NCBI GenBank assembly: GCA_963575745.1
Contig: CAUYUJ010019259.1
Coordinates: forward strand, 489,589-553,588
Origin: Prorocentrum cordatum
Lineage: Eukaryota; Sar; Dinophyceae; Prorocentrales; Prorocentraceae
DNA length: 64,000 nucleotides
Reading direction: 5' to 3'
In this document: positions 1 through 64,000 of the stretch, piece by piece
Layout of the letters: the number at the start of each line of letters is the position of its first letter
Numbering within the stretch: the first letter of the stretch is position 1
Notes under the pieces: generated by a model
Told to the model about the DNA's origin: nothing
Databases searched by the model: none
The model's input: only the letters and a program-made list of their open reading frames with translations
Made by a program: the position numbers and the translations under genes

Positions 1-16
1 TGCTCGCAGAGGTGGT

Positions 17-577
17 TTGAGCAGTGCAGGAGTGGCTCCCGTCCGCGATGAGGTCGAGCACACTTGCGGTGACGACGGGTGGATGATCTATGTCGGGCGC
101 GGCTCCAGCTCACTGCAGCTAGCTCCGTCAAAGTGGGGCAACTCGTTCCGCATTCGGGGCGGTCGGGACCAGAACCAGGCCTTCGAGCTGCTCGCAGAGC
201 ACCTGGAGAAGTCGCCCGACCTCCTGGCCGATTTGTCTTCACTGAGCGGCGCTCGGCTGTGTTGTCACTGCAAGGAACGCTTCAACGATGTCCTGATCGC
301 GAAGTGGTTGGAGCGCTTCAACGCGCCGTCCCCCTGGAGGGCCTGGCAGGTGTACATCTTTGACTTGGAAGTGCTGGAGATCATCAACTGGTGGCGCGCC
401 AAGGCCCTTCAGGAGACGGGAATCAGCGAGGCGGTCGATTTAGCCCGTCGGAGGTATGAGTATTTCAGCGTGCCGAGGAGTGAGAACCAGGCCGTCATCC
501 GCGAGACAACGACGCAGTCCCTCAGGGAGGCGATCGATGGGGATCGGGGCACCATCGGGCGCCCGCAGAATTCGTGA
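17..577 (+). pseudogene. DUF4326-like ORF of the retroelement, 5' partial
   Basis: The open frame has no convincing start; the first in-frame ATG is at 83, so it is probably open to the left. The translation reads YVGRGSSS, then SKWGNSFRI, then an acidic/amphipathic helix, then LSGARLCCHCKERFNDVLIA. This is the layout of DUF4326: an N-terminal YVGR-type strand, the (W)GNPF motif (here WGNSF), and a C-terminal L-x-G-x-x-L-x-C-x-C motif followed by a DVL helix. The domain's biochemical role is unknown. It occurs in phages, bacteria and, to my knowledge, in dinoflagellate retroelement-like proteins. The stop overlaps the next open frame by a few bases, so this was probably one polyprotein. Confidence 0.65.
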
Positions 578-1173
578 GACGGCTGATCTCCCTCACCCTG
601 GCCACCTTGCAACGGCCCACAGTGACTCAGAAGTGGATGCAGATCCTGGCAGGCCGCTGGGCTCGGTGCCTTTTGTTGAGGCGCGAGGCGATGATGTGCG
701 TCACTCACCTGTGGCGACTCTTGGTGACGATGCGTGGCGATGCGAAGCTGCCACGTGGAGTGCGCGAGGAGCTGGTGTCGGCCTTGACGTTGCTCCATTC
801 GCTTCGCTGCGACCTGCGGGTGCCAATCAGCGGGTTGGTGACGGTCTCGGATGCCAGTAGGCAGCATGGCGCCGTGTGTCGAGCTGTTCGCCTTCGACAT
901 GATGGAGTGACCGCTGCGAGAGCGGCCAGCAGAAGGCTGGTGACTGACTTCCGCGACGAGGTGGTGCTCCTGTCCTTGCTCGACGGCATCGGTGGGGCTC
1001 GCCGCGCCCTGGACCTTCTAGGGCTCACTCCCGCGCTGTTCTTATCCGCCGAGATCGACACCGAGGCGAAGCGGGTGACCAAGTATGCGTGGCCCGACGT
1101 ACTGGAATCGGCGAGGTCTGATCCTTTGGGGTCGCCGAGGGGGTGGCCATCCGTGAATGAGTTCCGTGTGTGA
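574..1173 (+). pseudogene. Retroelement RNase H-like region and first part of a C5 cytosine methyltransferase
   Basis: The frame first reads LQRPTVTQKWMQILAGRWAR and then VTVSDASRQHGAVCRA. The aspartate of SDAS (codon 850-852) followed by small residues and GAVC resembles the first strand of an RNase H fold. From about 955 it reads VVLLSLLDGIGGARRALDLL with DGIGG at 982-996, which matches motif I (the AdoMet-binding F/DGIGG) of C5 methyltransferases, and the next strand LSAEIDTEAK fits motif II. The frame is lost after YAWPDV (about 1110), where the rest of the enzyme continues in other frames. The copy has probably been inactive for a long time. Confidence 0.65.
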
Positions 1174-1800
1174 GGTGGATATTTGTGGTGGCCAATAGCC
1201 CTTGCAGCGACCTGGCCCGCATCAATGTCAAGTGTGCTGGTCTTCAAGGGAAGCGTTCACGCTGTTTTACGAGTTAGACCGCAATGTGTCCTTGCTACGC
1301 GAGACGCTGGGTGACTTCTGCACGATCTTCTCCTAGGCTGAGAACGTGGCCTCGATGGATTCGATACCGCGACAGTTGTTGTCACAATCCTTGGGATGCG
1401 AACCTGTGCTTATCTCAGCAGGTGATGTCACACGCTGTCAGCGTGGCCGTCTGTGGTGGATGAAGGAGGAGCTGTTGACGTCGCAGCAGGGCGGGACGTA
1501 CTTCATGGACACGGTGAAGCACGTCGTACTCCCTGATGAGCCTGGACCAGTTGAACATTGGCTGGCCGTGAGCTTCAGTGGCAGGATGACCTCCAGAGGG
1601 ACTGCCGCCTGTCCACTTTTCTGCGACGTGTTTTTCGTCGTACTCCAGGTCAGTTCCCCGCAGGACTCGACAGATGTGCAGGTCATGAACTCGAACGTTG
1701 GCGCGAGTTCATCTACCGCTACGCGCCCCTTTTTCAGGACGGCGACTGCAGCAGGCTATCTGTCCAAGATCCCCTCCGTCAGGCAGATGCGTGAGACTGG
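1174..1800 (+). pseudogene. C5 cytosine methyltransferase, catalytic part, frame-broken
   Basis: Three catalytic-domain signatures appear in order but in different frames. ANSPCSDLARIN (PC at 1200-1205) corresponds to motif IV, with the catalytic cysteine codon at 1203-1205 but the usual Gln after it replaced by Ser. ENVASMD (ENV at 1340-1348) corresponds to motif VI. CQRGRLWW (about 1435-1460) corresponds to the Q-x-R-x-R motif VIII. Stops separate the first two. Downstream, the frame near 1558-1790 (WQDDLQRDCRLSTFLRRVFR) resembles the target-recognition side of retroelement methyltransferases. Identification rests on motif order and spacing. Confidence 0.65.
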
Positions 1801-1869
1801 AGGTGGTGCCACCGTCGCCGTCGCCACCGTCAGCACAGACCAGGTCGTTTCCCTGCGGCCCCGGCGACC

Positions 1870-2400
1870 AGTCATTGTGGCGCGCTGGATGCGCGGCACT
1901 GCTGGCACTCGGGTTTGCGGCCTTCTCGCAGACCACCGAAACGCTGACCTTAAGACGCTGGCAGGTTGCCATCGACGAGGCTCACGCCAGACTCGTTGTA
2001 GCGTTGCAAATCGCAAAAAGTGGGCTGCGGCTTCATCGACAGGAGTCGATCGTGATTGAGGTTACCTCGGTGACACAGCTGCTATCATCTTGTTGCAACA
2101 TAATTCGTCAGACCAGCTGACCCTGTCTCTTCGATTGAAGATTTCAGACGTGTGTTCGAGCAGCTGTGTGCTGCCATCAATTGCCAGCAGTTTCAAATCA
2201 AGCCATACAGTTTAACAAGAGGGGGCCACATCGTTCTTTTGCCGCACCCGTAACATGCCTGCCACTCTAGAGAGAAGCCTTGGCAGGACACGGCGGCGGC
2301 TCGCATATCTCTTACAGAAGGCCAGCAGGCTCTCTCGGACCTGCGCGTTCCGCAGTCGACCCTCGATCGGTAGGGTTTTCTTGGAAGCCTGCTGGCCTAC
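1870..2400 (+). pseudogene. Tyrosine recombinase (phage-integrase fold), frame-broken and cut by the gap
   Basis: The translation near 1885-2060 reads LLALGFAAFSQTTETLTLRR then VVALQIAKSGLRLHRQESIV. This matches the helix that normally carries the first catalytic Arg, followed by the beta-hairpin lysine (AKSGLR). In this copy the Arg position looks like Gln/Thr. After a frame change comes KPYSLTRGGH (2200-2230), equivalent to the box that normally carries the second catalytic Arg, and after another change RTRNMPATLERSLGRTRRR. The terminal Tyr is not visible before the N gap. The placement after a methyltransferase supports a DIRS-like element. Confidence 0.55.
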
Positions 2401-2406
2401 AATGTG

Positions 2407-2506
2407 NNNNNNNNNNNNNNNNNNNNNNNNNNNNNNNNNNNNNNNNNNNNNNNNNNNNNNNNNNNNNNNNNNNNNNNNNNNNNNNNNNNNNNNNNNNNNN
2501 NNNNNN
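2407..2506. other. Assembly gap, exactly 100 N
   Basis: A run of exactly 100 undetermined bases, the usual placeholder for a gap of unknown size. It removes the 3' end of the retroelement. Sequence on the two sides need not be adjacent in the genome. Confidence 0.99.
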
Positions 2507-2940
2507 CTAGTTTGTGGCAGCCCTGGGGGCGCTGGGACTTAGCAGACTTCGAGACTGCCGAAACGGTGGCTCGAGCGCCTGCATTGGTCCCGAATGAAGC
2601 CCCTAATTCTGGTCACCGAACTGTCTAAGGCGCTGGTCGTCGGTCGAATTATGGTATATCGTATTAGAGGCTCCACGGATCGTTGAGAGGATTCTGAGGT
2701 GCGCCTACTTTCTGCGGAGGAAGCCAGCCAGAGCAACGCCCCTACGGGTAGAAGCCGACGGACGCTTGGAGGGGGGCGACGGTGTAAACCAGAGCCCACA
2801 CGGGAGGAGGCCCACCTGCATGAATCTCAACGCGGTAGCACGGGGCGTACCATTGTGGGCCCAGGCCAGAGGGCCCAGGGCAGTTTGAAGCGAGTCGCGG
2901 CCGCGGGATCGGAAGCTGGTCTGGGGGTAGTGTAGCTGGC
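2507..2940. other. Unannotated spacer
   Basis: No open frame here shows a recognisable domain. GC content is high and no obvious repeat or inverted repeat is present. The right end leads into the HEAT-repeat fragment. Confidence 0.4.
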
Positions 2941-3330
2941 TTGCCAGGTGTGGCAGTGGACGTGACCCGACCCCTCCGACCCGCCCGTTTCCCCTCGGTG
3001 ACGGTCTCGGTCGGCCATGCAGAGGGGCAGCTGGAAGACCACGCGGGACTCGTCCGCCAGCTTGCCGTGGAGGCTTTGGGCGCCATCTCGCAGCCCGGCG
3101 AGGAGATGGCAGTCGCCGCTCTGGTAGCCAGGCTGCAGGACCACGACTACTCGGTCCGCAAGGCAGCCATCAGGGTCCTGGGCGAGGTTGTCGCTCCCGA
3201 CCACCAGGGCGTTGTGGTTGCAGCTGTTGGTCTGCTCGGACATCTCGGGAACTACCAGCAGCACCCTGACGCTGACTCATGTTGGCGCACAGGCTACTCT
3301 GGATGGGACAGTAATCGCCCCCCCCGTTAA
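2941..3330 (+). pseudogene. HEAT-repeat protein fragment
   Basis: The core at about 3025-3260 reads VRQLAVEALGAISQPGEE, then VAALVARLQDHDYSVRKAAI, then VLGEVVAPDHQGVV. This is the heptad-like pattern of paired HEAT/PBS-type helices, about 30-35 residues per repeat, with the typical D-x-D-x-x-V-R turn. Such repeats form protein-protein interaction solenoids. The fragment starts just after CATGCAG (3017-3023), which could be a 3' splice site, and similarity ends near 3260 before the frame runs into unrelated sequence. It is most likely one exon or a dispersed fragment of a larger gene. No start codon or partner exon could be identified. Confidence 0.5.
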
Positions 3331-3375
3331 ATTCGCTGGGGAGGTTGGGCACGTCCTGTCGGCACGGGAGAGGGG

Positions 3376-3500
3376 GGTTGGAGGAGGAGGGGGAGGAGGA
3401 GGAGGAGGAGGAGGATTGAATGTAATTCTATGGAAGCTTGCATTCGGCAAGGGGCGGGTTTCTCCTGGCTGTTAACGGCCATTACCGGCTATCACTGGCT
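3376..3500. repeat. GGA microsatellite followed by GGCCATTACCGGC motif
   Basis: A short (GGA)n run at about 3380-3415 is followed 60 bp later by AACGGCCATTACCGGC (about 3475-3490). The reverse complement of this motif recurs next to two other GGA tracts, at 9085-9230 and 15195-15225. Confidence 0.7.
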
Positions 3501-3539
3501 CGTCTTCCGCACAGCATGTGAATTCTGTGCGGCCTTGCA

Positions 3540-3930
3540 GTAAAATTGTCGCCGCTTTCGCGGGCTGTTGGGAGGTCTAGCATAGCGTGGGTCCGAGCGC
3601 GCAAATCCAAGTTAGACTCGGACATTCCATGGGGGATGAGGGTTGCGAGACCGTCGCCACTTCCGCGGGCTGCCTGTGTGTCCGGCATCGCGCGGACCTG
3701 CGCAGATATACAGTAAACCTAGCCATCCCTCGGGGGGGTGGGACATTGCAACTCCTGCAATATGCAATATTTGTGTGCTGTTTGGGGTGGAGCAACGCGC
3801 GGGCCTACGCAAATCTAGATTAGACTTCGCTGCCCCCCTGGTCGCCAATTCCGCGGGCTGCTTTTGTGCAGGTCTCAATGAGACCTCGCCGTCCCCTGGG
3901 GGGCTGCCAGCAACGAAATGTTTGACGCTT
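3540..3930. repeat. Three diverged copies of a ~115-190 bp repeat
   Basis: Copies begin with GTCGCCGCTTTCGCGGGCTG (3549), GTCGCCACTTCCGCGGGCTG (3652) and GTCGCCAATTCCGCGGGCTG (3840). Copies also share a GCGCGCAAATCCAAGTTAGA-like segment, seen near 3598 and, as CTACGCAAATCTAGATTAGA, near 3809. Open frames across this segment look like chance. Confidence 0.65.
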
Positions 3931-4019
3931 CGCGTATCCCCACCAGCCCATCCAGAAACGATCGGAGGCTGCCTGGAGGCCTCTTGCAGGCTATCGTGGG
4001 CCATGTTCGGCTAGAGGCT

Positions 4020-4320
4020 GTCGGAGGTTATTTAGCTTAAGGCATGTTCGGCTATATTGGGCCATATTGAGGCTGTCTTGAGGCCTCTTAGAGGTACGTC
4101 GGAAACTATATTGAGCCATGCTCGGCTATCTTGGGCCACCCTGAAAACCATATTGGGTTATTTGGGGCCCCCTTGAAGTCATCTTATGTTGAATGTGGAT
4201 GGGGGTGGGGTGGGTGGAGGGGTGGGTGGGTGGAAGGCGGGGTGTAGGGGGGTGGATGTGGGGCGGGGTGGAGGGGGGCGGAGGGGCGGGCGGGGTGGGC
4301 GGAGGGATGGACTGCGTGTG
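4020..4320. repeat. Degenerate TATATTGGGCC repeat followed by a G-rich tract
   Basis: From 4020 to 4190 short motifs of the type GGCTATATTGGGCCATATTG recur with variations. From 4196 to 4310 the strand is a run of GGGTGG, GGGGTG and GGGCGG words with many runs of three or more Gs, so G-quadruplexes are possible. No gene is supported here. Confidence 0.65.
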
Positions 4321-4507
4321 TGAGTGTGTGTATGCGTGTGGGGTGTATAAGTATCCGCGGCTCCTCCCGCCCAGGCCCAGGGAGAGGGGGCAGGGGGAGA
4401 GGTAAACTTCACACCGAGGGGAAAGGAGGGGTTGGGGAAGAGAGAGGACATACGTTTTTTAAGCTACAACGCTCCGAGGGCTGGTCGGCCCCGTCGTCGA
4501 AGCGTCC

Positions 4508-4528
4508 ACGTTGCCATTTTAGATCAAG
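4508..4528 (+). other. Diverged spliced-leader relic upstream of the 4571 gene
   Basis: The 21 bases ACGTTGCCATTTTAG...TCAAG match the last 21 bases of the dinoflagellate spliced leader at 17 positions without gaps. The relic is 42 nt before the ATG at 4571, where the 5' end of a trans-spliced mRNA would lie. No GT donor follows, so it is not an SL RNA gene. Confidence 0.6.
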
Positions 4529-4570
4529 GCTTCGCGATTGGCAGACATAGAGGTGTAGCTTGGAGAACGC

Positions 4571-7500
4571 ATGGCTGGCTTTCGCCCAGTCCAATCGCTC
4601 TTGGCTGCTGTAGAACAGTTCGAATTTTCTGTTGCGAAGGCTGGGAAGGCTGACGTGTATGGGGGGACCCTTCAAGCGCTGCAGGACGTCCGGCAGCGCA
4701 TAGATGAGGAGCATGACGGAGACAACAGACCACTGAAGCGGTGCAAAACGAAAGAAGAAGTAACTGAGCATCGTTCGCTGACGAAAAAGATTTCTTATTT
4801 GGAGAAGACGCGCGACGAAGCGCAAGCCCAGTTGGAGCAGCTTCGAGGGAAGAAGCTCGGTGGAGCCATGGACAATTTGTGGCATACGAGGGTTCTCCTT
4901 GCCAGTCCTACGACGTCTTTGAGGGAGCTGAAGGACTGGTGCAGATGTCTCACGGTTGACGGCAGCAGCCCGATATCGCACACTCAAATAGGCATTGTTC
5001 GTGCTGCCTGGGTTTGCCTTCTCCACAGGAGCTCCGGAAGGAGGAAGTGAAGGCAAGTGTTGCGGCGGCCCCAATGTGCCGTGGACGGCAGACATCACCC
5101 GTGTATGTGAGACATTTGCACGACGGGGCAATGATGCAGTTTAAGAGTTACAGCGAAGTCCCTACGGTCATGGCGCAGCATTTTTCAGGTTCCAGTATGA
5201 CGTCCAGCCGCGGGCGTTACTCGTCCGTTCAGAACAATCTGGTGCACGTGTCGGTGGGGTCAAGTTTGCAGCATCAAAAGATGACGTGGCTGCGGGACCT
5301 GCAGGCTGTGACATGTAAAGATGGGGACACGCTTGCCACGGCGCTGATTGAAGCCATTGCGGGCGTCATGAAGGCATGCATCGGTGCTCTTACTGAGCAT
5401 CCAGGCCGCCCAACCAGGGTGCGCCTCATACATTTGCTTGTCGGGGACGGTATCAATACGAATGAGTACGCAGCGAAAGTCATGCTCAACTACTTCAGGT
5501 CCCTCCCATCAGACGCCGTGCCTGTATCATATCATTTGTTGTTGTGGAAATGCAGCTCGCACAAAGTGAACTTGGTGATTCAAACCACTATTGTGGGCAA
5601 ACTGGTGCCCAAGCCTGTTGACCAAGATGCCCTCTGTTGCAATTGCAGTCGACTGTACAAGTACCTGATGCCGTCGTACATGACGGACTTCGAGGCGTCT
5701 CTAAGGCAGTACCTCGTCGAGAAGGTCAGGCTACAGCACGCGGAGCCAGGCTTCGACGCGCAGGCCGGGGAAACCAGGCTCGCCCAGCTTGCTGGCTTGT
5801 ACGGGCAATTCGTGTTGCCCCCCGAGTTGCTCCAGATGTACAACGTGCAGATCGATTCCCCCGTGCACTTTTGTGAGGCAGGAACTGACCTTAAAGAAGT
5901 GAGAGGTCGCTTCTACGAGATTCTTTCAAAGCTCGCATTGTTCATCGACGAACGACCTGTGGTGACGAGGTTCTTCACCTTTTCAGCATGCTGCTGGGCT
6001 CTTTTACGAATGAAGTTGCTCAATCTACCAGAGGGTGTATTCAGCATGCATCTGAAGAAAACGCATACCGAGAACTCCAAGCGTCTCGCTGCTTTCCGCG
6101 ACTTCTACAAGTCTGTGGACACGTTGCCCCTTCTGATGGAAGTGGGCGTATGCTTGCGCTTAACGCATTTGGCCATGTCCCTGACGGCCCAGAAGGCGGA
6201 CGCGAGCAAGAACAGGGCGCCGCTTCTCGTTCGACTGGGGCGTGCGGAAGTGCAGAAACGCACGCAGGCATTGTTCATTGAGATTGCACCAAAGTTGATG
6301 GACGACCCGCGCCTTCCCGTGAACACGACCGTCAACCGCTTGGTTCTTACTTTTATGAGCATCTGTATTCGGTTCCACGAGTACTTGCGCTTTCCGACTA
6401 AGGGATTACAGATGACGAAAGACTACAATACTGAGTACTCGGACGAGGTTGTGCGTTTCCTACGCACGCCTGATCATGAATTGGATGTATACTTCAAGTC
6501 GTTGCGCGATGATGCTTGGAAGGCGGGCGGCCACGTCGAGTCCGACGCTGCGGCGTACATGATGGGCGACGAGGTTCAGAGTGAGCTCTTAGGTATCTGC
6601 ACGAACGGTGGCGGGTGCAGCTTGGAGGTAGAGCGCAAGCATGCCCTTGACAAGCAGTGCGGGACTGTGAAGACGAAGGGGCTGGCCACTGCGTCCGGCG
6701 ACACCATCCTGCGACAATTCCAGAGGGAGCAGCGCGAGCACGCTGGCAACGAGCTGAAAGTGCAGGCGCTGGAGAAGCGCGCTGCGAAAACCAATGCGCG
6801 ATCAATTGCCATTCAGCAGCGGCCAGACTTGTTCGCGCGTGGCCGCGGCGCCCTACATTGGGAGCAGAACATCAGCGATGCAGAGAGACGGAGCCAAACC
6901 AGCGTTGGGGACGAAACTGCTTTGAAGGCGTATCAAGAGGAACATGCAGAAGCCCTTCAGAGCGCCGTGAGAGACCGCCAACGGGAGGCCGCAGCTGCTC
7001 GCAAACTCTTGAGCGCGACTTTGCCGTGCAATAGCGCCGGATGGCTCGAGTGGCTCCACAACCCAGACAACGATCAACGTTTGCGGGAGTGGATCAAGAA
7101 AGCAGCTTCGGGATGCAGAAAGTCCGCGGGCGCTCGCGTCGCCGCCGCGGACGGCCTGTCCCCGGCGGCGCGCGTCCAGCCCTCGGCCAGGCCAGCGCAC
7201 GCGCCGCAGTGGGCGCATTTGAAATCGGGGCTGTATTGCTTCGAAACCGCCGCTGGTTCTCGCGCAGCTGCCTGCGTGCAAAGCATTGGCTATGAAGTCT
7301 GGGCGTGGCCGCTGCAGATAGGCCCTGCAGATTGCGAGCTCCATCTCAGGCTGGACGGCGAGCTTTGCAAGGCCATCAAACCGATAGTGGAATTCCTGGA
7401 TGTTGCTTTGGGCAGCGCTGCTGGCGAGGTAGTTGCGTTTCGGGTCGGGTGGGGCGTGTCTGGCTTCGGCGAGACTCGAGCCACTCTGCGTGTTCGCGCT

Positions 7501-8157
7501 GACGAGACCGAGCGAGTGGACCCGCCGCCCCCGCGGAAGCGCGGCGAGGCAGTGGCGGAACCAGATGCAGCCGACGAGGTGCACGAAGATATTTGCCCGC
7601 CTGACAGCGATCTCGAGTCTGTCTGCTCGGATGACGACGCGCTCGAGGACGAGGGCGGCGAGGCGGAGGAGTCAGCTGCTGAGTCCGACCACGAGGCGGG
7701 CTCCGACCTTGAGGAAGAAAAAGAGGCCGCCAAGTTGGCCAAAGCTGCTGCTGGAACTTTTGTCGTTTACAGCAATGGGTATTTTACGTTCGCGAACAAC
7801 CCAGGCTTTGGGTCGCCATTGAAGGTGCGAGTCGTGAAAACTTGGTGCAAAGAGGGCATGCTCGGCAAAAAGGATATGAGCAAAGCTTTGACACCTTCGG
7901 ACGTCGGAGCCTCAGTTGCTGAGCCTACGCGGGGCATCTGGGTGTTGAAAGCGCGGATGCTTCAGAAGGCAGAAACCAACGGTTTTTGCAACGGGCGGGC
8001 TTGTAGGAGGGCCCTTTTCGCAAAAGAACTGCGTGACCTTCGGGCGGAAATCGCCGCCGGCTGCGGCGGCGCGCCTGGGTCGTTGATGACCACGGGGAAC
8101 GATCGTGCGGATAAGCTTATTAGAGACACGGCTCCTGCGGCGCTCGTCCACCCGTGA
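4571..8157 (+). CDS. Large uncharacterised protein in two overlapping frames
   Basis: An ATG at 4571 opens a 159-codon frame whose product has a basic KRCK patch and a predicted coiled coil (SLTKKISYLEKTRDEAQAQL). The second frame runs to 8157 (about 1040 codons) and lacks its own ATG at the overlap; it is open from 4960. I infer one gene joined by an intron or a frame change. The sequence TTGCCTTCTCCACAG at 5014-5028 is a good pyrimidine tract plus AG acceptor for an intron ending at 5028. The long part has a Cys/His stretch (WKCSSHKVNLVI, near 5550) and a VERKHALDKQCGTVKTKGLA segment (near 6630). A very acidic Asp/Glu region follows (about 7555-7720) and then a C-terminal globular segment. 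WKCSSHKVNL weakly recalls the C-x-x-H-x-x-N-L strand of hAT transposases, but this is not enough to assign a family. Function unknown. Confidence 0.7.
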
Positions 8158-8359
8158 TGGCCTGCGCGCGTCGGAATATGAAAACAAGACTTGGCTTCGC
8201 GTAGCATACGAACAAAACAGGGTACAACATTACGAAACGTCACGAACAAGCACGACAGAGTACAAGTCGAAAGAATACGAAGCAGTACGACACAATGTGA
8301 CACAATACGATATCCATGTTGCCCTAGGCGGACCTCTGGGATCCGTATGAATGTATAGG
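8158..8359. other. Spacer after the 4571-8157 gene
   Basis: Contains a run rich in TACGA/CACAA words (about 8205-8320) and no recognisable gene. It may be the 3' untranslated region; no AATAAA signal is expected in dinoflagellates and none is seen. Confidence 0.4.
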
Positions 8360-8575
8360 AGGACGTTTTATTCTCGGCGGCCGACAGGCGCAACCTATGG
8401 CGCAACCAATCAGGGGGGCGTTTTTTTCTCGGCAGCCGAGGGCACAACGTATGGCGCAACCAATTAGGGGACGTTTTCTTCTCGGAGGCACAGGGCGCAA
8501 CCTATGGCGCAACCGATCGGAGGCCGTTTTCTTCTCGATTGCCGAGGGCGCAACCTATGGCGCAACCTATGGCTA
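8360..8575. repeat. Tandem repeat, four units of about 53 bp
   Basis: Four imperfect units start near 8360, 8415, 8467 and 8521. Each contains CGTTTTCTTCTCGG, then GCCGAGGGCGCAACC, then TATGGCGCAACC with small variations. Confidence 0.8.
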
Positions 8576-8649
8576 GAGGCTGCATGGGGCCCAGCTCCTC
8601 CCCGTGGGGCGGTGGTGGGGCCTCGAGGCCTTCACTGCATCGCTGGCTG

Positions 8650-9005
8650 GAGGGGGAGGAGGAGGAGGAGGAGGAGGAGGAGGAGGAGGAGGAGGAGGAG
8701 GAGGAGGAGGAGGCTCGAGGAGAGGAGGAGGAGGAGGAGGAGGACGACGACGAAGGGGGATGAGGCCGAAGAGGAGGAGCAGGAGGAAAGTGAGGAGGAG
8801 GAGGAGGAGGAGGAACGGAGGAGGAGGAGGAGGAGGAGGAGGAGGAGGAGGAGGAGGAGGAGGGGCTCGAGGAGAGGAGGAGGAGGAGGAGGAGGAGGAG
8901 GACGACGACGAAGAGGAGGAGGATGAGGCCGAAGAGGAGGAGCAGGAGGAAAGTGAGGAGGAGGAGGAGGAGGAACGGAGGAGGAGGAGGAGGAGGAGGA
9001 CAAGG
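8650..9005. repeat. GGA-rich satellite with a duplicated ~150 bp higher-order unit
   Basis: Long (GGA)n runs are interrupted by a segment with CTCGAGGAGAGGAGG, GACGACGACGAAG, GATGAGGCCGAAGAGG and AGCAGGAGGAAAGTGAGG. The whole segment occurs twice (from about 8713 and 8866). Frames here encode only poly-Glu, poly-Arg or poly-Gly and are not genes. Confidence 0.9.
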
Positions 9006-9084
9006 CCGAGGAGGACAGTATTCCTGACGCTTCGTGTGTTGCCAGCAGTCCAGCAAACCGGTCGCGGCCTTCACGGCATGGCTG

Positions 9085-9235
9085 GGAATCGCCGGCGATG
9101 GCCGGTAATGGCCGGTAATGGCCGGAGATAGCCAGTGATGGCCGGGAATAGCTATTCCTGGCCATCGCCGGCTATTCCCGGCCATTAGCGGCCATCGCTG
9201 GCTATTCCTGTCCCATTACTGGCTATACCTGTTCG
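9085..9235. repeat. GGCCGGTAAT short repeats in inverted arrangement
   Basis: About ten variants of GATGGCCGGTAATGGCC lie in direct order from 9085 to 9150. They are followed by the reverse-complement form (TTCCTGGCCATCGCCGGCTA, TATTCCCGGCCATTAGCGGC) to about 9230. The centre GGGAATAGCTATTCC (9152-9166) is a near-perfect palindrome, so the block can fold into a long hairpin. Confidence 0.8.
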
Positions 9236-9279
9236 ACGGTTGGCGACGGCTGGCGACGGCGGGCAGCGACGGCTGACGG

Positions 9280-9301
9280 CGGTAGCCATTTTGGCCCCAA
9301 G
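9280..9301 (+). other. Spliced-leader relic upstream of the 9365 gene
   Basis: GGTAGCCATTTTGGC followed by CCCAAG reproduces the leader with one substitution near the 5' end and a T to CC change before the terminal CAAG. It lies 63 nt before the ATG at 9365. Confidence 0.75.
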
Positions 9302-9364
9302 AGCAGACATACCATCCGAGTTTCTCTCTGAAGATTTTCACCGCAACAAACAACTGCTGTTGCT

Positions 9365-10494
9365 ATGGATGGATTGACCATGCCTGCGTCTGTGGACGCT
9401 TCTCTCGAGTGTTGGGCCGTGCGCAATCATCATGCGCTTCTGGGAGAGATTCTTGACATCATGCTTATCCGCCGCGCTATAGACAAACAAAGTTTGGTTC
9501 CTCTGGATGCCATTTGGATGAAAGATACCGTTCTCCAGATCCCAGATATCCACTTTGTCTTTCCCACGGATTCTGCGCGGAAGTCCTACGAGGCAAAGCC
9601 CGTTTTGACGAAGGGCGACATAGCATCCACCATGCAGCTCAATTACGAAATCACTGATCGTTGTTCTGTGAAAATGGCAGAGGCGATGCAGCACGCGACC
9701 AAGTACAATAGATCCCTCTGGGCATACATCTTTGCGCGTTGCTCCGGTCGCAAGTTCGTTGAGTGGGCCAGCAGATCTGGCCTGAAAGGGGCGACGGTGA
9801 GGGAGATTTTGGGGCGGGCTTGGGATGAATTGGATGATCCGGCAGATATGTTCTCTAGTAGATTTCAACCACAGTCCGTGTATCGTGAACTGATCAAACA
9901 GCAAACGAAACATGAGTTCTTGGACAGCCTCCCGGACCCAAAAAGTACAGCGTGGATTTGCTCCCGAGGCGCTTGAGGCTGAAGGGCGGACAGAATAAGT
10001 GGCGCAGTAAGAGAGCAGTGATGAAGGACATCAGGGGTCTCAAAGGGAACGGCCCGTTCCTCGCCGAGCATATGTGGCGCATTTACAACGGCTTCCAGAC
10101 CTCCAGCCTGCCGGACGATTCGTCTTACGCGGACACAGGGAGCGGCGCCCGGAGCTTCTTATTGGTTTGGGCTGATCTACCACAGAGGTTTGGCATCAAT
10201 GCAACTTCCCAGAGCGCGTGCGGCACTTTCAACAGGTATCTCCAGCGATTCATTGGGGAGCTCGAAGACATGCTGATTCGGCGCACCGCCAGGGCGCAGT
10301 CGGAGGAAGGGAGACACTGGTACACCGTCCTCCAGTCTGAGCTGTTGTCGGCCCCAGAGGCCGTCCAGTTCCTGTGCTGCGAGGGGATCAAGATCCTCCG
10401 CTTCTTGGTCACGCGAGACCCAAGGTACCTCAGGAGCAGCGCGGCCCCGCCGGACGACGTCGCCGAAAACGGGGCGAGCGAGCAGGAGGATTAG
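9365..10494 (+). CDS. Uncharacterised protein, ~376 residues, needs a -1 frame change
   Basis: The ATG at 9365 lies after an SL relic. The first frame runs to the stop at 9974-9976. The second is read continuously from the overlap to 10494. At 9937-9943 the bases C CCA AAA form an X XXY YYZ heptamer in the correct phase. A -1 slip there joins SLPDPK to KYSVDLLPRRLRLK and gives about 376 residues. A one-base homopolymer error in the run of five As at 9940-9944 would look the same. Visible features: a His/Leu-rich N-terminus, a central basic stretch (RLRLKGGQNKWRSKRAVMKD), and a conserved-looking FLLVWADLPQRFGI segment. No known domain is recognised. The gene sits between a GGA tract upstream and a TCC tract downstream. 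Confidence 0.65.
9937..9943 (+). promoter_or_regulatory. Candidate -1 ribosomal frameshift heptamer CCCAAAA
   Basis: The heptamer matches X XXY YYZ in the zero frame of the upstream ORF (codons GAC CCA AAA AGT), 31 nt before that frame's stop. The GC-rich sequence after it (about 9950-9975) could form structure but no clear pseudoknot was identified. An indel or sequencing error is an equally good explanation. Confidence 0.35.
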
Positions 10495-10514
10495 ACCGCG
10501 TGCAACTCCTGATT

Positions 10515-10812
10515 TTCCCTCTCTTCTCCTCCTCCTCCTCCACCTCCTCCTCCTGCTGCTCCTCCCCCTCTTCCTCCTCCTCCTGCTCCTCCTCCTCCTC
10601 CTCCTCCTCCTCCTCCTCCTGCTCCTCCTCCTCCCTCCTCCTACTGCTCCTCCTCCTCCTCCTCCCCTCCTCCTCCTCCTCCTCCTCCTCCTCCTCCTCC
10701 TCCTCCTCTCCTCCTCCTCCTCCTCCTCTTCCTCCTCCTCCTCTTGCTCCTCCTCCTCTTCCTCCTCCTACTGCTCCTCCTCCTCCTCCTCCTCCTCCTC
10801 CTCCTCCTTCTC
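10515..10812. repeat. TCC microsatellite (~300 bp)
   Basis: Nearly uninterrupted CCT/TCC with occasional CTG and TTC interruptions, starting 20 nt after the stop at 10494. It is the reverse-complement composition of the GGA tract at 8650-9005 on the other side of the gene. Confidence 0.92.
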
Positions 10813-11029
10813 ATCCGCGGGCCCAGGCTTCGCCGTGGGCGCGCGGCAGGAGGATTGGACCATGGCCCAAAGGGCACGTGGTGATGCACGGCCCTTTTGC
10901 TATTATCCTGCGCCGCCGGCTGGCCAGCGTGTCGGGCGGCTTGTACGCCACACCCTCGTGTCGCGCAGCGGCGCTGGCAGAAATCCTCTCGCAGGGATCG
11001 TCGTCGTCGGCCGCCGCCCGAGGGCGGCC

Positions 11030-11470
11030 CGAGCGGGCGCCAAGACGGCCCGAGCGGGCGCCAAGACGGCCCATGAGGCTCCCAAGACGGCGCCAAGAGG
11101 GCCCCAGGAAACCCAAACAGGAGCCCGAGAGGCCCAAAGAGGTCCCCAAGAGGCAGCAAAGAGGCCCCCAGAGGCCCCCAAGAGGCACCCGATAGGCGCA
11201 AAGTGGATTCCATGAGGCCCCAGAGAGGCCCCAAGAGGCACCCCAGAGGCTCCAAGAGGCCCCTCAGGGCCTTGAGGGGGCCAGGGCGCCCTGACCGGCA
11301 CCCTGGGCCCCCATGCGGTTGCGGCTCCGGCCGGATGTGTGACGGAATGGCGAGAGCAAGGTGCCGGTCAGGGCGCCTCTGGGCCCCTACGGGCCCGGAG
11401 GGGCTTCAGAGGGCCTCTCGGGGCCTCTTGGGGGTCTCTTGGGGCCTCTTTGGGTGCTCCTGGGGCTTCG
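11030..11470. repeat. Degenerate ~10-bp repeat, GAGGCCCCAA type
   Basis: Words such as GAGGCCCCAAGAGG, CCCAAGAGGC and CGCCAAGACGGCCC recur every 10-12 bases. From about 11390 they switch to the opposite strand (GGGGCCTCTTGGGGGTCTC). The same family fills the introns and spacers of the array after 32 kb. Confidence 0.85.
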
Positions 11471-11471
11471 C

Positions 11472-11491
11472 GACAACAACAGCAACATCGA

Positions 11492-11522
<31 letters not shown>

Positions 11523-11835
11523 GGCAACAACAACAGCGACACCAACAGCAGTAACAGCAACAGCAACAGCAACAACAACAGCAGCAGCAACAACAATAAC
11601 AACAGAACCGACGAAGACTTGAACAGCAGCAATAACGACAACAATAACAGAAACAACAACAACAACAACAACAACAACGATAACGACAACGACAACAACA
11701 ACAACGGCACCACCACCAACAACAACAACAACGATGCAAAAACAGAAACAACAGCAACAACACCAATAACAACGACGACATGAGCAACGAAAACAACAAT
11801 AACCAACAGCAACAACAACAATTGTAATAATAAAT
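11472..11835. repeat. AAC/CAG trinucleotide microsatellite
   Basis: Long run of CAA, AAC and CAG triplets with AAT and GAC interruptions. It ends 14 nt before the SL relic at 11849. The frames encode only Asn, Thr, Gln or Leu runs and are not genes. Confidence 0.92.
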
Positions 11836-11848
11836 AAGGAGCAGCCAG

Positions 11849-11869
11849 CCGTTGCGGTTTTGGCTCAAG
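11849..11869 (+). other. Spliced-leader relic upstream of the 11929 gene
   Basis: CCGTTGCGGTTTTGGCTCAAG matches the leader at 18 of 21 positions, with its 3' part TTTTGGCTCAAG intact. It lies 59 nt before the ATG at 11929, directly after the AAC microsatellite. Confidence 0.75.
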
Positions 11870-11928
11870 CGAGGCGCTTCAGTGCGAAAGTTCAGTGCGT
11901 AGCCCGTGCGCCGGGCAGCTTCTTGGCC

Positions 11929-14652
11929 ATGTCGGCCATGACGAGCGAGGCGGTGCAGGCGGCTCTGCAATCAGGGAGCACTCCTGGGACGAGGGAGCGC
12001 AACAAGGCAGAGGATGCCATCGTTGCCTGGCGCGATGAAGGCAAGGTCGAGGGCAACACCGAGGACCTCGCGCGCTTGTACTTGGCGCTGAAGCCTTTGG
12101 CGGCCGCGGAGAACAGGAAAGTCACCCCGAACATGATGAAGAGTTGGTACGGCGAGATCAAGAAGGAAGTGGCCGTGATGCGTTGGGTCTTCATTCAGAC
12201 CAAAGAGAAGCTTCCTGTCTTCCCGCCGAAGCTCGAGAAGGAGTGGCTGCTGCGGCCAGACGAGGTGGCGGATCTGCCCTCCCACTTCGACCCCGAGGAG
12301 GTGTGGATCATCGACGACGGGTGCCCGCGCCCAGCCTTGGGCGCAGGCGTCTTGCACGTGCAAGTGCGGGTGGTGAAGACGCAGAAGGCGCCCGCGAAAG
12401 GGTCGCCGGCGCCGGCGATCATGGGCGCCGTTTCGCCAGCGTCCGAGATGCCGGCTGCCATGGCGTCGGCTTCGTCGGCCCCAGCAGGCGCCCCCGGCGC
12501 GCCCCCCCCGGGAGCCGGACCCGCGGGCCAGCAGGCGCCGAAGCCCGCGGCGAGGCGGGTCCTTGAGAAGCGCGAGTCCTTGACGGATGAACAAGCCGCA
12601 GAGCAGCTCGCGCAGGGCATCGAAGAGGATTGCAAGAATCAGCGCGTCTCTTCGAAGAACAAGGACCTGACGAGCACCGTGGAGGTTCGTTTCCGCATGT
12701 GGCTGAGTCACTTGAAGACCCTCCGGGCCCGCGAGCAGGGCAAGACGGTGGAAGAGTTCGTGGAGTCCTTGGACCAGTACAACAAGGAATTCCCGTCCTT
12801 CGTGGTGAAGTGCTTGTTATTGACGGAGTGCTGGCCTCAGATAGAGCCCGTCGCTTCGCAGCTGAAAGACTTGGGCGCGGAGTTCCCGTCTTTGCTCCCT
12901 CGACTGGGCAAGGCCATCGTTGCGATGTGCGAGCAGGGCTACGACCTCAACTTGGCAACTTTTGAGATTGATGGCCTGGCGCTCTCACGGATGCCGACGC
13001 TAGTGCATTCCCCCTTCGTCGAGTCCTACACCGCCGCCAAGCAAGCCCACCGCGTGAAGATGCTGACGGACGAGAACTCTGGCATGACCCCCGCCGCCAA
13101 GAAAGACATGGTAGAGGAGGTGTTGGAGTTGTCAGCGTCTCTTCGGCCCGAGCACTTGCGACTTCTGAAGTTCGCCCAGACCTTCATGGCGCTGAATGGA
13201 AAGGCCTTGGGATTTTGGTTACTCGAAGAGACGGGCCGGTTCGACCTGCTCGGCGAATGGGATGCCGACAGCGAGTTCATGAAGGTGAAGCCGTTCGCAG
13301 ACGCCAAGAGCAAGTGGCGCGACGCGCCAGCCGGAGAGTTCATGTCTGCAGCCGACGTCATCATCAAACACGACCTGGTGGAGTCCGTGAAGTCCCCCGT
13401 TGCGAAGGCCGTCATCGTGGACCTCGTCTCCTTGCAGGCGGCGGAGAACTCGTGCTCGCCCGGGAGCGCGTGGGCCACGTTCGGTCGCAAGCTCTTCGAG
13501 GACGTCGCGGCGTCCCGCCTGGGCTTGAAGCGCCCCGGCGTGGAGCTGTCGACCGCTGCCGACATGCCGGAGGGTTTCCCCGAGTCCTGCCAGGCGGAGC
13601 TGCGCGACGTCATCCTCGGGTTGGCGAAGAAGGCCACCCCGGAGCTGCGCGACTACATCTTGGGCTTGGCGAAGAATGCGGCCGAGGCGCCCGCTCAGGT
13701 TGCCAAGGGGCCCGCTAAGGTCGGGGCTGGACAGAACCCTCAACAGTGACACGTCGATTGGTGAATTGTCCGTTTTCGGTTCTCGAGAGGGCGCCGTGGC
13801 CGTTATTTTCCAGGTTTGCGCCCTCCAGGTCTAGGCCTCAGGTCGTTTTCACTAAACCACGTTTTACTAAAGGGGGGTCTGTCCATCCCCGATAAGGCGG
13901 CCGAGGTCAAGAAGGAGCTCGCCGACGGCGCGACCGCCCTGGGCCAGCCGGGCCAGGCGGCTCAGGGGCCCGCTGAGGCGGGCGAGGTGACGACGGAGAC
14001 CGCTCCCGCAGAGCCGCAGGGCGCTCCGGAAGCCGCGTCTGAGGGCGACGGGAGTGCCGAGGTCGCCGAGGCCATGGCCCTCGCCGCCTACGAGAGCCAC
14101 AAGAAGCTCCCGCTAGGCACGGCGACGCTCGACCAGGTCGCAAGCTCGAGCGCCGGGGTCGCGACCGCCACGGGTCAGCCGGGCCAGGCGGCGACCGCGG
14201 CCGGTGGCTCTGACCTTGCGGCGACGCCTGACGCCGCGCCGCCGCCGCCGCAGGCGGCGGCGGCGGCAGCGGCGCAGCAGGCGACGGCACCCTTCAAGGC
14301 GGGCGATAAAGTCCGCACCATCGCCATCAAGGAAAAGGAGAAATGGAACGACCAGCAGGCTACGGCGCTCAGGATGGTCGGTTGGGAGGGCAAGAAGTAC
14401 TCGGTCATGATGGAGTCGGGGCCCCAGAAAGGAAAGAAGCGGGATTACGAGAGCAGGTTCCTGAAGCCGTGGGAGGCCTCGGCGGAGAAGACCCTGGTCG
14501 CGCCGGCGGGGCAGTCGCCGGCCCCCTCGCCGGCCGATGACGAGGCGGCCAGGGCAGCGAAGAAGCAGCGCTCGATGGAGCTCACGAGGCGCTTGTTCGG
14601 GAAGCTCCCGGAGGCGCGAGGGGCCGTCGGCTTCAGACTGCCGCGAGCTTGA
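11929..14652 (+). CDS. Uncharacterised protein, 848 residues if the 13720-13896 intron is spliced
   Basis: I chose the ATG at 11929, the first after the SL relic. Exon 1 (11929-13719, 597 codons) and exon 2 (13897-14652) join in frame with phase 0 when a 177-nt intron with AAG|GTCGGG donor and GATAAG|GCG acceptor is removed. Unspliced, translation would stop at 13747 inside the inserted element. The N-terminal half is helical and followed by a Pro/Ala linker (about residues 165-210). A tandem E/ELRDxILGLAK repeat lies near residues 558-590. Exon 2 is Ala/Pro/Gly-rich with QPGQAA repeats and a compact segment at residues 730-789 (FKAGDKVRTIAIKEKEKW to YESRFLKPW) that looks like a small beta-barrel (KOW/Tudor-like). 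No enzyme motif is recognised and function is unknown. Confidence 0.7.
13721..13892 (+). mobile_element. Introner-like TIR element forming an intron
   Basis: The 172-bp insert begins TCGGGGCTGGACAGA and ends TCTGTCCATCCCCGA, inverted repeats matching at 14 of 15 positions. It is bounded by a perfect 5-bp duplication TAAGG at 13716-13720 and 13893-13897. The donor GT is formed by the last G of the left TAAGG plus the first T of the element. The acceptor AG is inside the right TAAGG. Excision therefore restores one copy of the target, the expected mechanism for introners. A diverged copy is at 17130-17300. The interior, about 140 bp, has no open frame, so the element is non-autonomous. Confidence 0.85.
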
Positions 14653-15160
14653 CTTCCCACGCGTGCCGTCGCGATGGGGGGCGCTTCTCTTTTTCGTGGC
14701 GAGCCCGCGGACTCGCCTCGCTGCCGCCCAGGCCCAGCGCGCGCGATGCACTCGCGCGGTCTCTCTTGACGCGGGCCTCTCTGGCACAAAAAAACAGATT
14801 GGCCAGCCGGCCAATCCTTGCCCTTCCTCCCCCTCCCCCTCGCTCTCCCTCCCCCTGCCCCCCTCCTCCCCCTCGCCCTTCCTACGCAGGGGCCTCGCTT
14901 AACCACGGGGGGGCACAAGGGGCCTCCAAGAGCTCGGGGGGGCTTTGCGCAATTTAGGGAAGAGAAGCTGAGGAGAGCTTCGAGGAGCTCAGCGGACCTT
15001 AGCACGCCTAGGCGAGCCGAGCGGGGCTTAGCGGAGCGTAGCGTAGCGGAGCATAGATGAGCTTAGAGGAGCGTTGATGGGGCTTAGAGTAGCTTATTAT
15101 GGAGAGCCCAGAGGAGCTCTGGCAGAGCTTAGCGGAGCTTAGACTGGCTGGGGAAGACGC
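14653..15160. repeat. Pyrimidine tract and 10-bp GCTTAGCGGA repeats
   Basis: After the stop, 14815-14885 is a C/T-rich tract. From about 14945 to 15155, words like GCTTAGCGGAGC, GAGCTTAGAGGA and AGCGGAGCATAG recur with roughly 10-bp spacing. No gene is seen. Confidence 0.65.
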
Positions 15161-15189
15161 GGAGGAGGCGCCGTCGTCGCTGCTGTTGC

Positions 15190-15335
15190 GTCGGCGATGC
15201 CCGGCGATGGCCGGTAATGGCCGTCGATAGGGTTGTCGTTGTCGAGTCCGTGGTTCCATGGGATAACACTCAAGGAGGAGGAGGAGAAAGAGGAGGAGGA
15301 GGAGGAGGAGGATGGAGGGAGTGGAGGATGGAGGG
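15190..15335. repeat. GGCCGGTAATGG motif plus GGA microsatellite
   Basis: CCCGGCGATGGCCGGTAATG (15199-15218) is followed by a (GGA)n tract at about 15273-15330. This is the third occurrence of this pairing in the window. Confidence 0.75.
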
Positions 15336-15431
15336 GGGCGGGATTGGGCAAGCTCAGTCGGAAGGCGAATCACACCCTTTATGAAAACATACCCCATCCA
15401 GAGTAGGCAGGTAAACCCTCCTAGCCTTTCG

Positions 15432-15557
15432 TAGGGGAACGAAGATTGACATAGACATAAAACATTGGAGGACCGCGCGGATTTCTCGGATCGGCGCTGG
15501 ACCCCCCTGGCGCGCGGAGCGCCGAGTTTTTGCGTCTATGTTATTTTTCGTTCCCCT
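15432..15557. mobile_element. Small TIR element, GGGGAACGAA family
   Basis: The 126-bp segment begins TAGGGGAACGAA, with ACATAGAC a few bases further in, and ends GTCTATGTTATTTTTCGTTCCCCTA, so the termini are inverted. The interior contains GACCGCGCGGATTTCTCGG and ATCGGCGCTGG. The same terminal type and core occur in the element at 25210-25395. No coding capacity. Confidence 0.65.
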
Positions 15558-15760
15558 ATTTCGTGGCACGGAGGACGCGCTCACCAGTCTTGGATCCCAA
15601 GCGATGGACCTGGCTGGCGTCTCTCCGAGTGTACTTACGGGAGGCTCTCATGCCGTCTCACCGTTGGAGCGGCCCCAGCGCGGCGCCCAGACTCGGCTGA
15701 CATCGAACGGTCCGCTCTGCTGGGACGCCGCGATCGGTGAAGGTTGCACCATCTGTTGGT

Positions 15761-15945
15761 AGTCCCCAAACGTGGCGGTGAGTCGCGGGCGATTTGATGT
15801 CACCACCCGGTTTGGGGACTCATGTGGTTTTTGTTCGAGGGTGTCCCGAACGCTGGTGTGTTCAGGAATTACAGAGCCCAGCGGTGACCCCGTGTCCCAA
15901 AACCCGGCGGTGACTTTTTGGGGATGCCAGGTCACCGCCTGGTAT
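15761..15945. repeat. Two short foldback sequences sharing GGCGGTGA
   Basis: AGTCCCCAAACGTGGCGGTGA at 15761-15781 pairs with TCACCACCCGGTTTGGGGAC ending at 15820, with an 18-base loop. A second hairpin pairs CCGGCGGTGAC (about 15904) with GTCACCGCC (about 15931-15939). Confidence 0.65.
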
Positions 15946-16064
15946 CTCACGACCTGGTGTTGGGGGCTCCCAAATCTGCGCGGTTTCAGAAATAGCCAAC
16001 GCCGAAGTCGTCACGACACGAGCTCGCCGTTGAGTCTTTGCACAGTGTGTCGGTGGCAGTTCCC

Positions 16065-16347
16065 CCGACATGCAGCTTACTCAACAAGGGTCGCGGCGCT
16101 GCAGGTACTGAGCAGGGTTGCGGCCCGGGGCAACGAGGTTGCCGTCCACGCTGTCTGCAGCAGCCTCGACGACCAGGACGTGTTCGTGAGGCTCGAGGCA
16201 CTGGAGGTGCTGCCCAAGCTGGCGCGGAGCAGCGACGAGCGTGTGGCGGCCAAGGTGCGGCTCAAGCTGGCAGACAGGGACCGTCAGGTGCGCGACGCGG
16301 CGAAGGCTGCGCTGGGCTCCCTGGGCGGCCCAGACGCCGACGGGTAG
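16065..16347 (+). pseudogene. HEAT-repeat protein fragment (second copy)
   Basis: After a possible acceptor CCCCGACATGCAG the frame reads TRVAALQVLSRVAARGNEVA, then VCSSLDDQDVFVRLEALEVL, then VRLKLADRDRQVRDAAKAAL. These are three HEAT/PBS-type helical pairs with the D-x-D-x-x-V-R turn. The frame stops at 16345-16347, soon after the last helix, so this may be a terminal exon. The other such fragment, at 2941-3330, also follows CATGCAG. No upstream exon could be identified, so exon and pseudogene fragment remain equally possible. Confidence 0.5.
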
Positions 16348-16714
16348 CCTGCAGTTGAGGAGCCTGTCGGACGGCTGCCCAAGGCCAGGATCAGAAACTG
16401 CATATTCTGTCATTTTTAATACATGTTCCGCGTGCGGATCATGTATTGCAAATGCGGGGATGTAGTATTGGAAACAACGATGAGTTCATGCATACATGTA
16501 CTCATAAAGATCATGTATTAAACATCCTATATATTTAAATTTCCTATGTGTTAAAAACTGCCCTGTACACGAAGTTTTGCCAGGTTCGCTCGGATTTGCT
16601 GCATCGATGCTTGCCCCCCCTATTCCCCTGACGGCGCCCCCGTCGCCGGCCCTGGCGGCGCGTTCCTCGCGCCCGGGGAGCCGAGCCCAGAAATCCGCGC
16701 GGGCCCAGGGCTCG
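16348..16714. other. AT-richer spacer
   Basis: Mostly A/T-rich at 16390-16560 with repeated CATGTATT words, unlike the surrounding high-GC DNA. No gene, RNA or inverted repeat is recognised. Confidence 0.4.
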
Positions 16715-16925
16715 TTTCGATTCCTCCGATTCGATTCGACTCGATTTCAATGGATTCCGATCCCGATTCGAGTCGACATCGGATTCCGAGGCGTGATCCG
16801 ACTTCTCAATGGGAGGCCTAATGTCCTAGCCTTCTGATGTCTACCGATTCGAGTTTTGCCGACTCGGCTGCCGACCCCCGCCGATCCGATTCGTTTTGAT
16901 CACCGCTTCGACGTCTCGAGTCGAC
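16715..16925. repeat. Degenerate CCGATTCGA repeats
   Basis: Variants of TCCGATTCGA and GATTCGAGTCGAC recur throughout. Open frames that cross this and the following GC-rich DNA on both strands have no recognisable domain. Confidence 0.6.
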
Positions 16926-17129
16926 TCCGGGCTCTCCTGCGGCGGACCTCCGGAGGCGTGCATGCGTTCTCCCGCAGCGTGCCGAGCTTCTGCCCAGGGC
17001 GTCGGGCTCGCAGAGAGCCGCAGCTGCGGGCAGGGGCGGGCTCCGACCTGTGCGCGGCCGGCGCGCGGCGACGGCGTCGGCGGCGCGGCGGCTGGCGCGC
17101 CGTGGCCCGCCCGCCGCGAGCCGAGTTTG

Positions 17130-17300
17130 TCGGGGGTGGACAGACCTCCTACCCTGACACGTCGATTAAGGAATTGGCCGTTCTCGGTTCGCGAGAGGGC
17201 GTCGCGGCTGGCATTTTTGCGGGTCCAGGTCCGTCGGTTTCGGTCCCAGGCCGTTTTCGCTAAGGGGAGGTTTACTAAGGGGAGGTTTGTCCAGCGCCGA
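17130..17300 (+). mobile_element. Second copy of the introner-like TIR element
   Basis: Starts TCGGGGGTGGACAGA and ends TTTGTCCAGCGCCGA. Internally it shares GACACGTCGATT, GAATTG/GGCCGTT, GAGAGGGCG and ACTAAGGGGAGG with the element at 13721-13892. GAGTT flanks it on both sides (17123-17127 and 17299-17303), partly overlapping the ends. A GT (17129) and an AG (17301) occupy intron-compatible positions, but no gene is recognised around it. Confidence 0.75.
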
Positions 17301-18885
17301 GTTGGGCGTGGCGGAGGCTGCGGGGAAGTGCGGCGTCGAGCGGGCTCTCCGGGGAGCGGCGAGCCGGAGCGGAAGACGCAGCCCGGGAGCTGGAGCGAGT
17401 CGGGCAAGGAAGTCTGCCAGGTCGACGCAGCGCGCGGCTCGACGGTTTTGCCATGACCTTCGATCGCAGTGCATGGCCGCCAGATGAGTACAACGAGCAC
17501 AGGGCAGGCAGGCAGGATGGCGGCCTGCTCGCGCAGGGCTTGCAGTTGAGGGCGGCGCGCTCGAGGTGAGCTTCTCAGCTGCCTTTGGGAGACTGCTGAG
17601 TTGGAGCTCGGCGTCTGTGGTCTGCTGATATGACGAAGTCTCCTTTCGAGACTTGGCAATGCGTCATCGAAGGATTGGGCATCCATTAGCCAGCGGAGTT
17701 CCTGAAGAACGTGATTGAGCGCTGGATTGTTGCCATTCCAAAAGCACCCAGTGGCCACCAACGCAGAATCGCATGAGGGTAGCCATCATTGTTACTGGCT
17801 GCGAAATTGCACAGTGATCCTTACTGTGCAATTTGTGCTGTACCATTCGCATTTTCAGCCTGACTGAGCTGGGCTCGGGCATCAGCAGGGCGCCACTCCG
17901 CAGAGGCGGACGACGGCTGATTAATTCGAGGGCTCTGCTTGGAGCACGAGAAAAACTCCTTGCTGCCGCGTTGCGTGATATTTTGTGACTTGTTCCTGCG
18001 TGCGGCTGCAGGGTCGCCTGGCGGGGGCGGCGCCAGCGACGGGACGAAGGTTCCGAGGATTGGCCTCACAGGTTTCGATATTGGCTGGGGGGGCCAGAGA
18101 TTGGCGCGCGCTTGTGTTTTGCATGATCCGGAGATTGAGTCAGCGGTTCTTCATCATTCGCTGGCGATTCGGTCGGGGTTCCAAAGGAGGAAATGGGTTC
18201 TTGCAAAGGACCTGAAGGGTTCATGGGGAAGTGTTTGGGGAACTCATGCGGGTTCAGAGCAATTCTCAGATCAATGACCTTTCTCGCTGTTCCGTGGCGT
18301 CTAACCGCAGAGGGTCTTAATGATACCCCCCCCCCTAAGCTTTCGGCGGGGAATAGAAACTCGTCCCTCCTCCTCCTCCTTCCCCTCCCTCCTCCTTCCT
18401 TTCTCGGCGGTGGCGGTGGTGTGTCGGAAAGGAGGAGGAGGAGGCCGCCAAGTGTTGAGCGATGGGATTTGTGAGCCATTCTCATGATCTCTCATGCATC
18501 CGCCGACGAGAATAATTAATTTCCAACTGTTGCCGGGGTCCCAATCCGTCAATAAGCCGGCGGACAAATTATTCAATTTCTCATTATTGCCCAGGGGTTC
18601 ATCAAAGACCCTTTGGGGTCATCGTGTTTTCATTCTGAACCGGGACCACCTGGGCCACCTTCAGTGATAGGCCCGGCGCCGATCCAAGAATTTTCTTTCG
18701 AATATTTCTGTCCATGCTGCTTCTCTCGACCGAGCAGGAGGAGGAGGACAGCGCTTCCCCGACGGTTCCCGCCAGACCCCGAGGCCCTGCGGCGGAGCCA
18801 CTGCTCTGCAGGGGCCTCCGCGGGCCTCAGTCGGTCCTCGGGCGCGGCGTGGCTGTGCCGAGTCCTTTCGCACAAAGACACACAC
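17301..18885. other. Spacer without supported genes
   Basis: The left part is very GC-rich; around 17600-18300 composition is more balanced. Frames up to 306 codons exist on the minus strand (16841-17761), but they cross the introner and show no domain. A short TCC tract with a GGA counterpart lies at 18361-18445. Confidence 0.4.
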
Positions 18886-19045
18886 AAACACACGCACACA
18901 CGCACACACGCACACACGCACACACGCACACACGCACACACGCACACACGCACACACGCACACGCAAACGCACACACGCGCACACACGCGCACACACGCA
19001 CACGCACACGCACACGCACACGCACACGCACACGCACACACACAG
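18886..19045. repeat. ACAC/ACGC dinucleotide microsatellite
   Basis: CACACACG tetranucleotide-phased (CA)n with regular G substitutions, about 160 bp. The His/Thr and Cys/Val frames are not genes. Confidence 0.95.
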
Positions 19046-19194
19046 TCGTGGCAGTGCCCCCTCGGGGCCGTCTGGTCACGACAAGCGGACACTGGCTTCA
19101 AAAAGTGGCACCTCTGCGGCAGAATACACTCAGCAGCTCTGCACAGTCACGAGGGGGCTCACACGACAGGATGCTGCACGACGGGGGCCAGGGT

Positions 19195-19625
19195 TGAGGG
19201 ATAGAGACAAGGGATAAGACGTTACTTCGGGATACAAGGCTAAGGTCAACGATGTGTAGAAACTGGAGAAGGATAGGGATAGATATTGGGATAATGTATA
19301 CTGTATATACCCTTTGCACATATAGATATGTATAAAGCATCGCGGGTACTGGTATGAGGGTACAGGGATAGGGACTTCCGGAAACAGGGAACGGAATAGG
19401 GATTACGTTGAGGGATAGGGAGAAGGGGCAGATGGGGGTAAGGGGGCAACGCTGAGCCGCCGATCTCGGGGGGCTGGGCTCCGCTACCAGCCTCTAGAAC
19501 AGATGGCTGGAACGCCTACCGATGGGGGGGGGGTGCACGACAGGGGTCAACGATGGTGGGGAACGATGGGCCACCGATATCGGGGGCCCGCGATGGGGGG
19601 CAACGAGGGGGGTCAGATTTGAGGA
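19195..19625. repeat. GGGATA repeats followed by CGATGGGGGG repeats
   Basis: From 19195 to 19425 GGGATAGGGA-type hexamers recur irregularly. From 19518 to 19620 words like CGATGGGGGGCAACGA and CGATCTCGGGGG recur. Confidence 0.65.
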
Positions 19626-19735
19626 ACCGATCTCGAGGGCCCCTCCCTCACCAGGTGTTAGAAACAAACATAGAATCCTGAAGGACGATTGCATCGACAT
19701 TTGAGTTGGCGTTGGCCCTTCCCGGAAGTTGCTTC

Positions 19736-19792
19736 CGATGCATCGGCGATGTCGCCGATGCATCGCCGATGCATTGGCGATGCGGCGCGATC
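19736..19792. repeat. Palindromic GATGCATCGGCGATG cluster
   Basis: GATGCATCGGCGATGTCGCC, GATGCATCGCCGATGCATTG and GGCGATGCGGCGCG lie head to tail; TCGGCGATGTCGCCGA is itself palindromic and several hairpins are possible. Confidence 0.65.
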
Positions 19793-20369
19793 CTCCGACT
19801 CCACCTGCTCGGACCCCATCTGGGAGGCCTTTAGTCTTCGGGTGCAGTTCAGCACCTTGCCCAGGCATGCGATGGATGTCTTGTTCTTTGTCCATACGAT
19901 GCCCCCGGAAGTCCCGACCCATCCCCTGGGACCGGTCATCCCGGGTCGTATCGTGGACGGTCCCGAGGCCCGGCGAGGGCGGCGCGGGCGGGCGCGGCCC
20001 GCGAGGGGAGGGGGGTGGGGAGGCCGAGGGCCCAGACCACCTCGGGTGAGGACAAGAACCAGGACGGGATTTCTCGGCCTGTTTTCGGGTCCCCCGGGGC
20101 CCTTGCTGGGCCTCGGGAGCGTCAAACAGCGACCTGGGATGCAAAACGGGTCCAGGGGAACGGGTCGAGGCCTCTGAGGGTCGACGTTATGAACGAATCG
20201 TGGCGTCGGGGGGTTGGGGAGGAGGGGGAGCGGGAGGAGGGGGGATCAGAAGCGGAAAGTATACCCCTCACCTCGTCGCCAGGCTTGGTTTCGCTTTTGG
20301 GATTCTCATCAGGGCGCTCCCTCAGAGAGGTCTGGGGAATACCGGTATGGGTACAGTCTTGTCACCCCC

Positions 20370-20411
20370 CCAGAGGAGGAGGAGGAGGAAGAAGAGGAGG
20401 AGAAGGAGAAG

Positions 20412-20442
<31 letters not shown>

Positions 20443-20560
20443 AGGAGGAGGAAGAGGAGGATTGCATGAGGTATCGATGACTCGGGAAGCGGAGCAGGAT
20501 TCGGAAGAGGAGGAGGAGGAGGAGGAGGAGGAGGAGCAGTAGGAGTAGAAGGAGAAGGAG
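20370..20560. repeat. GGA/GAA microsatellite
   Basis: Two purine tracts (20371-20462 and 20506-20562) split by a short unique segment. Confidence 0.9.
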
Positions 20561-20562
20561 AA

Positions 20563-22015
20563 TCATCTTGCCTTAGCGGCAGGCGTACGAACAGCCGATG
20601 TCTCGGGCTGAGGAGATGGGTAGCTGCACCTGGATTGTGTTCGGTGGCCATGGAGGCGCAGAAGACCAAAGGCAGTGGTTCCTTCTCCCATCGCTTCCAG
20701 CAGCGCAGCGACCACGATCGGCCTCTGTGCCGTGCAGTTGGCCTTCGGCCCATCCCGTGACAGCGCCAAGGTCGCTGGCAAGAGGCTTCGTGGATGCTTT
20801 TCCGGGGCCTCTTGGCGGGCCTGTTGAATGCGACTTCGGGTCCTCACAGGGGCCTATTGAAGGCGGCTTTGGGGTTTTCACGAGGGGCTCCTCGGGGGGT
20901 CCTCTTGGAGTAGGGGCTTCCGAATGGCAAGGCGAGTATCCCCTCCTGGGCCCTGTAAATTACGCGTGTCACTACTGTGGCACCAGGCGGGGTGGCCAGC
21001 CCCTACCATAGCCACTGTGAGACCAGGAGACCATGAGTTTGTGATTTTGAGTCCATGGGGACGATCTTGGCCCCTTCTCGTGTGAACCATTTGTGGGCTG
21101 TTGTTTCCATGGCCTGGCGTGGCGTCGCGTTTTGCGCCCTCCGGGCGAGCAGTGCGGAAGAGTTCGGTGTTATTGATCGGAGTTTTCCACCGTTCCATGG
21201 CATTTGCAGCCATTTCGCCGTCAAAAGAACGATCCTCCATAACTGCTATCCTGTCCTCTGCCGGCTGACGGACCTGGCTCATAAGTATGGATGCCACTGC
21301 ACGTTGGCCTCCTCTCCGACTAAGGTCGCCCCTGCGGACTGCTCCCACCCGACAGTTCAGTTCATTCCAGCGTGCTCGTCATTCAGCCGCGAGCAAGTTG
21401 GTTTGTCCTGCATGGGGGAAGTTAGTTTCACCTGGTAGTGGAGAGTGGCCAGGACCAGAAAGGAGCGGGATGAGGAGAAGGAGTTCGGCAGGAGGAGGAT
21501 CACGCCAGCACGGGGGCCGAAGCGGACGGAGCCTGTGAGGAAGCGCAAGAGGACAAATGAGAGAGGGGCGGGAAGGGGCAGGAGGGGCTAGAGGGCGACG
21601 AGGCGACGACGGCGATGAGGATGACCACGACATCGAGGCACAGCGGCGGCAGAGGCATGCTTCAGGGGAGCAAGAGGTCATGATGATGATCTTCTAGGAT
21701 ATCTTCGATTCCTGGTGTTCCCAACTATCCTGATGTCCCACACGGGCCCCGGGAACGAGGGCCACTAGATACCCCGGAGCCCTCGGGATGTTCTTCTTCC
21801 TTGTCCTTGTCCCCCACTCGGGGCATCCTTCTCTTTTCATCCCTATGTCTGGGATCACACTACCTCGGCGCCGATCGTCTCACGGACTCCCCCTGGTCTC
21901 TGAGGGCGCATCCCTGAGATTGTCGTTGCCTGCTTGGCGATCTTTGGGAGGCATGGGGGATCGGTCCGAGGCTGCTCACGAGGGGCAGGTCCTGCGCACG
22001 CCGTGGGGAGCCGAG
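20563..22015. other. Spacer without supported genes
   Basis: Frames of 100-195 codons occur on both strands but none shows a domain or a consistent start. A short CTTGGGG-type repeat patch lies at about 20800-20915. Confidence 0.4.
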
Positions 22016-22017
22016 CG

Positions 22018-22142
22018 TGGCAGAGGAGGAGGAGGAGGAGGGGGAGGAGGAGGAGGGGGAGGAGGAGGGGGAGGACGAGGAGGAGGAGGGGGAGAAGGGG
22101 GAGGAGGAGGAGGAGGGGAGGAGGAGCAGGAGGAGGAGGATC
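22018..22142. repeat. GGA microsatellite
   Basis: About 120 bp of GGA with GGGGGA and GAGCAG interruptions. Confidence 0.92.
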
Positions 22143-22409
22143 AGACCCCCCCCCCCCGGCGGCGCCCAGGACCTGAAGATGGCGGGCGCGGCGGCCGGCG
22201 GCTGCGAGGCGACGTGGGAGTCTCTCAACCAGGCGGCGCGGGGGCGGCATGCCGCGGCCCGGCCGGCCGGCCGGGCGGCCGGGCTCGGCATGGCTGCACC
22301 GACCGCGGGGGCAACGAGAGGGGGGGGGATGGGCATGGGTCAAGCAGTGGCGAAGCGTCCTGGTTCGCCTAAAGCCCCAGCAAACAGTGTTCTGAGAGAA
22401 TCTTTTTTG

Positions 22410-22542
22410 TGGTTCCCACGAAAGGTTCTTAGAATAGTTCGGGCTGGGACTGTCTTGTTTTAACGCATCGGATTTATGTTCTAAGAACCGTGTTATTGCT
22501 CTTAGAACATTTTTGGGTTCTAAGACTTTTTCGTGGTAGGAC
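22410..22542. mobile_element. Small inverted-repeat element with TTCTTAGAA arms
   Basis: The left arm CCACGAAAGGTTCTTAGAA (22417-22434) pairs with the right arm TTCTAAGACTTTTTCGTGG (22518-22536). A nested pair, ATGTTCTAAGAAC (about 22477) and CTTAGAACAT (about 22501), lies inside. It is AT-rich compared with its surroundings and has no coding capacity. No clear target duplication was found. Confidence 0.6.
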
Positions 22543-25070
22543 TATAGGAATGCCGGGACGGTCGGTCCCTGCTCAAATGGGGGAGATGCATCGACCCCCA
22601 ATCGCCCACCCTGAAGGCCCGAGAAGTGCACCGTTGTCGCCCCCCCGTTGAGCGCCGCCCAGCCCCGTGGCATCGCTCGGGCGTGCGCATTTGACTCGGC
22701 GACGCCAGCGCCAGACATTCTGGACCATCTAGGAGCATCCTGGACCACCCTGCGAAAAAACGCACGGAACCGAGCAACGCACGGAGAATGGACGTCTGAG
22801 CGATGGCCGCTGTGGGAACGCTCTGGGAAGGCCGCGGCCTCCGAGACGTCCTCCAGAGCCGTTGGATCTCAGAGACTCAGACATTCCCGACGTATCCTCT
22901 GTCCTCGGGGGGTCAGGGGCAGCGATGGATAGGTGCCCGAGGGTCCCAACGATCCCAAGACCGTGCGGAATCGCCATCGGGGGCCCCATCGCTGATCTAT
23001 CGCAGATGTACCACCGATACGTTGCCCCCGCCAAACGTTGCCCCCTGGGGGGTGAGGGCCAGGGGTGCTTGGACATCTTGGCCGCGGCTTTGATGTCCCC
23101 CAGATAGCATGGCGCCCTCTTCCTTTTTCACTACGTGTCCTGCCCCCCAACGTCGTCCGCGCACATGCCTCGGTTCATGATGCGCGTCCCCGTGGTCCAC
23201 GATGTATCACGCCGATTGAGGTGTGAAACAACAACGCCTCCACTCGGCCTTTCGTTGCGACATTTTGCGGCCACGACCGCCGGTTACTTGCATTACAACA
23301 TCGTGAAACTGTTATCATGCGCGTTAGCAGGCTTTGCTCAGGTTGTTTCAAAATTTCGGCGAGCAAGTGCATGCCGCGAAGCGCCAATGCAGTTTGCATC
23401 GATGTGCAATGATAGCCGAGGGCCCGGGATACTAAAGCAGATCTCCCCTGAACAGAACACCTGAGAATTGCAGATTGGGGGCCAAGACAGAGATGGTAGG
23501 GAGAGAGCGGCACTTCATGTCGCCGGGGAAAGCGATAATCGATCTTGCGCATTATCTTCTGTTTGAGTCGCAGCAGTAATCATGAATGTATGGCAGGGCA
23601 ATGTGAGTCTCACCGTTTCAGCTTTCACAGGTCACGATCGTTTGAGCTCCGAGGCACCCGAGGAGAGCGTCCCAGCCCTATCTCCGTACATACGAGTTGC
23701 CGGGACGAGCCAATCATAATTATCCCCCCAGAAGCCCGCAGATTGAAATCCCCAGGGACTTTACACGTCGAAGGCAGCGGCTCGACACGAGTTTGAGCAT
23801 CTTCAGCGCACGGCTTTGCCATACAAGTCTCGGGGGTCTGATACCTCACGGTATTGTCATATGTCTGGAGGGAAGACACAGAGACACAAGTCATCGTCGA
23901 TCCCCAGGAACATATGGGAACATATGAACAGTTGGAGCGAAGACGAAAAAACCAAGAACATATGGGAAAATTCGGTGGATGCTGGACTTTGTGTCTATTT
24001 ATTTGTGTGTCCCAGGGCCCCTTCAAAATCTCGGCGGTCCGATACCTCATGGGATTGTCACACGGAGGAGTGGGGTCCTGGGGCCATCCGTTCTGGCGGC
24101 CGGCGAGCGGGTGGGGGGTCCTCTGTTTCCTCGCCCTGCTCTTTCTCTCCTTACTCTCCCTGCTCTTCCTCCTCCTTTTCTCCTCCTTCCTCTCCATACT
24201 CGTCTGCACACTTGGTGGCCAGGTTTCTCTTTCGCCCTCCGCAGGACCAGCGTAGGCATGCTCCAGAAATCCAGCGGACGGTCGCGAGACCGCTGGTGCC
24301 AGAGGCCAGGCCGACTCGGGCCCGAAGGCCGAATCCGTCCAGGATGTCGGGTTGGGGTCCGGGCTCCGCGTGACCTCCTCGCGCCCCCCTTGCCCATGTG
24401 GGCCGCTGTCTGGGGAGCCCTCGTCCTTGTATCCCCGTGTGGGGCATCTTGGGCTCCTTCCTAAGAAACCGTTTTGGCACGGTAGGCTCCCCCAGCCGGG
24501 TATGAGGAGTTGCAGTGGGAGCCCATGGTAAGACACGTGTTGTTCTTTTTTGGATATTGTTAGTTTCTTGGACTTCGAATGGTTATGCTGCAATTGCAAT
24601 TTTGATGTGGGATCTGGTCATTTCAGGGTCGGATTATTTGTGGAAGGTTTCTTGTGGCCGAGCTCCTACTGCATCTGGCAAATTATAGTATAGAGCAAAC
24701 TTATTCGCCGTCGGAGAAGCCTGTCCCGGGCCATTTGGACATGTGTTACACCGACCTGCCACCGTGGGGTAGAAGCACTCCAGCGCCCCAAGGCAGTCGC
24801 CCACGGCGGCGGAGAAGCTTCTGTTACGCCTCTCCTTCGCTCGTCAAGTTGCTTCTTGCTCAGTTCCCGCAACTTTGCTCGCTTGGAGGCCGCAAGCAGG
24901 AGGCAGCTCTTCTTCCGTAGATTCAGGCACGTTCACGTGCATGGAGGGGGGGGGGGCGTGCAGGGGGGGCGTGCTGAGGCCCGTAAGGGAACCATGACAC
25001 CGCGCTAGTCGGGACCCGCTTGCACGCCTTTCGGCCCGGCGCTGGTGGAGGACGCGGGGAAAGGGAGGTG
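22543..25070. other. Spacer with a few diverged repeats
   Basis: No gene is supported. A repeat pair is visible at 23828-23866 and 24029-24064 (both contain GATACCTCA and ATTGTCA). Part of 24504-24670 recurs, diverged, at 30207-30395 (shared words include TGTGGNCGAGCTCCTAC). Confidence 0.5.
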
Positions 25071-25413
25071 GTCACCGGGCGCGTGCCACTCTTCGCAAAT
25101 TGCCTACTCGCAAGCGTCCGAGACAAACAGAAGTCTTCCTCGATGTAATAGATCGTGAATCCCCCGCGGAGGATCCCGGCCGTTTGCGAGTAGTTACTTT
25201 GCGAGCATCGGGGAACAACACGTGACATAAACATAGAACAACTCGGAGTTCCGCGCGGATTCCTAGGATCGGCGCCGGGGCCCCCCCAGTGTCGCCTCCT
25301 GCGCGCTCCGCGCTCCAGGGCGGGGCGTCCAGCGCCGACCCGAGACATCCGCGCGGACCTCCGAGTTTTTATGGTTGAGCCACTTCTTGTTCCCCGAGAG
25401 TAGTGGAACGCGC
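25071..25413. mobile_element. TIR element copy 1, interrupted by another element
   Basis: Its left arm has CTTCGCAAATTGCCTACTCG and its right arm GAGTAGTTACTTTGCGAG, then TAGTGGAACGCGC after an insertion. The uninterrupted relative at 25842-25986 shows the two arms are inverted repeats. The interior shares TCGATGTAAT and ATCCCCCGCGG with the other copy. Confidence 0.7.
25210..25395. mobile_element. GGGGAACAA TIR element nested in the preceding one
   Basis: The 186-bp segment starts GGGGAACAACACGTGACATA and ends TTCTTGTTCCCC. Subterminal arms ACTCGGAGTTCCGCGCGGAT (about 25231) and ATCCGCGCGGACCTCCGAGT (about 25347-25366) are inverted to each other. It separates the TTTGCGAG and TAGTGGAACGCG parts of the host element, which are contiguous in the 25842 copy. 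It belongs with the element at 15432-15557. Confidence 0.7.
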
Positions 25414-25841
25414 TTGCCCACAAAGGCGAGGGCGGGTGAGGCCCGCAAGGATCGGGCCGAGCGAAAGGGGGGGATTGGGAAAGGGGGGGTGACGAAATCT
25501 GCTGCATGCAGCTGGTTTCGGCCCCGCCGCCGGGCCCATTCCTCGATACATGGGCGCCTCCCGGCGCTGGGAGGGAAAATCAGCTGCGTGAGCTGATTCT
25601 CAACCGCCCCATTTGCTATCCACCCCCCCCTTACGCCCGGCCCGAAAGGAACCCCTGGACCCCACGCGCGCCGGGACTCACTCGCACGGCTCCTGCGGCC
25701 CAGCGCTCTGTCGGACAAGCAGGCGGCGGAGAGGCGGAGGGGCGGGGCGGGAGAGATGCCCTGCGCGGCACTCTGCTCGAGCCCACGGCAACCGGCCACG
25801 CGCCGCGGGGGGTGGGCGGGGGGGGCAAGGGCTTCTTAGAA

Positions 25842-25986
25842 TCACCGAGCGCGTTCCATTACTCGCAAAGTGCCTACTCGCAAACGCCCGAAAGCCACAT
25901 GTCTGCTTCGATGTAATTCATCGTCGATCCCCCGCGGCGGATCCAGGCCACTTGCGAGTAGCTACTTTGCGAGTAGTGGAACGCGT
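25842..25986. mobile_element. TIR element copy 2, uninterrupted
   Basis: GCGCGTTCCATTACTCGCAA at the left is the inverted match of TTGCGAGTAGTGGAACGCG at the right, with a second internal pair GCCTACTCGCAAACG and CTTGCGAGTAGC. About 140 bp, non-coding, MITE-like. Confidence 0.75.
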
Positions 25987-26003
25987 TCGTCCATAGAAGC
26001 ACC

Positions 26004-26066
26004 CCTGCTTCTCAGAAGGCGCGGGCCTGATCCATAGATCTAGGGCCGGCGCCTTCTGAGCAGCGG
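26004..26066. repeat. Foldback CTCAGAAGGCGC sequence, related to 29613-29670
   Basis: CTTCTCAGAAGGCGCGGGCC and GGCGCCTTCTGAGCAG are inverted. A similar pair (CTCAGAAGGCGCGAGGGCC, CCGCCTTCTGAGCAGGCC) lies at 29618-29668, and both are followed by a CCTTCTCC segment. Confidence 0.65.
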
Positions 26067-26427
26067 CCTCCCTCTAGGAAGCCTTCTCCCCCGTCACCCA
26101 TACCCCCTCACGCGCGCCGCCGAAGGGAAAAGACACAGCCTCCAGTCTGCGCCCGGTCCCCCTCCCCTCCTGGGGGGGGCCAGGAGGTGGAGCGCCTGAC
26201 CGCCGGCCGGCGGCGCGGCGTGAACTTCTCGGAGGACTTCGCGGTGGACCGCGTGCGCGCGGCGCTGGCGAAGCTGCACCAGGACGCGCCGCTTTTCGGA
26301 GGTCGCGCCGCTCTCGTGGTGCCTCCTGGTGGCCGCGGCCGCATGCGGCTACTTGCTGTGTTTTTTGATGGGTATGCGTGGTTCGTGGCTTATTGTCTGA
26401 TGATGTTGTTGAGTGTTCTCCCTCTCT

Positions 26428-26535
26428 CTCTGTCCCTTTTTTAAAACCCTCTCTCTCACACTTATTCTCTGTGTTGTCTTTCTTTCTTTCTTTCCCTCTC
26501 TCTCTCTCTCTCTCCCTTTCTACATATGTGTATAT
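26428..26535. repeat. CT-rich microsatellite
   Basis: CTCTCTCT and TTTCTTTC runs ending in TATATGTGTGTTT. Confidence 0.9.
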
Positions 26536-27800
26536 GTGTGTTTCCGCGCTCCTTGGTGGAAGAATCGGGAGGCGAATGGGAAGCGCAGCCAAGGGCAGTC
26601 GTCCAACTGGTTAGCGTGCTCGGCGCAGGAGCCGTATGAAAGGAGCAAGCAGAAGGAAGGTGCGGCTTGTTTGGGTGATGACTGTTTTAGCTTGTTTCTG
26701 CAGGCAGATATCGGCGCACTTGCAGATTGGCCGCTGTCCTGGGGACCGATTCCCCACAGGTCGCCAGAAGCCTTCGGACGCTTGCAGACGCTGAGAGAAT
26801 GTGTTGGTCAGTCCCGGTCGCACTCCAAGTGTTAATCTATCCTTCGCAGGCGCAGTCGCCAGTCTCCAGCTCTTCATCACCCTGGACGGCCTCCTCCGGT
26901 CAGAAGCACCAGCACCAGCACGGGTCACGTCGCTCGTCGCACTGGGTCATGACACTTCGCTGCCATTTTCTCGGGATGATGGGGTCGGGACAGACGTGTA
27001 CCACTACCGCCCAGCGAGGGCTGCGAAGTGCAAGTTGTGATGTGGTGGCATGTTTGCGGGGATTCGTAATTAGCTTCGGATCTTCACCCTCTTTGTAAAC
27101 CATCCTCCTGTCGTTTGATCGTCCCTTCAGTTTTGGTTGGCTCTTTCCGCCTACGCACCTGTGGCTCTAGCCGTCCTTGCCGAGCATGCGTGCGTTGAGT
27201 TGCGAGCGCTGCAAAGAATCGATCGATATGTCTTGCAACTGGCATAATCAAATTCGGCTGCAAGCAGCATTGTCGCCAAGGCCGCTGGGCGAAAAGATTG
27301 CGGCTGGAGACATGCCTGTGAACATGATGCGTCTGGGGTGTGGGCAGTATCCACGTGTTCCAAGCAGTTCGGGGTCTGTTGAAGGCGTCACGGGCACAAG
27401 GCGTCCCCAGCTTGCCGCTCACCTGCGAACATACCCCGTGGGCTTTCTGGGCCTCGTGCGCGAGTTGGGTTAGGATCGAAGCGAAACAATTGCATAGACA
27501 ACATTGTTCTGTGAGTGCCGCGCGGATGTCTTGGACTGGCGCTGGGCCCTCACGGCACGTGAAGACACCCCTCCCTGTGGATACGGCGCCCGACCATCCT
27601 TCTGCATCGGGCTTCCACTATACATGCGGGGACGGCATGGTGTCCCATGATGAAGTCCACGACTCACATGTGCACCCCGACCGCAGCTTCACTCTCTGTG
27701 TTAGGGGTGGTTTACACAGATGGGGGTGTCCTGCACACGGACCAGCTACCGTCCTCAGCGTCAAGGGAAGCCTCCTCCGGTGCGTCCAGGGAAGCCTCTT
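26536..27800. other. Spacer without supported genes
   Basis: Several frames of about 100-130 codons on both strands lack recognisable motifs. The segment near 27490-27560 contains GTGCCGCGCGGATGTCTTGG, related to the core of the 15432 and 25210 elements. Confidence 0.4.
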
Positions 27801-27819
27801 CCCTCCATCTGCTCCCACT

Positions 27820-28205
27820 CCTTCCCCTCTCCTTCCTCCTCCTCGTCATCCTCGTCCTCCTCCTCGTCATCCTCCTCCTCCTCCTCCTCCTCCTAAGCAT
27901 GTTCATCATCAGCATCAGCATCAGCATCAGCATCAGCATCAGCATCTTCACCACCATCATCATCATCCTCATCATCATCATCAGCATCATCATCAGTATC
28001 ATCACCATCCTCTTACTCATCCTCATTTTCAGACTCATCATCCTCATCCTCATGTTCATGTTCATCCTCATCCTCATCCTCATCCTCATCTTCATCATCA
28101 ACATCGTCATCCTCCTCCTCCTCAACGACCTTTGTGCTGCGACCTCATCATCATCCTCTTCATTTTCATCCTCATCAACATCCTCATCCTCATCCTCATC
28201 ATCCA
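27820..28205. repeat. CTC/ATC trinucleotide microsatellite
   Basis: CCTCCT at the left grades into CATCAG and TCATCC runs. The long frame over it is composed of His/Pro or Ile/Leu repeats and is not a gene. Confidence 0.93.
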
Positions 28206-28249
28206 TGGACCCCGAACTTTATGTAATCGCTTCTCTCGATCTGCCCGTC

Positions 28250-28575
28250 CATATTGCCGCGCCGTTTGTGGGCCGTGTTGGGGCCTCCTGGGGGCCTTCG
28301 GGAGGTAGTTTTGAGGCCTTCTGTGGGCCGTCTTGGGGCCTGGGCTTCTTGGGGGCTTCTTGGGGGCCTCTTGTGGCCTCCAGGGGACCTCTCTGCCCCT
28401 AGAGCTCGAAATGTCCGTTCGGGTCCCCCGTCTGGGCCCGCTCTTGGAGCCGTCTTGGGAGCCTCTTCGGCCATCTTGGAGACCTCTGGGGCTGTCTTGG
28501 GGCCGTCTGGGGCCGTCTTGGGCGCTCTTGGAGGCCCCTTATGCCATGTTGGGGCGATCCTGGAAGCCTCTTGCG
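28250..28575. repeat. CTTGGGG ~10-bp repeat block
   Basis: Words of the type GGCCGTCTTGGGGCCT and CTTCTTGGGGGCCTC recur every 10-12 bases. The same family forms the introns of the array further right. Confidence 0.85.
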
Positions 28576-28795
28576 TTTTTGTATCCTCGAATTTTCGTAT
28601 CCCCAGCATGTGAATCCATGTATTCCGAATTCAGTATCCTGTGAATCCCTTTCCTCGAATTTTCGTATTTCCCACCCTGTGAATCCCCACCCTGTGAATC
28701 CCTTTCCTCGAATTTTCGCATCCCCACCCTGTGATCCTGGGGCGTCCTCCCTGGACCTCGAATTTTCGTATCCCCACCCTGTGAATCCCAGGGCT
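28576..28795. repeat. CTCGAATTTTCGTATCCC tandem repeat
   Basis: Four to five imperfect units of 35-55 bp with CTCGAATTTTCGTATCCC and CACCCTGTGAATCCC. Confidence 0.85.
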
Positions 28796-28865
28796 GCATA
28801 GGGTGATGCACCCGCACCGATCCAGGCCAGGCCCTGTGCCCAGGCGCAGTGCCCTCCTGGCCACG

Positions 28866-29314
28866 CGCCAGGAGGAGGAGGAGGAGGAGGAGGAGGAGGA
28901 GGAGGAGGAGGAGGAGGAGGAGGAGGAGGAGGAGGAGGAGGAGGAGAGGAGGAGGAGGAGGAGGAGGAGGAGGAGGAGGAGGAGGAGAGGAGGAGGAGGA
29001 GGAGGAGGAGGAGGAGGAGGAGGAGGAGGAGGAGGAGGAGGAGGAGGAGGAGGAGGAGGAGGAGGAGGAGGAGGGAGGAGGAGGAGGAGGAGGAGGAGGA
29101 GGAGGAGGAGGAGGAGGAGGAGGAGGAGGAGGAGGAGGAGGGAGGAGGAGGGGAGGGGGAGGGGGAGGGGGAGGGGAGGGGGAGGGGGAGGGGGAGGAGG
29201 AGGAGGAGCAGGAGCAGGAGCAGCAGGAGGAGGAGGAGGGGAGGAGGAGGAGGAGGAGGAGGAGGAGGAGGAGCAGGAGCAGGAGGAGGAGGAGGAGGAG
29301 GAGGAGGAGGAGGG
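28866..29314. repeat. Long GGA microsatellite (~450 bp)
   Basis: The longest purine tract in the window, with phase shifts and GGGGGA and GCAGGA variants. Frames are poly-Glu, Gly or Arg on one strand and poly-Ser, Leu or Pro on the other. Confidence 0.95.
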
Positions 29315-29406
29315 CGTATAACTACGCCAGGCTCGCGGCTCGCGTGTCACCGCGTTTCGGCGACCCCGCCGGCCGGGCGGTCCAAGTGGAACGCCGCCAG
29401 CGGCCC

Positions 29407-29595
29407 AGGATCGGCCAAGAGTCGTCGGCGAGAGGCGAGGGGGGGATCCGTGGGAAGGGGAAGGCCGTCTCTGAGAAGGTTCCCTGAGAAGTGTTCTCGA
29501 AGTCGGCCAAGATTCGTCGGCGAGAGACGAGGGGGGAATCGCGAGAAGGGGAAGGCCGTCTCCGAAGGTTCGCTGAGAAGTGTTCTCGGAGCCTT
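29407..29595. repeat. Two tandem copies of a ~98 bp unit
   Basis: Both copies contain TCGGCCAAGANTCGTCGGCG, GAGGGGGGAATC, GGGAAGGCCGTCTC and CTGAGAAGTGTTCTCG. Confidence 0.8.
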
Positions 29596-29670
29596 CCCCG
29601 AAGACAGACAAACTCTTCTCAGAAGGCGCGAGGGCCTCTGAGAAGTCCCGCCGCCTTCTGAGCAGGCCTT

Positions 29671-30889
29671 CTCCTTCTCGTGTCCCCCCCTCGCGCGCCA
29701 TCGAAATATGGAACGATCTAGGGATCGAACAGCCGCCGATCGCTTATGGTTGAAAGATCCGCGCGGTGCAAAAAGCCAGCGAAGGGGCCGCCACGACACG
29801 AGCATGCCGTGCATCCATGCTGGGCTCAGGATGGGCCCGATCAGGATCGGTGCAGGCGTGGAATCGGACGCAACTCCTTGGAGATTACAATATGCATCAG
29901 CGCTGACACATCCTTGGTCGAAGACAGGCCTGATCCGGCATACAATCCTGCTCGATCTGGCCTACTCTTGGGCTTAGGCCTGGGCCCAATCTGGGCTAGT
30001 CCTCACAGGCGAGGCGATTTTTCTCCCCCAATCCCCGAATTCCGATTGAAAAGTTTGGCCGCTCAGAAAAGGAGGGGAAACCTTGGGATGCACCCCGAGA
30101 GGGGCTACTCGGACGCACCCCTATCGAGGCTGGACCCTCCCCCTCGTATATCCCAGGGCTGGGTCCAAAATTTCTTGCCCACTCGAAGTCGCCACGGAGT
30201 CTGGGATGAGGGTCGACATGCAGTGGAAACCCATGCCAAGAAAGTCCATGCTTGCCTCCAGGGTGCCGTGGGTTTCTTGGATTCCGATGGTTGTGCTATG
30301 GAGGGCGCGACATTCCCACACCAAAAATCAATGGGCGTCCTGGGGTCTTAAGGTTGGGTTTCTTTTGTAAGGTGTCTTGTGGTCGAGCTCCTACAATATC
30401 CCCTGTGAAGTCCAGCTCAGTGCCCCCTCACTCGGGCCTCGTCGCCCTCAGCCGTTCTCCCGGAGACCTCCCAGCAGTGGCAGTGGCACCCCAATGCACA
30501 GCCACGCCTTCCGATTCAAAGGAGCAAGAGGTCATGGTAATGCTGCGTTTCAGGATTCTCAAGGTTTGCAGGACTTCCCATATGCCCTGATGTTCCGCAC
30601 CAGCTGCGCCGCTAGATATTCTGGAAATCCTACAACGTCTCCTGAGCCAATCCAGTCGTGAGATTATCCCAGACCCCCGACGACGTGATGTTGGCACAAA
30701 GGCGACCCGAAGAATATTCGAGCCCTGCCCCAGGACCAGGTTTTCATCCTGAGTCGTTCTTTTGACGGTCCCGAGGCTCGGTAAGGGCCCTCGGATGCCG
30801 AAAAAAATAGGAACCCTTCCGCCGTGATGTTTTCACAACGCGAGGGCTATGTTCGTGATTGGAAAGGCCTCCGGCCAGTGCCGCCGATG
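29671..30889. other. Spacer without supported genes
   Basis: Contains the diverged partner (30207-30395) of the repeat at 24504-24670. Frames up to 201 codons occur on the plus strand without recognisable domains. Confidence 0.4.
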
Positions 30890-31065
30890 TGGGGCTCTCC
30901 GAGATCTCCCGATAGCTCGGGTGCCTTTGGAGGCCCGTGCGGCTGTCTTCGGGCCCTCCTTGGGGCCGTCCTAAGAGGAGGCCTCTCTTGAGGGGGCCTT
31001 TGCGCCTCTTGGAGGCTTCTCGGAAACCCTTCTTGGCTGTCTCGGGGCATCCCCGGCCCGTTGGA
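30890..31065. repeat. CTTGGGG ~10-bp repeat block, short
   Basis: CTTGGGGCCGTCC, GGAGGCCTCTCTTG and GGGGCCTTTGCGCCTCTTGG recur with 10-12 bp spacing. Confidence 0.7.
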
Positions 31066-31262
31066 CGCCGTCGGCCTGGCGAGGGCCACCCCCCGTGGCG
31101 CCCCCGAGTTGCCGAGGCCCCGCGTCCGAGCTCCCCCTGCCTCCGCCGGCAGGCGAGGGCGGCGGCGCACTCGCGGGCGCGGCCGCGGCGCGGGGCGAAG
31201 CAGGCGGTCCCGCGCGCTGGGGGGCGGCCGGGGGCGCAACGGACCTTAGTTCGACTAGACGG

Positions 31263-31423
31263 AAGAGTGACCTTTCGCCGGAGTGACCTTTGGTGCGGGC
31301 CAAAGGGGGTCCCCCGATCGCCGCGCTCGTTGCGATATCAGCGTCTTGCGCGCTTGTGTTTGGCCTCCTCGCGCCCCCCGAAAAGCCGCGCACCAAAGGT
31401 CACGCTTACCCAGGGTCACTCTT
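31263..31423. mobile_element. 161-bp MITE-like element with AAGAGTGACC ends
   Basis: Left arm AAGAGTGACC then GTGACCTTTGGTGCG; right arm CGCACCAAAGGTCAC then GGTCACTCTT. The arms are inverted over about 35 bp with a few mismatches. ACGG at the left and ACGT at the right could be an imperfect target duplication. Non-coding. Confidence 0.75.
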
Positions 31424-31454
31424 ACGTGCAGCCGATTAGTGGGCCCTGGAAGCG

Positions 31455-31640
31455 ACAGGGCCGTTTTTGTCACCGGTTCCGTTGTGCTGGTTCCGACGCC
31501 GTTTTTTGACCAGTTCCGTCGCCGTTTTCGTATTTTGACCGGTTCCGGCTCCGGTTCCAATCTTGGAGCCGTTTTTGTTGCCGTTTCCGGTCGCCGTTAT
31601 TTTACCGTTTCCATTTTCAAGGGACATTAGTTTGGAAACG
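31455..31640. repeat. CCGTTTT...GGTTCC tandem repeats
   Basis: About six degenerate units with CCGTTTTTGTC/ACC and GGTTCCG words. Confidence 0.7.
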
Positions 31641-32364
31641 GTGAAGAAGCGGCCCTGCCGTTTCCGGGGCCCACAAAGCAACGGACGGAGTCGCGGTGGC
31701 AACGGTTCTGGCCTCCCAGAGGGTTAAGAGTCGGGCCTGTCCCTCTACAAGAGGGATATTCAAAGATAGTCAAAACAGAGTCTTGAGACGATGTTTCGGC
31801 AACCTTTGCGAGTATTTTAGGGCATGTTTTGGCTATTTCTATTTTTGCCGGCTAAAGCATCGGCCTGTATGGGGAACAGGCCTGACTTAACTGCCTCCTT
31901 CTTTAAGGTTCGAAGTTCGAGGTTCGATTTTTGCTGACGTTTTCTATACCGTCAACGCGCACAGTAAGGATGAGCAGCTATCCGAGGTTGTCCTCGCATC
32001 CTTGCCACCCTTCGACCCATCCCTGGCAACTTTCGCTGGCCAACCGCGTTCGAAAAACGTCAGCATGGCCTTCTAAGGTCCTCGCACGCTTGCCGCGAAT
32101 CACCGTCTTGGCCCGACCCAAACATTGGGGGGAACGGGAGGGCGGCTCCGATTGCACACTACGCAATGCTGGCCCCGTCCAGGCCAATCTTGAGCCCAGG
32201 GCCCAGGGTGGGTGTGCGCGCCTTCCTTGCCCAGCCCGGCGGGTCCCCGGGTCTTCTGAAACAGATGGCGCGCGGTCGTTCTGGTACAATCTCGGGGTCC
32301 AGAATTGGAACGTGCTAGACACTTCAACCGCCGAAATTGCACAAAAGGTCTGCCCAGAGGTTGG
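31641..32364. other. Spacer left of the array
   Basis: No gene or repeat recognised. Similarity to the array spacer begins near 32365. Confidence 0.4.
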
Positions 32365-33194
32365 CACTCCATGCAGGGGTGTTCTGAAGAGAGGCCCGGC
32401 CAAGCCCTTCTGCTCTCCCCAGCCCTTGCCACAGTTTCTCCCGCTTCTTGCACCCCAGGGTGCGCGTTCCAGCGTTTTTGGCCACGTCTGGCCAGTTCTT
32501 GTCCAGCCCTGGCCGCTTGTGCTTCAACGACTCCAGACCCCATTTCAAAGCGTTGCCATCAGTCGTCACCAGGCTCTGTTGAACGCAGAATCCCATATTC
32601 CAAGAGTGGTGCGCAGAAATCTTGTTCCACCAGCTTTCTCTTGCCCGCAATCCTCGCGGGCGGCCAAGAGGGGCTAACGACGAGGTGGTGGTGGATCTCG
32701 TGGCGAGGCCATGGTACCTCGCCAGATTTCATGACGCCTCTTCTTGTTCTACTTACGTCCCCTGGCCACCCATGGGCCGCGCACATGCCTCGGGCCATGT
32801 TTTGCGAACCACCCTCTCGGAAGCCCCCGACATCCGCACACATCGATGAATGCGTCATGCAGTTCTTGTGGCCTTCGGCCTCCTGGGGGCTGGGAGCCTC
32901 TTGGGGGTCTTTTGGGGGAAACACTACAAAAATAAGCTCGGGTTTCCCCTGATGAGCTCCTTTTGAGGCTGTCTTGTGGGCCTTTTAATCGGCCCTGTTG
33001 AGAGCTTCGGGAGCCGCCCTGGAGCCGTATTGGCGGCATATTGGGCCGTACCAGACGCTCTTCAGACAGAAGAGTCGAGTGCGCGAAACGAAAAACAACA
33101 AAGACATGTGTTTCAACGATTAGCGCCCCCTGGGCCAGTTCCGAGGGCCTCCAAATGTGGCCAAGAAGGCCTTGTAGGAGGTGTTCATGACGGG

Positions 33195-33240
33195 TCCGTA
33201 GCCATTTTGGCTCAAGCCACTTGGGCTGAACCTTTTTCAG
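33195..33240 (+). other. Multiple spliced-leader relic, unit 1
   Basis: 33195-33216 is an exact 22-nt match to the leader with T at its variable first base. It is followed by CCACTTGGGCTGAA, a decayed copy of the leader's last 15 bases, and then CCTTTTTCAG, perhaps a third remnant. The 15-base form is what remains when a new leader is spliced onto the TAG inside an older one. A GT donor is absent. Confidence 0.9.
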
Positions 33241-33278
33241 GGAAGGTCAAGGCACGCGACAGAGTTCCAGCAACAAGC

Positions 33279-35387
33279 ATGGCGTTTAAGCGTTTCAAGG
33301 GCTCTGAGTTTTCGGGCGACCTCTACGAGATGTCAACGTTCATGCAACCTCCTGCAGGCGGTTGGCTGTCCACTGCCGATTGCTTCGGCCGCGCGCTTCG
33401 TGTAGTTCTGGCATTCTATTTGTTCAAGAGACCAACGGCATTCCGCCGACCCCCAGACGCGGCGGGGAGTCAACGTCGAGGCGTCGTGGGCGTTTTGGGC
33501 ACTGTTTGGGGATGGACTCTTGTGGGCGTCTTGGAATCTGTTCAGGGGCCTGGTGGAGCCTCTTGGAGGCAGTTTTGAAGCGTCTTGAGGGCCGTTCTGG
33601 GGACTTCGTGGGGCCTTCTGGGGGCCTTTGCGGGGACCTTTTCGGGCGGAAGATCGGTTTCTCGTTTCGACTTCTCCCTCTTTGCTCTTGGCCTCTCTTG
33701 AGGCCTCTCTTGGAGCGATCTGTGGACGTGTTGGGCCCCTCTCTGGGCCATCTTGGGTCCCTCTTGGGCCGTCCGGGGTCCCTCGTGAGAGCCTCCTGGG
33801 CAGGTTTCGGGTGGTCCACGGGGCCTCTTGGGTCGTCTTGGAGCGTCGGAAGCTCGAGAAGACGATATGACCCCTCAACACAATAAAGGCCTTCAGGACA
33901 TCAGTGATTTGTGCCTCTTGGGGCCCTCTTGGCAAGGCTCTTGGGGCTCTCTTGGGGTGTCTCGAAGGCGTGTTGGGGCGTCTTGGAGCCATCTTGGGCC
34001 AATCGTTCAGCGATTTGGGATCGTCGTGGATCGTTTTTGAGGCCACACACGGCAGAGCTGGAAGTTCCTGGACGTTCCAGATTCTCTGGGGGTGCGTCAG
34101 GGAGCCCCGGATACCCCCTCCCTCCTTTCAACGAGATGTTGGACCCTGGGGGAGGGGGACATGGGGAAGGGGCACGGCCAATCATCTCACACGCCTTTGC
34201 TCCCCCAGCAAGCGGGGGTCGGCGGATTGCTAGCCTCGCAGCCGCTTGACTTGTACAGCTTTCTTGTGAAGTACCATCAGGTGTTTCACTGGGGAGGCTG
34301 GATTGGATGGAGTCACTTGATCATGCTCGTCTCCTTGATAATGTGGCCAGGACTGTTGATCCTGCTCGTGTGCCACGACAAGCTGAAGACAGCATTGAAG
34401 CCACCTTCGGTGGTCAACTGCTTTTTCGTGGAGCCTGAGAATTTCTTCGCGCGGTGCTTCTGGGCCTTTCAAATGGTGGGCTCAGTGCCTCTGGCCATTT
34501 TCATGACCCACGGCAACAGCACTGCCGCGATCGAAAATGCCTGGCACGACTACGTTCTGACCAAGCAGTTCTGGAGGAGGCATATGGAGAAGACCAACAT
34601 GCCGTTCCCCCAGCAGCTTGGCCAATGGGATGGGAGCAGTTGCGATTGGTGGTCACACGCCAAAGGGAAGTCCGGTGACTTCATCGTTGGGGATGTCGTG
34701 TTGAAGCTTATGGACGGGTGCCTGGGCAGAGGGGACACTTTCCTGGAAGTTGGTAGGGATGGTTTTGATGGCACTGTGGCAGCAGTCTCAAGGGTGCTGA
34801 ACGAGAAATATGCATCAATCGTAGGAGTGCTTGTTCTGGAATGGGTGCGCCCAAAGTCTGGACACGAGGTGCACTCATTCGACATCGTCACCATGGTCAT
34901 GCCGGACGACAGCATCCAGCTCGTGTCCTGCCTGTACTGGGGCAACTGCAGGGACGGAGGATCCAGCACGCACGATGCCATGGCCGGCTTCGTAGTCGAC
35001 GTCGACAAGGAGAAGGTGCACTCAACGGCATCGTGGTACTCCGCCCTATTTGCCAAGAGCATGGGGGCGGGGCAGAGCGGTCAGGCCGGCCAGGGAAAGG
35101 GGCACGGCGAGGTCGGCATCGGCAGCCATTTCCCTGGCATCAGGGAGCTGTGCGAGCAGGCCATCAAGGGTCACGAGTCTGCGTTGCAGGAGGCACCATG
35201 GTTGCACGCGGTGGGCTGGGATGCGATGTTCAGCAGCTCAGGGCCCGTCTTCTTCGAGGGCAATTATGCCTCGCATAGGATCCCCCGTCGCGTCTTCCTG
35301 ACGTGGAGGAGTACCATGTGGTTCTTGAGCCACAGCAAGCGCTTCAGCTTGCTCCAATCACGTCGCAGGAAGCACATCACCGTGTAG
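33279..35387 (+). CDS. Membrane-anchored ATP-grasp protein (sugar-transfer-associated type), unit 1
   Basis: Exon 1 is 33279-33461 and exon 2 34209-35387; the model gives 453 residues. The ATG at 33279 is the first after the SL relics. The acceptor is TTTGCTCCCCCAG (ending 34208). The donor is probably GC (GCG|GCGGGG), which keeps phase 0; a GA donor a few bases on is possible. Residues 36-49 and 97-116 are hydrophobic, so a membrane anchor is likely. VLK (Lys227), the glycine loop DGCLGRGD (229-236), LEW (Glu272), and VGWDAMFSSSGPVFFEGN (396-413, with Glu411 and Asn413) match the ATP and Mg2+ sites of ATP-grasp enzymes of the sugar-transfer-associated family. These ligate a carboxylate to an amine or similar group; the substrate here is unknown. 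This copy alone has PPSVVN instead of PPSEVN. Confidence 0.8.
33462..34208 (+). repeat. Intron of unit 1, built from CTTGGGG repeats
   Basis: 747 nt, mostly degenerate 10-12 bp words (GGGCCTCTTGGG, GCCTTCTGGGG). Corresponding introns are 775, 759, 781 and 771 nt in units 3, 4, 5 and 7. Some differences are not multiples of three, as expected for non-coding DNA between two exons of fixed length. Confidence 0.75.
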
Positions 35388-37335
35388 ATGGCTTGGGGTG
35401 AATGTCGTCGAGGCGAACAATTCCGGTCGTAACGACTGAAGGTTGACGCCATCAATTGGAGCGTTGAATTTGCAGAGGTGCATAGCGTGTGAATGTACGT
35501 GATTGGGCTTTGTGCAGCCTGTCCAAGCACATTTGCCTTCGCACCGCGCTGACACCTTCACATTTCTCTAAGTCGCGACAAGTGCGACGTCGCCGCCCAG
35601 GACGATGGGGTCGAGCGAGCGCTGTGGATTCCACTGCCCGTCAGTCGGGGAGCATGTATTTATCAAGGGGCATCGTTTCGCTGCAGATCGTGACGAAGCA
35701 TGCTGCCAGCGAGGAAAAGGGGGCTCCATGGCGTGCCTTGAGATCATCGTAGGAAGTTTGGGTTCCAACCAGAGTCCCCCAGGCCTCGGGAAGAGTCTCC
35801 GCGGGCATACCCTGCTTCAGCGCTCGGCAGCGTTCGGGACTCGGGGGTCTGGGCCCCCCTGAAGAGCGTTTCCAGTCAAGGGGCCTGAGGGCACTCCGCT
35901 CAGTGCCTCCCGGCATGGAAGCGGACGTGTGCCACATTTGCCGTTGGGATGTTCTTTCCTTTGCGTCGGTTTTCCTTCGTCGGCCACCGCACCATCCCGT
36001 GGGTTGCGGGCGGCCCGCTTCATCCAAGTATCTGCGTATACTACGGGTAACATGATGTGCCACCATGTGCGTTGGACGAGCGGCGCTCACCAGGAGTTTG
36101 GGATGTGTTCTGGCCCAGGGCCGAGCTCGAGGGACCCTCTGTTACTGTCGCAGCCGTTGTATTTCTTCATGCATATGAGCAGTCGTTGCTAGGCTATGGT
36201 GTTACAAGTGTTGCCGCCAAGTACCCGTTCATGGTGTTCTATTACGCTGAGCGTTGAACATCCCACGGCGTACCCAACTAGTTCATGCTTCTCTTTCTCA
36301 ACGCAGTCACACATTCCTACGGTATGATGAATGATGAATTGCAGGTCGATCCCGTGGACGAGCGATTTCCGTTACGCAATACAGAAACATACGATTTTTT
36401 TTGCGCAAACAAAGCAATCATGCATGTAGTGGTTGATCAGTGTGGTAAAACGTTGCAGATGCAGCTGCGCGAGATTGCGGGTCAGCAACTTTGGTAACAG
36501 TCGTAGGCGCGCGTACATTTTGACATGATTTCCTCGTTCTCCGCTGTCCTGCAGCCCAGCAAGCAGTCGAGAGTCATGAACCATAAAGTGCATTCTCGAA
36601 GACGCCTGCGGCGAATCACCGCCACCCCTTGCCTTGTGTCAACGCCCACGCGGCCAAACGTCGGGCCGAAGTCTGGCCAAGCTAGTGAACTATGTAGTCC
36701 CCAAGCCGTTGTGGAGCCCCTCGGGGGAACTTTTGGGAGAGGAAAAGAAGGGAGGAGAAGAAGTAGAAGGAGGACGAGTAGGAGTAGGAGCAGGAGGAAC
36801 AAGGCGAGACCTTTTGAGTCCCTCGTGGGGCCTCCTGGGGGCTTCCTGGGAGCACCCTGGGGGCCCCTGGGGCGGTCCCTTGGGGGCTTCTGGGGGCCTC
36901 TAAGGAACCTCTTGGCCTTCAGATGCAGTTTTGGAGCCATCTCTGGACAGTCCTGGATCACTCTTCGGGCGCTCGAGGGCCGTCTTGGAAGTCTATGGGG
37001 CCGTCTTGGGGGCCTCTTGGGCCGACTTGTGACCCGCTTTGGATGTCTTGCGGGCCTCTTGGAGCCTCTTGGGCCGTCTTGGTGCGACCTTGGCGGCCCA
37101 TGGGCTATGGGGCCTTGGAGCGTCGGAAGCTCGAATAGGCGAGAACGTTAGAATCATTGAAGCACCATGCCGACATTAATGAGGTTGTCCTCCTGGAGCT
37201 CCGCGGGGGTAACCTGGATGGGGGCGCTCCATGCAGGGATGTTGCAAAGAGAGGCTCTGCTAAGCCACTCTGCTCTCCCCAACGCGTGCCACAGGTCCTC
37301 CCGCATCTTGCACCCTTGGGTGCACGTTCCCGCGT

Positions 37336-37366
<31 letters not shown>

Positions 37367-38104
37367 GCGTGTGCGTGTGCGTGTGCGTGTGCGTGTGCGT
37401 GTGCGTGTGTGTGTGTACGGCCAGTTCGTGTCCAGCCCTGGCCGCCTGTGCTTCAACGACTCCAGACCCCATTCCAAAGCATTGCCATCAGTCGGCTCCT
37501 GGCTCTGGTGAACGCAGAATCCCACATTCCAAAAGTGGTGCGCAGAAATCCTGTTCCACCAGCTTTCTCGCTCACAATCCTCGCGGGCGGCCAAGAGGGG
37601 GTGATGACGAGGGGGTGGTGGATATCGTGGCCAGGGCCATGGTACCTCGCCAGATTTCATGGCGCCTCTTCTTAGTTTACTACGTCCCCTGGCCCCCCAT
37701 GGGCCGCGCATATGCCTCGGGTCATGTTTTGCGATGATGAATGCGTCAGGCAGTTCTTGTGGCCTTCGGCCTCTTGGGGGCTGGGAGCCTCGTGGGGGCC
37801 GGCTGGCCGTCTTGGGGGCCACCTCGGGGGGAAACGCTACAAGTATAAGCTAGTGTTTCCCCTGGTGGGCCCCTTTTGAGGCTGTCTTGTTGGCCTCTTG
37901 GGCCCTGTTGGGAGCTTCGGGAGCCGCCCTGGAGCCACATAGGCGGTATCTTGGGCCGTACCAGGCGCTGTTCAGACGGAAGAGTCGAGTGTGCGAACGG
38001 AAAGCAACACAAACATGTGTTGCAATGATTAGTGCCTCTTGGGCCTGTTCCGAGGGCCTCCAAGTCGCCCTTGGAGGCCCTTGAAGAGGGCAGCCCAATG
38101 GCGG
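35388..38104. other. Spacer between units 1 and 2
   Basis: Contains the purine patch at 36738-36802, CTTGGGG repeats at 36810-37110 and again at 37750-37850, and a (GT)n/(GTGC)n microsatellite at 37335-37417. Short frames such as 35489-35752 are conserved among units only because the DNA is. No gene is recognised. The 3' untranslated region of the gene must start here. Confidence 0.6.
37335..37417. repeat. GT/GTGC microsatellite
   Basis: Equivalent runs in other spacers are at 39286-39314, 44194-44259, 53989-54070 and 59163-59199. The copies at 33 kb (left edge) and 49.1 kb have none. Confidence 0.95.
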
Positions 38105-38150
38105 GTCCGTAGCTATTTTGGCTGAAGCCATTTTGGCTGAACCATTTTCA
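38105..38150 (+). other. Spliced-leader relic, unit 2
   Basis: CCGTAGCTATTTTGGCTGAAG followed by CCATTTTGGCTGAA and CCATTTTCAG. It carries the CTC to CTG change seen in all internal units and a private C to T. Confidence 0.85.
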
Positions 38151-38189
38151 GGGAAGGTCAGGGATCGCGACAGAGTTCCAGAAACAAGC

Positions 38190-39160
38190 ATGGCGTTCAA
38201 GCGTTTCAAGGACTCTGAGTTCTCGGGCGACCTCTACGAGATGTCAACATTCATGCAACCTCCTGCAGGCGGTTGGCTGTCCACTGCCGATTGCTTCGGC
38301 CGCGCGCTTCGTGTAGTTCTGGCATTCTATGTGTTCAAGAGGCCAACGGCATTCCGCAGACCCCCAGAAGAGGCGGGGAGTCCACGGTTGAGGCGTCTTG
38401 GGCACTATTTGGGGACTTTTCGTGGGCGTCTTGGGAGCTGTTTAGGGGTCTGGTGGAGCCTCTTGGAGGCAGTTTTGAAGCGTCGTGGGGGCAGTTTTGA
38501 TGCTCCTTTGGGGCCCTTGTGGGGGCCTCTTGGGGCTTCTTGGGGGCGGCTGGGGGGCTTCTTGGGGCCTTGGGGGGGGTCTCTTCGGGCGGAGGATCGG
38601 TTTCTCGGTTCGTCTTCTCCCTCTGGCCTCTCTTTGGGCCTCTCTTGGAGCGATCTGTGGACGTGTTGGGCCCCTCTCTGGGCCATCTTGGATCCCTCTT
38701 GGGCCGTCCTGGGGCCCTCGTGAGAGCCTCCTGGGCAGGTTTGGGGCGGTCCACGACGCCTCTTGGGCTGTCTCGGGGCGTCAGAAGCTCGAGAAGACGA
38801 TATGACCCCTCAAAACAATGAAGACCTTCAGGACATCAGTGATTTGTGCCGCTTGGGGCCCTCTTTGGAAGGCTCTTGGGGCTCTCTTGGGGTGTCTCGA
38901 GGGCGTGCTGGGGCGTCTTGGAGCCATCTTGGGCCAGTCGTTCGGCGATTCGGGATCGTCGTGGATCGGTTTTTGGGCCACGGACGGCAGAGGTGGAAGA
39001 TCCTGGACGTTCCAGAGTCTCCTCGGTTGCGCCAGGGAGCCCCGGATACCCCATCCCTCCTTTCAACGAGATGTTGGACCCTGGGGGAGGGGGACATGGG
39101 GAAGGGGCACGGCCAATCATCTCACACGCCTTTGCTCCCCCAGCAAGCGGGGGTAACCTG
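38190..39160 (+). pseudogene. Unit 2: ATP-grasp gene lacking exon 2
   Basis: Exon 1 (38190-38372) and the intron are complete to the acceptor CCCCCAG (ending 39143). The next bases CAAGCGGGGGT then join directly to AACCTGGATGGGGG of the downstream spacer. All of exon 2 and about 1.8 kb of spacer are missing. The break coincides with GCGGGGGT, which is present both at the start of exon 2 (34211 in unit 1) and before AACCTGG in the unit-1 spacer (37203), so deletion through 8-bp microhomology is likely. The product cannot have an ATP-grasp domain. Confidence 0.9.
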
Positions 39161-40038
39161 GATGGGGGCGCTCCATGCAGGGATGTTGCAAAGAGAGGCT
39201 CTGCTAAGCCACTCTGCTCTCCCCAACGCGTGCCACAGGTCCTCCCGCATCTTGCACCCTTGGGTGCACGTTCCCGCGTTTTGTTTGTGTGTGTGTGTGT
39301 GGTGTGTGTGTGTACGGCCAGTTCGTGTCCAGCCCTGGCCGCCTGTGCTTCAACGACTCCAGACCCCATTCCAAAGCATTGCCATCAGTCGGCTCCTGGC
39401 TCTGGTGAACGCAGAATCCCACATTCCAAAAGTGGTGCGCAGAAATCCTGTTCCACCAGCTTTCTCGCTCACAATCCTCGCGGGCGGCCAAGACGGGGTG
39501 ATGACGAGGGGGTGGTGGATATCGTGGCCAGGGCCATGGTACCTCGCCAGATTTCATGGCGCCTCTTCTTAGTTTACTACGTCCCCTGGCCCCCCATGGG
39601 CCGCGCATATGCCTCGGGTCATGTTTTGCGACGCCCCTTCTTGGACGTCCCCGACATCCGCACACATTGATGAATGCGTCAGGCAGTTCCTGTGGCCTTC
39701 GGCCTCTTGGGGGCTGGGAGCCTCTTGGGGGCCGGCTGGCCGTCTTGGGGGCCACCTCGGGGGGAAACGCTACACGTATAAGCTAGTGTTTCCCCTGGTG
39801 GGCCCCTTTTGAGGCTGTCTTGTTGGCCTCTTGGGCCCTGTTGGGAGCTTCGGGAGCCGCCCTGGAGCCACATAGGCGGTATCTTGGGCCGTACCAGGCG
39901 CTGTTCAGACGGAAGAGTCGAGTGTGCGAACGGAAAGCAACACAAACATGTGTTGCAATGACTAGTGCCTCTTGGGCCTGTTCCGAGGGCCTCCAAGTCG
40001 CCCTTGGAGGCCCTTGAAGAGGGCAGCCCAATGGCGGG

Positions 40039-40084
40039 TCCGTAGCCATTTTGGCTGAAGCCATTTTGGCTGAACCGTTTTCAG
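40039..40084 (+). other. Spliced-leader relic, unit 3
   Basis: CCGTAGCCATTTTGGCTGAAG, then CCATTTTGGCTGAA, then CCGTTTTCAG. Confidence 0.88.
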
Positions 40085-40122
40085 GGAAGGTCAGGGATCG
40101 CGACAGAGTTCCAGAAACAAGC

Positions 40123-42259
40123 ATGACGTTCAAGCGTTTCAAGGACTCTGAGTTCTCGGGCGACCTCTACGAGATGTCAACATTCATGCAACCTCCTGCA
40201 GGCGGTTGGCTGTCCACTGCCGATTGCTTCGGCCGCGCGCTTCGTGTAGTTCTGGCATTCTATTTGTTCAAGAGGCCAACGGCATTCCGCAGACCCCCAG
40301 AAGAGGCGGGGAGTCCACGGCTGAGGCGTCTTGGGCTCTATTTGGGGACTTTTCGTGGGCGTCTTGGGAGCTGTTTAGGGGTCTGGTGGAGCCTCTTGGA
40401 GGCAGTCTTGAAGCGTCTTGGGGGCAGTTTTGATGCTCCTTTGGGGCCCTTGTGGGGGCCTCTTGGGGCTTCTTGGGGGCGGCTGGGGGGCTTCTTGGGG
40501 CCTTGGGGGGGGTCTCTTCGGGCGGAGGATCGGTTTCTCGGTTCGTCTTCTCCCTCTTGGCCTCTCTTGGGGCCTCTCTTGGAGCGATCTGTGGACGTGT
40601 TGGGCCCCTCTCTGGGCCATCTTGGATCCCTCTTGGGCCGTCCTGGGGCCCTCGTGAGAGCCTCCTGGGCAGGTTTGGGGCGGTCCACGACGCCTCTTGG
40701 GCTGTCTCGGGGCGTCAGAAGCTCGAGAAGACGATATGACCCCTCAAAACAATGAAGACCTTCAGGACATCAGTGATTTGTGCCGCTTGGGGCCCTCTTG
40801 TGAAGGCTCTTGGGGCTCTCTTGGGGTGTGTCTCGAGGGCGTGCTTGGGGCGTCTTGGAGCCATCTTGGGCCAATCGTTCGGCGATTCGGGATCGTCGTG
40901 GATCGGTTTTTGGGCCACGGACGGCAGAGCTGGAAGTTCCTGGACGTTCCAGAGTCTCCTCGGTTGCGCCAGGGAGCCCCGGATACCCCCTCCCTCCTTT
41001 CAACGAGATGTTGGACCCTGGGGGAGGGGGACATGGGGAAGGGGCACGGCCAATCATCTCACACGCCTTTGCTCCCCCAGCAAGCGGGGGTCGGCGGATT
41101 GCTAGCCTCGCAGCCGCTTGACTTGTACAGCTTTCTTGTGAAGTACCATCAGGTGTTTCACTGGGGAGGCTGGATTGGATGGAGTCACTTGATCATGCTC
41201 GTCTCCTTGATAATGTGGCCAGGACTGTTGATCCTGCTCGTGTGCCACGACAAGCTGAAGACAGCATTGAAGCCACCTTCGGAGGTCAACTGCTTTTTCG
41301 TGGAGCCTGAGAATTTCTTCGCGCGGTGCTTCTGGGCCTTTCAAATGGTGGGCTCAGTGCCTCTGGCCATTTTCATGACCCACGGCAACAGCACTGCCGC
41401 GATCGAAAATGCCTGGCACGACTACGTTCTGACCAAGCAGTTCTGGAGGAGGCATATGGAGAAGACCAACATGCCGTTCCCCCAGCAGCTTGGCCAATGG
41501 GATGGGAGCAGTTGCGATTGGTGGTCACACGCCAAAGGGAAGTCTGGTGACTTCATCGTTGGGGATGTCGTGTTGAAGCTTATGGACGGGTGCCTGGGCA
41601 GAGGGGACACTTTCCTGGAAGTTGGTAGGGATGGTTTTGATGGCACTGTGGCAGCAGTCTCAAGGGTGCTGAACGAGAAATATGCATCAATCGTAGGAGT
41701 GCTTGTTCTGGAATGGGTGCGCCCAAAGTCTGGACACGAGGTGCACTCATTCGACATCGTCACCATGGTCATGCCGGACGACAGCATCCAGCTCGTGTCC
41801 TGCCTGTACTGGGGCAACTGCAGGGACGGAGGATCCAGCACGCACGATGCCATGGCCGGCTTCGTAGTCGACGTCGACAAGGAGAAGGTGCACTCAACGG
41901 CATCGTGGTACTCCGCCCTATTTGCCAAGAGCATGGGGGCGGGGCAGAGCGGTCAGGCCGGCCAGGGAAAGGGGCACGGCGAGGTCGGCATCGGCAGCCA
42001 TTTCCCGGGCATCAGGGAGCTGTGCGAGCAGGCCATCAAGGGTCACGAGTCTGCGTTGCAGGAGGCACCATGGTTGCACGCGGTGGGCTGGGATGCGATG
42101 TTCAGCAGCTCAGGGCCCGTCTTCTTCGAGGGCAATTATGCCTCGCATAGGATCCCCCGTCGCGTCTTCCTGACGTGGAGGAGTACCATGTGGTTCTTGA
42201 GCCACAGCAAGCGCTTCAGCTTGCTCCAATCACGTCGCAGGAAGCACATCACCGTGTAG
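40123..42259 (+). CDS. ATP-grasp protein, unit 3
   Basis: Exon 1 40123-40305, intron 775 nt, exon 2 41081-42259. Intact. It begins MTFKRFKDSEF where the others have MAF, and has PPSEVN, PLDLYSF, HAKGK and GAGQSGQ. All ATP-grasp residues listed for unit 1 are retained. Confidence 0.8.
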
Positions 42260-44190
42260 ATGGCTTGGGGTGAATGTCGTCGAGGCGAACAACTCCGGTC
42301 GTAACGACTGAAGGTTGACGCCATCAATTGGAGCGTTGAATTTGCAGAGGTGCATAGCGTGTGAATGTACGTGATTGGGCTTTGTGCAGCCTGTCCAAGC
42401 ACATTTGCCTTCGCACCGCGCTGACACCTTCACATTTTTCTAAGTCGCGACAAGTGCGACGTCGCCGCCCAGGACGATGGGGTCGAGCGAGCGCTGTGGA
42501 TTCCACTGCCCGTCAGTCGGGGAGCATGTATTTATCAAGGGGCATCGTTTCGCTGCAGATCGTGACGAAGCATGCTGCCAGCGAGGAAAAGGGGGCTCCA
42601 TGGCGTGCCTTGAGATCATCGTAGGAAGTTTAGGTTCCAACCAGAGTCCCCCAGGCCTCGGGAAGAGTCTCCACGGGCATACCCTGCTTCAGCGCTCGGC
42701 AGCGTTCGGGACTCGGGGGTCTGGGCCCCCCTGAAGAGCGTTTCCAGTCAAGGGGCCTGAGGGCACTCCGCTCAGTGCCTCGCGGCATGGAAGCGGACGT
42801 GTGCCACATTTGCCGTTGGGATGTTTCTTCTTTCCTTTGCGTCGGTTTTCCTTCGTCGGCCACCGCACCATCCCGTGGGTTGCGGGCGGCCCGCTTCATC
42901 CAAGTATCTGCGTATACTACGGGTAACATGATGTGCCACAATGTGCGTTGGACGAGCGGCGCTCACCAGGAGTTTGGGATGTGTTCTGGCCCAGGGCCGA
43001 GCTCGAGGGACCCTCTGTTACTGTCGCAGTCGTTGTATTGCTTCATGAATATGAGCAGTCGTTGCTAGGCTATGGTGTTACAAGTGTTGCCGCCAAGTAC
43101 CCGTTCATGGTGTTCTATTACGCTGAGCGTTGAACATCACACGGCGTACCCAACTAGTTCATGCTTCTTTTTTCTCAACGCAGTCACACATTCCTACGGT
43201 ATGATGAATTGAAGGTCGATCCCCTGGACGAGCGATTTCCGTTATGCAATACAGAAACACACGATCCTTTTTGCGCAAACAAGGCAATCATGCATGTAGT
43301 GGCTGATCATTTTGGTAAAACGTTGCAGATCCAGCTGCGCGAGATTGCGGGTCAGCAATTTTGGTAACAATCGTAGGCGCGCGTACACTTTGACATGATT
43401 TCCTCGTTCTCCGCTGTACTGCAGCCCAGCAAGCAGTCGAGAGTCATGAACCATAAAGTGCATTCTCGAAGACGCCTGCGGCGAATCACCGCCACCCCCT
43501 GCCTTGTGTCAACGCCCACGCGGCCAAACGTCGGGCCGACGTCTGGCCAAGCTAGTGAACTATGTAGTCCCCCAGCCGTTGTGGAGCCCCTCGGGGGAAC
43601 TTTTGGGAGAGGAAAAGGGAGGAGAAGAAGTAGAAGGAGGACGAGTAGGAGTAGGAGCAGGAGGAACAAGGCGAGACCTTTTGAGTCCCTCGTGGGGCCT
43701 CCTGGGGGCTTCCTGGGAGCACCCTGGGGGCCCCTTGGGGGCTTCTGGGGGCCTCTAAGGAACCTCTTGGCCTTCAGATGCCGTTTTGGAGCCATCTCTG
43801 GACAGTCCTGGGTCCCTCTTCGGGCGCTCGAGGGCCGTCTTGGAAGTCTATGGGGCCGTCTTGGGGGCCTCTTGGGCCGACTTGTGACCCGCTTTGGATG
43901 TCTTGCGGGCCTCTTGGAGCCTCTTGGGCCGTCTTGGTGCGACCTTGGGGGCCCATGGGCTATGGGGCCTTGGAGCGTCGGAAGCTCGAATAGGCGAGAA
44001 CGTTAGAATCATTGAAGCACCATACCGACATTAATGAGGTTGTCCTCCTGGAGCTTCTCTTGAAACCTGGATGGGGGCGCTCCATGCAGGGATATTGCAA
44101 AGAGAGGCTCGGCTAAGCCACTCTGCTCTCCCCAACGCGTGCCACAGGTCCTCCCGCATCTTGCACCCTTGGGTGCACGTTCCCGCGTTT

Positions 44191-44261
<71 letters not shown>

Positions 44262-44989
44262 AGCCAGTTCGTGTCCAGCCCTGGCCGCCTGTGCTTCAAC
44301 GACTCCAGACCCCATTTCAAAGCATTGCCATCAGTCGGCTCCCAGCTCTGGTGAACGCAGAATCCCACATTCCAAAAGAGGTGCGCAGAAATCCTGTTCC
44401 ACCAGCTTTCTCGCTCACAATCCTCGCGGGCGGCCAGGAGGGGGTGATGACGAGGGGGTGGTGTGGTGGATATCGTGGCCAGGGCCATGGTACCTCGCCA
44501 GATTTCATGGCGCCTCTTCTTGGTTTACTACGTGCCCTGGCCCCCTATGGGCCGCGCATATGCCTCGGGTCATGTTTTGCGACGCCCCTTCTTGGACGCC
44601 CCCGACATCCGCACACATTGATGACTGCGTCGGGCAGTTCTTGTGGCCTTCGGCCTCTTGGGGGCTGGGAGCCTCTTGGGGGCCGGCTGGCCGTCTTGGG
44701 GGCCACCTCGGGGGGAAACGCTACAAGTATAAGCTAGTGTTTCCCCTGGTGGGCCCCTTTTGAGGCTGTCTTGTTGGCCTCTTGGGCGCTGTTGGGAGCT
44801 TCGGGAGCCGCCCTGGAGCCACATAGGCGGTATCTTGGGCCGTACCAGGCGCTGTTCAGACGGAAGAGTCGAGTGCGCGAACGGAAAGCAACACAAACAT
44901 GTGTTGCAATGATTAGTGCCTCTTGGGCCTGTTCCGAGGGCCTCCAAGTCGCCCTTGGAGGCCCTTGAAGAGGGCAGCCCAATGGCGGG
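42260..44989. other. Spacer between units 3 and 4 (alpha type)
   Basis: Has GGTGAATGTCG after the stop, the segment GGTCAGCAATTTTGG after GAGATTGCG (about 43348), and a pure (GT)n at 44194-44259. Confidence 0.7.
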
Positions 44990-45035
44990 TCCGTAGCCAT
45001 TTTGGCTGAAGCCATTTTGGCTGAACCATTTTCAG
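44990..45035 (+). other. Spliced-leader relic, unit 4
   Basis: CCGTAGCCATTTTGGCTGAAG, CCATTTTGGCTGAA, CCATTTTCAG. Confidence 0.88.
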
Positions 45036-45073
45036 GGAAGGTCAGGGATCGCGACAGAGTTCCAGAAACAAGC

Positions 45074-47194
45074 ATGGCGTTCAAGCGTTTCAAGGACTCT
45101 GAGTTCTCGGGCGACCTCTACGAGATGTCAACATTCATGCAACCTCCTGCAGGCGGTTGGCTGTCCACTGCCGATTGCTTCGGCCGCGCGCTTCGTGTAG
45201 TTCTGGCATTCTATGTGTTCAAGAGGCCAACGGCATTCCGCAGACCCCCAGAAGAGGCGGGGAGTCCACGGTTGAGGCGTATTGGGCACTATTTGGGGAC
45301 TTTTCGTGGGCGTCTTGGGAGCTGTTTAGGGGGCTGGTGGAGCCTCTTGGAGGCAGTTTTGAAGCGTCTTGGGGGCAGTTTTGATGCTCCTTTGGGGCCC
45401 TTGTGGGGGCCTCTTGGGGCTTCTTGGGAGCGGCTGGGGGGCTTCTTGGGGCCTTGGGGGGGGGTCTCTTCGGGCGGAGGATCGGTTTCTCGGTTCGTCT
45501 TCTCCCTCTTGGCCTCTCTTGGGGATCTGTGGACGTGTTGGGCCCCTCTCTGGGCCATCTTGGATCCCTCTTGGGCCGTCCTGGGGCCCTCGTGAGAGCC
45601 TCCTGGGCAGGTTTGGGGCGGTCCACGACGCCTCTTGGGCTGTCTCGGGGCGTCAGAAGCTCGAGAAGACGATATGACCCCTCAAAACAATGAAGACCTT
45701 CAGGACATCAGTGATTTGTGCCGCTTGGGGCCCTCTTGAGAAGGCTCTTGGGGCTCTCTTGGGGTGTCTCGAGGGCGTGCTGGGGCGTCTTGGAGCCATC
45801 TTGGGCCAATCGTTCGGCGATTCGGGATCGTCGTGGATCGGTTTTTGGGCCACGGACGGCAGAGCTGGAAGTTCCTGGACGTTCCAGAGTCTTCAGGGGT
45901 GCGCCAGGGAGCCCCGGATACCCCCTCCCTCCTTTCAACGAGATGTTGGACCCTGGGGGAGGGGGACATGGGGAAGGGGCACGGCCAATCATCTCACACG
46001 CCTTTGCTCCCCCAGCAAGCGGAGGTCGGCGGATTGCTAGCCTCGCAGCCGCTTGAATTGTACAGCTTCCTTGTGAAGTACCATCAGGTGTTTCACTGGG
46101 GAGGCTGGATTGGATGGAGTCACTTGATCATGCTCGTCTCCTTGATAATGTGGCCAGGACTGTTGATCCTGCTCGTGTGCCACGACAAGCTGAAGACAGC
46201 ATTGAAGCCACCTTCGGAGGTCAACTGCTTTTTCGTGGAGCCTGAGAATTTCTTCGCGCGGTGCTTCTGGGCCTTTCAAATGGTGGGCTCAGTGCCTCTG
46301 GCCATTTTCATGACCCACGGCAACAGCACTGCCGCGATCGAAAATGCCTGGCACGACTACGTTCTGACCAAGCAGTTCTGGAGGAGGCATATGGAGAAGA
46401 CCAACATGCCGTTCCCCCAGCAGCTTGGCCAATGGGATGGGAGCAGTTGCGATTGGTGGTCACACGCCAAAGGGAAGTCCGGTGACTTCATCGTTGGGGA
46501 TGTCGTGTTGAAGCTTATGGACGGGTGCCTGGGCAGAGGGGACACTTTCCTGGAAGTTGGTAGGGATGGTTTTGATGGCACTGTGGCAGCAGTCTCAAGG
46601 GTGCTGAACGAGAAATATGCATCAATCGTAGGAGTGCTTGTTCTGGAATGGGTCCGCCCAAAGTCTGGACACGAGGTGCACTCATTCGATATCGTCACCA
46701 TGGTCATGCCGGACGACAGCATCCAGCTCGTGTCCTGCCTGTACTGGGGCAACTGCAGGGACGGAGGATCCAGCACGCACGATGCCATGGCCGGCTTCGT
46801 AGTCGACGTCGACAAGGAGAAGGTGCACTCAACGGCATCGTGGTACTCCGCCCTATTTGCCAAGAGCATGGGGGCGGGGCAGAACGGTCAGGCCGGCCAG
46901 GGAAAGGGGCACGGCGAGGTCGGCATCGGCAGCCATTTCCCGGGCATCAGGGAGCTGTGCGAGCAGGCCATCAAGGGTCACGAGTCTGCGTTGCAGGAGG
47001 CACCATGGTTGCACGCGGTGGGCTGGGATGCGATGTTCAGCAGCTCAGGGCCCGTCTTCTTCGAGGGCAATTATGCCTCGCATAGGATCCCCCGTCGCGT
47101 CTTCCTGACGTGGAGGAGTACCATGTGGTTCTTGAGCCACAGCAAGCGCTTCAGCTTGCTCCAATCACGTCGCAGGAAGCACATCACCGTGTAG
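45074..47194 (+). CDS. ATP-grasp protein, unit 4
   Basis: Exon 1 45074-45256, intron 759 nt, exon 2 46016-47194. Intact. It has PLELYSF, HAKGK and GAGQNGQ. Silent markers GTCCGC (GTGCGC elsewhere) and GATATC in TTCGATATCG are shared only with unit 7. Confidence 0.8.
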
Positions 47195-49834
47195 ATGGCT
47201 TGGGGAAAATGTCGTCGAGGCGAAAAACTCCGGTAATAACGACTGAAGGTTGACGCCATCAATTGGAGCGTTGACTTTGCAGAGGTGCATAGCGTGTGAG
47301 TGTACGTGATTGGGCTTTGTGTAGCCTGTCCAAGCACAGTTGCCGTCGCACCGCGCTGACGCCTTCACATTTTTCTAAGTCGCGACAAGTGCGACGTCGC
47401 CGCCCAGGACGATGGGGTCGAGCGAGCGCTGTGGATTCCGCTGCCCGTCAGTCGGGGAACATGTATTTATCAAGGGGCGTCGTTTCGCTGCAGATCGTGA
47501 CGAAGCATGCTGCCAGCGAGGAAAAGGGGGCTCCATGGCGTGCCTTGAGACCATCGTAAGCAATGTTGGAAGTTTGGGTTCCAACCAGAGTCCCCCAGGC
47601 CTCGGGAAGAGTCTCCGCGGGCATACCCTGCTTCAGCGCTCGGCAGCGTTCGGGACTCGGGGGTCTGGGCCCCCCTGAAGAGCGTTTCCAGTCAAGGAGC
47701 CTAAGGGCACTCCGCTCAGTGCCTCGCGGCGTGGAAGCGGACGTGTGCCACATTTGCCGTTGGGATGTTGTTTTTTGTTGCGTCGGTTTTCCTTCGTCGG
47801 CCACCGCACCATCCCGTGGGTTGCGGGCGGCCCGCTTCATCCAAGTAACTACGTATACTACGGGTAACATGATGTGCCACAATGTGCGTTGGACGAGCGT
47901 CGCTCACCAGGAGTTTGGGATGTGTTCTGGCCCCGGGCCGAGCTCGAGGGACCCTCTGTTATTGTCGCAGTCGTTGTATTGCTTCATGAATATGAGCAGT
48001 CGTTGCTTGGCTATGGTGTTACAAGTGTTGCCGCCGAGTACCCGCTCATGGTGTTCTATTACGCTGAGCGTTGAACATCACACGGCGTACCAAACTATTT
48101 CATGCCTCTTTTTCTCAACGCAGTCACACATTCCTACGGTATGATGAATTGCAGGTCGATCCCCTGGACGAGCGATTTCCGTTATGCAATACAGAAACAC
48201 ACGATCGCCTCTGTGCAAACAAAGCAATCATGCATGGAGGGGCGGATCATTGTGGCAAAACGTTGCAGATGCTGCTGCGCGAGATTGCGTACACTTTGAC
48301 ATGATTTCTTCGTTCTCCTTTGTACTGCAGCCCAGCAATCAGTCGAGAGGCATGAACCATAAAGTGCATTCTCGAAGACGCCTGCGGCGAATCACCGCCA
48401 CCCCCTGCCTTGTGTCAACGCCCACGCGGCCAAACGTCGGGCCGAAGTCTGGCCAAGCTAGTGAACTATGTAGTCCCCCAGCCGTTGTGGAGCCCCTCGG
48501 GGGAACTTTTGGGAGAGGAAAAGGGAGGAGAAGAAGTAGAAGGAGGACGAGTAGGAGTAGGAGCAGGAGGAACAAGGCGAGACCTTTTGAGTCCCTCGTG
48601 GGGCCTCCTGGGGGCTTCCTGGGAGCACCCTGGGGGCCCCTGGGGCGGTCCCTTGGGGGCTTCCGGAGGCTTCTAAGGAACCTCTTGGCCTTCAGAGGCC
48701 GTTTTGGAGCCATCTCTGGACAGTCGTGGGTCCCTCTTCGGGCGCTCGAGGGCCGTCTTGGAAGTCTATGGGGCCGTCTTGGGGGCTTCTTGGGCCGCCT
48801 TCTAGCCCGCTTTGACTATCTTGCGGGCCTCTTGGGTCGTCTTGGTGCGACCTTGGGGGCCCATGGGCTATGGGGCCTTCGAGCGTCGGAAGTTCGAATA
48901 GGCGAGAACGCTAAAATCATTGCAGCACCATGCCGTCATTAATGAGGTTATCCTCCTCGAGCTCCTCTTGAAGCCTGGATGGTGGCGCTCCATGCAGGGA
49001 TGTTGCAAAGAGAGGCTCGGCTAAGCCACTCTGCTCTCCCCAACGCGTGCCACAGGTCCTCCCGCATCTTGCACCTTTGGGTGCACGTTCCCGCGTTTTT
49101 TGTATGCACGGCCAGTTCTTGTCCAGCCCTGGCCGCTTGTGCTTCAACGACTCCACACCCCATTCCAAAGCATTGCCATCAGTCGGCTCCTGGCTCTGGT
49201 GAACGCAGAATCCCACATTCCAAAAGTGGTGCGCAGACATGCTGTTCTACCAGCGTTCTCGCTCACAATCCTCGTGGGCGGCCAGGAGGGGGTGATGACG
49301 AGGGGGTGGTGGATATCGTGGCCAGGGCCATGGTACCTCGACAGATTTCATGGCGCCTCTTCTTATTTTACTACGTGCCCTGGCCCCCTATGGGCCGCGC
49401 ATATGCCTCGGGCCATGTTGTTGTGAAGCCCCCTCTTGGACGCCCCCGACATCCACACACATTGATGAATGCGTCATGCAGTTCTTGTGGCCTTCGGCCT
49501 CTTGGGAGCTGGGAGCCTCTTGGGGGCCAGCTGGCCGTCTTGGGAGCCACCTCGGGGGAGAAAGATACAAATATAAGCTAGTGTTCCCCCTGGTGGGCCC
49601 CATTTGAGGCTGTCTTGTTGGCCTCTTGGGCCCTGTTGGGAGCTTCGAGAGCCGCCCTGGAGCCACATTGGCGGTATCTTGGGCCGTACCAGGCGCTGTT
49701 CAGACGGAAGAGTCGAGTGTGCGGAACGAAAAGCAACACAAACGTGTGTTGCAATGATTAGTGCCTCCTGGGCCGGTTCCGAGGGCCTCCAAGTCGCCCT
49801 TGGAGGCCCTTGAAGAGGGCGGCCCCATGACGGG
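47195..49834. other. Spacer between units 4 and 5 (beta type)
   Basis: Distinguished by GGGGAAAATGTCG after the stop, an added AGCAATGTT near 47560, and loss of about 33 bp after GAGATTGCG (48290). It has no GT microsatellite: TTTTTTGTATGCACGG stands in its place at 49096. The spacer after unit 7 shares the first three of these features. Confidence 0.8.
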
Positions 49835-49880
49835 TCCGTAGCCATTTTGGTTGAAGCCATTTTGGCTGAACCATTTTCAG
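49835..49880 (+). other. Spliced-leader relic, unit 5
   Basis: CCGTAGCCATTTTGGTTGAAG, CCATTTTGGCTGAA, CCATTTTCAG. The GGTTG is private to this unit. Confidence 0.87.
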
Positions 49881-49918
49881 GGAAGGTCAGGGATCGCGAC
49901 AGAGTTCCAGAAACAAGC

Positions 49919-52061
49919 ATGGCGTTTAAGCGTTTCAAGGACTCTGAGTTCTCGGGCGACCTCTACGAGATGTCAACGTTCATGCAACCTCCTGCAGGCG
50001 GTTGGCTGTCCACTGCCGATTGCTTCGGCCGCGCGCTTCGTGTAGTTCTGGCATTCTATGTGTTCAAGAGGCCAGCGGCATTCCGCCGACCCCCAGATGA
50101 GGCGGGGAGTCCACGGTTGAGGCGTCCTGGGCGTCTTGGGCACTATTTGGGGACTCTTTGTGGGCGTCTTGGGAGCTGTTCAGGGGTCTGGTGGAGCCTC
50201 TTGGAGGCAGTTTTGAAGCGTCTTGGGGGCAGTTCTGATGCCCCTTTGGGCCCTTGTGGGGGCCTCTTGGGGCTTCTTGGGGGCGGCTGGGGGGCTTCTT
50301 GGGGCCTTGGAGGGGGTCTCTTCGGGCGGAGGATTGGTTTCTCGGTTCGTCTTCTCCTTCTTGGCCTCGCTTGGGGCCTCTCTTGGAGCGATCTGTGGAC
50401 GTGTTGGGCCCCTCTCTGGGCCATCTTGGATTCCTCTTGGGCCGTCCTGGGGCCCTCGTGAGAGCCCCCTGGGCAGGTTTGGGGCGGTCCACGGGGCCTC
50501 TTGGGCTGCCTTGGAGCGTCGGAAGCTCGAGAAGACGATATGACCCCTCAAAGCAATGAAGAACCTGCAGGACATCAGTGCTCTGTGCCCCTTGGGGCCC
50601 TCTTGGCAAGGCTCTTGGGGCTCTCTTGGGGTGTCTCGAAGGCGTGCTGGGGCGTCTCGGAGCCATCTTGGGCCAATCGTTCGGCGATTCGGGATCGTCG
50701 TGGATCGGTTCTGAGGCCACGGACGGCAGAGCTGGAAGTTCCTGGACGTTCCAGAGTCTCCTCGGTTGCGCCAGGGAGCCCCAGATACCCCCTCCCTCCT
50801 TTCAACGAGATGTTGGACCCTGGGGGAGGGGGACATGGGGAAAGGGCACGGCCAATCATCTCACACGCCTTTGCTCCCCCAGCAAGCGGGGGTCGGCGGA
50901 TTGCTAGCCTCGCAGCCGCTTGAATTGTACAGCTTCCTTGTGAAGTACCATCAGGTCTTTCACTGGGGAGGCTGGATTGGATGGAGTCACTTGATCATGC
51001 TCGTCTCCTTGATAATGTGGCCAGGACTGTTGATCCTGCTTGTGTGCCACGACAAGCTGAAGACAGCATTGAAGCCGCCTTCGGAGGTCAACTGCTTTTT
51101 CGTGGAGCCTGAGAATTTCTTCGCGCGGTGCTTCTGGGCCTTTCAAATGGTGGGCTCAGTGCCTCTGGCCATTTTCATGACCCACGGCAACAGCACTGCC
51201 GCGATCGAAAATGCCTGGCACGACTACGTTCTGACCAAGCAGTTCTGGAGGAGGCATATGGAGAAGACCAACATGCCGTTCCCCCAGCAGCTTGGCCAAT
51301 GGGATGGGAGCAGTTGCGATTGGTGGTCACACGCCCAAGGGAAGTCCGGTGACTTCATCGTTGGGGATGTCGTGTTGAAGCTTATGGACGGGTGCCTGGG
51401 CAGAGGGGACACTTTCCTGGAAGTTGGTAGGGATGGTTTTGATGGCACTGTGGCAGCAGTCTCAAGGGTGCTGAACGAGAAATATGCATCAATCGTAGGA
51501 GTGCTTGTTCTGGAATGGGTGCGCCCAAAGTCTGGACACGAGGTGCACTCATTCGACATCGTCACCATGGTCATGCCGGACGACAGCATCCAGCTCGTGT
51601 CCTGCCTGTACTGGGGCAACTGCAGGGACGGAGGATCCAGCACGCACGATGCCATGGCCGGCTTCGTAGTCGACGTCGACAAGGAGAAGGTGCACTCAAC
51701 GGCATCGTGGTACTCCGCCCTATTTGCCAAGAGCATGGGGGCGGGGCAGAGCGGTCAGGCCGGCCAGGGAAAGGGGCACGGCGAGGTCGGCATCGGCAGC
51801 CATTTCCCGGGCATCAGGGAGCTGTGCGAGCAGGCCATCAAGGGTCACGAGTCTGCGTTGCAGGAGGCACCATGGTTGCACGCGGTGGGCTGGGATGCGA
51901 TGTTCAGCAGCTCAGGGCCCGTCTTCTTCGAGGGCAATTATGCCTCGCATAGGATCCCCCGTCGCGTCTTCCTGACGTGGAGGAGTACCATGTGGTTCTT
52001 GAGCCACAGCAAGCGCTTCAGCTTGCTCCAATCACGTCGCAGGAAGCACATCACCGTGTAG
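49919..52061 (+). CDS. ATP-grasp protein, unit 5
   Basis: Exon 1 49919-50101, intron 781 nt (the longest), exon 2 50883-52061. Intact. Exon 1 has KRPAAF and ends RRPPDE where units 3, 4, 6 and 7 have KRPTAF and RRPPEE. Exon 2 has PLELYSF and HAQGK. Confidence 0.8.
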
Positions 52062-53984
52062 ATGGCTTGGGGTGAATGTCGTCGAGGCGAACAACTCCGG
52101 TCGTAACGACTGAAGGTTGACGCCATCAATTGGAGCGTTGAATTTGCAGAGGTGCATAGCGTGTGAATGTACGTGATTGGGCTTTGTGCAGCCTGTCCAA
52201 GCACATTTGCCTTCGCACCGCGCTGACACCTTCACATTTTTCTAAGTCGCGACAAGTGCGACGTCGCCGCCCAGGACGATGGGGTCGAGCGAGCGCTGTG
52301 GATTCCACTGCCCGTCAGTCGGGGAGCATGTATTTATCAAGGGGCATCGTTTCGCTGCAGATCGTGACGAAGCATGCTGCCAGCGAGGAAAAGGGGGCTC
52401 CATGGCGTGCCTTGAGATCATCGTAGGAAGTTTAGGTTCCAACCAGAGTCCCCCAGGCCTCGGGAATAGTCTCCACGGGCATACCCTGCTTCAGCGCTCG
52501 GCAGCGTTCGGGACTCAGGGGTCTGGGCCCCCCTGAAGAGCGTTTCCAGTCAAGGGGCCTGAGGGCACTCCGCTCAGTGCCTCGCGGCATGGAAGCGGAC
52601 GTGTGCCACATTTGCCGTTGGGATGTTCTTTCCTTTGCGTCGGTTTTCCTTCGTCGGCCACCGCACCATCCCGTGGGTTGCGGGCGGCCCGCTTCATCCA
52701 AGTATCTGCGTATACTACGGGTAACATGACGTGCCACAATGTGCGTTGGACGAGCGGCGCTCACCAGGAGTTTGGGATGTGTTCTGGCCCAGGGCCGAGC
52801 TCGAGGGACCCTCTGTTACTGTCGCAGTCGTTGTATTGCTTCATGAATATGAGCAGTCGTTGCTAGGCTATGGTGTTACAAGTGTTGCCGCCAAGTACCC
52901 GTTCATGGTGTTCTATTACGCTGAGCGTTGAACATCACACGGCGTACCCAACTAGTTCATGCTTCTTTTTCTCAACGCAGTCACACATTCCTACGGTATG
53001 ATGAATTGAAGGTCGATCCCCTGGACGAGCGGTTTCCGTTATGCAATACAGACACACGCGATCCCTTTTGCGCAAACAAAGCAATCATGCATGTAGTGGC
53101 TGATCATTGTGGTAAAACGTTGCAGATGCAGCTGCGCGAGATTGCGGGTCAGCAACTTTGGTAACAATCGTAGGCGCGCGTACACTTTGACATGATTTCC
53201 TCGTTCTCCGCTGTACTGCAGCCCAGCAAGCAGTCGAGAGTCATGAACCATACAGTGCATTCTCGAAGACGCCTGCGGCGAATCACCGCCACCCCCTGCC
53301 TTGTGTCAACGCCCACGCGGCCAAACGTCGGGCCGAAGTCTGGCCAAGCTAGTGAACTATGTAGTCCCCCAGCCGTTGTGGAGCCCCTCGGGGGAACTTT
53401 TGGGAGAGGAAAAGGGAGGAGAAGAAGTAGAAGGAGGACGAGTAGGAGTAGGAGCAGGAGGAACAAGGCGAGACCTTTTGAGTCCCTCGTGGGGCCTCCT
53501 GGGGGCTTCCTGGGAGCACCCTGGGGGCCCCTTGGGGGCTTCTGGGGGCCTCTAAGGAACCTCTTGGCCTTCAGATGCCGTTTTGGAGCCATCTCTGGAC
53601 AGTCCTGGGTCCCTCTTCGGGCGCTCGAGGGCCGTCTTGGAAGTCTATGGGGCCGTCTTGGGGGCCTCTTGGGCCGACTTGTGACCCGCTTTGGATGTCT
53701 TGCGGGCCTCTTGGAGCCTCTTGGGCCGTCTTGGTGCGACCTTGGGGGCCCATGGGCTATGGGGCCTTGGAGCGTCGGAAGCTCGAATAGGCGAGAACGT
53801 TAGAATCATTGAAGCACCATACCGACATTAATGAGGTTGTCCTCCTGGAGCTTCTCGTGAAACCTGGATGGGGGCGCTCCATGCAGGGATGTTGCAAAGA
53901 GAGGCTCGGCTAAGCCACTCTGCTCTCCCCAACGCGTGCCACAGGTCCTCCCGCATCTTGCACCCTTGGGTGCACGTTCCCGCG

Positions 53985-54038
<54 letters not shown>

Positions 54039-54784
54039 TGTGGGTGTGTGTTGTGTGTGTGTGTGTGTGTACAGCCAGTTCGTGTCCAGCCCTGGCCGCC
54101 TGTGCTTCAACGACTCCAGACCCCATTTCAAAGCATTGCCATCAGTCGGCTCCCAGCTCTGGTGAACGCAGAATCCCACATTCCAAAAGAGGTGCGCAGA
54201 AATCCTGTTCCACCAGCTTTCTCGCTCACAATCCTCGCGGGCGGCCAAGAGGGGGTGATGACGAGGGGGTGGTGGATATCGTGGCCAGGGCCATGGTACC
54301 TCGCCAGATTTCATGGCGCCTCTTCTTAGTTTACTACGTCCCCTGGCCCCCCATGGGCCGCGCATATGCCTCGGGTCATGTTTTGCGATGGACGCCCCCG
54401 ACATCCGCACACATTGATGAATGCGTCAGGCAGTTCTTGTGGCCTTCGGCCTCTTGGGGGCTGGGAGCCTCTTGGGGGCCGGCTGGCCGTCTTGGGGGCC
54501 ACCTCGGGGGGAAACGCTACAAGTATAAGCTAGTGTTTCCCCTGGTGGGCCCCTTTTGAGGCTGTCTTGTTGGCCTCTTGGGCCCTGTTGGGAGCTTCGG
54601 GAGCCGCCCTGGAGCCACATAGGCGGTATCTTGGGCCGTACCAGGCGCTGTTCAGACGGAAGAGTCGAGTGTGCGAACGGAAAGCAACACAAACATGTGT
54701 TGCAATGATTAGTGCCTCTTGGGCCTGTTCCGAGGGCCTCCAAGTCGCCCTTGGAGGCCCTTGAAGAGGGCAGCCCAATGGCGG
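52062..54784. other. Spacer between units 5 and 6 (alpha type)
   Basis: Alpha markers as after unit 3. The GT run at 53989-54070 is interrupted by GGTGTGGGTG and TTGTG. Confidence 0.7.
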
Positions 54785-54830
54785 GTCCGTAGCCATTTTG
54801 GCTGAAGCCATTTTGGCTGAACCATTTTCA
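54785..54830 (+). other. Spliced-leader relic, unit 6
   Basis: CCGTAGCCATTTTGGCTGAAG, CCATTTTGGCTGAA, CCATTTTCAG. Confidence 0.87.
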
Positions 54831-54869
54831 GGGAAGGTCAGGGATCGCGACAGAGTTCCAGAAACAAGC

Positions 54870-57015
54870 ATGGCGTTCAAGCGTTTCAAGGACTCGGAGT
54901 TCTCGGGCGACCTCTACGAGATGTCAACATTCATGCAACCTCCTGCAGGCGGTTGGCTGTCCACTGCCGATTGCTTCGGCCGCGCGCTTCGTGTAGTTCT
55001 GGCATTCTATGTGTTCAAGAGGCCAACGGCATTCCGCAGACCCCCAGAAGAGGCGGGGAGTCCACGGTTGAGGCGTATTGGGCACTATTTGGGGACTCTT
55101 CGCGGGCGTCTTGGGAGCTGATTAGGGGTCTGGTGGAGCCTCTTGGAGGCAGTTTTGAAGCGCCTTGGGGGCAGTTTTGATGCTCCTTTGGGGCCCTTGT
55201 GGGGTCCTCTTGGGGCTTCTTGGGGGCGGCTGGGGGGCTTCTTGGGGCCTTGGGGGGGGTCTCTTCGGGCGGAGGATCGGTTTCTCGGTTCGTCTTCTCC
55301 CTCTGGCCTCTCTTTGGGCCTCTCTTGGAGCGATCTGTGGACGTGTTGGGCCCCTCTCTGGGCCATCTTGGATCCCTCTTGGGCCGTCCTGGGGCCCTCG
55401 TGAGAGCCTCCTGGGCAGGTTTGGGGCGGTCCACGACGCCTCTTGGGCTGTCTCGGGGCGTCAGAAGCTCGAGAAGACGATATGACCCCTCAAAACAAAG
55501 AAGACCTTCAGGACATCAGTGATTTGTGCCTCTTGGGGCCCTCTTGGGAAGGCTCTTGGGGCTCTCTTGGGGTGTCTCGAGGGCGTGCTGGGGCGTCTTG
55601 GAGCCATCTTGGGCCAATCGTTCGGCGATTCGGGATCGTCGTGGATCCGGTTTTGGGCCACGGACGGCAAGAGCTGAAGTTCCTGGACGTTTCCAGAGTC
55701 TCCTTCGGTTGCGCCAGGGAGCCCCGGATACCCCCTCCCCTCCTTTCAAACGGGATGTTGGGAACTGGGGGAGGGGACAGGGGGGATGGGCAACGGCCAA
55801 TCATCTCCACACGCCTTTGCTCACCCCAGCAAGCGGGGGTCAGGCGGATTGCTAACCTCGCAGCCCGTCTTGAATTGTAACAGCTTCCTGTGAAGTACCA
55901 TCAGGTCTTTCACTGGGAGGTGGATTGGATGGAGTCCACTTGATCATTGGCTCGGCTCCTTATAATGTGGCCATGACTGTTGATCCTGCTTTGTGCCACG
56001 ACAAGCTGAAGACAGCATTGAAGCCACCTTCGGAGGTCAACTGCTTTTTCGTGGAGCCTGAGAATTTCTTCGCGCGGTGCTTCTGGGCCTTTCAAATGGT
56101 GGGCTCAGTGCCTCTGGCCATTTTCATGACCCACGGCAACAGCACTGCCGCGATCGAAAATGCCTGGCACGACTACGTTCTGACCAAGCAGTTCTGGAGG
56201 AGGCATATGGAGAAGACCAACATGCCGTTCCCCCAGCAGCTTGGCCAATGGGATGGGAGCAGTTGCGATTGGTGGTCACACGCCCAAGGGAAGTCCGGTG
56301 ACTTCATCGTTGGGGATGTCGTGTTGAAGCTTATGGACGGGTGCCTGGGCAGAGGGGACACTTTCCTGGAAGTTGGTAGGGATGGTTTTGATGGCACTGT
56401 GGCAGCAGTCTCAAGGGTGCTGAACGAGAAATATGCATCAATCGTAGGAGTGCTTGTTCTGGAATGGGTGCGCCCAAAGTCTGGACACGAGGTGCACTCA
56501 TTCGACATCGTCACCATGGTCATGCCGGACGACAGCATCCAGCTCGTGTCCTGCCTGTATTGGGGCAACTGCAGGGACGGAGGATCCAGCACGCACGATG
56601 CCATGGCCGGCTTCGTAGTCGACGTCGACAAGGAGAAGGTGCACTCAACGGCATCGTGGTACTCCGCCCTATTTGCCAAGAGCATGGGGGCGGGGCAGAG
56701 CGCTCAGGCCGGCCAGGGAAAGGGGCACGGCGAGGTCGGCAATCGCAGGGGCTTCCCGGCATCAGGGAGCTTGCGAGCCTGCCATCAAGGTCACGAGTCT
56801 GCGTTGCAGAGGCACCATGTGCACGCGTTGCTGGGATCAGATGTTGTCAGCAGCTCAGGGGCCCCGTCATTCTTCGAGGGCAATTTATGCCTCGCATAGG
56901 ATTCCCCGTCGCGTCCTTCCCTGACGTGGAGGAGTACCATGTGGTTTCTTGAGCCACAGCAAAGCGCTGTCAGCTTCCTCCAATCACGTCGCAGGAAGGC
57001 CACATCACCGTGTAG
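54870..57015 (+). pseudogene. Unit 6: ATP-grasp gene with many small indels
   Basis: Exon 1 (54870-55052) is intact. Exon 2 (55830-57015) is 1186 nt instead of 1179 because of at least a dozen 1-2 base insertions and deletions. These are confined to 55640-55990 and 56735-57090; the centre 55990-56735 is clean and in frame and retains Lys227, the glycine loop and Glu272, with AQGK and GAGQSAQ. Indels at the ends of an otherwise perfect exon, next to an N gap, suggest unpolished long-read sequence more than decay, but a real pseudogene cannot be excluded. Confidence 0.7.
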
Positions 57016-57603
57016 ATGGCTTGGGGTGAATGTCGTCGAGGCACACTCCGGTCGACGACTGAAGGTTTACGCCATCAATTGGAGCGTTGAATTGCAGAGG
57101 TGCATAGCGTGTGAATGTACGTGATTGGGCTTTGTGCAGCCTGTCCAAGCACATTTGCCTTCGCACCGCGCTGACACCTTCACATTTTTCTAAGTCGCGA
57201 CAAGTGCGACGTCACCGCCCAGGACGATGGGGTCGAGCGAGCGCTGTGGATTCCACTGCCCGTCAGTCGGGGAGCATGTATTTATCAAGGGGCATCGTTT
57301 CGCTGCAGATCGTGACGAAGCATGCTGCCAGCGAGGAAAAGGGGGCTCCATGGCGTGCCTTGAGATCATCGTAGGAAGTTTAGGTTCCAACCAGAGTCCC
57401 CCAGGCCTCGGGAAGAGTCTCCGCGGGCATACCCTGCTTCAGCGCTCGGCAGCGTTCGGGACTCGGGGTCTGGGCCCCCCTGAAGAGCGTTTCCAGTCAA
57501 GGGGCCTGAGGGCACTCCGCTCAGTGCCTCGCGGCATGGAAGCGGACGTGTGCCACATTTGCCGTTGGGATGTTTCTTGTCCTTTGCGTCGGTTTTCCTT
57601 CGT

Positions 57604-57934
57604 CGGCCACCGCACCATCCCGTGGGTTGCGGGCGGCCCGCTTCATCCAAGTATCTGCGTATACTACGGGTAACATGACGTGCCACAATGTGCGTTGGAC
57701 GAGCGGCGCTCACCAGGAGNNNNNNNNNNNNNNNNNNNNNNNNNNNNNNNNNNNNNNNNNNNNNNNNNNNNNNNNNNNNNNNNNNNNNNNNNNNNNNNNN
57801 NNNNNNNNNNNNNNNNNNNGCCACCGCACCATCCCGTGGGTTGCGGGCGGCCCGCTTCATCCAAGTATTTGCGCATACTACGGGTAACATGATGTGCCAC
57901 AATGTGCGTTGGACGAGCGGCGCTCACCAGGAGT
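57604..57934. other. 100-N assembly gap flanked by the same 115-bp segment
   Basis: 57720-57819 is N. The 115 bases before the gap (57605-57719) and after it (57820-57934) are the same spacer segment, with three substitutions (TCTGCGTA versus TTTGCGCA, GACG versus GATG). The gap joins two contig ends from different units or alleles, so units may be missing here. Confidence 0.9.
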
Positions 57935-59159
57935 TTGTGATGTGTTCTGGCCCAGGGCCGAGCTCGAGGGACCCTCTGTTACTGTCGCAGTCGTTGTATT
58001 GCTTCATGAATATGAGCAGTCGTTGCTAGGCTATGGTGTTACAAGTGTTGCCGCCAAGTACCCGTTCATGGTGTTCTATTACGTTGAGCGTTGAACATCA
58101 CACGGCGTACCCAACTAGTTCATGCTTCTTTTTCTCAACGCAGTCACACATTCCTACGGCATGATGAATTGCAGGTCGATCCCCTTGACGAGCGATTTCC
58201 GTTATGCAACACAGAAACATACGATCCCTTGTGCGCAAACAAAGCAATCATGCATGTAGTGGCTGATCATTGTGGTAAAACGTTGCAGATGCAGCTGCGC
58301 GAGATTGCGGGTCAGCAACTTTGGTAACAATCGTAGGCGCGCGTACACTTTGACATGATTTCCTCGTTCTCCGCTGTACTGCAGCCCAGCAAGCAGTCGA
58401 GAGTTATGAACCATACAGTGCATTCTCGAAGACGCCTGCGGCGAATCACCGCCACCCCCTGCCTTGTGTCAACGCCCACGCGGCCAAACCTCGGGCCGAA
58501 GTCTGGCCAAGCTAGTGAACTATGTAGTCCCCCAGCCGTTGTGGAGCCCCTCGGGGGAACTTTTGGGAGAGGAAAAGGGAGGAGAAGAAGTAGAAGGAGG
58601 ACGAGTAGGAGTAGGAGCAGGAGGAACAAGGCGAGACCTTTTGAGTCCCTCGTGGGGCCTCCTGGGGGCTTCCTGGGAGCACCCCGGGGGCCCCTGGGGC
58701 GGTCCCTTGGGGGCTTCTGGGGGCCTCTAAGGAACCTCTTGGCCTTCAGATGCAGTTTGGGAGCCATCTCTGGACAGTCCTGGGTCCCTCTTCGGGCGCT
58801 CGAGGGCCGTCTTGGAAGTCTATGGGGCCGTCTTGGGGGCCTCTTGGGCCGACTTGTGACCCGCTTTGGGTGTCTTGCGGGCCTCTTGGAGCCTCTTGGG
58901 CCGTCTTGGTGCGACCTTGGGGGCCCATGGGCTATGGGGCCTTGGAGCGTCGGAAGCTCGAATAGGCGAGAACGTTAGAATCATTGAAGCACCATACCGA
59001 CATTAATGAGGTTGTCCTCCTGGAGCTTCTCGTGAAACCTGGATGGGGGCGCTCCATGCAGGGATGTTGCAAAGAGAGGCTCGGCTAAGCCACTCTGCTC
59101 TCCCCAACGCGTGCCACAGGTCCTCCCGCATCTTGCACCCTTGGGTGCACGTTCCCGCG

Positions 59160-59201
<42 letters not shown>

Positions 59202-59924
59202 AGCCAGTTCGTGTCCAGCCCTGGCCGCCTGTGCTTCAACGACTCCAGACCCCATTTCAAAGCATTGCCATCCGTCGGCTCCCAGCTCTGGTGAACGCAG
59301 GATCCCACATTCCAAAAGAGGTGCACAGAAATCCTGTTCCACCAGCTTTCTCGCTCACAATCCTCGCGGGCGGCCAAGAGGGGGTAATGACGAGGGGCTG
59401 GTGGATATCGTGGCCAGGGCCATGGTACCTCGCCAGATTTCATGGCGCCTCTTCTTAGTTTACTACGTCCCCTGGCCCCCCATGGGCCGTGCATATGCCT
59501 CGGGTCATGTTTTGCGACGCCCCTTCTTGGACGCCCCCGACATCCGCACACATTGATGAATGCGTCAGGCAGTTCTTGTGGCCTTCGGCCTCTTGGGGGC
59601 TGGGAGCCTCTTGGGGGCCGGCTGGCCGTCTTGGGGGCCACCTCGGGGGGAAACGCTACAAGTATGAGCTAGTGTTTCCCCTGGTGGGCCCCTTTTGAGG
59701 CTGTCTTGTTGGCCTCTTGGGCCCTGTTGGGAGCTTCGGGAGCCGCCCTGGAGCCACATAGGCAGTATCTTGGGCCGTACCAGGCGTTGTTCAGACGGAA
59801 GAGTCGAGTGTGCGAACGGAAAGCAACACAAACATGTGTTGCAATGATTAGTGCATCTTGGGCCTGTTCCGAGGGCCTCCAAGTCGCCCTTGGAGGCCCT
59901 TGAAGAGGGCAGCCCAATGGCGGG
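57935..59924. other. Spacer before unit 7 (alpha type)
   Basis: Alpha markers, short (GT)n at 59163-59199, purine patch near 58570-58630. Confidence 0.7.
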
Positions 59925-59970
59925 TCCGTAGCCATTTTGGCTGAAGCCATTTTGGCTGAACCATTTTCAG
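59925..59970 (+). other. Spliced-leader relic, unit 7
   Basis: CCGTAGCCATTTTGGCTGAAG, CCATTTTGGCTGAA, CCATTTTCAG. Confidence 0.88.
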
Positions 59971-60008
59971 GGAAGGTCAGGGATCGCGACAGAGTTCCAG
60001 AAACAAGC

Positions 60009-62141
60009 ATGGCGTTCAAGCGTTTCAAGGACTCGGAGTTCTCGGGCGACCTCTACGAGATGTCAACATTCATGCAACCTCCTGCAGGCGGTTGGCTGTC
60101 CACTGCCGATTGCTTCGGCCGCGCGCTTCGTGTAGTTCTGGCATTCTATGTGTTCAAGAGGCCAACGGCATTCCGCAGACCCCCAGAAGAGGCGGGGAGT
60201 CCACGGCTGAGGCGTATTGGGCACTATTTGGGGACTTTTCGTGGGCGTCTTGGGAGCTGTTTAGGGGTCTGGTGGAGCCTCTTGGAGGCAGTTTTGAAGC
60301 GTCTTGGGGGCAGTTTTGATGCTCCTTTGGGGCCCTTGTGGGGGCCTCTTGGGGCTTCTTGGGGGCGGCTGGGGGGCTTCTTGGGGCCTTGGGGGGGTCT
60401 CTTCGGGCGGAGGATCGGTTTCTCGGTTCGTCTTCTCCCTCTTGGCCTCTCTTGGGGCCTCTCTTGGAGCGATCTGTGGACGTGTTGGGCCCCTCTCTGG
60501 GCCATCTTGGATCCCTCTTGGGCCGTCCTGGGGCCCTCGTGAGAGCCTCCTGGGCAGGTTTGGGGCGGTCCACGACGCCTCTTGGGCTGTCTCGGGGCGT
60601 CAGAAGCTCGAGAAGACGATATGACCCCTCAAAACAATGAAGACCTTCAGGACATCAGTGAGTTGTGCCTCTTGGGGCCCTCTTGGGAAGGCTCTTGGGG
60701 CTCTCTTGGGGTGTCTCGAGGGCGTGCTGGGGCGTCTTGGAGCCATCTTGGGCCAATCGTTCGGCGATTCGGGATTGTCGTGGATCGGTTTTTGGGCCAC
60801 GGACGGCAGAGCTGGAAGTTCCTGGACGTTCCAGAGTCTTCAGGGGTGCGCCAGGGAGCCCCGGATACCCCCTCCCTCCTTTCAACGAGATGTTGGACCC
60901 TTGGGGAGGGGGACATGGGGAAAGGGCACGGCCAATCATCTCACACGCCTTTGCTCCCCCAGCAAGCGGGGGTCGGCGGATTGCTAGCCTCGCAGCCGCT
61001 TGACTTGTACAGCTTTCTTGTGAAGTACCATCAGGTCTTTCACTGGGGAGGCTGGATTGGATGGAGTCACTTGATCATGCTCGTCTCCTTGATAATGTGG
61101 CCAGGACTGTTGATCCTGCTCGTGTGCCACGACAAGCTGAAGACAGCATTGAAGCCACCTTCGGAGGTCAACTGCTTTTTCGTGGAGCCTGAGAATTTCT
61201 TCGCGCGGTGCTTCTGGGCCTTTCAAATGGTGGGCTCAGTGCCTCTGGCCATTTTCATGACCCACGGCAACAGCACTGCCGCGATCGAAAATGCCTGGCA
61301 CGACTACGTTCTGACCAAGCAGTTCTGGAGGAGGCATATGGAGAAGACCAACATGCCGTTCCCCCAGCAGCTTGGCCAATGGGATGGGAGCAGTTGCGAT
61401 TGGTGGTCACACGCCAAAGGGAAGTCCGGTGACTTCATCGTTGGGGATGTCGTGTTGAAGCTTATGGACGGGTGCCTGGGCAGAGGGGACACTTTCCTGG
61501 AAGTTGGTAGGGATGGTTTTGATGGCACTGTGGCAGCAATCTCAAGGGTGCTCAACGAGAAATATGCATCAATCGTAGGAGTGCTTGTTCTGGAATGGGT
61601 CCGCCCAAAGTCTGGACACGAGGTGCACTCATTCGATATCGTCACCATGGTCATGCCGGACGACAGCATCCAGCTCGTGTCCTGCCTGTACTGGGGCAAC
61701 TGCAGGGACGGAGGATCCAGCACGCACGATGCCATGGCCGGCTTCGTAGTCGACGTCGACAAGGAGAAGGTGCACTCAACGGCATCGTGGTACTCCGCCC
61801 TATTTGCCAAGAGCATGGGGGCGGGGCAGAACGGTCAGGCCGGCCAGGGAAAGGGGCACGGCGAGGTCGGCATCGGCAGCCATTTCCCGGGCATCAGGGA
61901 GCTGTGCGAGCAGGCCATCAAGGGTCACGAGTCTGCGTTGCAGGAGGCACCATGGTTGCACGCGGTGGGCTGGGATGCGATGTTCAGCAGCTCAGGGCCC
62001 GTCTTCTTCGAGGGCAATTATGCCTCGCATAGGATCCCCCGTCGCGTCTTCCTGACGTGGAGGAGTACCATGTGGTTCTTGAGCCACAGCAAGCGCTTCA
62101 GCTTGCTCCAATCACGTCGCAGGAAGCACATCACCGTGTAG
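60009..62141 (+). CDS. ATP-grasp protein, unit 7
   Basis: Exon 1 60009-60191, intron 771 nt, exon 2 60963-62141. Intact. It has PLDLYSF, AAISRV (AAVSRV elsewhere), HAKGK and GAGQNGQ, and shares the GTCCGC and GATATC markers with unit 4. Confidence 0.8.
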
Positions 62142-64000
62142 ATGGCTTGGGGAAAATGTCGTCGAGGCGAACAACTCCGGTAATAACGACTGAAGGTTGA
62201 CGCCATCAATTGGAGCGTTGAATTTGCAGAGGTGCATAGCGTGTGAATGTACGTGATTGGGCTTTGTGTAGCCTGTCCAAGCACAGTTGCCTTCGCACCG
62301 CGCTGACGCCTTCACATTTTTCTAAGTCGCGACAAGTGCGACGTCGCCGCCCAGGACGATGGGGTCGAGCGAGCGCTGTGGATTCCGCTGCCCGTCAGTC
62401 GGGGAACATGTATTTATCAAGGGGCGTCGTTTCGCTGCAGATCGTGACGAAGCATGCTGCCAGCGAGGAAAAGGGGGCTCCATGGCGTGCCTTGAGACCA
62501 TCGTAAGCAATGTTGGAAGTTTGGGTTCCAACCAGAGTCCCCCAGGCCTCGGGAAGAGTCTCCGCGGGCATACCCTGCTTCAGCGCTCGGCAGCGTTCGG
62601 GACTCGGGGGTCTGGGCCCCCCTGAAGAGCGTTTCCAGTCAAGGAGCCTAAGGGCACTCCGCTCAGTGCCTCGCGGCGTGGAAGCGGACGTGTGCCACAT
62701 TTGCCGTTGGGATGTTGTTTCTTTTGCGTCGGTTTTCCTTCGTCGGCCACCGCACCATCCCGTGGGTTGCGGGCGGCCCGCTTCATCCAAGTAACTACGT
62801 ATACTACGGGTAACATGATGTGCCACAATGTGCGTTGGACGAGCGTCGCTCACCAGGAGTTTGGGATGTGTTCTGGCCCCGGGCCGATCTCGAGGGACCC
62901 TCTGTTATTGTCGCAGTCGTTGTATTGGTTCATACATGTGAGCAGTCGTTGCTTGGCTATGGTGTTACAAGTGTTGCCGCCGAGTACCTGCTCATGGTGT
63001 TCTATTACGCTGAGCGTTGAACATCACACGGCGTACCAAACTATTTCATGCCTCTTTTTCTCAACGCAGTCACACATTCCTACGGTATGATGAATTGCAG
63101 GTCGATCCCCTGGACGAGCGATTTCCGTTATGCAATACAGAAACACACGATCGCCTCTGTGCAAACAAAGCAATCATGCATGGAGGGGCGGATCATTGTG
63201 GCAAAACGTTGCAGATGCTGCTGCGCGAGATTGCGTACACTTTGACATGATTTCTTCGTTCTCCGTTGTACTGCAGCCCAGCAAGCAGTCGAGAGTCATG
63301 AACCATAAAGTGCATTCTCGAAGACGCCTGCGGCGAATCACCGCCACCCCCTGCCTTGTGTCAACGCCCACGCGGCCAAACGTCGGGCCGAAGTCTGGCC
63401 AAGCTAGTGAACTATGTAGTCCCCCAGCCGTTGTGGAGCCCCTCGGGGGAACTTTTGGGAGAGGAAAAGGGAGGAGAAGAAGTAGAAGGAGGACGAGTAG
63501 GAGTAGGAGCAGGAGGAACAAGGCGAGACCTTTTGAGTCCCTCGTGGGGCCTCCTGGGGGCTTCCTGGGAGCACCCTGGGGGCCCCTGGGGCGGTCCCTT
63601 GGGGGCTTCCGGGGGCTTCTAAGGAACCTCTTGGCCTTCAGAGGCCGTTTTGGAGCCATCTCTGGACAGTCGTGGGTCCCTCTTCGGGCGCTCGAGGGCC
63701 GCCTTGGAAGTCTATGGGGCCGTCTTGGGGGCTTCTTGGGCCGCCTTCTAGCCCGCTTTGACTATCTTGCGGGCCTGTTGGAGCCTCTTGGGCCGTCTTG
63801 GTGCGACCGTGGGGGCCCATGGGCTATGGGGCCTTCGAGCGTCGGAAGTTCGAATAGGCGAGAACGCTAAAATCATTGCAGCACCATGCCGTCATTAATG
63901 AGGTTATCCTCCTGGAGCTCCTCTTGAAGCCTGGATGGTGGCGCTCCATGCAGGGATGTTGCAAAGAGAGGCTCGGCTAAGCTACTCTGCTCTCCCCAAC
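62142..64000. other. Spacer after unit 7 (beta type), cut by the window end
   Basis: Matches the spacer after unit 4 in GGGGAAAATGTCG, the AGCAATGTT insertion (62506) and the 33-bp loss after GAGATTGCG (63233). The window ends before the GT microsatellite position. Confidence 0.8.

Follow-up and report, generated by a model that had tools for sequence, protein, structure and literature searches.

A predicted intron coinciding with a 172-bp MITE insertion in a gene of Prorocentrum cordatum

The insertion and its host gene

The window analysed here, 64,000 nucleotides from Prorocentrum cordatum (probably a red-tide alga), has a GC content of 57-64% in its 4-kb blocks and contains, at 13716-13897, what is certainly a mobile element together with its target duplication. 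The element itself is 172 bp long (13721-13892, + strand) and is bounded on both sides by TAAGG, the left copy of this target site duplication lying at 13716-13720 and the right copy at 13893-13897, both on the + strand. Its left terminal inverted repeat (TIR), TCGGGGCTGGACAGA (13721-13735, + strand), is matched by the right one (13878-13892, - strand) at 14 of 15 positions when the first 15 bases are compared with the reverse complement of the last 15. The first-pass annotation had reported the size of the insert, the 14/15 inverted ends and the perfect TAAGG duplication, and we could confirm all of them base by base. The inverted repeat runs on imperfectly beyond the ends (29 of the first 40 positions match) and, as expected from this, the + strand folded as RNA is very stable (-78.6 kcal/mol, z -5.7 against 200 shuffles). 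Searching the window with the 15-mer end yielded 12 matches with up to three mismatches, where 3.4 were expected and the highest of 100 shuffles gave 8; with up to two mismatches there are four matches, corresponding to both ends of two elements. The second of these is an older copy of the same family, at 17130-17300 (+ strand), whose duplication (GTTTG/GTTGG, 4/5) does not contain AGG.

The insertion creates the signals of an intron. Indeed, as had been noted before, a GT arises at the junction of the left TAAGG with the element, formed by G13720 (the end of the duplication and the first base of the predicted intron) and T13721 (the first base of the element), and the AG of the acceptor (13895-13896) lies in the right TAAGG. 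Excision of the predicted phase-0 GT-AG intron (13720-13896, + strand, 177 nt) leaves one TAAGG, restoring the target, and joins ...CCCGCTAAG|GCGGCC... in one frame, again in agreement with that annotation; if the segment were retained, the frame would end at an in-frame TGA at 13747-13749. The joined frame, open from position 11803, ends with the stop at 14650-14652, and its first in-frame ATG is found at 11929. We take this ATG as the putative 5' end of the upstream coding part (11929-13719, + strand), in which GC by codon position is 0.63/0.45/0.84. The downstream coding part extends to the TGA stop (13897-14652, + strand) with values of 0.71/0.58/0.87, the codon bias being present on both sides of the insertion and in the same frame after excision.

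Two alternatives bear on this prediction. A MITE (miniature inverted-repeat transposable element) might have landed within an older intron, in which case the intron would not be of its making; approximately 45% of the genome is intronic, as computed from published mean gene and CDS lengths (PMC10666404), and MITEs in introns are hence to be expected. Yet the predicted intron corresponds exactly to the element plus one duplication, with no remainder, and we regard an older intron as extremely improbable. It could also be that the long frames are not a gene, and that the MITE sits in non-coding DNA with the in-phase join being due to chance. In this GC-rich genome an open frame is often long; over random points in the retrieved flanks, the mean is 231 codons for the longest span free of stops on the strand of the element. 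Frame length was for this reason rejected as proof of coding capacity, and a coding score and Pfam were used instead. Pfam does not help the case for a gene, since the upstream coding part gave no family and the downstream frame just two sub-threshold matches. On the other hand, with 1.5 kb taken on either side, the stop-free span at the window insertion reaches 752 codons and is exceeded at no other insertion point except that of a duplicate of the window gene (756), and, within one frame, third-position GC is 0.84-0.87 for both coding parts. We consider a chance join in non-coding DNA very improbable.

Other features of the window surround the gene. A long CAA/CAG-type simple repeat (11470-11830) is located immediately upstream, and an open frame at 15763-16347 has weak similarity to HEAT repeats (Pfam E 0.001, below the cut-off) and is possibly the last exon of another gene. 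A tandem array occupies 32490-64000, with a unit of about 4.8-5.1 kb; for the greater part of their length its copies share about 91-98% identity. Ten open frames of the window, seven of them in or near this array, were searched with Pfam and none gave a match except the HEAT-like frame; Rfam gave no match within positions 10000-20000.

The duplicate of the window gene, L002 (G000:C15323:887663-890844), is 98% identical to it and carries the same insertion. The two genes are separated by 12 synonymous and 36 non-synonymous differences, that is, a dN/dS of 0.98 overall (0.76 for the upstream part and 1.45 for the downstream part). This value of about 1 led us to reject dN/dS as proof that the window gene is alive. 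L002 has a TGA 11 codons ahead of the normal stop and an insertion of 45 bp in frame; the two indels in the aligned coding parts, of 3 and 45 bp, both keep the frame. The 3' flank differs at 86 of 694 bases overall and would at first seem more diverged than the coding part, an artefact that we attribute to a low-complexity stretch (36 differences in 200 bases, blocks 14753-14952) and to a last, badly aligned block (39 in 94). In the clean blocks (14653-14752 and 14953-15252) only 11 of 400 bases differ, about the level of the coding part.

Such figures could reflect a MITE that hit a redundant, decaying gene copy and that is un- or poorly spliced, with the frame ending at 13749, gene and insertion having later been duplicated together; the restored frame would then merely show the gene as it was before the insertion. 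The dN/dS values, the premature TGA of L002 and the similar divergence of flank and coding part all point in this direction. Nevertheless, a divergence of about 2% is too little to tell relaxed from neutral evolution, both coding indels keep the frame, and the geometry of TAAGG permits splicing, the same geometry being found within a conserved DnaJ domain at another locus (L058, see below). The pair shows no sign of purifying selection, and at this divergence it does not show the death of the gene either. We therefore see decay of the host gene as unlikely, although clearly more plausible than the two alternatives above.

A high-copy family with 5-bp duplications

We searched a genome of 4,128,499,153 bases in 21,875 contigs with a pattern comprising both ends of the element. 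This yielded 5,152 copies in 4.13 Gb, and the reversed-pattern control yielded 0. Together with the 5-bp duplication, these counts bear out the earlier proposal that the insertion occurred by DNA transposition. The family has the ends TCGGGG...CCCCGA and a consensus of 172 bp; an autonomous partner would be a long element with TCGGGGSTGGACAGA ends and duplications of 5 bp. Median divergence from the consensus is 2.9% among 128 unique copies, AGG-chosen ones included, and the window element, at 4.1%, is a non-autonomous TIR element of this kind. One sense frame of the consensus is stop-free, so that an insertion in that phase could be read through as approximately 59 extra residues.

The 40 best matches to the window element are flanked by 5-bp duplications of many sequences, perfect in 34 of the 40. 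A set of 50 unique copies not picked for AGG was also examined. It combines 35 of the copies that best match the window element with the first 15 listed for the pattern, and L001 (the window gene), L002, L007, L008 and L024 were excluded from it as query-biased or duplicate. Allowing the element ends to shift by at most 3 bases, the duplication was perfect at 36 of these 50 copies and at least 4/5 at 43. With TIRs, a duplication of fixed length, and short elements in high copy number that lack a transposase gene, the family is a MITE family and behaves as a general MITE. We know of no superfamily that 5-bp duplications and TCGGGG ends would fit.

Target sequences and coding context

The duplications of 43 sampled copies are A/T-rich and C-poor, preceded by C in 18 cases and followed by G in 27. 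AGG is absent from 36 of them; it is present in any register in 7, and only 2 end in AGG. Read in the orientation of the element, the duplications are rich in purines (A71 G61 T56 C27 over the 43 copies), an asymmetry between strands that exists although the ends of the element are near-palindromic. CCT was found in none of the 43, against 7 with AGG, but other triplets are equally lopsided with respect to their complements (GGA 7:0, GAG 5:1, ATG 6:0).

Genome-wide counts were obtained from copies with exact 11-base ends in which the triplet ending the duplication is present on both sides. Duplications ending in AGG number 70 in sense and 23 in antisense, and those ending in GAG, the one scrambled control, number 153 and 78. 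AGG does not exceed GAG significantly in its sense bias (Fisher p 0.14). The GC skew of the flanks is weak and matches in direction (+0.027, standard error 0.011, n=54). The orientation bias is hence real, but the comparison of AGG with GAG does not support its being specific for splicing, and AGG enrichment was not accepted as evidence that splicing is selected for, GAG being commoner and similarly biased. AGG-ended sense duplications are rarer than GAG-ended ones, and it follows that splice sites do not appear to be a target of the family; as the orientation bias is also not significantly greater for AGG, no sign of selection favouring spliceable insertions is seen across the genome.

To assess coding context we sampled 135 loci, of which 7 were duplicates and were removed; the remaining 128 comprise 60 AGG-ended copies, 20 antisense ones and 48 others. 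The sample covers 64 of the 70 sense-AGG copies (L001, L008, L041 and L045 included) and 20 of the 23 antisense ones. A copy was called coding when at least 140 codons were open across the junction, with a score above -0.01 per codon and no residue reaching 20%. Among the 60 unique sense-AGG copies this rule was passed by two, L058 and L123; among the 20 antisense-AGG copies it was passed by none, on either strand; and among the 48 others it was passed by L034 (sense) and L051 (antisense, score -0.003). The window gene has the top coding score and fails the residue filter, being rich in alanine; this gene also served to train the score, which thus ranks the other copies but is circular for L001. 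Pfam gave no match for L065, nor for seven further coding-like segments, L123 among them.

Coding-like flanks are therefore few among the sampled copies. The first-pass annotation had looked to the family for copies that sit in genes with 5-bp duplications: the duplications are indeed there, as are coding insertions in L058 and L123, but such flanks are the exception. Published figures (85,849 genes and 2,798 bp, PMC10666404) put the coding share of the 4.15-Gb genome at 5.8%. About 3 of 60 AGG-ended copies look coding, a proportion close to this share although based on small numbers, so that the frequency with which AGG-ended insertions are kept in coding sequence may be roughly that expected by chance.

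The best evidence for the family acting as an intron in a conserved gene comes from the sequence of L058. Its duplication is CAAGG, its element is 6.4% diverged from the consensus, and the predicted intron measures 176 nt, which is not a multiple of 3, so that the exons lie in different DNA frames. After excision, the product matches Pfam DnaJ_C with an E of 2.7e-13 over residues 37-123, the junction being near residue 80, and its alignment with a PDB chain, 'DnaJ homolog subfamily A member 2' (E 3.7e-14), passes over the junction without a gap. At L123, with the duplication GCAGG and an element identical to the consensus, 166 codons are open across the junction after removal of 177 nt, and retention brings stops inside the element. 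In the window gene, L058 and L123, judging by sequence, the bounds of the element are those of the predicted intron and excision keeps the message, which places the spliceable geometry in three unrelated coding contexts among the 128 unique copies examined. A further candidate, a GA-AG intron at L034 (duplication GAGGA) in an acetyltransferase-like gene, was not retained as proof: the frame in question has no stop within the element, which can thus be read through, and the homology matches are weak (Pfam 20.1 against a cut-off of 20.7 bits; PDB E 0.014).

Possible origin of the introns and known systems

Our results suggest the following model. A high-copy MITE would jump into a protein-coding gene and duplicate 5 bp of target, TAAGG in the case of the window. 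With T as the first base of the element, a duplication would read ...AG|GT on the left and ...NNAG|G on the right whenever it ends in AGG. The pre-mRNA would then contain a complete GT...AG intron, the removal of which would restore the original message. More speculatively, the long imperfect hairpin could bring both splice sites together.

Both the anatomy of the insertion and the homology found at L058 support reading the window element as an introner, and we think it probable that the MITE insertion created the window intron. In this view the spliceosome would remove the segment, and the host gene would remain expressed and functional. To speak of direct evidence of intron gain, as the first annotation did, is too strong: splicing is deduced from sequence, dN/dS with L002 is about 1, and the family behaves as a general MITE whose sampled duplications mostly lack AGG.

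In this model introns would be a by-product of the few sense insertions that duplicate NNAGG in coding sequence. Taken to its full extent, this would mean an ordinary MITE with no splice-site preference and no specialised introner subfamily, its introns coming purely from chance NNAGG duplications, a reading for which we see roughly equal reasons for belief and doubt. It draws on the divergence of the intron-like copies, from none (L123 is identical to the consensus) to 6.4% (L058), and on the lack of enrichment of AGG over GAG. If it is true, MITE load would steadily yield new introns wherever AG|G repeats are acceptable to the spliceosome, and the rate of intron gain could be predicted from copy number and target composition. 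Should the family prove untargeted, a special introner would be unnecessary for intron gain, an active MITE and a permissive spliceosome being enough. The value of the locus is that transposon, duplication and predicted intron are legible in one sequence, against a background of thousands of copies that, by our sample, are mostly not introns. The family also provides its own internal control, as the same element occurs in splice-competent and splice-incompetent duplications and in both orientations.

The insertion of a mobile element that is cut out by splicing is a known route to new introns, and introners with TIRs and target site duplications were reportedly described by Huff et al. in 2016. 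The family in the window resembles MITEs at large in being short, present in high copy and TIR-bearing, with a duplication of fixed length and no room for a transposase gene. In the introners reported by Gozashti et al. 2022 (PMC9860276), one splice site or both come from the duplication or the adjoining exon. The TIR/TSD introners in that account are also short and non-autonomous, with TIRs, short duplications and splice sites recruited from the duplication or the neighbouring exon, and their excision usually leaves mRNA length unchanged. Unlike them, the window family has a 5-bp duplication, T...A ends, a GT composed of the G of the duplication and the T of the element, and an acceptor AG wholly within the duplication, and few of its sampled copies are coding-like.

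Other dinoflagellates contain many introner families (Roy et al. 2023, as cited in PMC11453091). Those introners and the ones of Amoebophrya (PMC7789003) share with the window family intron gain by insertion, inverted repeats that form hairpins and direct repeats at the boundaries; they belong to other species and are likened here by description, the Amoebophrya elements having been defined among non-canonical introns.

The closest comparison is with P. cordatum itself, whose published genome (strain CCMP1329, 4.15 Gb, 59.7% GC; Dougan et al. 2023, PMC10666404) is reported to contain introner elements in bulk. Its introns have the acceptor motif AGG in 79.7% of cases and GT donors in 24.7% (PMC10666404). 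These introners come from the same species and probably from the same genome as the window family. The passages of that account used here name no family, and the 172-bp family, its copy number and its apparent non-targeting of AGG do not appear in them; nor is the family named in the literature titles and abstract openings that we searched. Introners of such a type are thus already published, in P. cordatum in bulk. What looks new, with respect to these portions of the published accounts, is a family that is mostly an ordinary MITE, and whose introns are apparently a by-product of chance.
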